Below, piece after piece: positions 1-37,749 of a DNA stretch of 37,749 bases (positions are counted from its first letter, which is position 1; every line of letters starts with the position of its first letter). The stretch covers positions 1 to 37,749 of the forward strand of contig CANFMY010000006.1 in the NCBI GenBank assembly GCA_947448375.1. The letters run 5' to 3'. The DNA is from Comamonadaceae bacterium (GTDB lineage: Bacteria > Pseudomonadota > Gammaproteobacteria > Burkholderiales > Burkholderiaceae_C). The notes under the pieces are model-generated. The model saw only the letters and a program-made list of their open reading frames with translations. It was not told the origin of the DNA and ran no database searches. A program made the position numbers and the translations under genes.

Positions 1-273
1 CCATGTACTTGAAGTATTCGACGTGACCGCCCTGGTACGAGCTGACCGCGATGCCCTGCACGTCTTCCTGCAGTGCCGCCGTGACCACATCATCGACCGA
101 GCGGTTGTGGCCCAGGTGGATCACCTCGGCGCCCATGCTTTGCAGAATGCGGCGCATGATGTTGATGGCGGCATCGTGGCCATCAAACAGGCTCGCAGCG
201 GTGACAAAGCGCACCTTGTGCTGGGGGCGGTACTGGGCGAGGGCCTGGTATTCGGCGGACAGGTCGGTCATCG
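1..273 (-). CDS. icmF: Fused isobutyryl-CoA mutase / G-protein chaperone IcmF, N-terminal B12-binding part (truncated by window edge)
   Basis: Reverse-strand translation from ATG at 273: [91 protein letters not shown]12-binding DGHD/SSYQGGH pattern of IcmF. Confidence 0.85.
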
Positions 274-333
274 AGGTCTCCTGCGAACAGCCTCCCCCGG
301 ACCACGTCGGCGGTCCATCCCGGGGATGGGCTG

Positions 334-357
334 ATTGACGTTTACGTAAACGTCAAT
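334..357. promoter_or_regulatory. 24-bp perfect palindrome ATTGACGTTTACGTAAACGTCAAT, candidate MerR-family (LiuR-like) operator upstream of icmF
   Basis: Perfect dyad symmetry read directly; 60 bp upstream of icmF start. Confidence 0.7.
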
Positions 358-436
358 TGCGAATCATACGACAGTCCGGCTGGCAGCAGGCTGACGACCG
401 GACCCCCAGGCGCCCCCGCAGGAGCGCCCTGCCAGC

Positions 437-2479
437 TTACTTCCCGTAGAGGTAGTTAGGCAACCACAAGGTGAGCTGGGGCCAGATGTACATCAGCACC
501 ATGCACACGATCACGATCAGCATGTAAGGCATCATGCCGGCGAAGATCTGGTTGATGGTCACATGCGGTGGCGATACCCCCTTGAGGTAGAACGCCGACA
601 TGGCCACCGGAGGCGAGAGGAACGCTGCCTGCAGGTTGACGAACACCAGCACCCCCCACAGCATGGGATCGATCTGGAAGTGGGCCAGCAGCGGCAGGAA
701 GATGGGCACGAAGATCACGATGATCTCGGTCCATTCCAGCGGCCAGCCCAGCACAAAGATGATGGCCTGTGAGAGCAGCATGAACTGAATGGGGCTCAGG
801 TTGAGCGCCATCACCCACTCCTCCACCAGTCGCTGGCCACCCAGGATGGCAAACACGGCGGAGAACAGGGCCGAGCCCACGAACAGCCAGCACACCATGG
901 AGGTGGTCTTGGCAGTCAGATACACCGCTTCCTTGATGCGTTCAAAGTTCAGCCCGCCGGAAGCCCAGGCCATGAGGAAGGCGCCCGTTGCTCCCACGGC
1001 GGCCGACTCGGTGGCCGTCGTGATGCCCAGCAGGATCACCCCCAGCACGACCAGGGTCAGCACGCCCAGGGGCATGACCGATCGCACCAGCATGTCCAGA
1101 ATTTCGTACTGCTCGGCATCAAAGCCGCGGTAGTACCACAGGAGCAAGCCCAGGACGAACACGCAGGTGATGGCAAAGCCGCTGTAAAAGCTTTCGGGCA
1201 CGGGTTCGGTGCGCGGTGCGTTGGACGTGTCGCCGTCCCCCAGGGCTTGCAGGGGCGCATCCTCTTCAGCGCCGGGGGGGGCTTTGACCCCTTCGCTACC
1301 GGGGGGCTCTTGCACACCTGCGGAGGATTCTGCGCCAGGAGGTTCTTGCACACCGTTGCTGGCACCGGGGGGCTCTTGCACCCCGCCCGAGGCACCCGGG
1401 GGCTCTTTCACGCCACCCGAAGCGCCAGGGGGTTCTTGCACACCCGCGGCGCCAGGAGGTTCCTGCACGCCATTGCCGGATCCGGGGGGTTCCTGCACGC
1501 CCGTGCGCTCGGTGGTGGCGGTGGCCGCCCCCGAGGCGGCGGCGCTCGCGCTCACCGCGGTGTCGGCCGCGCGGTTATCAGCCTGCGAATAAATCACCAC
1601 GTACCACCAGGCAGCGCCCAGCGTGACCGCCGCCATGATGACCGGCACCAGACTCATGAGCAAACTCTTGACAAGTTTGCCCCAGCTCAAGCCCAGCTGG
1701 GCACCGCCGGCGCTCAGCGCGCGCGCGGGCGACAGCACAGCGGTCAGCAAGGCCGGCAACATGCGCGGCGAATACCGATCGGCAACATGTTGCACCCAGG
1801 GCGAGACCGCAGCTCGCAATTGCTCCGGGGGCAGCTTGGGCGCCACCTTGGGGTCGATCAGCACCCAGCCGATGACGTAAATCAGGTACAGCAAGGCCAG
1901 GAAGAAGCCCGGAAACATGGCCGCTGCGTACAGCTTGACCACCGATTGCCCGGCCACGGCCGCGTAGACGATGATCATCACCGAAGGCGGAATCAGAATG
2001 CCCAGGGTGCCCCCGGCGGTGATCACGCCGGCAGCCAGGCGTGTGTCATAGCCGGCGTTGAGCATGGGGCGCATGGCAATCACGCCCATGAGCACCACCA
2101 CCGCGCCCACCAGGCCGCTGGCGATGCCCCAGAAGGTGCAAATCACCAGCGTGGTGACGGCCAGAGAGCCGGGCAGCCGGCGGAAGGCCAGCTGCACGCT
2201 GTGGAACATCTTGTCCACCAGGGCGCCGCGTTCCATCACATAGCCCATCAGCACAAAGAGCGGGATGGACAGCAGCGTGTCGTTGGTCATCGCCCCAAAG
2301 GTGCGCTGCACCATCAGGTTGAAGATCTTGTTGTCGAACCAGGGTTGCGACGGATCGTAGAAGGTGGAGAAGCCAAACACCATGCCCAGACCCATGAGGG
2401 TGAAGGCGGTGGGAAAGCCCATCATGATGACCACCACGATGAGGCCGAGCATCAGCAGGCCGAGTGCGGGATCGCTCAT
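437..2479 (-). CDS. dctM: TRAP transporter large permease (DctM-type) with internal GVQEPPG repeat insertion
   Basis: 680 aa; DctM-like sequence (LLSIPLFVLMGYVMERG, GGTLGILIPPSVMIIVYA, TEIIVIFVPIFLPLLAHFQIDPMLWGVLVFVNLQAAFLSPPVAMSAFYLKGV). Confidence 0.9.
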   Translation of the reverse strand: MSDPALGLLMLGLIVVVIMMGFPTAFTLMGLGMVFGFSTFYDPSQPWFDNKIFNLMVQRTFGAMTNDTLLSIPLFVLMGYVMERGALVDKMFHSVQLAFRRLPGSLAVTTLVICTFWGIASGLVGAVVVLMGVIAMRPMLNAGYDTRLAAGVITAGGTLGILIPPSVMIIVYAAVAGQSVVKLYAAAMFPGFFLALLYLIYVIGWVLIDPKVAPKLPPEQLRAAVSPWVQHVADRYSPRMLPALLTAVLSPARALSAGGAQLGLSWGKLVKSLLMSLVPVIMAAVTLGAAWWYVVIYSQADNRAADTAVSASAAASGAATATTERTGVQEPPGSGNGVQEPPGAAGVQEPPGASGGVKEPPGASGGVQEPPGASNGVQEPPGAESSAGVQEPPGSEGVKAPPGAEEDAPLQALGDGDTSNAPRTEPVPESFYSGFAITCVFVLGLLLWYYRGFDAEQYEILDMLVRSVMPLGVLTLVVLGVILLGITTATESAAVGATGAFLMAWASGGLNFERIKEAVYLTAKTTSMVCWLFVGSALFSAVFAILGGQRLVEEWVMALNLSPIQFMLLSQAIIFVLGWPLEWTEIIVIFVPIFLPLLAHFQIDPMLWGVLVFVNLQAAFLSPPVAMSAFYLKGVSPPHVTINQIFAGMMPYMLIVIVCMVLMYIWPQLTLWLPNYLYGK
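1272..1501 (-). repeat. Eight degenerate in-frame repeats encoding GV(Q/K)(E/A)PPG within dctM
   Basis: Units of 20-nt core (e.g. GGTGTGCAAGAACCTCCTGG) with 7-16 nt spacers; eight copies counted by hand. Confidence 0.9.
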
Positions 2480-3135
2480 GCGTGGCCTCCTTTCGCGCGC
2501 TGGTGGGCCGACTCTTCAATGGACTTGGCGTTGGCAATGGCTTGCTGGCGCGCCTCGTCGTCCACGTAGGTGCTGCTCGAGAGTTGCTGTTCGACCACGT
2601 CGATCTCGTCGGCGTCCTTGAGGCGGGGTGTCCACTCACCTGTGCGGATGCACACGGCGCATCGCAGGATTTCGGCCAATCCCTGGAGCAGCACGATCAG
2701 GCCGGCCATCGGGATCACGGCTTTGAACGGATACAAGGGCAGCGGGTCCGCGTTGAAGGTCTGCTCACGGATGGCCCAGGAATCGGCGGCATAGGTCCAG
2801 CCGGCCCAGGTCAGGGCGATCACGCCCGGCATGAAGAACAGCACGTACAGCACGAGGTCCAGCGTGGCCTGGGTGCGAGGCTTGGCGCTGCCATAGAAAA
2901 AATCCCCGCGCACATGGCCGTCCTGACACAGGGTGTAGGCGCCGCCCATCATGAACAGGGTGCCATAAATCATGTTGCTGGCATCAAAGATCCAGGCGGT
3001 GGGGGCGTTGAGCGCATAACGTTTGAAAACTTCGGCCACGACCAGCAGCATCAGCACAACGATGAGCCAGGCAAATGCCTTGCCCACCGCCATGCTGATG
3101 CGGTCAGCCGCATGGAGCAGGGATTGGGTGTTCAT
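2476..3135 (-). CDS. dctQ: TRAP transporter small permease (DctQ-type)
   Basis: 219 aa with 4 hydrophobic segments; ATGA overlap with dctM; GDFFYGS motif. Confidence 0.85.
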   Translation of the reverse strand: MNTQSLLHAADRISMAVGKAFAWLIVVLMLLVVAEVFKRYALNAPTAWIFDASNMIYGTLFMMGGAYTLCQDGHVRGDFFYGSAKPRTQATLDLVLYVLFFMPGVIALTWAGWTYAADSWAIREQTFNADPLPLYPFKAVIPMAGLIVLLQGLAEILRCAVCIRTGEWTPRLKDADEIDVVEQQLSSSTYVDDEARQQAIANAKSIEESAHQRAKGGHA

Positions 3136-3149
3136 GTTCGATCGGGGTC

Positions 3150-3184
3150 AAAAAAAACACCCATCCAGGCGAGCCTGGATGGGT
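3150..3184 (-). terminator. Intrinsic terminator on minus strand between dctP and dctQ
   Basis: Minus strand ACCCATCCAGG-CTCG-CCTGGATGGGT then G and 8 T; 11-bp perfect stem plus U-tract. Confidence 0.8.
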
Positions 3185-3206
3185 TGGTACTCAGGCTAAG
3201 AAAAGC

Positions 3207-4316
3207 TTAGGCCTTTTTCTTCGCGAAGTAGAAATCATAGGCCATCTTGAAGTTGACCATGTAGTCGCTTTGCCACTGGCCGGCGCGCTGGGCGTACACG
3301 CGCTGCGAATCCATCACGCGCTTGAAGAACGGGTTCTCGGCGGCCTTCTTCTCCGAGACTTTGTCCCAGGCTTCAAGTTGCGCCCGCAGGATGGCGTCGG
3401 GCGTCTTGTAGAACTTGATACCCTGCTTCTTCATCTCCTCGTAATCCTTGGAGTTGCGGTCGATGGCTTTCCAGCTCATCTCCGCGGAGCTGGCCTGCAC
3501 CGAGTAATCGATGATCGACTTGAGTTCAGTGGGCAGGGTGTTGTACTTGGTCTTGTTGAACAGGATTTCGAACTGTTCGCCGCTCTGGTGGAAGCTTTGC
3601 AGCATGCAGTTCTTGACCACATCGGGAAAGCCCAGCACGCGGTCGGAAGAGGCGTTGTTGAATTCGGCCGCGTCGATCAGACCGCGATCCAGCGCGGGCA
3701 CGATCTCGCCACCCGGCAGCGGGTTGACCGACACACCCAGCTCATTGAAGATGTCCACGGCCAGTCCCACCGTGCGGTACTTCAGACCTTTGAGGTCACC
3801 CACCTTGGCGATGGGCTTTTTGAACCAGCCCAGCGGCTGGGTGGGCATTGGGCCGTAGACCAGAGACACCACGTCGATGTTGAGGGACTTGTAGATTTCT
3901 TCCAGGATGGCCTTGCCGCCACCATAGTTGTGCCACGACAGCACCATGTTGGGGTCCATGCCGAACGCCGGGCCAGAGCCCCACAGCGCCAGCGCGGTGT
4001 TCTTGCCGTAGTGATAGGCCAGCACGCCGTGACCACCGTCCAGGGTGCCTTTGTTGACCGCGTCGAGCAGCTGGAAGGCGGGAACCACGGCGCCGGCAGG
4101 CAGCACTTCGATCTTGAGGCGACCGCTGGCCATGTCATTGACCTTCTTGGCGAAATCGTTGGCGTACTCGTGGAAGATGTCCTTGGCCGGCCAGGTGCTC
4201 TGGAAGCGGAAAGTGACGGTATCGGCGCGCGACACCATGGGGGCGCTCATGGCGCCAGCGGCAACGGCAGCGCCTTTGAGCAGGTTACGGCGGCGGGGGG
4301 TTTTGGACTCGGTCAT
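3207..4316 (-). CDS. dctP: TRAP transporter substrate-binding protein (DctP family), Tat signal peptide
   Basis: 369 aa; RRRNLLKGAAVAAGAMSAP twin-arginine signal; FQSTWPAKDIFHEYANDFAKKVNDMASGRLKIEVLPAGAVVPAF typical of DctP. Confidence 0.9.
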   Translation of the reverse strand: MTESKTPRRRNLLKGAAVAAGAMSAPMVSRADTVTFRFQSTWPAKDIFHEYANDFAKKVNDMASGRLKIEVLPAGAVVPAFQLLDAVNKGTLDGGHGVLAYHYGKNTALALWGSGPAFGMDPNMVLSWHNYGGGKAILEEIYKSLNIDVVSLVYGPMPTQPLGWFKKPIAKVGDLKGLKYRTVGLAVDIFNELGVSVNPLPGGEIVPALDRGLIDAAEFNNASSDRVLGFPDVVKNCMLQSFHQSGEQFEILFNKTKYNTLPTELKSIIDYSVQASSAEMSWKAIDRNSKDYEEMKKQGIKFYKTPDAILRAQLEAWDKVSEKKAAENPFFKRVMDSQRVYAQRAGQWQSDYMVNFKMAYDFYFAKKKA

Positions 4317-4333
4317 GCGTTCTCCTGGTAATG

Positions 4334-4357
4334 TGTCTAAGACAATTGGTCGACAAA
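4334..4357. promoter_or_regulatory. Palindromic elements upstream of dctP (TGTCTAAGACA and TTGGTCGACAAA), candidate GntR-type operator
   Basis: TGTCT-A-AGACA perfect; TGGTCGACAA fits the TnGT-N-ACnA type pattern. Confidence 0.4.
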
Positions 4358-4532
4358 CACTGGATTCTTGCTTTTTTGCGAATTTGGTACAGAGGGTTTT
4401 TACCTACTTCCGGGCTATCGCCCGTGCGCTGAGCCTGTCGGGAAAATTCGGCACAATGCCACAACCCTTCAACCTTTAAGGGGTGCGCCAGCTGTTTCGT
4501 GTGCGTGCCTCGCGGAATTCAGGAACAGTGCC

Positions 4533-5333
4533 ATGCAGCGACGTGATTTTTTCCAACACTCTGCCGTGGTTGGCAGCACGGCCCTGGCCAGCGGCTTGGC
4601 CGGCTGTGCCACCGCCGGTGGTGGCGCCCACGCGTCATCGCGCATGCCTTTCACGGTGCCGCAGGTGGTGCTGCCGGTGGTGGGCAGTGACGAGGTCTTT
4701 CCCGTTCGACGCATTTACTGCATTGGCCGCAACTATGCAGCGCATGCGCGCGAAATGGGGTCGGACCCGACCCGCGAGCCGCCCTTTTTCTTTCAGAAGC
4801 CGACTGACGCCATCCAGTTTGTGCCCACCGGCACGGTGGCCGATCATCCCTACCCGCCGCTGACCAAAAACTACCACTATGAGGCCGAATTGGTGGCTGT
4901 GCTGGGGCGCGGTGGACGCAACATCCCCGTGGACAAGGCCCTGGACCTGGTGTGGGGCTACACCCTGGGCTTGGACATGACCCGGCGCGATTTGCAGCGC
5001 TTCATGGGCGACCAGAAAAAACCCTGGGAGATCGGCAAGAGCTTTGACCAGAGCGCACCCATCGGGGCCGTGCACAAGGTGGCGCAGACGGGTCATTTCA
5101 CCCAGGGGGCGATCTGGCTGAAGGTCAACGGCCAGGTCAAGCAGCAGGCGGATCTCAAGCAGATGATCTGGTCGGTGGCCGAGCAAATCAGCAAGCTCTC
5201 CGAGGCTTTCGAGCTGTTTCCAGGCGACATCATCTACTCTGGCACCCCCGAGAATGTGGGTCCGGTGGTGCGCGGTGATGTGATCGAGATGCACATCGAC
5301 GGCCTGCCCAACCTGAGCGTGCGCATTGTTTGA
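4533..5333 (+). CDS. Fumarylacetoacetate hydrolase (FAH) family protein with Tat/lipobox-like N-terminus
   Basis: MQRRDFFQHSAVVGSTALASGLAGC...; FAH core IYCIGRNYAAHAREMG, FQKPTDAI, YEAELVAVLGRGGRNI, GYTLGLDMTRRDLQ, DIIYSGTPENVGPV. Confidence 0.85.
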   Translation: MQRRDFFQHSAVVGSTALASGLAGCATAGGGAHASSRMPFTVPQVVLPVVGSDEVFPVRRIYCIGRNYAAHAREMGSDPTREPPFFFQKPTDAIQFVPTGTVADHPYPPLTKNYHYEAELVAVLGRGGRNIPVDKALDLVWGYTLGLDMTRRDLQRFMGDQKKPWEIGKSFDQSAPIGAVHKVAQTGHFTQGAIWLKVNGQVKQQADLKQMIWSVAEQISKLSEAFELFPGDIIYSGTPENVGPVVRGDVIEMHIDGLPNLSVRIV

Positions 5334-5349
5334 AGGGGGCAACGTGGTG

Positions 5350-5769
5350 ATGAGTCAACGTGCTTTGTCACAGCCCGAGCCCGCCGAGGGCTACGCGGGG
5401 GATGTGTCGCCGCAACTGGCGTGGGACTGGGTGCAATCGGGCCGCGCTGTCCTGGTGGATGTGCGCACGGACGCCGAGCGCGAGTGGGTGGGCTTTGTGC
5501 CCGGTGCCGTGGCCCTGGCCTGGAAGCAGTGGCCCGGCATGGCCATGAACCCCGAATTCGAAACGCAGATCCCGACCCTGCGGGACAAGCCGCTGCTGAT
5601 GCTGTGCCGCAGTGGCGTGCGCTCCATCGCCGCGGCCAAGCGGGCCACCGAACTGGGCGCCACGGCCTACAACATCCTGGAGGGCTTCGAGGGCGATCCG
5701 GACGCACAGGCACACCGGTCCTTGAGCGGTGGCTGGAAGCTGCGCGGACTGCCCTGGCGGCAGAATTGA
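5350..5769 (+). CDS. Rhodanese-like domain protein
   Basis: LVDVRTDAEREWVGFVPGAVALAW and active-site loop LLMLCRSGVRSIAAAKRATELG. Confidence 0.85.
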   Translation: MSQRALSQPEPAEGYAGDVSPQLAWDWVQSGRAVLVDVRTDAEREWVGFVPGAVALAWKQWPGMAMNPEFETQIPTLRDKPLLMLCRSGVRSIAAAKRATELGATAYNILEGFEGDPDAQAHRSLSGGWKLRGLPWRQN

Positions 5770-5851
5770 CATCAGCCGTATCGGCCTGACCCACGCGATG
5801 AGGCGGCTGGTCTTGGCGTGGATGAGCCGGCAGCTTCGTTGGTCGTACAAC

Positions 5852-6634
5852 TCAGGGCGTTGCCGGGTACCGATGTGAGGCCACTTCCAGCAAGCCGTCG
5901 AAAATCAGCGATTCAACCAGCTCGATGGGCGTCGACATGCTCGGTGCCATCTTCCAGCCCGCACCGCCGGTCATGTAGCACAGCGGCTCGCTGCCGCAGT
6001 GATCCCGCACGTGCATGACCATGCGCTCGACCGCGCCGGCGATGGCATAGGTGCCTCCGCTGGTCAGCGCGTCACTGGTGTTGGTGGGGAAGGGGCGCAC
6101 ATCGCCAGTGGGCACACGCAACCCAGCCGTGCCGGACTCCAGGGCGCGCAGCATGATGCCGTGTCCTGGCAAGATGATGCCACCCAGGAAGTGACCTTCG
6201 GCGTCCACGGCTTCCACGGTCACCGCGGTGCCCACCATCACCACCACCATCGGGCGTGGAGGCTCGCCGGCGGTCTGCTTGTGCATGCGCGCCAGGGCGC
6301 CGATCATGGCGATCCAGCGGTCGGCCCCCAGACGGGTCGGGTGGTCGTAGCCGTTGGTGAGACCGGCCTCGGCAGCGCTGGGCACAACCCACCGGGGCGT
6401 CACGTCCCACAACTCCATTTGCTCTTCCACCCGGCGACGAATGGCCTCGCCCGCCACCACGCAGCCCAGCATATTTTGGGGTGCGGCCAGATTGGCCCAC
6501 TCGCGTTCGGCCAGGTGGTCGATGTTTTCCAGGAACACAGCGCCGTGCTGCAGCAGGCGTGCGCCGGCGTGCGCGCGGTCATAGAGCGCCCACTTCAGGC
6601 GGGTGTTGCCGACATCGAGTGCAAGTAAGGTCAT
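5852..6634 (-). CDS. coaX: Type III pantothenate kinase
   Basis: [54 protein letters not shown]. Confidence 0.92.
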
Positions 6635-6637
6635 GGG

Positions 6638-7414
6638 TCAATCATCGGTGGCGTTGGCCAGTCCCACCACCAAGGCCTCCAGGGCATCGAGGGTGCGGGC
6701 CACACGCAGTTGTTGGTACAGGCGCTCGGCCCGGGCTTGATGGTGTTCAGGGTCAAGCATCATGAGACCTCGTGCCGTTTCGAGCATGCCCACCAACGAA
6801 CCCGGATTGAGTTCTGCGGCGCGATCATAAAGCGCCAGCGCGCTGTGCTTGCTGGTCCCGTAGGTCACGGCCCCCACCACTTCCCCCACCTTGTCGATCA
6901 CCTCGGCATTGAACGTGGCCAGGGCCAGGTGGGCGTCGGCATGCTGGGGGTTGAGGCTCAGGGTTCGGTCCAAGGCTTCACGCGTGCGCTGCCCCAAACC
7001 CAGCGCCAGGGACTTGGCCACGCTCAGCGACTGGGCGTGGCGTCCCAGCGAATACGCCAACAGGTACCAGGCATTGGGGTTGTCGGGGTGCGAGGCGGTG
7101 TGCTGGGCGGCCAGCGTCTGGGCCTGCTCGAGCAGGTGCTCGCGCTGCACCGAGCGCGGCTCCAGGTAGGTGGCATATACGCTCAGGGCGCGAACGGCCA
7201 CGGTCAGGCCTGCGGGCTCCTGACGCTGGGACAAGGCCACACCCGTTTGGTAGGCGGTTTCAAAATCACCGCGGTGGAACAGCGTCCACGCCTGCAGCAA
7301 TTCGTCCGATGCGGGCATGGGCTCGGCATCGCCCCCATGCAACCTGGACCAGTGGTCCCGCACCTGCTGTGGGCTGAGCGACATCGGGGGAGAGAAGGCC
7401 ACCCAGGGGTTCAT
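6638..7414 (-). CDS. TPR-like repeat protein of unknown function
   Basis: 258 aa alpha-helical repeat-like sequence; ATGA overlap with upstream tetR. Confidence 0.6.
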   Translation of the reverse strand: MNPWVAFSPPMSLSPQQVRDHWSRLHGGDAEPMPASDELLQAWTLFHRGDFETAYQTGVALSQRQEPAGLTVAVRALSVYATYLEPRSVQREHLLEQAQTLAAQHTASHPDNPNAWYLLAYSLGRHAQSLSVAKSLALGLGQRTREALDRTLSLNPQHADAHLALATFNAEVIDKVGEVVGAVTYGTSKHSALALYDRAAELNPGSLVGMLETARGLMMLDPEHHQARAERLYQQLRVARTLDALEALVVGLANATDD

Positions 7415-8118
7415 GCGGACTTGGCTCCTGCCGCGGTGGCGTCGGCGCCATCAGTGCCATGAGTGGGGTCTTCGTAAGCCAGCAGCAGCAGTCGCAGGTG
7501 CTCGCGCGGTTCGACTTGGAGGTAGGGCAGGATCAGCCCCAGCACATGGCGTGCACCGCGCAGCAAGGCGCTTTGGGCTTGCGCGTCTTCCAGGGCATGG
7601 CGTGGGTCGCGCGCATATTCGTAGCTGAGCCACCAGGTCAGCATCACCACCATCTGGGTGGCACACAGATCGCTCTCCTCCGGGCTGATGGACAGGGCGC
7701 CCGTGTGCTCCAGGTGGGCGAGTACGGCGCGAAAGGCTTGCCGCTTGAGTTCCAGCACTGCCTGGATGTCGGTTTCCAGGCGGCGGTTGCGGGTGAGCAA
7801 GTCGCCCAGGTCGCGGTACAAAAACCGGTACTCCCACACCCGCTCGAAGAGGCTGTGCATGAAGAACCAGGCGTCCTCGACATCACGAACCTCGGGGGCG
7901 GCGCTCAAGAGGGGCAGCAGCGCTTTCTGGTAACGCTCGTAAAGCGAGTTGATCAACTCGTCTTTGGCCGGGTAGTGGTAATACAGGTTGCCCGGGCTGA
8001 TGCGCAATTCGGCAGCGATCAGCGTGGTGGAGACATTGGGTTCGCCAAAACGATTGAACAGCGCCAGCGTGACCTCAAGGATCCGCTCTGCGGTGCGTCG
8101 GGGCGCCTTCTTCGCCAT
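7411..8118 (-). CDS. TetR/AcrR family transcriptional regulator
   Basis: N-terminal HTH: RTAERILEVTLALFNRFGEPNVSTTLIAAELRISPGNLYYHYPAKDELINSLYERY. Confidence 0.88.
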   Translation of the reverse strand: MAKKAPRRTAERILEVTLALFNRFGEPNVSTTLIAAELRISPGNLYYHYPAKDELINSLYERYQKALLPLLSAAPEVRDVEDAWFFMHSLFERVWEYRFLYRDLGDLLTRNRRLETDIQAVLELKRQAFRAVLAHLEHTGALSISPEESDLCATQMVVMLTWWLSYEYARDPRHALEDAQAQSALLRGARHVLGLILPYLQVEPREHLRLLLLAYEDPTHGTDGADATAAGAKSA

Positions 8119-8188
8119 GGTGTTGGGTCTCGTGGGGGTCTGTGGGCAGGGCCCTGTGCGCCGACTCTACCCCAAAGTGTCGGGCCCG

Positions 8189-10255
8189 TCACTCGGACGA
8201 TTGGGCTGTCACTTGTACCGCACAGTCGTAGAAGGTTGGCGCGCGGCCCAGGTCCGTCAGGGCCTGGCTGGTGAGTTCGTTCACGTTGGTGCCGTTCAAG
8301 CCATGGCGGCGCCACCAGATGCCCAAGCCCACCACCACGCCCGCTCGGGTGCGGTCGGTGACGCGGGCACGGCAGACATGACGTCCGCGCGCATTGAAGA
8401 CCGTCACGGTCTGACCGTCTTGCACACCGCGGGCCAGTGCGTCCTGCGGATGAATCTCCACCAGGGGTTCACCTTCGACATCACGCAGGCTGGTCACGTT
8501 GACGAAGGTCGAGTTCAGGAAGTGGCGTGCCGGTGGCGAGATCATGGCCAGCGGATACGTATCGCTTGAAGCCGGTGCCTCGTAATTGGGCAGGTAGTCG
8601 GGCAAGCCATCGAGGCCCAAGGCTTCAAGGCGCTCGCTCATGAATTCGCAACGCCCTGAGGGCGTGGGGAACTGTCCGTGAGCGAACGGGGCCTCGGGCC
8701 CGGGAATGCTGGCAAAGCCTTGTGCCATCAAGGTGGCGAAGGGCACAAACTCATGGCCGTCCGCTTGCGTCAATGCTTGGCGGCACAGGCTCTCGTCATC
8801 CTCGGCAAAGCACGCGTCATCAAACCCCATGTGGCGCGCCAGTGCACGGAAGATGTCGGTGTTGGTGCGGGCCTGGCCCAGTGGGGCAATGGCGGGTCGG
8901 TTCAGCACCACGTCAGTATGGCCATAGGTGCCATGCACGTCCCAGTGCTCGAGCTGGGTGGTGGCGGGCAGCAGGTAGTCGGCGTAGTCGGCGGTGTCGG
9001 TGCGAAAGTGCTCCAGCACCACCGTGAACAGGTCTTCGCGGGCGAAGCCCGCCACCACGCGCGCCGAGTCGGGTGCCACGGCCACCGGGTTGCTGTTGTA
9101 GACCACCAGCGCGCGCACCGGGGCATGGGGCGCATCAGGGGCGAGGTGGTTGCCAATGGTGCTCATGTTGAGCACGCGCGGTCGGCGCGAGCCCAGCAGA
9201 TCCGGGCGTTGCAGCGCCGCGGTGTTGAAACGCAGATGCCCCGAGTTGCTGAGCAACGCGCCACCCGCGCGATGTCGCCAGGCACCTGTCAAGGCCGGCA
9301 GGCAGGCGATAGCACGAACCGCATTGCCCCCGCCGCGTGCCCGCTGCACGCCATAGTTCAGGCGGATGGCCGCGGGTTGTGTGGTGCCGTAGTCGCGCGC
9401 CAGGCGCCGGATGGCGGGTGCGTCGAGTCCGCAGACCTCGGCGGCGCGCTCGGGTGGCCAGGTCAGGGCCCGGGCCTTGAGCTCGGGCCAGCCCAGCGTG
9501 TGTTGCGCCAGGTAGTCGTGGTCCAGCCAGTCATGCACGATCAACTCGTGCATGAGTGCCAGGGCCAGTGCGGCATCCGTGCCCGGTCGCAAGGCCAGGT
9601 GTTCGTCACACTTGTCGGCGGTTTCCGTGCGTCGCGGGTCGATGCAGACCAGCCGTGCGCCGTGGCGTTTGGCTTGCTGTGCCAGACGCCAGAAATGCAG
9701 GTTGCTGCCAACGGAATTGCTGCCCCAGATGAGGATCAGCTTGGCCTCGGCGAACCACTCCATCTTCATGCCCAGCTTGCCGCCCACGGTGTGCAACAGC
9801 GCCTCGGCTCCGGCACTCGCGCAGATGGTGCGGTCCAGGCGCGAGGCGCCCAGGCGGTGAAAAAACCGTGCAGCCATGGATTCGCCCTGCACCTGCCCCA
9901 TGGTGCCGGCGTAGCTGTAGGGCAGGATGGCTTCAGGGTCAACAGCCGCCAGATCCCCCAGGCGGCGGGCGATGTCTTGCAGGGCTTCATCCCAGGTGAC
10001 GGGCTCAAAGCGCGCGTTCGGGCCTTTGGGGCCCACGCGGCGCAGGGGCTGCAACAAGCGCTCAGGGTGGTAGGTGCGCTCGGTGTAGCGAGCCACCTTG
10101 GTGCACAGCACGCCGGCGGTGTGCGGATGGTCGGGGTTGCCCTGCACGCGCACCGCCACGCCCTCTTTCACGGTGGTGACCAGCGAGCAGGTGTCGGGGC
10201 AGTCGTGCGGGCAGGCGCCCAGGACCTGGGCGTCGGTCGGGGAGGGGTGCGTCAT
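8189..10255 (-). CDS. Molybdopterin-containing oxidoreductase with 4Fe-4S motif
   Basis: Likely start MTHPSPTDAQVLGACPHDCPDTCSLVTTV (ATG at 10255); C-x3-C-x3-C motif; GSNSVGSNLHFWRLAQQAKRHGARLVCIDPRRTETADKCD. Confidence 0.85.
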   Translation of the reverse strand: MTHPSPTDAQVLGACPHDCPDTCSLVTTVKEGVAVRVQGNPDHPHTAGVLCTKVARYTERTYHPERLLQPLRRVGPKGPNARFEPVTWDEALQDIARRLGDLAAVDPEAILPYSYAGTMGQVQGESMAARFFHRLGASRLDRTICASAGAEALLHTVGGKLGMKMEWFAEAKLILIWGSNSVGSNLHFWRLAQQAKRHGARLVCIDPRRTETADKCDEHLALRPGTDAALALALMHELIVHDWLDHDYLAQHTLGWPELKARALTWPPERAAEVCGLDAPAIRRLARDYGTTQPAAIRLNYGVQRARGGGNAVRAIACLPALTGAWRHRAGGALLSNSGHLRFNTAALQRPDLLGSRRPRVLNMSTIGNHLAPDAPHAPVRALVVYNSNPVAVAPDSARVVAGFAREDLFTVVLEHFRTDTADYADYLLPATTQLEHWDVHGTYGHTDVVLNRPAIAPLGQARTNTDIFRALARHMGFDDACFAEDDESLCRQALTQADGHEFVPFATLMAQGFASIPGPEAPFAHGQFPTPSGRCEFMSERLEALGLDGLPDYLPNYEAPASSDTYPLAMISPPARHFLNSTFVNVTSLRDVEGEPLVEIHPQDALARGVQDGQTVTVFNARGRHVCRARVTDRTRAGVVVGLGIWWRRHGLNGTNVNELTSQALTDLGRAPTFYDCAVQVTAQSSE

Positions 10256-10310
10256 GGGCGGATTGTGCCAGCGCTGGCGGCCTGTGTCGCCGCCCCTGCC
10301 CAGCCAGCGA

Positions 10311-11225
10311 TCAGTTGCCGCCAGATTCCACGAGGCAGGCGGCGTGGCGGTCCTGTCCCAGCAGCTGGACCAGTTGCTCCAGGGCCGGGCGCAAGGTCTT
10401 GGCCAGGGTGAACGGCGGGTTGACCAGGAAGACGCCACTGGCGGGCAGGCCGGGGCGCTGCACCTTGGTGTCGCCTTGCAGCGACACAGGCAGGGTGGAG
10501 GCCTTGCCCGACTTGACCGTCAGGGTGGCGTGCAGCCAGGACTTGCCGGCTTGTTGCGTGAGGGTGCGCAAGCGCTTGGGCAGGTCATGCGCTTCGGGGC
10601 GGCCAATGACCGGGTACCAGACCATGTAGGTGCCGGTGGGGAAGCGCTTGAGGCTGTCCTGGATGGTGGCTGCCACCCGCCCGTAGTCGGTCTTGAGTTC
10701 GTAGCTCGGATCGATGAGCACCAGGCCGCGGCGGCTGGGCGGCGGCAGGAATTTCTTCAGGCCGTCAAACCCGTCTTCGCGCAACACCGCCACGCGGCGC
10801 CCGGCATCGAGTTGTGCGACGTGCTGCTCCAGCAGCCGGGCATCACTGGGCAGTAACTCAAAGAGCTTGATTTTGTCTTGCTCTCTGAGTAAGTGATTGA
10901 TCACAAAGGGGGAGCCCGGGTAGCGCATCCACTGGCCGCGCGGGTTGAACTCGGCGACCAGGTCGAGGTAGTCTCTTATCAACGGGGAGAGCTCTCCCTG
11001 CAGTCCGGGCAGCGCCGTCACCAGCCGCTGCAGCCCGTCGAGCGCCTCTGCGCTGGTTTGCGCCCACTCACTGTCCAGCCTATACAAACCGGCACCCGCA
11101 TGGGTATCCACCGCCGTCAGCGGGACGGGTTTGTCGGCCAGGTAGCGCAGCACAGCCACCAGCACCAGGTGTTTGAGCACGTCGGCATGGTTGCCGGCAT
11201 GGAAGGCGTGGCGGTAACTGAACAT
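10311..11225 (-). CDS. rlmJ: 23S rRNA (adenine(2030)-N6)-methyltransferase RlmJ
   Basis: MFSYRHAFHAGNHADVLKHLVL; YPGSPFVINHLLREQDKIKLFELLPSDARLLEQH; VLIDPSYELKTDY; GVFLVNPPFTL. Confidence 0.92.
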   Translation of the reverse strand: MFSYRHAFHAGNHADVLKHLVLVAVLRYLADKPVPLTAVDTHAGAGLYRLDSEWAQTSAEALDGLQRLVTALPGLQGELSPLIRDYLDLVAEFNPRGQWMRYPGSPFVINHLLREQDKIKLFELLPSDARLLEQHVAQLDAGRRVAVLREDGFDGLKKFLPPPSRRGLVLIDPSYELKTDYGRVAATIQDSLKRFPTGTYMVWYPVIGRPEAHDLPKRLRTLTQQAGKSWLHATLTVKSGKASTLPVSLQGDTKVQRPGLPASGVFLVNPPFTLAKTLRPALEQLVQLLGQDRHAACLVESGGN

Positions 11226-11252
11226 GGGGGGGATGGTACTCCAGGGCCGGAC

Positions 11253-11263
11253 TGTTATAGAAT
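11253..11263 (+). promoter_or_regulatory. Putative extended -10 element of rplM-rpsI (TGTTATAGAAT)
   Basis: Extended -10-like sequence ~120 nt upstream of rplM; no clear -35. Confidence 0.4.
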
Positions 11264-11384
11264 GGAGGGCTTTCGCAGCGCCATGTGGCTCCGCGGCGAA
11301 AACTTCAACCCCACCTAAGAGGTTCCCATCAGAGGAACGCCGACCGTGGAAAAGAGCCCGCCAAACCAACTCAAGGAAATTTCC

Positions 11385-11813
11385 ATGTCTACGTTCAGCG
11401 CAAAACCCGCTGACGTGGTGCACGAGTGGTTTGTGATTGACGCCACCGACAAGGTGCTCGGACGTGTTGCCAGCGAAGCAGCACGCCGTTTGCGCGGCAA
11501 ACACAAGGCCATTTACACGCCCCACGTCGATACCGGCGACTACATTGTCGTCATCAACGCCTCCAAGATCCGTGTCACCGGCGCCAAAGAGCTGGACAAG
11601 GTCTACTACCGTCACTCGGGCTTTCCCGGCGGTATCTATGGCACCAACTTCCGCGACATGCAGGCCAAGCACCCCGGCCGCGCGCTCGAGAAGGCCGTCA
11701 AGGGCATGCTGCCCAAGGGCCCGCTCGGCTACGCCATGATCAAGAAGCTCAAGGTGTATGGCGGTGCTGAGCACCCCCACACCGCTCAGCAACCCAAAGT
11801 GTTGGAACTGTAA
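11385..11813 (+). CDS. rplM: 50S ribosomal protein L13
   Basis: [62 protein letters not shown]. Confidence 0.98.
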
Positions 11814-11822
11814 GGAGCTCTC

Positions 11823-12215
11823 ATGATTGGTGAATGGAACAATGGCACCGGCCGTCGCAAATCCAGCGTCGCCCGCGTGTTTCTGAAAAAAGGCTCCGGC
11901 AAGATCACGATCAATGGCAAGGACATTTCGGCTTTCTTTGGCCGTCAAACCTCCATCATGATCGCCCGCCAGCCCCTGATGCTGACCAACCACGCCGAAA
12001 CGTTCGACGTGCAGGTCAATGTGCATGGCGGTGGCGAATCCGGCCAGGCCGGCGCTGTGCGCCACGGCATCACCCGTGCCCTGATCGACTACGACGCGAG
12101 CCTCAAGCCCGCCCTGTCGGCTGCCGGTTACGTCACCCGTGACGCCCGTGAAGTCGAACGTAAAAAGGTCGGTTTGCACTCTGCTCGCCGTCGCAAGCAG
12201 TTCAGCAAGCGCTGA
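11823..12215 (+). CDS. rpsI: 30S ribosomal protein S9
   Basis: [35 protein letters not shown]...[17 protein letters not shown]. Confidence 0.98.
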
Positions 12216-12271
12216 TCCCGATGCCTCGGGGCCTGGGGGGCAGACGCCTTCCCTGCCCTGGGTCTTCACTC

Positions 12272-12305
12272 AAGCCGCCGTGGATCTCCCGGCGGCTTTT
12301 GTTTT
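12272..12305 (+). terminator. Rho-independent terminator after rpsI
   Basis: AAGCCGCCG-tggatctcc-CGGCGGCTT followed by TTGTTTT. Confidence 0.8.
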
Positions 12306-12417
12306 GGGACGACAGCGCCCGCCGCCCCTACACCCCCGGCCACTCCCGCGATACCCCTGCCGTCGGTATTGTTGAGAAAATTACGTTACTATTCCATTCC
12401 TATCAGAGGAAATTGCC

Positions 12418-12783
12418 ATGAGCGCTGTTGCCGAATCCCTGCCCACCGAGATGCCTGAACCGATTGTCTTCACCGACAGCGCGGCAGCCAAGGTGGCCGA
12501 CCTGATCGCCGAGGAAGGCAACCCCGACCTCAAATTGCGCGTGTTCGTGCAGGGCGGCGGTTGTTCGGGTTTCCAGTACGGTTTCACCTTTGATGAAGTC
12601 GTCAACGACGACGACACCACCATGACCAAGCATGGCGTGTCGTTGCTGATCGACGCCATGAGCTACCAGTACCTGCTGGGCGCCGAAATCGACTACAAGG
12701 AAGATTTGCAAGGCGCGCAGTTCGTCATCAAAAACCCCAATGCCACCACCACCTGCGGGTGTGGCTCTTCGTTCTCGGTCTGA
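12418..12783 (+). CDS. erpA: Iron-sulfur cluster insertion protein ErpA
   Basis: A-type carrier: [13 protein letters not shown]...[15 protein letters not shown]...[12 protein letters not shown]. Confidence 0.93.
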
Positions 12784-12784
12784 T

Positions 12785-13897
12785 TCAGGCGGGGTAAACA
12801 GCGCCCAGCACGCGCGCTCCGCGCGCGCCGGTCACGGGCGGCCAGTTACCGGCTTGGCGATTGACGGTCTGCTGTGCCAGCCAGGCAAAAGCAGCCGCTT
12901 CCACTTGCAAGGGCGGCAGGCCCGCCTCCCCCGACTCCACCACTTCACCTCCGGTCAGTCCTTCGCGCAGCTGTTGCATCAGATGCAGGTTGAGGGCTCC
13001 GCCGCCACACACGATGAGTCGTTGGCAGCTCGGGCTGTGTGCTGCCAAAGCCTGCAAGCTGGCCTGGACCGTGAAGGCGGTGAGCGTGGCCTGGATGTCT
13101 GGGGGTGACAGTTCGGCGTGTGAGCGCAGACGATCAGTCAGCCAGCCCGGGTTGAACAAATCCCGCCCCGTGCTTTTGGGGGGCGGTAGCTGCAGAAACG
13201 GCTCGGCCATCAAATGCGCCAGCAGGGCCTGCTGGACCTGTCCACTGGCCGCCCAGTGGCCATCCCGATCGAAGGCCTGGCCGGTGTGGGTGTGACACCA
13301 GTGATCCATCAGCAGGTTGCCCGGGCCACAGTCAAACCCCAGCACCTCGCCCTGTGGTCCCAGCAGACTGAGGTTGGCGATGCCACCCAGGTTCAGCACC
13401 GCGGTGTGCTGCCCGGGACGACCAAAGACACGCTGATGAAACGCCGGCACCAGGGGAGCTCCTTGTCCGCCTGCTGCCACGTCCCGACTGCGAAAGTCGG
13501 CCACCACGTCAATGCCGCACCGCTCGGCCAGCAAGGCTGGCTGGTTCAACTGCAGGGTGTAGCCCGTGCCGTCGTGGAGTCCGGGTTGGTGACGCACGGT
13601 CTGACCGTGGGCGCCAATGGCGCGCACCTCACGGGCGGTCATCCCGGTCTGTTGCAGCAAATCGTTGACCACGCGGGCATAGACCTCCACCAGCGCGTTG
13701 GCCGCCAGCGCGGCACGGTGCAGTTCGTTGGGGCCCGGCGTGTTGAGAGCCTGCAATTCGGCGCGCAGCGGGCCCTCAAAGGGGGCGCTGGCATGCGCCA
13801 GCACATGAAAGGGGGTGTCGCAGCGGGCCAGAACTCCATCCACCCCATCAAGCGAGGTGCCCGACATCAGGCCGATGAAACAGCCTGCGGAACTCAC
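12785..13897 (-). CDS. anmK: Anhydro-N-acetylmuramic acid kinase
   Basis: GTG start at 13897; CFIGLMSGTSLDGVDGVLA; GAHGQTVRH; LNLGGIANLSLL; GPGNLLMDHW; LIVCGGGALNLHLM. Confidence 0.92.
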   Translation of the reverse strand: MSSAGCFIGLMSGTSLDGVDGVLARCDTPFHVLAHASAPFEGPLRAELQALNTPGPNELHRAALAANALVEVYARVVNDLLQQTGMTAREVRAIGAHGQTVRHQPGLHDGTGYTLQLNQPALLAERCGIDVVADFRSRDVAAGGQGAPLVPAFHQRVFGRPGQHTAVLNLGGIANLSLLGPQGEVLGFDCGPGNLLMDHWCHTHTGQAFDRDGHWAASGQVQQALLAHLMAEPFLQLPPPKSTGRDLFNPGWLTDRLRSHAELSPPDIQATLTAFTVQASLQALAAHSPSCQRLIVCGGGALNLHLMQQLREGLTGGEVVESGEAGLPPLQVEAAAFAWLAQQTVNRQAGNWPPVTGARGARVLGAVYPA

Positions 13898-15357
13898 TGA
13901 ATGCTGGCGACCTGCAACGTGGCCGCTGCGCTCAGATCGACGCGAGCGGCAGCGGCCTGCTGGAGGAACTGGGCGCGGGCGTGCTCGGGCACGGGGATCG
14001 ATTCGCTCTGGCGAGCCATCAGCAACGGGTCTTTTTGCTGCCCATTGACGCGGAACTCGAAGTGCAAGTGCGGACCCGTGGCCCAGCCGGTGGCGCCCAC
14101 TGCGCCCAGTGTCTGGCTCTGACCCACCGACTGCCCCCGCTTGACATCGATGCGGCTGAGGTGGGCATAGACCGTTGAATGACCGTTGCGGTGCTTGACC
14201 ATGACCATGTTGCCGAAGCCGTTTTGCCAGCCAGCAGTCTCCACCACGCCATCGCCCACGGCGCGCACCGGCGTTCCAGTGGGCGCGCCATAGTCCACGC
14301 CCAGGTGGGCGCGCCAGGTTTGCAGGATGGGGTGAAAGCGCATCTTGAACCCGCTGGTCACGCGCGAGAAGGCCAGGGGGGAGGCCAGGTAGGCGCGACG
14401 CAGGTTCTGGCCATTCATGTTGTAGTAGTCGCCGCGGGCGGCGCCAGCTTCCTGGAACCACACGGCCTGGAAGGTTTTGCCGTTGTTGACAAATTCGGCG
14501 GACAGGACGCGACCGGCACGCAGCGGCTCACCATCGGCTTCCAGGCTTTCGTAGACCACCGAAAAACGGTCATCGCGGCGCAGCGCGCGGTGGAAATCGA
14601 TGTCGCCAGCAAAAATGTCAGCCAACTGGGTGGCAACGTGGTCGGGAATGCGCGCGTCGTCGGTGGCCGCGAAGAGCGAGGTTTGAATGGTGCCACCCGC
14701 CATGCGAGTGGTGGCCTGCAGTTTGCCGGTGTCCTGTCGCGCCACAAATCCGTTGGCGTCGCGTTCAATGGTCAGACGCTCAAACTCGAGGGCATCGTCA
14801 CGCGCCATCCAGCGCACGGTCAGTTGTTGCAGGCGATGCAGGTCGTCGGCCTCGGCCGTGACCAGCCGACCGGCACGTCCCAGCAGGGCTTTGCGGGCCA
14901 GCGGGTTGGTGCGAACAAAGTCGGCGGCAGCAGGGTCGGCCAGACCGAGTCGGCGCAGCAAGCCATCCGCGCTGTCGCTGGAGCGGGTGGTATCCGAGCG
15001 GTACAGGCGCAGGGGCGCAGCCGTGTTGGCGGCCGTCAGTTGGCTGGAGAGGTCCAATGACAGAGGCTGCACGATTTCGCGGACCGGCAGATCTGCGGCG
15101 TCCGGGCCAAGGGCCGCCACCGCGTAGGAACCGCCGGCACCAATCAGCATGACCGACGCAACAGCCAGACCGATCCGCCGCGGATGCTCATGACGCAATT
15201 GCGCGAACTGCTGGCGACACAGGCCGGCAGTCTCTCGCAAAGTGTTCAGCAACGACGACAGGAACGGATGCAAACCACAACTCCAAGGAACCCGATGCAA
15301 CGGGTTGCTCACGCCAGCGGGCACAAGCTGCCAGCGCACAAAAGGAAGACACGCCAC
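13894..15357 (-). CDS. M23 family metallopeptidase (murein endopeptidase-like); N-terminal start uncertain (TTG near 15270 is an alternative)
   Basis: HLGVDYGAPTGTPVRAVGDGVVETAGWQNGFGNMVMVKHRNGHSTVYAHLSRI...GATGWATGPHLHFEFRVNG; 4-nt overlap with anmK. Confidence 0.88.
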   Translation of the reverse strand: MACLPFVRWQLVPAGVSNPLHRVPWSCGLHPFLSSLLNTLRETAGLCRQQFAQLRHEHPRRIGLAVASVMLIGAGGSYAVAALGPDAADLPVREIVQPLSLDLSSQLTAANTAAPLRLYRSDTTRSSDSADGLLRRLGLADPAAADFVRTNPLARKALLGRAGRLVTAEADDLHRLQQLTVRWMARDDALEFERLTIERDANGFVARQDTGKLQATTRMAGGTIQTSLFAATDDARIPDHVATQLADIFAGDIDFHRALRRDDRFSVVYESLEADGEPLRAGRVLSAEFVNNGKTFQAVWFQEAGAARGDYYNMNGQNLRRAYLASPLAFSRVTSGFKMRFHPILQTWRAHLGVDYGAPTGTPVRAVGDGVVETAGWQNGFGNMVMVKHRNGHSTVYAHLSRIDVKRGQSVGQSQTLGAVGATGWATGPHLHFEFRVNGQQKDPLLMARQSESIPVPEHARAQFLQQAAAARVDLSAAATLQVASIQ

Positions 15358-15380
15358 GTAAAATCGTGGACGAAGCCAGC

Positions 15381-15408
15381 ATTATAGCGGGCAAGCCCCA
15401 ACCTGCAA
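15381..15408 (-). promoter_or_regulatory. Putative sigma70 promoter for the M23 gene (TTGCAG-16-TATAAT, minus strand)
   Basis: Minus-strand perfect TATAAT with -35-like TTGCAG and a 16-nt spacer. Confidence 0.45.
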
Positions 15409-15434
15409 GCCTTTGGAAAATCCAAAAAACTCAT

Positions 15435-16697
15435 ATGAATCAACCCCTTGCGTCGCACAATGAATCTTCTGCCAGTGGTCGGGCCGCCTATCCGGTGACT
15501 GACCGGGTACAGGAAGCCCTGGCGGTGAGCCTGCGCGGCTGCGAGGAATTGATCCCGCAGGACGAGTGGGTGCGCAAGCTGGCACGTTCGGAGGCGACCG
15601 GACAAGCGCTGCGCATCAAGCTGGGCCTGGACCCCACCGCGCCCGATATCCACATCGGTCACACGGTCGTGCTCAACAAGATGCGGCAACTGCAAGACCT
15701 GGGGCACCAGGTGATTTTCCTGATCGGCGACTTCACCACCATGATCGGTGACCCGTCAGGTCGCAACAGCACGCGCCCCCCGCTCACGCGCGAGCAAATC
15801 GAGTCCAATGCCCAGACCTACTACAAGCAGGCCAGCCTGGTGCTGGACCCGGCTCGCACCGAGATTCGCTACAACAGCGAGTGGAGCGATCCGCTGGGCG
15901 CGCGCGGCATGATCCAGCTCGCGGCCAAGTACACCGTGGCCCGCATGATGGAGCGCGACGATTTCAACAAGCGCTTCAAGGGCGGCCAGTCGATCAGCGT
16001 GCATGAGTTCCTGTATCCGCTGATGCAAGGGTACGACAGTGTGGCCCTCAAGTCCGACCTGGAGCTCGGCGGCACCGACCAAAAATTCAACTTGCTGGTG
16101 GGGCGTCACCTGCAGCAGGAATACGGGCAGGAGCCCCAGTGCATTCTGACCATGCCGTTGCTCGAGGGGCTGGACGGCGTGGACAAGATGTCCAAGAGCA
16201 AGAACAACTACATCGGCATCACCGAGGACGCCAACACCATGTTTGCCAAGGTGTTGTCCATCAGTGACGACTTGATGTGGCGCTGGTTCACCTTGCTCAG
16301 CTTTCGCTCGATGTCCGAGATTGATGCGTTGCGCCGCGAGATCGAGGGCGGGCGCAACCCCAAAGACGCCAAGGTGCTGCTGGCCAAGGAAATCACCGCA
16401 CGCTTTCACAGCGCAGCGGCTGCCGATGCTGCCGAGCAGGACTTCATCAACCGCAGCCGTGGCGGCGTGCCGGACGAGATTCCCGAGGTGTCACTGGACG
16501 GCGCGCCGATGGGCATCGGCGCCTTGTTGAAATCAGCGGGTCTCGCGCCCTCCACCAGCGAAGCCCATCGCTTGATCGAGGGCGGGGGCGTGCGGGTGGA
16601 TTCCGCCGTGGTGTCGGACAAGGGCCTGAAGCTCAGCGCCGGCACGTATGTGGTGCAGGTGGGCAAGCGCAAGTTCTCGCGCGTGACCCTGCGGTGA
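15435..16697 (+). CDS. tyrS: Tyrosyl-tRNA synthetase
   Basis: LGLDPTAPDIHIGHTVVLNKMRQLQDLGHQVIFLIGDFT; KMSKS; C-terminal S4 domain. Confidence 0.96.
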   Translation: MNQPLASHNESSASGRAAYPVTDRVQEALAVSLRGCEELIPQDEWVRKLARSEATGQALRIKLGLDPTAPDIHIGHTVVLNKMRQLQDLGHQVIFLIGDFTTMIGDPSGRNSTRPPLTREQIESNAQTYYKQASLVLDPARTEIRYNSEWSDPLGARGMIQLAAKYTVARMMERDDFNKRFKGGQSISVHEFLYPLMQGYDSVALKSDLELGGTDQKFNLLVGRHLQQEYGQEPQCILTMPLLEGLDGVDKMSKSKNNYIGITEDANTMFAKVLSISDDLMWRWFTLLSFRSMSEIDALRREIEGGRNPKDAKVLLAKEITARFHSAAAADAAEQDFINRSRGGVPDEIPEVSLDGAPMGIGALLKSAGLAPSTSEAHRLIEGGGVRVDSAVVSDKGLKLSAGTYVVQVGKRKFSRVTLR

Positions 16698-17605
16698 GCA
16701 TGAGTCCCAAGGGCTGGTTGGCGGTCTCGGCCATCGTGGCGCTGGTCACGATCGCGCTCAAGACACTGGCCTGGTGGGTGACCGATTCCATCGGTCTGTT
16801 GTCGGATGCGATGGAGTCGGTGGTCAACCTGGCCAGCGCCATGTTCGGCCTGCTGATGGTGACCCTGGCGGCACAGCCCGCTGACGAGGAGCATCCCTAC
16901 GGTCACCACAAGGCCGAATATTTTTCGGCCGGCTTCGAGGGCATTCTCATTCTGGTGGCAGCACTGGGCATCATCTGGGCGGCGCTGCACCGCTTGTGGG
17001 ACCCGCAACCGGTGGAGCAGATTGGCTTGGGCTTGGGGCTGTCGATCGTCAGTTCGGCCCTGAACGGTTGGCTCGCCTGGGTGCTGTTTCGTGCCGCACG
17101 GCAGCACCGCTCCATTGCGCTGGAGGCCGATGCCAAGCATCTGGTGTCGGATGTGTGGACGTCGGCAGGGGTGGTGGTCGGCATGGTGATGGTCAGCCTG
17201 AGCGGCTGGTTGTGGCTGGACGCCGCGGTGGCCATCGGGGTGGCGTTGAACATCCTGCGCGAGGGCGTGCACCTGGTGTGGCGCGCGTCACAGGGGCTGA
17301 TGGACCAGGCGGTCGAGCCCGAGGTGCAGGCCCAAATTCACGCCGTGCTGGCCGAGTTCGAATACCAGCGGGGCGAAGCGCAGATCGTGCGGTTTGACCA
17401 TGTCACCACCCGCAAGGCTGGCCAGCGCCGTTTTGTGGACCTGCACCTGCACATGCCGGCCAGTTGGACGCTGGGCCGTGCGGCAGCCCTGCGCTTGAGT
17501 GTGGAGCAAGCCTTGATGAGCGCGGTGCCGGGCTTGCGGGCCTCCATTCAGTTGCTGCCCAGCGATGTGGAAGCCCACGCGGGTGACGAAAAGGATTTGC
17601 TGTGA
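16694..17605 (+). CDS. Cation diffusion facilitator family transporter
   Basis: [70 protein letters not shown]. Confidence 0.92.
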
Positions 17606-18075
17606 TCGGACTGCTGCAGCGTGTGCGCGAAGCCCGGGTTTGCATTGCGGGCGAGGTGGTGGGCGAGATTGACGGCGGGCTGTTGCTGCTGGTGTGCGCC
17701 GAACGAGGTGACACCGAGCTACAAGCCGAGAAGCTCCTCACCAAGTTGCTCAAGCTGCGCATCTTCAGTGATGAACAGGGCAAGATGAACCTTTCCCTGC
17801 AGGACCGTCTGGCCGCGGCGCAGCCGGCAGGGCTGTTGATCGTGAGTCAGTTCACGCTCGCCGCCGACACCTCGGCAGGCAACCGGCCCAGCTTCACACA
17901 GGCGGCACCGCCTGCGGAGGGCGAGCGGTTGTATGACGGGCTGGTGCAACGCGCGCGCAGCCTGCATCCCCATGTGCAGACAGGTCGGTTTGGTGCCGAC
18001 ATGCAAGTCGAGTTAGTCAACGACGGGCCCGTCACCATCCCGATGCGGATCGCGCCGCCGGCATCGCCAACCTAG
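17602..18075 (+). CDS. dtd: D-aminoacyl-tRNA deacylase
   Basis: [73 protein letters not shown]. Confidence 0.95.
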
Positions 18076-18108
18076 TCGCTTCTCGCTTGCAGATGGCAGA
18101 TTCAAGCG

Positions 18109-18783
18109 TCAGCCGTGCCAGGGCCTGCCGCGCATCCACGCCTGATCCGCATGCCGCAACACGGACAGATCGCCGCGCGTGTCGCCATAGGCGTGCAACT
18201 CCCAGGCTTCGCGCGGCTGGCCTTGCTGGGCAAACCAGGCTTGCAACCGTCGCCATTTTTCCTCGCCGTGGCAGTTGGGTGTGGACATCTGTCCGGTGCA
18301 GCGTCCGTCCTGCATCGCCAGTCCGGTGCAGATCAGGTGGGGAATGTCCAGGGCCCGCGCCACTGCGCCCAGATACACATCCGCAGAGGCGCTCAGCAGC
18401 ACGCAGGTATGCCCGGCTTGCTGGTGCGCCTGCAACTCGTCCAGGGCCCAGGTGTTGAGGTGGCGAGGCAGCCACGTCTGCACCAGACGCTCGGCGCTCT
18501 TGTCGAGCCCATCTTGCGGCGCTCCGCGCAAGGTCTGTTGCAACAAGGCCGCCTTGGCCTGGTGGTTGGACACCAGGCGCAGCACATACGCCATCAGCAC
18601 CGGGGCCTGTCGCACCAGGGCCCACCCCCAACCCCGTGTACCCAGATGAAGATGCAAAAACGCGCCCAGGCTATCGGCCGTGGTGAGCGTGCCGTCAAAG
18701 TCGAACACGGCCAGCACCGGGCGTTCGGTGGCGGCAATCGTCTCGGCCGTCGCATGGGAGCGCTCGGTCATCGGCCCACTCAT
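18109..18783 (-). CDS. HAD-IB family phosphatase (SerB-like)
   Basis: AVFDFDGTLTTADSLGAFL; LLSASADVYL; YGDTRGDLSVLRHAD; ATG at 18783 overlaps stop of upstream GT39 gene (ATGA). Confidence 0.88.
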   Translation of the reverse strand: MSGPMTERSHATAETIAATERPVLAVFDFDGTLTTADSLGAFLHLHLGTRGWGWALVRQAPVLMAYVLRLVSNHQAKAALLQQTLRGAPQDGLDKSAERLVQTWLPRHLNTWALDELQAHQQAGHTCVLLSASADVYLGAVARALDIPHLICTGLAMQDGRCTGQMSTPNCHGEEKWRRLQAWFAQQGQPREAWELHAYGDTRGDLSVLRHADQAWMRGRPWHG

Positions 18784-20324
18784 CGCGTGTCGCCGTCCGG
18801 ACGTGGACACCGCACCTGCCCGCAGTAGCGCTCGCAAAATGGACACCCCGTCATGGGCAACCAGGCGGGGATGTTGTAGTAGCGCTTGAAAATGTCGCCC
18901 AGCACTTGCTGCCGGTAGGTCTCGAACTTGAAGCCCAGCCCCTCGACGACAAAAAACCGCGCGTCCGATTGCGCCAGTTCCAACAGCGAGACGCGGTCAA
19001 AGTAGGGCGCGTAATCTGCCAGTTCGGGGCGGCTGAAACTGATGATGCGAACTTTCTGGCCGTCAAAACGCGAATAGTCCACCAGCAGGTCGTCTTGCCG
19101 AGCATGAAACTTGCCCAAGCCAAACACGGGCACGTAGGTTTTCAGGGTGTGGCCATAAATGGCGGCTGGCGTGTAGGCGGTGGCCATGATGACGGTGCCG
19201 GGCTGGCTGACTTGCTGCAAAAGCGCCTCGGTGCGGTAGCTGCGCACGATCTCCGGATAAATTTTCACGTTCTTCCAGTCGGCCAGCTCGCGCGTGTACA
19301 TCCCGCCCACCACCAGCAGATGCAGGCCCAGGAAGACGGCCAGGTAGCGTCCCGCTCGCACCAGCGCCTCTCGGGGTAAAGCCAGCGCCACGGCAGCAAA
19401 CATCAGCGGATAAAAACTCAGTACCCAGTGCAGGCCAATCACCTTCTTGATCGACAACACGGCAAAAAAGGCCATGGGCACCAGGACCAGACACGCCAAC
19501 AACCGCTGCCGGCCCAACACCTGTCGCAGCGCCCCCCGGTGTTTCACACCCAGCCACAGCACGCCGGGGGTGAGCAGGTAGGCCCAGGTCAGCAGGTACA
19601 GCCCCGGCTTGTGCCAACCGAACACCTCACCCTCGTTGCGGTTGTAGACATTGAACATGATGTTGGACCAACCGTGCCCCATGTTCCACCAGAGGTTGAG
19701 TGTCGGCCCCGGCAGTGCGGCCAGCACCAGCACCAGCAAACCCGCCCAGCGTTCGCGCCGCACCAGCGCGAAATAGACCAGGTAGCTCAGTCCCAGCACC
19801 ACCGAGAAATACTTGGAGAGGAAAGCGCAGCCGATGAACACGCCGCTCAGGGCATACATCGTCCAGGCCCGGCCATCCAGGCGCGGGCGCACTTCGGCGT
19901 GGATCAGACACGCCACCGACAGCATGGACCACAGCATCAACGGCGTGTCGGTGGTGACCAGGGTGTTGATCCAGTTGATGGGCGTGAGCCAGAACAGCAA
20001 GGTCGCCCAAGGTGCCCGCTCGCGGTCCCAGGCCGACACCCCCCACCACAGCACCCAACCTTGCACCAATGGCAGCAGCACAATGGGCAAGCGAATGGAC
20101 CAGGTGCTGTCCCCCAGCAGGTGCAACATGGTGGCGATGAACCAGCCCACCATGGGGGGGTGGTCGTAGTAGCCCCAATCGGGGGCCACGCCCCACCAGT
20201 AGAAAAAGGCCTCGTCGCCGGTGATGGGGAACGTGGCGCTGATGAAAAGCCGCAGCACCAGCGAGAGGCCCGCCACGGCCCACAGGGCGCGTTGCATGGG
20301 AGGGGTCATGAAAGACGGATTCAT
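18780..20324 (-). CDS. Glycosyltransferase family 39 / ArnT-like membrane protein
   Basis: MNPSFMTPPMQRALWAVAGLSLVLRLFISATFPITGDEAFFYWWGVAPDWGYYDHPPMVGWFIATML; many TM segments. Confidence 0.87.
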   Translation of the reverse strand: MNPSFMTPPMQRALWAVAGLSLVLRLFISATFPITGDEAFFYWWGVAPDWGYYDHPPMVGWFIATMLHLLGDSTWSIRLPIVLLPLVQGWVLWWGVSAWDRERAPWATLLFWLTPINWINTLVTTDTPLMLWSMLSVACLIHAEVRPRLDGRAWTMYALSGVFIGCAFLSKYFSVVLGLSYLVYFALVRRERWAGLLVLVLAALPGPTLNLWWNMGHGWSNIMFNVYNRNEGEVFGWHKPGLYLLTWAYLLTPGVLWLGVKHRGALRQVLGRQRLLACLVLVPMAFFAVLSIKKVIGLHWVLSFYPLMFAAVALALPREALVRAGRYLAVFLGLHLLVVGGMYTRELADWKNVKIYPEIVRSYRTEALLQQVSQPGTVIMATAYTPAAIYGHTLKTYVPVFGLGKFHARQDDLLVDYSRFDGQKVRIISFSRPELADYAPYFDRVSLLELAQSDARFFVVEGLGFKFETYRQQVLGDIFKRYYNIPAWLPMTGCPFCERYCGQVRCPRPDGDTR

Positions 20325-21262
20325 GGCGACGAACGAGGACGATCCATCCGCCAACCATACAACAGCGCCACCAGGCCCACGGCAACGGCCAGCCACAAGG
20401 TCAGCAAGCGCACTTGCAGGGTCAGCAGCAGGGCCAGCGAGGTGCTCACGCCTTGTTGGGTGAACAGTCCCACCAGGCTGGCCTCCGTGCCGCCCAATCC
20501 GGCCGGCAGGGTGGTGAGGGCGCCCGCCACCATGGACAAGGCGTACCAGGACGTGGCTTGCAGCGCATCGGCCAGCAGGCCGTTGTGACGGCACAGGAGC
20601 CACACCGCCACGCCTTGTGCGCTCCAGGCCAGCAGGGTCAGACTCCAGGTGAGCCCCGGTTGGTGCTGGAGGCACTGCTGCGCTTGTTCGAGACCCAGCA
20701 CGTGTTGGACCTTGGCCGGAATCAGACGCAAGCCCCACTGCCAGGCCAGGCTTTGCATCGACAACCAGATGAGCGTGGTGACCAGGACGCACAGCAGCAT
20801 CACCACCAGGCCGGACGCATCAAAGGGTGACCACAGCAAGGCCGGCACGGCCAACAGCACCAGCGCCAGCAAATCCTGCCACCGCTCGGCGGCGAATACC
20901 GCCACGCTGGTGGAGACCGGCAGTGGACTCGGGCGCATGAGCAAGCCACGCGCCGCTTCGCCCACATTGCCGGGTGTCGGTGTCAGGCTGTACCCCGCCA
21001 GGTAGACCCGCAGGCCCCGTCGCCACGGGGTGGGGTGGCCACAGGCCGCTACCCACAGTCGCCAGCGTTGCCCTCGCAAGACATAGCTCACCAGGCACAA
21101 CAGCGTGGCGAGCGCCCCGTCCGTGGACAACAGGCCACGCCACACACCGGGTGCTTGCGGGTCTCCCCACCACTGCCAGGCGGCCTGACACAAGCCCAGC
21201 ACCACCAGGGCCACCAGGGCCAGCAGGAGCAGGCTGCGTCCGAGTGAGCCCAGGGGTGTCAC
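20321..21262 (-). CDS. Flippase-like / lysylphosphatidylglycerol synthase TM-domain family protein
   Basis: GTG start at 21262; RWRLWVAACGHPTPWRRGLRVYLAGYSLTPTPGNVGEAARGLLM; ERWQDLLALVLL; LPAGLGGTEASLVGLF. Confidence 0.8.
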   Translation of the reverse strand: MTPLGSLGRSLLLLALVALVVLGLCQAAWQWWGDPQAPGVWRGLLSTDGALATLLCLVSYVLRGQRWRLWVAACGHPTPWRRGLRVYLAGYSLTPTPGNVGEAARGLLMRPSPLPVSTSVAVFAAERWQDLLALVLLAVPALLWSPFDASGLVVMLLCVLVTTLIWLSMQSLAWQWGLRLIPAKVQHVLGLEQAQQCLQHQPGLTWSLTLLAWSAQGVAVWLLCRHNGLLADALQATSWYALSMVAGALTTLPAGLGGTEASLVGLFTQQGVSTSLALLLTLQVRLLTLWLAVAVGLVALLYGWRMDRPRSSP

Positions 21263-22137
21263 GCGCGTGGACTCGCAAACACCAGCAACCAAGCCACCGC
21301 CGACAACACGATCCAGCGGTCGCGCAGCAGGTCGCGCGCAAAGTCCTCGGCCTGGCCGCGGTGCACCTGGAACACGTAGCGCAGCGCGCCAAACACCACC
21401 AGCGGAATCGTCATCCACAGGCGTGGGCCATGACGCTCCAGCGCCTCGGGGGCGGTGGCAAAGAGGCTGTAGGTCAGCAAGGTGGCGGTGAGGGTGACCC
21501 CCACGCACAGGTCGAGAAAAGCAGGTGGGTAATGCGCCATCACGGCGCGTTGTTGTTCGCTGGCATGAAAGCTCTCGGCGCGACGCTTGGAAAACCCGAG
21601 AAACAGCGTGACAAACAAGCCCGTGAGCAGCAGCCAGTGCGAGGGCTGAATGCCGATGGCCCAGGTGCCCGCCAGCAGGCGCAACATGAAACCGGCGGCG
21701 ATGATGAATACATCGACCACCGGCACTTGCTTCAAGCGCAGGGTGTAGGCGGTGTTCAGCACCAGGTAGGCGGCGAGCAGGCCCATGAAAAGCGGCGTGG
21801 TCTGCGCGGCCAGCCACGCGGCACCCGCCAGACAGGCCAGGCCCACCGCCGCGCCTTCCGTGCCGGAGATGGCTCCACTGGCCAAAGGACGATGGCGCTT
21901 GCGCGGGTGCTGCGCATCGTCGTGGCGGTCGAGCCAATCGTTGAGCACATACACCGCGCTGGACGCCAGGCAAAACGCGGCGGCCGACCACAAGGCCAGA
22001 TGCACCAGATCGGCCTGGTGCCACAAGCGGCCAAACAACAAACCGGCCAGCACGAAACCGTTTTTCAGCCACTGGTGCGGGCGCAACAGTCGCAGCCAGG
22101 CGAGGGGGCGCGATGCGGTGGACGGTGGCATGCTCAT
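21259..22137 (-). CDS. UbiA-family prenyltransferase resembling decaprenyl-phosphate phosphoribosyltransferase (DPPR synthase)
   Basis: LRPHQWLKNGFVLAGLLF; NDWLDRHDDAQHPRKRHRPLASG (NDxxDxxxD); YTLRLKQVPVVDVFIIAAGFMLRLLAG; GFSKRRAE. Confidence 0.85.
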   Translation of the reverse strand: MSMPPSTASRPLAWLRLLRPHQWLKNGFVLAGLLFGRLWHQADLVHLALWSAAAFCLASSAVYVLNDWLDRHDDAQHPRKRHRPLASGAISGTEGAAVGLACLAGAAWLAAQTTPLFMGLLAAYLVLNTAYTLRLKQVPVVDVFIIAAGFMLRLLAGTWAIGIQPSHWLLLTGLFVTLFLGFSKRRAESFHASEQQRAVMAHYPPAFLDLCVGVTLTATLLTYSLFATAPEALERHGPRLWMTIPLVVFGALRYVFQVHRGQAEDFARDLLRDRWIVLSAVAWLLVFASPRA

Positions 22138-22195
22138 GACCGGATTATCTCAGGCGCTCTGCGGGTGAGCGGCGGGTCGTGGGGTTGCGTCGTTC

Positions 22196-22336
22196 GATCA
22201 ATCGCGTGCAACTCACTCGCCCTGCGCGTTCAAGAGGGGTCGAGTCAGGGCGCAATGGCAGATCAACTGGGGGTCAAAAGGGAGCCAATAGGTAGTCAAC
22301 AGGGAGTTAAAAGTGGGCAATGGGCGATCAATAGGC
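22196..22336. repeat. Degenerate ~11-bp phased direct repeats (consensus RGTCAAYAGGG) upstream of the ubiA-type operon
   Basis: GATCAACTGGG-GGTCAAAAGGG-AGCCAATAGGT-AGTCAACAGGG-AGTTAAAAGTG-GGCAATGGGC-GATCAATAGGC from 22261; further in-phase units at 22228 and 22250, near-phase at 22196. Confidence 0.7.
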
Positions 22337-22382
22337 TACCTACAGACGACCTAACGCCGCGCCTGGGCCGCAGCAGGGAAGT

Positions 22383-22847
22383 TCAATAGGGGTTGGGCAG
22401 GCCCAGACAGCCCATCAGCAGCACTTCCAGCGATTCCATTTCATTCGCTTCATCGTCACCGTCCTCGTGGTCATACCCCTGCGCGTGCAGGGTGCCGTGC
22501 ACGACGAGGTGGGCATAGTGTTCCACCAGGGGCTTGCCCTGTGCGCGCGCCTCGCGTGCCACCACGGGGGCGCACAGCACCAGGTCGGCCAGGGTGAGGG
22601 GTGTCTGGGTGTAGGCGAAAGTGAGCACGTTGGTGGCGTAATCCTTGCCCCGGAATTCGCGGTTGAGCCTGCGGCCTTCGGCGGCGCCCACAATGCGCAC
22701 GGTGATCTCGCCGGGTCCGGCCAGCGCGGTGCTGACCCACCGTTTGAGGCGGGCGGTGGTGAGCACGCCTCGCAAGCCGTCACGCTGCTGCTGCGTCAGG
22801 CCGTCCGACCATTGCAGTCGAACCTGACTCGCTTGCGGTGTGTTCAT
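22383..22847 (-). CDS. ybeY: Endoribonuclease YbeY (rRNA maturation)
   Basis: [48 protein letters not shown]. Confidence 0.95.
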
Positions 22848-23788
22848 GCTTCTTTGCGCGTGCGTTGCGCGTCGTAGGCGTCGACGATACGCGCCACCAG
22901 CGGGTGACGCACCACATCGGCGCTGGTAAAGCGTGTGACGGCAATGCCCGAGACCCGTTTGAGCACGCGCTCGGCGTCGATCAGCCCGCTCATCTGCCCG
23001 CGCGGCAAGTCGATCTGGCTCACGTCGCCCGTCACCACCGCTCGCGCGCCAAAGCCAATGCGGGTGAGAAACATCTTCATCTGCTCGGGCGTGGTGTTTT
23101 GCGCCTCGTCCAGGATGATGAAGGCGTTGTTGAGCGTGCGCCCGCGCATGAAGGCCAGCGGGGCAATTTCCAGCGCGTTGCGCTCGAACGCCTTTTGCAC
23201 CCGTTCATAGCCCATCAGGTCGTAGAGCGCGTCGTACAGGGGGCGCAGGTAGGGGTCCACCTTTTGCCCCAGGTCGCCTGGCAGAAAGCCGAGCTTTTCG
23301 CCGGCCTCGACCGCCGGTCGGGTCAGCACGATGCGTTGGACCGCGCTGCGCTCCAGGGCATCCACCGCGCAGGCCACCGCCAGGTAGGTCTTGCCCGTGC
23401 CCGCCGGGCCGATGCCGAAGGTGATGTCGTGCTGGGCAATGTTGTGCAGGTACACGCTCTGGTTGGGGGTTCGCGCCTGCAGGTTGCTGCGGCGGGTCTG
23501 GAGCAGCGAGGCGCCCTCCTCCGCTTCAGCCAGGGGCGCGTCACCCGCCAGCATGAGTTGCACCTGCTCGGGCGGGATGGTGCGGGCCGCCCGCTCATAG
23601 AGTGCTTGCAGCACCTCCATGGCCCGTTGCGCCTTGACCTTGGGGCCGTCCACCTTGAATTGCTCGTGCCGGTGGGCGATCTTGACCTGCAGGGCCACTT
23701 CGATGGTGCGCAGGTGTTCGTCCATCGGTCCGCACAGGTGGGCCAGGCGGGCGTTGTTGGGCGGGGAGAAGCTGTGTCTGAGAATCAC
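22844..23788 (-). CDS. ybeZ: PhoH-like ATPase (YbeZ)
   Basis: [84 protein letters not shown] at 23788 is the likely start. Confidence 0.93.
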
Positions 23789-23816
23789 GTTGATAATCCG
23801 TGTCGAGAGGACTCCA

Positions 23817-24395
23817 ATGATAGGCAAGTTGAGCGGAACGCTGATCGAGAAGCAACCACCCCAGGTGTTGGTGGATTGTCATGGCGTGGGCTATGAGGTG
23901 GATGTGCCCATGAGCACGTTCTACAACCTGCCCGCCGTGGGCTCTCCCGTGTCGCTGCTCACCCACTTCGTGGTGCGCGAAGATGCGCAGTTGCTGTATG
24001 GCTTTGGCACGGCGACCGAGCGCGACACCTTTCGCCAGCTCATTCGCATTTCAGGCGTGGGGCCGCGCACCGCGCTGGGTGTGCTCAGCGGCATGAGCGT
24101 CGACGAACTGGCCCGCGCCGTCACCGAGCAAAGCCCGGGCCGGCTGGTCAAGGTGCCGGGCATCGGCAAGAAAACCGCCGAACGCCTGTTGCTGGAACTC
24201 AAAGGCAAGCTCGGCGCCGACCTGGGTTCGGCAGTGTCCGGTGCTGCCGCGGGCGACGCGCACCACGACATCCAGCAGGCGCTCCTGGCCCTGGGCTACA
24301 ACGACCGCGAGGCCGCGCTGGCCTTGAAAGCCTTGCCGGCCGACATCGGCGTGAGCGAGGGCATCAAGCAGGCCCTCAAGGCCCTGGCGCGATGA
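23817..24395 (+). CDS. ruvA: Holliday junction branch migration protein RuvA
   Basis: [72 protein letters not shown]. Confidence 0.96.
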
Positions 24396-24408
24396 GGAGC
24401 GTGAACCC

Positions 24409-25467
24409 ATGAGCATCCAGACCGACGATTTCGCGCCCGCGCCCCGCGTGGTTACCCCGCAGGCGACCTCGCCGGCCGAGGACGCGCTGGAACGGGCCCT
24501 GCGGCCCAAGCAGCTTGCCGAGTACGTGGGTCAGGCCAAGGTGCGCGAGCAGCTCGACATCTTCATCGGGGCCGCGCGCCGTCGCGGCGAAGCCCTGGAC
24601 CATGTGCTGCTCTTTGGCCCGCCGGGCCTGGGCAAAACCACGCTGAGCCACATCATCGCCCACGAGCTGGGCGTGAACTTGCGACAGACCAGCGGTCCGG
24701 TGCTGGAAAAGCCCAAGGACCTGGCGGCGCTGCTCACCGGACTCGAGAAAAACGATGTGCTCTTCATTGACGAGATCCACCGCCTGTCCCCGGTGGTCGA
24801 GGAAATCCTGTACCCCGCGCTGGAGGACTACCAGATCGACATCATGATTGGCGAGGGACCGGCGGCACGCAGCATCAAGCTGGACTTGCAGCCCTTCACG
24901 CTGGTGGGGGCCACCACCCGTGCGGGCATGCTGACCAACCCGCTGCGGGATCGATTCGGCATCGTCTCGCGCCTGGAGTTTTATACCGCCGACGAATTGC
25001 AACGCATCGTGATGCGCAGCGCCGGGTTGTTGCAAACGCCGATCGACGAGGTGGGCGGCCTGGAGATTGCCCGGCGCTCACGCGGCACCCCGCGCATTGC
25101 CAATCGCTTGTTGCGTCGCGTGCGTGATTACGCCGAGGTCAAGGGCACCGGTCGCATCACGCGCGAGATGGCGCAACAGGCGCTGGCCATGCTGGACGTC
25201 GATCCGCTGGGGCTGGACCTGATGGACCGCAAACTGCTGGAGGCCGTGGTGCACCGCTTTGACGGCGGCCCGGTCGGGCTCGACAACATCGCGGCCAGCA
25301 TCGGCGAAGAGCGCGACACCATCGAGGATGTGATCGAGCCTTTTCTCATCCAGCAAGGCTACTTGCAACGCACGCCGCGCGGGCGCGTGGCCACCCTGGC
25401 CGCTTATCGGCATCTGGGGGTGTCGCCGCCGGCGGCCGCGGGTGCGCTGTTTGTCGAGCCGGAGTGA
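24409..25467 (+). CDS. ruvB: Holliday junction helicase RuvB
   Basis: [67 protein letters not shown]. Confidence 0.98.
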
Positions 25468-25476
25468 GCTTGCGCA

Positions 25477-26115
25477 TCAAGCGCTGGATTCGTCCCGCAC
25501 CGCATCGTCCAGATGCCGGGTGTCACCCCATCCCACCAGCGTGAGCCCCTGCGGCGACCACAACAGCCGGTTGATGGCGGCATTGCCCAGCGACCAGGTT
25601 CTCGGGGCCTGGAGGTGTTGTTGCGTGGCCAGACGGTAGAGCGCGTCCATCACCCCGCCATGCGCCACCAGCACGATTTGTTCGCCGCGATGGCGCGCGG
25701 CCAAGGCCTCGGTGGCGGCAGCCACGCGGTCGCGCACCTGCTCGAGGGTTTCGCCTTGCGCGGGGCCCCATCCGGGTTCGCGCTCGCGCCAGCGTCGGGT
25801 GTCTTCAGGCCAGGCGGTTTCTATCTCGGCCCAGGTGCGTCCTTCAAAAATACCGAAGGCACGCTCGCGCAAGGCGGTGTCGGGCACCGGGTCAAGCCCG
25901 ACCGCGGAGCCAATGGCACGCGCCGTCTCGAAAGCCCGGCTGAGGTCGCTGCTGTAAATGGCGGCAATGGGCTCGTCGGCCAGTGCTCGCGCGGCCTGGC
26001 GCGCCTGCCATTGTCCGCGCTCATTCAGACCAATATCGAGTTGTCCTTGTATGCGGGTGTCCACATTCCAGGCGGTTTCGCCGTGACGGATGGCGATCAG
26101 ACGGGTGGTTTCCAT
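25477..26115 (-). CDS. Histidine phosphatase (phosphoglycerate mutase-like) family protein
   Basis: TTRLIAIRHGETAWNVDTRIQGQLDIGLNERG; AIYSSDLSRAFETA; LVAHGGVMDALYRL. Confidence 0.92.
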   Translation of the reverse strand: METTRLIAIRHGETAWNVDTRIQGQLDIGLNERGQWQARQAARALADEPIAAIYSSDLSRAFETARAIGSAVGLDPVPDTALRERAFGIFEGRTWAEIETAWPEDTRRWREREPGWGPAQGETLEQVRDRVAAATEALAARHRGEQIVLVAHGGVMDALYRLATQQHLQAPRTWSLGNAAINRLLWSPQGLTLVGWGDTRHLDDAVRDESSA

Positions 26116-26197
26116 GGGGGTAAGTGTAGAGGCCGTCCTGCAGGTTGTTCCAGAGGCCGTCCGCTTCTGGACTGACCCTCACGCCTAAATCGAGGAA

Positions 26198-26217
26198 AAT
26201 CGCACGATCGTTCGATT
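26198..26217. promoter_or_regulatory. 20-bp palindrome AATCGCACGATCGTTCGATT, probable operator of the adjacent TetR
   Basis: 9 of 10 base pairs symmetric; 8 bp upstream of tetR ATG (26226). Confidence 0.7.
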
Positions 26218-26225
26218 ATTACGCC

Positions 26226-26828
26226 ATGCCACCGCCCACCGTCTCCTCCAAAGGTCAGCACACCCGCGCCGTCATCCTGGACGCCGCGCTGACGCTGGCC
26301 ACGCAAGTGGGGCTGGAGGGACTGAGCATTGGCGCCCTCGCCGACAGCACCGGCATGAGCAAGTCCGGTGTGTTTGCCCATTTCGGGTCGCGCGAAGAGT
26401 TGCAAATCTCGGTGATTCGCGAATACCACCAGCGTTTTGAGCAGGACGTGTTCTTCCCCTCGCTGCAGTTGCCCCGGGGCTTGCCGCGGTTGCGCTCTTT
26501 GTTCGAGTTGTGGGTTCAGCGCATCGCCCAGGAAATCGACGCCGGTTGCCTCTTCATTGGCGGGGCAGCCGAACTCGATGACCGGCCCGGGCCTGTGCGG
26601 GACGCGCTGGCCGCCTCCGTCAGTTTGTGGATGGCGTCGTTGCACCGAGCCGTGGTGCAGGCGCAAGCGCAAGGCCATGTCCCCCCGGCGTGGGACGCGC
26701 ACCAGGTGACCTTCGAGTTGCATGGCCTGGTGCTGGCCTTGCACCATGAAGCCCGGTTTCTGCGCTCTTCTTCGGGGCTGGCGCATGCGCGCCGTGGCTT
26801 CGAGCGCGTCTTGGGGCACGCAGCCTGA
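26226..26828 (+). CDS. TetR/AcrR family transcriptional regulator
   Basis: HTRAVILDAALTLATQVGLEGLSIGALADSTGMSKSGVFAHFGSREELQ. Confidence 0.92.
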   Translation: MPPPTVSSKGQHTRAVILDAALTLATQVGLEGLSIGALADSTGMSKSGVFAHFGSREELQISVIREYHQRFEQDVFFPSLQLPRGLPRLRSLFELWVQRIAQEIDAGCLFIGGAAELDDRPGPVRDALAASVSLWMASLHRAVVQAQAQGHVPPAWDAHQVTFELHGLVLALHHEARFLRSSSGLAHARRGFERVLGHAA

Positions 26829-26890
26829 AGGCCACAAGCCCCCCTGTGTTGAGAAAGTCTGACAATGTCGCGGAAGACAAGGAGTGAACC

Positions 26891-27655
26891 ATGAGTGATG
26901 TGCTGCAACATGTGGAGTCGGGTGTGATGACCCTCACCCTCAACCGGGTAGACAAGAAGAACTCCTTCACGGCCGCCATGTATGCCCAACTGGCCGATGC
27001 CCTGGGGGCTGCCGCCGATGATGCCGCCGTGCGCGTGGTGCTGTTTCAGGGACACGAAACCATTTTCAGCGCGGGCAACGACATCGGCGACTTTCTCAAC
27101 AAGCCCCCCAGCACGCCGGACTCCCCGGTGTTTCGGTTTTTGAACGCCATTGCCACCTTCCCCAAACCCTTGCTGGCATCGGTGTGCGGCCCCGCGGTGG
27201 GCATTGGCACCACGATGCTGCTGCATTGCGACCTGGTCTACGCGGGCGACAACGCCATGTTTTCCATGCCGTTTGTGAACCTGGGCATTTGCCCCGAAGC
27301 GGCCTCTTCCCTCCTGGTGCCCCGGCTCATGGGCTATCAGCGTGCGGCCGAGGTGCTGCTGATGGGAGACCCCTTCATGGCCGAGGCCGCGCTGGAAGTG
27401 GGCCTGGTCAATCGGGTGGTGCCGCCCACCGAGGCCAATGCGTTGGCACAGCAACAAGCGCGCCGCCTGGCCACCAAACCGCTGTCGTCCGTCGTCGAGA
27501 CCAAGCGCTTGCTCAAGGCGTCCACCACGCCCGCGGTGCTCGAGCGCATGCGCGAGGAGGGGGCGATCTTTGGTCGCATGTTGCAAGAGCCTGCCGCCAA
27601 GGAGGCCTTCAGCGCCTTTCTGGAAAAACGCAAGCCGGATTTCTCTTCACTTTGA
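26891..27655 (+). CDS. Enoyl-CoA hydratase/isomerase family protein
   Basis: crotonase fold: LTLNRVDKKNSFTAAMYAQLADAL; FSAGNDIGDF; GPAVGIGTTMLLHCDLVYAGDNAMFSMPFVNLGICPEAASS. Confidence 0.93.
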   Translation: MSDVLQHVESGVMTLTLNRVDKKNSFTAAMYAQLADALGAAADDAAVRVVLFQGHETIFSAGNDIGDFLNKPPSTPDSPVFRFLNAIATFPKPLLASVCGPAVGIGTTMLLHCDLVYAGDNAMFSMPFVNLGICPEAASSLLVPRLMGYQRAAEVLLMGDPFMAEAALEVGLVNRVVPPTEANALAQQQARRLATKPLSSVVETKRLLKASTTPAVLERMREEGAIFGRMLQEPAAKEAFSAFLEKRKPDFSSL

Positions 27656-27662
27656 GCCGGTC

Positions 27663-28154
27663 ATGACCGACCGTCAACCCAGACCGTCAGAGCCGGTGGT
27701 GTTCGAGCCCGAGTATCTGGAAGGTGTGCGCGATATCTTCGAGCGCAAGATTGTCTTCAACCAGACCCTGGGTCTGAAGATCACCGATATCCAGCCCACG
27801 GTGGTGACGGCCACGATCCAGATGCGCGACGACCTGATCGGGCATTACAGCCACCACCGGGTGCATGGTGGCGTCATCAGCGCCTGCATCGACACCATCG
27901 GTGCCGTGGCCTGTTTCGTGGCCTTGGGGGCGCACCACCTCGATGAACCCGTGGCCAAACGCCTGGAGCGTTTCCAGAAACTCGGGACCATCGACTTGCG
28001 AGTGGATTACCTGCGTCCGGGTCTGGGGACGCACTTCAACATCCGTGCCGAGGCGGTTCGCGTGGGCTCGCGCGTGGGCAATGCGCGCATCGAGTTCACC
28101 GCCGCCGATGGCCTGCTGGTGTCCACCGGCACCGGTGCCTACATCATGTCCTGA
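27663..28154 (+). CDS. PaaI/YigI-type hotdog-fold thioesterase family protein
   Basis: GHYSHHRVHGGVISACIDTIGAVACFVAL; VDYLRPGLGTHFNIRAEAVRVGSRVGNARIEFTAADG. Confidence 0.85.
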   Translation: MTDRQPRPSEPVVFEPEYLEGVRDIFERKIVFNQTLGLKITDIQPTVVTATIQMRDDLIGHYSHHRVHGGVISACIDTIGAVACFVALGAHHLDEPVAKRLERFQKLGTIDLRVDYLRPGLGTHFNIRAEAVRVGSRVGNARIEFTAADGLLVSTGTGAYIMS

Positions 28155-28177
28155 GGCGCACATCGCTTTCCTTCTAT

Positions 28178-29998
28178 ATGCGTCACGCTGCTTCCTCACC
28201 GCCTCTGCCGGCCCATGCGCCGAGTTCTTCGCGCACGGACAACGAAACCTTGCGCCGCCTGTTGCCCTACCTGTGGACTTACAAGTGGCGCGTGATGATT
28301 GCGCTGGCCTTCATGGTGGCGGCCAAGCTCGCCAACGTGGGCGTGCCGGTGTTGCTCAAGCACCTGGTGGACGCGATGGACTTGAAACCGGGCGAGCCCA
28401 CGAGCTTGCTGGTGGTGCCCGTGGCGCTGTTGCTGGGCTATGGCGTGTTGCGACTGTCGGTCTCGGCCTTCACCGAGTTGCGCGAACTGGTGTTTGCCAA
28501 GGCCACGCAGGGGGCGGCCCGACGCATGGCGCTGGAGACCTTTGAGCATTTGCATGGTTTGAGCCTGCGTTTCCACCTGGAGCGCCAAACCGGCGGGATG
28601 ACGCGCGACATCGAGCGCGGCGTGCGTGGCGTGGAGTCACTGATCTCGTATTCGCTCTACAGCGTGGTGCCCACGCTGTTCGAGGTGGCGCTGGTGCTGA
28701 CCATTTTGTCGGTGCAATTCGACCCGTTGTTTGCGCTGATCACCGTCGCCGCGCTGGTGTTTTATGTGGTGTTCACCATTCGCATCACCGAGTGGCGCAC
28801 CCAGTTCAGGCGAGAGGCCAATGAGTTCGATTCCGTGGCCCACACGCGGGCCATCGATTCGCTGCTCAATTACGAAACGGTGAAGTACTTCAACAACGAA
28901 GCATTCGAGTCACAGCGGTATGACGACAGCCTGCAACGTCTGCGCACGGCACGATTGAAAGCGCAAACCACCTTGAGTGTGCTCAACACCGGGCAGCAAC
29001 TCATCATTGCCGTGGCGCTGGTGGCCATGCTGTGGCGCGCCACGCAAGGTGTGGTCGACGGGCGCATGACCCTCGGAGACCTGGTGATGATAAACGCGTT
29101 CATGATTCAGCTCTACATCCCGCTGAATTTTCTGGGCGTGCTGTACCGTGAAATCAAGCAAAGCCTGGCGGACCTGGACCGCATGTTCCTGTTGCTGGAC
29201 CGCGAGCGTGAAATCGCCGACGCGCCGCACGCCACCGACCTGCACCTCACACAGCCCCCAACCGTGCGCTTCGAGCAGGTGGCTTTTGCCTATGACCCTG
29301 CGCGCCCCATCCTGCATGACTTGAGTTTCGAGATTCCGGCGGGCAAGACCGTGGCCGTGGTGGGCTCTTCCGGCGCAGGCAAATCCACCCTGGCTCGGCT
29401 GCTCTACCGTTTTTATGACGTCACAGCAGGGGCCATCCTCATCCAGGGCGTGGATCTACGTGACTGCACGCAGGACAGCCTGCGTCGCTCCATTGGCATC
29501 GTGCCGCAAGACACCGTGCTCTTCAATGACACCGTGGGCTACAACATCGCCTATGGTCGTCCGGGTGCCGAACCGCAGGCCATTGAAGAGGCTGCTCGCT
29601 CGGCCCGCATCCACGACTTCATCCAGGCCAGTCCCAAGGGCTATGACACGCTGGTGGGCGAGCGCGGCTTGAAACTCTCGGGCGGCGAGAAGCAGCGTGT
29701 GGCGATTGCCCGCACCTTGCTCAAGAACCCGCCCATCCTGATTTTTGATGAAGCCACCTCGGCCCTGGACAGCGCCAACGAGCGTGCCATCCAGGCCGAG
29801 TTGCAGGCCGTGTCCCGCAACAAAACCACGCTGGTGATTGCGCACCGACTCTCCACCGTGGTGGATGCGCATGAAATTCTGGTGCTGGACGGTGGTCGCA
29901 TCGTCGAGCGGGGCACCCACGCCCTGTTGCTGGCGCAGGGTGGGCGTTATGCCCGCATGTGGGCTTTACAACAAGCCAGCGAATCGACCGCGAATTGA
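28178..29998 (+). CDS. Atm1-type (ABCB/HMT) ABC exporter, fused TMD-NBD
   Basis: TLRRLLPYLWTYKWRVMIAL; INYETVKYFNNE-like LLNYETVKYFNNEAFE; Walker A GSSGAGKST; LSGGEKQRVAIARTLLKNPPILIFDEATSALDS. Confidence 0.93.
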   Translation: MRHAASSPPLPAHAPSSSRTDNETLRRLLPYLWTYKWRVMIALAFMVAAKLANVGVPVLLKHLVDAMDLKPGEPTSLLVVPVALLLGYGVLRLSVSAFTELRELVFAKATQGAARRMALETFEHLHGLSLRFHLERQTGGMTRDIERGVRGVESLISYSLYSVVPTLFEVALVLTILSVQFDPLFALITVAALVFYVVFTIRITEWRTQFRREANEFDSVAHTRAIDSLLNYETVKYFNNEAFESQRYDDSLQRLRTARLKAQTTLSVLNTGQQLIIAVALVAMLWRATQGVVDGRMTLGDLVMINAFMIQLYIPLNFLGVLYREIKQSLADLDRMFLLLDREREIADAPHATDLHLTQPPTVRFEQVAFAYDPARPILHDLSFEIPAGKTVAVVGSSGAGKSTLARLLYRFYDVTAGAILIQGVDLRDCTQDSLRRSIGIVPQDTVLFNDTVGYNIAYGRPGAEPQAIEEAARSARIHDFIQASPKGYDTLVGERGLKLSGGEKQRVAIARTLLKNPPILIFDEATSALDSANERAIQAELQAVSRNKTTLVIAHRLSTVVDAHEILVLDGGRIVERGTHALLLAQGGRYARMWALQQASESTAN

Positions 29999-30014
29999 CA
30001 GCTGAGGCGGGCGC

Positions 30015-30590
30015 TCAGCCAATCGGCCACACGACCCCGTTTTCGTTCAGGATGGCGTCCAGCGGCACATCGTGCGCCTCGGGTTCCAGGTCCGGCAGGA
30101 AGCCTTGCGCAAACCCCAGGCCCACGGTGAACGGCTTGGGCTGCAAGGCCGCGAGTGTGCGGTCATAAAACCCGCCGCCATAGCCCAGTCGGTAACCGCC
30201 CGCGCCGTAGCCCACGCAGGGCACAAACAGCAGCGTGGGGACGATCACCTCGGTGTCCTTGGGTTTGGGGATGTTGTAGGCGTCCTCTTCCATGGGGCAG
30301 CCCGGGTACCAGGCGTGAAACTGCAGCGTGTTGTTCTCGCGGTCCACCACCGGCAGGCCGATGCGACGGCGTTGTGGTTGCTCGAGCAACTCGCCGTCTT
30401 CCTTCCAGCGGTGCAAGGCCGGCAAGGGGTCGAACTCGCCCTTGATGGGCCAGTAAGCGCCAATCATGGCGTCGGGGCGGCCCACCAGCCAGATGCGCAT
30501 CACCCGCTGCAGCAAGTCGGCTCGCTGCAGTCGGTCTGGCATGTTCAGACGCTGCTCGATCAGTTCCTGGCGTTGAGTTTTCTTGTTCAT
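30015..30590 (-). CDS. 5-formyltetrahydrofolate cyclo-ligase
   Basis: MNKKTQRQELIEQRLNMPD; YWPIKGEFDP; VPCVGYGAGGYRLGYGGGFYDRTLA. Confidence 0.9.
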   Translation of the reverse strand: MNKKTQRQELIEQRLNMPDRLQRADLLQRVMRIWLVGRPDAMIGAYWPIKGEFDPLPALHRWKEDGELLEQPQRRRIGLPVVDRENNTLQFHAWYPGCPMEEDAYNIPKPKDTEVIVPTLLFVPCVGYGAGGYRLGYGGGFYDRTLAALQPKPFTVGLGFAQGFLPDLEPEAHDVPLDAILNENGVVWPIG

Positions 30591-30772
30591 GGCAAGGGTG
30601 GGGGCAAGGGCAGGGGACAGCGCAAGATGGCGTAGAACACGGACAAGGCGGGCTCGCAGCCTCACCCTGAATGGTCAAGGGAAGCTTCCAGGGAGCCTCC
30701 GATGCGAGCCCCAATGGTAACTGGACTCCCCCTCGCCTGACTGACGCGCATCATCCCGGGGATAATCGCGCC

Positions 30773-32869
30773 ATGCTAGCAATGACAAGGCTTTTCAAAC
30801 GCTCGGTGGCCCGGGTGCTGCCCAACGTACACGTGCGGGTGCAGCGGGTTGCACTGATGACAGCGCTGATGGTGGCCGGTGCGTTCCCGGGCGCGCAGGC
30901 TCAGACCAATACCCTGACAGCCGCTCAGACCTCCGAGCGCGGCGACGCCGCGGTGATCGAGATGTCGCAGGCCTTCAAGCGCAACGACCGCAAGCGCCTG
31001 ACCGCCCTGTTGCCGCAGGCTCGAGGGCACCTGCTCGAACCCTGGGCCGCTTACTGGGAATTGCGTGCCCGTCTCGACGAAGCCAGCTCCTCCGAGATTC
31101 GCCAGTTTTTGCAACGCTATGCCGGCACCTACCAGGAGGATCGGTTGCGCAACGACTGGCTGTTGTTGCTGGGCAGTCGGCGCGAGCTGTCCACCTTTGG
31201 CGACGAGCAAATTCACTACCGCATGCGCGACGACCGCGAGGTTCAGTGTTACCAGGTCTTGCTCGATGTCCAGAACAAGGGCGCTCAGATTCTCACCTCG
31301 ATGGTGGACGAGGTGCGTCGCTTGTGGATGCTGCAGCGCGAGGGCGACGAAGGCTGTGCCTGGGCTGCTGATACCTTGTTCGATGCCAAGCGTCTGAGTG
31401 CGCTCGATGTGTGGCGCAAGGCGCGTTTGTCTGTCGAACACAACCGACCGCGCCCGGCGCGACAGGCGGTGCAGATCGTTGCGCCCGATGCCCTGGGCAC
31501 ACTCCCCGATGTGTTGGGTCAGCCCTCGAAATTTCTGGCTCAGCGCATCGCCGCCCCTCAAAAGGTGCGTCAGGAATTGGTGGTGTTGGCCTTGGTGCGC
31601 ATCGCCGCGAGCGACCCGGACGAAGCCGCCAAACAGCTCGCCAACAAATGGAGCCCCTACCTCACCAGCGAAGAACGGCATTGGGTGTGGGGCGTGATTG
31701 GCCGTCAATCGGCCATGCGTCTGGACGACGACGCGCTGGACCACTTTGCCAAGGTGCGCAACGACCGTGACCTCAACGACGACATGCTGGGTTGGAAAGT
31801 GCGCGCCGCGCTGCGCGCAGGCAACACGCCGCGTTGGTCGGTGGTGGAATCGGCCATTGGTCACATGAGCGCGGAGGCGCGACGCGACCCCACCTGGGCG
31901 TACTGGCTGGCGCGTTCTCTGCAGGCGCGACGCCCCACCACGCCGGCGCTGAACCAGGAAGCCACCCAACTGCTCGAGAGCATTGCCGGACCACGCGGTT
32001 TTTATGAACAACTCGCGCTCGAGGCGCTGGGTCAATCCATCGTGCTGCCCGAGCGGCCTGCCGCACCCACGCCAGACGAGTTGGCGGTGGCACGGGCCAA
32101 TCCTTCCCTGCGCCGCGGCTTGCATGCCATCGCCATCGGTCTGCGCCCCGAGGGGGTACGCGAGTGGAACTACGGGACCAACCTGGTCAACGCACAAGGC
32201 CAGGCCGGACGCATGACCGACCGTGAACTTCTCGCGGCGGCCCACTGGGCCTGCGAGCAGCAGGTGTGGGACCGCTGCATCAACACCATGGACCGGGCCC
32301 GCCAGGAGTTCGACGCCGAATTGCTCTTTCCCATGCCGCACAAAACCGCGGTGCTGCAACGCACCCGCGAGATCGGCCTGGATGCCGCCTATGTGTATGG
32401 CCTCATCCGGCAAGAGAGCCGTTTTGTCACCGATGCCCGCTCGTCGGTGGGGGCGTCGGGCCTGATGCAGGTGATGCCGGCGACAGCGAAGTGGACAGCA
32501 CGCAAGATCGGGCTGAACCAATTCACCCTGGATCAACTCAATCAACGCGACACCAACATTGCCATTGGCACGGGCTACCTCAAACTGGTGCTCGACAACT
32601 TTGAAGGATCGCAGGCCCTGGCTGCCGCTGCTTACAACGCGGGACCTTCGCGCTCGCGCCGCTGGCGCAACGGCCCCTTGCTGGAAGGGGCGATCTGGGC
32701 CGAGAACGTGCCCTTCAATGAAACCCGCGACTACGTGAAGAAGGTCTTGAGCAACGCCACCGCCTACGCCGCGCTCATCAGCGGCCAGCCACAGTCGCTC
32801 AAGGCCCGGCTAGGCCTGGTGGGGCCGCGCGATGCTGCCGCGCAACCGGACAACGCGGAGTTGCCGTGA
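30773..32869 (+). CDS. slt: Lytic murein transglycosylase (Slt family)
   Basis: Soluble-lytic-transglycosylase catalytic domain: VYGLIRQESRFVTDARSSVGASGLMQVMPATAKWTARKIG; NIAIGTGYLKLVLDNFEGSQALAAAAYNAGPSRSRRW. Confidence 0.9.
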   Translation: MLAMTRLFKRSVARVLPNVHVRVQRVALMTALMVAGAFPGAQAQTNTLTAAQTSERGDAAVIEMSQAFKRNDRKRLTALLPQARGHLLEPWAAYWELRARLDEASSSEIRQFLQRYAGTYQEDRLRNDWLLLLGSRRELSTFGDEQIHYRMRDDREVQCYQVLLDVQNKGAQILTSMVDEVRRLWMLQREGDEGCAWAADTLFDAKRLSALDVWRKARLSVEHNRPRPARQAVQIVAPDALGTLPDVLGQPSKFLAQRIAAPQKVRQELVVLALVRIAASDPDEAAKQLANKWSPYLTSEERHWVWGVIGRQSAMRLDDDALDHFAKVRNDRDLNDDMLGWKVRAALRAGNTPRWSVVESAIGHMSAEARRDPTWAYWLARSLQARRPTTPALNQEATQLLESIAGPRGFYEQLALEALGQSIVLPERPAAPTPDELAVARANPSLRRGLHAIAIGLRPEGVREWNYGTNLVNAQGQAGRMTDRELLAAAHWACEQQVWDRCINTMDRARQEFDAELLFPMPHKTAVLQRTREIGLDAAYVYGLIRQESRFVTDARSSVGASGLMQVMPATAKWTARKIGLNQFTLDQLNQRDTNIAIGTGYLKLVLDNFEGSQALAAAAYNAGPSRSRRWRNGPLLEGAIWAENVPFNETRDYVKKVLSNATAYAALISGQPQSLKARLGLVGPRDAAAQPDNAELP

Positions 32870-32952
32870 ATCGATTCATGTACCGCGACCTGAACAGCCT
32901 CATGCATTGCCCCGTTGTCACGCCACTTCAAGGCCACTCGCGCTGATCGACC

Positions 32953-33567
32953 ATGGCACGTCCCAAGTCAGCCTCTCACGATCTGCGCCGCGAAGCGATT
33001 CTGGACATCGCCGCCCAGTGCTTTGCCGACAGCAGTTACCCGGCGGCCAGCATGAACGACATTGCCCACGCCGGGGGCACGTCCAAGGCGCGGCTCTACC
33101 ACTACTACGAGAGCAAAGAGGCCATTCTGTTTGACCTGCTGGACCGCTACACCCAGCGCTTGCTGGTCATCATTGGCGAGAGCGAGGCAGCGGCCCAGCG
33201 GCTCAACCTCGATGATCGTGCGGCCTTGCACGAACTCATTCGCCGCTTCTTGCAAGAGTACGAAACCTCGGCGACCCGACACGTGGCCTTGCTCAATGAC
33301 ACCAAGTTTCTGGGCGAGACACAGCGCGAACTCATCGTGCATCGGCAGCGCGACGTGGTGGCGGCGTTCACCCGCTTCATCAAACGCGCCTATCCCGAGC
33401 GCTTCACGCCACACAACCAGACGGCCATCACCATGATGGTGTTTGGCATGATCAACTGGACCTTCACCTGGTTGCGACCTGGCGGCACCATGAGCTATGC
33501 CGCCTTTGCCAGTGAGGTGATCCGCACGCTGGAGTCGGGCTTGGCGGACGCGCCCCCCGCACCCTGA
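32953..33567 (+). CDS. TetR/AcrR family transcriptional regulator
   Basis: RREAILDIAAQCFADSSYPAASMNDIAHAGGTSKARLYHYYESKEAILFDLLDRY. Confidence 0.9.
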   Translation: MARPKSASHDLRREAILDIAAQCFADSSYPAASMNDIAHAGGTSKARLYHYYESKEAILFDLLDRYTQRLLVIIGESEAAAQRLNLDDRAALHELIRRFLQEYETSATRHVALLNDTKFLGETQRELIVHRQRDVVAAFTRFIKRAYPERFTPHNQTAITMMVFGMINWTFTWLRPGGTMSYAAFASEVIRTLESGLADAPPAP

Positions 33568-33634
33568 CACCCACTCGCCTCCGCGGCAGGCGAGCCCTCA
33601 TTAGAATGAGCGCCAACACCTCAGGAGAAGCTCC

Positions 33635-34615
33635 ATGTCCAAAGCCTTCGCCAGCCAGGCCGACCTGGCCGACAAAAAAATCACCTTCGAGCAACTGAGC
33701 CCGCACTGCTGGGCCTACACCGCCGAGGGCGACCCGAACTCAGGCGTCATCATCGGTGACCAGTACATCATGGTGAGCGACGCCACCGCCACGCCCGACA
33801 TGGCGCGCGACCTGATCGCCAAGATCCGCACCGTCAGCGACAAGCCCATCAAGTATGTGCTGTTGACCCATTACCACGCCGTGCGCGTGCTCGGTGCCAG
33901 CGCCTACGCTGCCGAGGGCGCCACCGAAATCATCGCCAGCCGTGGCACCTACGAACTGATTGTCGAACGTGGCGCGCAAGACATGAAGAGCGAGATGGAG
34001 CGCTTCCCGCGCCTGTTCCGCGGCGCCGAGGGCGTGCCGGGTCTGACCTGGCCGACGATGGTCATCGGGGACGGCACGCCCGGTCGTCAGGGCAGCCTGC
34101 GCCTGGACCTCGGTGGCGTGCTCGTGGACATCTGGCATCCGGGCCCGGGCCACACCCGCGGCGACACCATTGCCTGGGTCGAAGCCGAGAAAGTGCTCTT
34201 CAGTGGCGATCTGGTCGAGTACGAAGCGGGTGTGTACACCGGAGACGCCCAGCTCGAAGAATGGCCTGCAACGCTGGAAGCCTTGCGCGCCTTGAAAGCC
34301 GAGGCCATCGTGCCCGGACGCGGCGAGGCCATGAAAGGCCAGGCCAACGTGAACAAGGCGCTGGACTACACCCAGCGCTGGGTGGAGACGCTGTTCCGCT
34401 GTGGCCGTGAAGCCGTGGCACAACAACTCGACCTCAAAGGCGCGATGGCCCATACCCGCCAAAGCATGGACCCCATCTTTGGTCATGTGTTCATCTACGA
34501 GCACTGCCTGCCATTTGATGTGAGCCGTGCCTTTGACGAAGCCGCGGGCATCAAGAACCCGCGCATCTGGACGGCTGAGCGCGACATGGAGATGTGGAAG
34601 TCGCTGCAGGCCTGA
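33635..34615 (+). CDS. MBL-fold metallo-hydrolase-like protein with altered metal-ligand motifs
   Basis: LLTHYHAVRVLGASAY, HPGPGHTRGDTIAW, LFSGDLVEYEAG, VPGRGEAM. Confidence 0.85.
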   Translation: MSKAFASQADLADKKITFEQLSPHCWAYTAEGDPNSGVIIGDQYIMVSDATATPDMARDLIAKIRTVSDKPIKYVLLTHYHAVRVLGASAYAAEGATEIIASRGTYELIVERGAQDMKSEMERFPRLFRGAEGVPGLTWPTMVIGDGTPGRQGSLRLDLGGVLVDIWHPGPGHTRGDTIAWVEAEKVLFSGDLVEYEAGVYTGDAQLEEWPATLEALRALKAEAIVPGRGEAMKGQANVNKALDYTQRWVETLFRCGREAVAQQLDLKGAMAHTRQSMDPIFGHVFIYEHCLPFDVSRAFDEAAGIKNPRIWTAERDMEMWKSLQA

Positions 34616-34639
34616 GGGGCGTCCTTCCTCAACGCGCCA

Positions 34640-35473
34640 TCAGCGCGCCATCAACGCGCGGGCATCCCGCTCATACTTCTGCAACCGTTTGAGCGCGGAC
34701 TGCCGTTGCTCGGCGCTGGTGCTGTTGTGCATCTGCGCCATGGCGCGGCAGTTGAAGTCGTTCAGCCGGTCCACATAAGCCTGGTGGGCGGGCGCCGGTG
34801 ACATCACACTGCGTTGTAGCAAGCCCCGAATCTGGCGGCGCAGTTCATCGGGCGCAGGCCGCTGCTGTTGCAAGCCTCGCAGCGTGGCGACGATGTCTTC
34901 CTGTCGGCGCAGGCGAATCGCTTCGCCCAGCGAGACGTCGTAGGGCGAGCGCTCGGCTTGCTGACGCAGCAGGCGTTGCTGCTGGGCGTCGAGCCGTCCG
35001 TAAAAATCCTCGACGCGCTCGCGCGTTCGCTGTATCCGCTTTTTCAGCAACTCGTCCGCAGCCGGCTCCAGCCAATCGCGTCGCCAGTCGCGGTGGTGGC
35101 GTTCCAGCTTGTTGCGCAGGTGCTCGAGTTGTTCGGCTGTTAGGCTGCCCGCCAGGCGCGCCATGCCGGCATCGGCGGTATCGGCCAGGGTGGGCAGGCT
35201 CTCCCAGATGTCGCGGTAGACCTTGCAGGATTGTTCCTCGCTCACATCCTGCAGCGCCATCGACTGCAGTTGCTGCAGCCACTGCGCGTAACGGGGCAAC
35301 TGGGTGCTGCGATGCCACTGCTGGTAGGCCTGCAGGTCGTCAATCAGCACCGGCCGCTGCTCGGTGTTGACGTCCACAAACCGGTCGATCCACCAATACG
35401 CCAGATCGGGGCTGTTGTTGTAAACGGTTTGCAACATGCTGCACCCGCCCAACACGAGCGGCATCAACCCCAT
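34640..35473 (-). CDS. DUF6279-like lipoprotein of unknown function
   Basis: MGLMPLVLGGCSMLQTVYNNSPDLAYWWIDRFVDVNTEQ with lipobox LGGC; start codon choice inferred. Confidence 0.7.
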   Translation of the reverse strand: MGLMPLVLGGCSMLQTVYNNSPDLAYWWIDRFVDVNTEQRPVLIDDLQAYQQWHRSTQLPRYAQWLQQLQSMALQDVSEEQSCKVYRDIWESLPTLADTADAGMARLAGSLTAEQLEHLRNKLERHHRDWRRDWLEPAADELLKKRIQRTRERVEDFYGRLDAQQQRLLRQQAERSPYDVSLGEAIRLRRQEDIVATLRGLQQQRPAPDELRRQIRGLLQRSVMSPAPAHQAYVDRLNDFNCRAMAQMHNSTSAEQRQSALKRLQKYERDARALMAR

Positions 35474-35576
35474 GAGCCAAGAAGTGCGCCAGCGGTGCCA
35501 CCCGGTCAAGGGCTCGCTGATAATGGGGGCATGGCTAACCAATAGCCGGGGCCATCCCCGGTGGAGAATCCAGCGC

Positions 35577-36962
35577 ATGAAGGCAGTTGATGTGGTGATC
35601 ATGGCGGCGGGCAAAGGGACTCGCATGCACAGCAGTATGCCCAAAGTCTTGCAACACCTCGGTGAGAAGGCCCTTGTTCAGCACGTCATTGACACGGCCA
35701 CGGCCCTGAAGGCACGTCACACGGTGGTCATCACCGGCCACGGGGCCGAGCAGGTCGAAGCGGCCCTGGCCGGTCAACCCGGCTTGCAGTTTGTGCGTCA
35801 GATGCCGCAACTGGGCACCGGCCACGCTTTGCAACAGGCCGCGCCCGTGCTACCCGACGATGGCGTCACTGTGGTCTTGTCTGGCGATGTGCCGCTCACG
35901 CAGGCCGACACCCTGCAGGCCTTGCTCGATGCCAGTGGTGGCGAGCGGCTGGCGCTGCTCACGCTCGAGATGGACGACCCCAGCGGGTACGGGCGCATTG
36001 TGCGCCAGGCCGATGGCTCGGTGCAGGCCATCGTCGAGCACAAGGACGCCAGCGACGCGCAGCGCCGCATCCGGGAAATTTACAGCGGCATCATGGCAGT
36101 GCCCACCCGCTTGCTGCGGCCCTGGTTGCAGCGCCTGCGCAATGACAACGCCCAGCAAGAGTATTACCTCACCGATGTGGTCAAGTTGGCCGTGGCGGAT
36201 GGCCAGTCGGTGGTGGCCCAGGTGCTCACAGACCCGGTGCAGGTAGCAGGGGTGAACACCCCGGTGCAACTGGCCGAACTGGAGCGTGCCTACCAGCAGC
36301 GGCGTGCGCACGCGCTCATGCTGCAAGGCGTGCGGTTGCGAGACCCGGCACGCTTGGATGTGCGCGGCGAGCTGACCTGCGAGCGCGATGTCGAGATCGA
36401 TGTGAACTGTGTGTTCCAGGGCCGTGTGCACCTGGGCGAAGGTGTGCGCATCGGGGCCAACTGCGTACTCGCCAACGTCACCATCGCAGCGGGCGCGGTG
36501 CTGCAGCCCTTCACCTGTGTGGAGGGCGGCGCGGAAGGCGTGACCGTGGGGCCGCGTGCCACGGTCGGTCCCTTTGCGCGACTGCGCCCCGGCGCTCAGC
36601 TGGGGGCCGATGTGCACGTGGGCAATTTTGTCGAAATCAAAAACTCCACCCTGGCCGATGGGGCCAAGGCCAACCACCTGGCCTATTTGGGCGATGCCAC
36701 CGTGGGTGAGCGGGTCAACTATGGGGCGGGCAGCATCACGGCCAACTATGACGGCGCCAACAAGCACCGCACCGTCATCGAGGCGGATGTGCACGTGGGC
36801 AGCAACTGCGTGCTGGTGGCGCCTGTCACGCTGGGGGCGGGCGGCACCATTGCCGGCGGCTCCACCATCAGCAAGAACACCGAAGCCGGTGCACTGACCG
36901 TGGCGCGTGGCAAGCAAGTGAGCATTCCCAACTGGAAGCGCCCCGTCAAGAAAACCCCCTGA
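35577..36962 (+). CDS. glmU: Bifunctional N-acetylglucosamine-1-P uridyltransferase / glucosamine-1-P acetyltransferase
   Basis: MKAVDVVIMAAGKGTRMHSSMPKVLQHLGEKALVQHVI; left-handed beta-helix; GDATVGERVNYGAGSITANYDGANKHRT. Confidence 0.97.
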   Translation: MKAVDVVIMAAGKGTRMHSSMPKVLQHLGEKALVQHVIDTATALKARHTVVITGHGAEQVEAALAGQPGLQFVRQMPQLGTGHALQQAAPVLPDDGVTVVLSGDVPLTQADTLQALLDASGGERLALLTLEMDDPSGYGRIVRQADGSVQAIVEHKDASDAQRRIREIYSGIMAVPTRLLRPWLQRLRNDNAQQEYYLTDVVKLAVADGQSVVAQVLTDPVQVAGVNTPVQLAELERAYQQRRAHALMLQGVRLRDPARLDVRGELTCERDVEIDVNCVFQGRVHLGEGVRIGANCVLANVTIAAGAVLQPFTCVEGGAEGVTVGPRATVGPFARLRPGAQLGADVHVGNFVEIKNSTLADGAKANHLAYLGDATVGERVNYGAGSITANYDGANKHRTVIEADVHVGSNCVLVAPVTLGAGGTIAGGSTISKNTEAGALTVARGKQVSIPNWKRPVKKTP

Positions 36963-36989
36963 GCGCGTGGTCCACCCGGTTGGGTGCCC

Positions 36990-37520
36990 TCAGGCAGCGG
37001 TAGGGGTGTCTTGGTGTGCCGCACCCGGCAGCCACACCCTGGGGTTGCATTTGGCACGGCGCACCGCAAAAAACGTTCGCACGTTGCGCACATTGGTTTG
37101 CACGCCCAGCAGGCGCTGCACCAGGGCCTGGTAGGCCGGCATGTCGCGCACCAGCACCACCAGCACAAAGTCCGGACCGGCCGACACGCGCCAGCACTGG
37201 CTGACTTCGGCGTCTGCCACGGCGCGTTGCTCAAAGGCGTCCAGGTCTTGTGCGCTTTGGCGCTCCAGGGTCACCTCCAGAATGGCTTGCAAGCCTTCGC
37301 CGTAGTGCTCGGCCAAGGGCTCGGGCCGCAGGATGGCCACTTGCCGCTCGATCAAGCCCACCGCGTGCAGCCGGCGCACGCGGCGCAGGCAGGTGGGGGG
37401 GGATAGGCCGATGGCGAGCGCCAGGTCCTGGTTGGAGCGCGACGCATCCTGCTGCAGCAACTGCAGGAGGCGTTCATCGATCGTATCCAGATCAATTTTT
37501 TGTTTCAAAATAGAACTCAT
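36990..37520 (-). CDS. Lrp/AsnC family transcriptional regulator
   Basis: LDTIDERLLQLLQQDASRSNQDLALAIGLSPPTCLRRVRRLHAVGLIERQVAIL. Confidence 0.93.
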   Translation of the reverse strand: MSSILKQKIDLDTIDERLLQLLQQDASRSNQDLALAIGLSPPTCLRRVRRLHAVGLIERQVAILRPEPLAEHYGEGLQAILEVTLERQSAQDLDAFEQRAVADAEVSQCWRVSAGPDFVLVVLVRDMPAYQALVQRLLGVQTNVRNVRTFFAVRRAKCNPRVWLPGAAHQDTPTAA

Positions 37521-37522
37521 AT

Positions 37523-37570
37523 TGGAATTTTATTCCGTCACTATTATTAATGGAAATATTATTTCAATTA
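37523..37570. promoter_or_regulatory. Two AT-rich palindromes upstream of lrp/asnC-type gene (TGGAATTTTATTCCG; TAATGGAAATATTATTTCAATTA)
   Basis: Inverted repeats GGAAT-TTT-ATTCC and a 23-mer with 10 of 11 arm pairs matched; resembles Lrp-family boxes. Confidence 0.6.
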
Positions 37571-37596
37571 ATGTATTTTAATATTTTTTTATTGCA

Positions 37597-37630
37597 TGGT
37601 TGGTGACATACAGTCGTGAGTCACCAACCA
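37597..37630. promoter_or_regulatory. 11-bp perfect inverted repeat TGGTTGGTGAC-N12-GTCACCAACCA directly upstream of glmS RBS
   Basis: Read directly; ends 10 nt before the glmS ATG. Confidence 0.6.
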
Positions 37631-37640
37631 GGAGCCCTCC

Positions 37641-37749
37641 ATGTGCGGAATCGTTGCAGCCGTGTCGACCCACAACGTCGTTCCCGTCCTGGTGCAGGGC
37701 CTGCAGCGCCTGGAGTACCGGGGCTATGACTCGTGTGGCGTGGCCGTGC
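37641..37749 (+). CDS. glmS: Glutamine-fructose-6-phosphate aminotransferase (N-terminal fragment, truncated by window)
   Basis: [36 protein letters not shown]. Confidence 0.95.

Follow-up and report, generated by a model that had tools for sequence, protein, structure and literature searches.

The closest described counterpart of the locus analysed here is the three-component system of Citrobacter youngae O1/O2 (PNAS 2024), which consists of ORF15 (a HAD-UbiA fusion), ORF14 (a transporter) and ORF12 (GT136), with or without the epimerase ORF13 (PMC11127046). The fusion makes lipid-P-ribofuranose from PRPP and the GT-C uses the product, ArnT having been named as closest by sequence to ORF12 (Kelly 2024, PMC11127046). 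The mycobacterial DPA pathway, in turn, comprises Rv3806c, Rv3807c, DprE1/DprE2, Rv3789 and Emb/Aft (PMC10994848, PMC11127046), and its GtrA-family member, Rv3789, has been read both as a flippase and as an anchor (PMC7389260). The precedents named in an earlier note on this DNA were Rv3806c, NoeC and pilin arabinosylation; the Citrobacter system, the closest one, was not among them. This type of pathway is already published; the variant described here, from the genome of a freshwater Comamonadaceae bacterium (the window analysed is a stretch of 37,749 nucleotides), is new.

As in the Kelly 2024 system, a PRPP-dependent UbiA-type polyprenyl-phosphate phosphoribosyltransferase (PPPRS), a HAD as proposed 5'-phosphoribose phosphatase (PRP), a dedicated flippase candidate and an ArnT-like GT-C are together in one operon, which is conserved in relatives, and the ribose version in Citrobacter likewise has no epimerase. 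However, HAD and UbiA are separate genes here instead of fused, the flippase candidate is MprF-type (LPG_synthase_TM) and not an EmrE/ArnE-like small transporter, and the operon lies outside any O-antigen locus. The GT-C is PMT_2-type and can be likened to ORF12 through shared ArnT likeness. With the mycobacterial pathway the operon shares a homologous first enzyme with a conserved active site and a final step by a GT-C, but an unrelated HAD takes the place of Rv3807c, an MprF-type protein that of Rv3789, and the genome has no DprE1.

We believe, with a probability of a little over three in four, that the operon encodes a full system of the three-component type for extracytoplasmic pentofuranosylation, with D-ribofuranose as the most likely sugar. 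Reactions, polyprenol, flipping, sugar and acceptor are what we infer: UbiA would move 5-phosphoribose from PRPP onto polyprenyl phosphate (probably undecaprenyl phosphate), the HAD would take off the 5-phosphate to leave polyprenyl-P-D-ribofuranose, the MprF-type membrane protein would flip this lipid to the periplasmic face, and the ArnT-like GT-C would transfer the pentose to a putative surface acceptor. Where related lineages combine this type of GT-C with DprE1/DprE2, it would transfer D-arabinofuranose. Sequence and comparison support this reading through the family assignment, the catalytic and substrate residues, the conservation of the operon, the co-occurrence of its genes, the GT-C and flippase folds and the lack of a DprE1-grade protein.

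Layout and surroundings of the operon

The four ORFs are consecutive on the minus strand (18109-22137) and begin with the UbiA-superfamily phosphoribosyltransferase (PPPRS/DPPRS-like; 21259..22137, 292 aa), followed by the LPG_synthase_TM flippase-like protein (20321..21262, 313 aa, GTG start), the PMT_2/ArnT-like GT-C, which we call GT39 (18780..20324, 514 aa), and the HAD-IB phosphatase (18109..18783, 224 aa). They are joined by the 4-nt overlaps that the earlier note had described, all readable in the sequence on the same strand: GTGA between the UbiA stop and the flippase start (21259..21262), and ATGA between flippase stop and GT39 start (20321..20324) and between GT39 stop and HAD start (18780..18783). 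The HAD gene has a further possible GTG start upstream, at 18846. Tight coupling is kept in relatives, with overlaps that are not always exactly 4 nt. Against the ortholog locus of Limnohabitans ZLKRG10 (L031), dN/dS was 0.059 for UbiA, 0.167 for the flippase, 0.102 for GT39 and 0.145 for the HAD (dS ca. 0.9-1.15); purifying selection acts on all four genes.

The intergenic region upstream of the operon (22138..22382, minus strand) is the presumed promoter region. It contains an 11-bp-phased TTG array (22209-22331), and a search of the region for the sigma-70 consensus gave no match. Among the flanking genes searched, all of them housekeeping (ybeY, phoH, ruvB, dtd, a cation transporter, tyrS), there was no acceptor candidate. 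Mobile carriage was considered and rejected, GT39 having no plasmid or phage match; UbiA had a single match, at 36%, in the record of a faecal phage.

Identity of the four proteins

All four proteins exceed the gathering cut-offs of their Pfam families. UbiA matches the Pfam UbiA domain with 103 bits and contains two of the motifs previously reported for it, NDxxDxxxD (N66-D67-D70-D74) and HPxKRxRP. The domain and the NDxxD motif would also fit an ordinary prenyltransferase, acting in quinone, heme or specialised metabolism, with coincidental neighbours. However, the best of all models was the NCBIfam decaprenyl-phosphate phosphoribosyltransferase (221.6 bits, 12 under the cut-off of 234), a cut-off that the gammaproteobacterial ortholog in L044 exceeds (280.8 bits), while quinone, heme and chlorophyll models reach 51 bits at most; outside the Rv3806c family and the PRK08238 fusion family, heme O synthase came next with 50.6 bits, and the UbiA model gave 36.1. 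The only PDB relatives are DPPR synthase 8j8j/8j8k. When the Mg, PRPP and polyprenyl-phosphate residues of M. tuberculosis Rv3806c were compared, 12 of 15 were kept: R19, K25, Y63, N66, D67, D70, D74, K80, R83, Y131, K136 and K184, equivalent to R22, K28, Y70, N73, D74, D77, D81, K87, R90, Y138, K143 and K191. The changes affect the ligand residues Q135 (to N) and Y157 (to F), and also K208 (to A). The PRPP-site lysines and the tyrosine (K28, K87, K191 and Y70 of Rv3806c) are all kept, and none of the four is found in the same genome's UbiA and ChlG-type proteins. In the tree the protein clusters with phosphoribosyltransferases and away from the UbiA/CyoE/ChlG-type enzymes encoded by the same genome. 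Taken together, profile, PDB relatives, residue comparison and tree make UbiA a predicted phosphoribosyltransferase, DPPR-synthase-like as first proposed and not of the UbiA/COX10/MenA type. Profiles, residues and tree led us to reject an ordinary prenyltransferase, to which, given also that the operon is conserved and its genes co-occur, we assign hardly any probability.

The HAD scores 143.5 bits with PF12710 and 136.4 bits with TIGR01490 (cut-off 98.3). All four catalytic motifs are there, and across 19 homologs D28-D30, S131/S133, K176 and D201/D205 vary little or not at all. Two other identities were rejected: histidinol-phosphatase (65.9 and 55.3 bits versus cut-offs of 280 and 400) and SerB (25 bits versus 144).

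PDB sequence searches with GT39 and the flippase-like protein, single or profile, gave no match, and for this reason structure models were used. The flippase-like protein matches PF03706 (LPG_synthase_TM) with 117.6 bits and TIGR00374 with 70 bits, over the cut-off; its AlphaFold model (pLDDT 85) matched only MprF structures in Foldseek (E 2e-4, TM 0.57-0.60). By domain and modelled fold it is an MprF-type flippase domain protein, and we propose it as the polyprenyl-phosphate-pentose flippase. Our literature search, with supplements outside its reach, found no account of LPG_synthase_TM proteins in such clusters. GT39 scores 71.1 bits with PF13231 (PMT_2), and the best match of its AlphaFold model (pLDDT 91) was ArnT (E 1.5e-7, TM 0.62), followed by Pmt4 and by AglB, PglB and AftB (E 3e-3 to 5e-3). 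Directly after the first TM helix lies D37-E38, invariant across 32 homologs; the predicted structure is an ArnT/PMT GT-C fold with its acidic residue after TM1.

Conservation in relatives and the predicted sugar

The order UbiA-flippase-GT39-HAD recurs across Comamonadaceae. This order and the grouping of UbiA with phosphoribosyltransferases were the two points on which computation could have refuted the earlier note, and both support its reading of the operon as a polyprenyl-phosphate-pentose pathway. PPPRS was present in 32 of 151 genomes of the family, and every carrier of GT39 (17/17), flippase (10/10) and DprE1 (15/15) was among those 32. Conserved order and co-occurrence are far above chance, with co-occurrence p-values that ignore shared ancestry. 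Six gammaproteobacterial loci have GT39-DprE1-DprE2-HAD-UbiA-flippase in a row. HAD and flippase need not be neighbours in every case, because one genome (G104) keeps UbiA-GT39 only, another (G049) has no flippase, and the Rhodocyclales loci have, among the parts looked for, only GT39-UbiA. In one of the latter (L058) a DAHP synthase lies upstream of GT39-UbiA, and other Rhodocyclales loci have ORFs of the same size and cluster; we have set this aside as probably plain synteny.

The absence of DprE1/DprE2 noted at the locus extends, for DprE1, to the whole genome, where the best model match was partial (70 bits, residues 14-186 only) versus about 245-460 bits for the real DprE1 of relatives; for DprE2 there were only generic SDR-level matches (at most 85 bits). 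A pair hidden elsewhere in the genome, as the DPA (arabinofuranose) pathway would require, was rejected on these grounds. D-ribofuranose, the simplest product, is therefore the likely sugar as judged from gene content. It is possible, if rather unlikely, that the donor chemistry is right but that epimerisation by enzymes encoded away from the operon first turns the lipid-linked ribose into another sugar: a GalE-like epimerase would yield xylofuranose, the sugar of Citrobacter O2, and an oxidase/reductase pair so far unrecognised would yield arabinofuranose. The SDR epimerase of Citrobacter O2 makes Xylf and its GT-C takes both sugars (PMC11127046), the window's genome has many SDR proteins, and two four-gene genomes (G049, G082) carry DprE1 elsewhere. 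However, neither this genome nor any of 10 other cluster-bearing genomes of Comamonadaceae has a DprE1-grade protein, and none of the searched epimerases adjoins the operon in this lineage.

Donor modules and alternative flippases

In seven congeners GT39 is the only one of the four genes in the same ybeY-dtd slot. This could mean that GT39 uses another lipid-linked sugar (e.g., hexose or Ara4N), that it shares the operon only by history and that flipping is not the role of the LPG_synthase_TM protein. We consider this improbable, as the same seven genomes each hold a UbiA(PPPRS)-GtrA-DprE1(-DprE2) module elsewhere, and only 1 of 61 genus genomes has GT39 without detected PPPRS, in a place where the contig end cuts GT39 and a HAD is beside it. 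Moreover, no locus with DprE1 has both the MprF-like protein and GtrA (9 versus 12 loci, both together in 0), which points to interchangeable flippases and favours a putative flippase role for both.

The UbiA(PRK08238-type)-GtrA-DprE1-DprE2 modules of the genus and family have the same predicted polyprenyl-P-ribose entry step as the window operon. Unlike it, they have a fusion of UbiA and phosphatase (as verified in L115), a GtrA flippase candidate and epimerases for arabinose, and a scan of the genes around them gave no GT-C. The GT39-only slot with the unlinked DprE1 module suggests a swap between ribose and arabinose donor modules. We give even odds to the full proposal that one surface pentosyltransferase, GT39, is fed by a ribose module (UbiA, MprF-type flippase, HAD) or, in the seven congeners, by an unlinked arabinose module (UbiA, GtrA, DprE1, DprE2), the same surface structure being switched between ribofuranose and arabinofuranose, with MprF-type and GtrA proteins as alternative polyprenyl-phosphate-pentose flippases. 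Module swap and flippase exclusion go beyond the earlier note.

Views differ on which protein flips polyprenyl-phosphate-pentoses, and the GtrA/MprF exclusion offers a clean test. The Comamonadaceae, Rhodocyclales and gammaproteobacterial loci extend the range over which lipid-linked pentose chemistry like that of mycobacteria is known. From the apparent exchange of donor modules, within a single genus, around one GT-C, a change from ribose to arabinose would be predicted on the surface of freshwater bacteria.

The operon and its four proteins

The four consecutive minus-strand genes joined by 4-nt overlaps that the earlier note described were confirmed between 22137 and 18109, with 4 nt at each junction: a UbiA protein (22137-21259), a flippase-like protein (21262-20321), a GT39-like protein (20324-18780) and a HAD protein (18783-18109). 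The four ORFs are real genes, because dN/dS is 0.06-0.17 against the orthologous locus of Limnohabitans ZLKRG10 (L031), with about one change per synonymous site. The UbiA-flippase overlap of L031 is likewise 4 nt, its HAD ORF (7657-8298) begins 4 nt within the GT39 ORF, which ends at 7660, and a 2-nt gap (under the start chosen) separates flippase and GT39. Upstream of UbiA, TTG triplets are spaced at 11 bp (22209-22331, minus strand), five of them consecutive (22253-22299). This phasing was matched by 4 of 20000 random placements and the five-fold pattern occurs only once genome-wide; no such array was seen in the upstream sequence of L031. A short tandem array of TCAACGCGCCA at 34629-34659 also has period 11.

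The claimed likeness of UbiA to Rv3806c, the phosphoribosyltransferase of M. tuberculosis, is supported. Its top NCBIfam model is decaprenyl-phosphate phosphoribosyltransferase (221.6 bits, slightly below the cut-off of 234), against 50.6 for heme O synthase and 36.1 for UbiA, and its PDB relatives are Rv3806c structures only. The residues of Rv3806c at PRPP, Mg and decaprenyl phosphate have been located (Nat Microbiol 2024, PMC10994848); of these positions and those of NDxxDxxxD taken together, twelve are kept (R19, K25, Y63, N66, D67, D70, D74, K80, R83, Y131, K136, K184), the departures being Q135 to N, Y157 to F and K208 to A. Counterparts of Rv3806c K28, Y70, K87 and K191 are missing from the UbiA and ChlG-type proteins encoded elsewhere in this genome. 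In a tree made by a quick method, with long outgroup branches and CyoE included, the protein joins a Comamonadaceae group within the phosphoribosyltransferases, apart from three outgroup proteins.

The HAD protein belongs to TIGR01490 by profile, with motifs I-IV intact over 19 homologs. No PDB sequence relatives of the GT39-like protein were found; its predicted structure (pLDDT 91) matches ArnT first and Pmt4 next, with AglB, PglB and the arabinofuranosyltransferase AftB lower, and D37-E38 following the first helix is invariant. At its C-terminus (ca. 18790-18850) the homolog consensus has a cysteine motif, TGCxFCxRY...RC, with C494 nearly invariant. For the flippase-like model (pLDDT 85) MprF was the sole match of note.

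A three-component system of this kind has been proved in Citrobacter youngae (Kelly et al., 2024, PMC11127046), where a HAD-UbiA fusion converts PRPP to lipid-P-ribofuranose, a small EmrE/ArnE-like transporter is the proposed flipper and ORF12 (GT136), a GT-C, transfers the lipid-linked ribofuranose. Judged by sequence, the window operon is the same kind of pathway, although here HAD is a separate gene, the flippase candidate is MprF-type and the GT-C is PMT_2-type; the main text of that paper mentions neither LPG_synthase_TM nor GT39. It does mention a phage-borne system. A faecal bacteriophage record (MT837543.1, 4889-5734) encodes a UbiA that aligns with 93% of the query at 36% identity. 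Comparable UbiA-HAD pairs (UbiA identity 35-37%) occur in Bacteroidales, Barnesiella and Prevotella (L086, L088, L090); no GT39 or flippase relative was found within these loci.

Distribution and the likely sugar

Conservation of the order UbiA-flippase-GT39-HAD held among Comamonadaceae relatives, including Polaromonas, Hylemonella and Limnohabitans; the exceptions are genomes G104 and G049, without the flippase, G104 also lacking HAD. Six gammaproteobacterial loci have GT39-DprE1-DprE2-HAD-UbiA-flippase (L044, where this was checked, has an additional flippase-like protein upstream), and Rhodocyclales retain GT39-UbiA. Upstream of that pair, L058 carries an AroG-type DAHP synthase (3258-4325); other Rhodocyclales loci have in the same place a 355-356 aa ORF annotated only by its membership of the same cluster.

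Across the family, in which many compared genomes are fragmented, this type of UbiA was present in 32 of 151 genomes. All carriers of this GT39 (17/17, hypergeometric p 5e-14), this flippase (10/10, p 5e-8) and DprE1 (15/15, p 3e-12; scores above 240 bits taken as real) fall within these 32, shared ancestry being ignored in the p values. With the four-gene clade set aside, GT39 (8/8) and DprE1 (13/13) are still associated with this UbiA, the flippase weakly so (3/3, p 0.004).

No DprE1/DprE2 epimerase had been visible in the window, and a genome-wide search agreed, giving only a 70-bit partial match for DprE1 and SDR matches of at most 85 bits for DprE2. DprE1 was likewise missing from ten more cluster-bearing Comamonadaceae genomes and from the sampled GT39-UbiA-type genomes, mostly Rhodocyclales; in six gammaproteobacteria it scores 415-460 bits. 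This absence from the genome and its cluster-bearing relatives points to ribofuranose as the likeliest product here. Ribose can become xylose via an SDR epimerase, and arabinose is accompanied by DprE1/E2 homologs (PMC11127046); two four-gene genomes (G049, G082) have DprE1 elsewhere, and an unlinked epimerase might, less probably, alter the lipid-linked sugar in the window's genome.

Proposed exchange of flippase and donor modules

Among 23 loci with DprE1, the MprF-type protein is found in 9 and GtrA in 12; the two never occur together, and two loci, from the same genome region, have neither. In G049, whose operon lacks the flippase, GtrA adjoins DprE1. Whether the GtrA-family protein Rv3789 is a flippase or an anchor is in dispute (PMC7389260).

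The ybeY-dtd slot is occupied by all four genes both in the window and in L031. In seven congeners, among them the complete genome G081, only GT39 of the four (58-63% identity) lies in this slot; each of the seven carries UbiA together with GtrA and DprE1 at another site, and six of them also DprE2 (in G516 a contig end falls inside DprE1). The UbiA of G081 (L115) is a PRK08238-type HAD-UbiA fusion, and from open frames of ca. 485-520 aa we infer the same in the other congeners. No GT-C came up in domain scans of two of the seven modules, which covered the fusion and one neighbour in L115 and eight adjacent ORFs in L143. The GT39 proteins of the window, L031 and the congeners group together (99% SH-aLRT), and nine of the ten genus genomes with GT39 have the phosphoribosyltransferase; in the tenth (G492), where none was detected, a contig end cuts GT39 and HAD adjoins. 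Taken together, retention of GT39 in the slot, the unlinked UbiA-GtrA-DprE1 modules, the GT39 tree and this co-occurrence suggest an exchange of the donor module around a GT-C that stayed in place.
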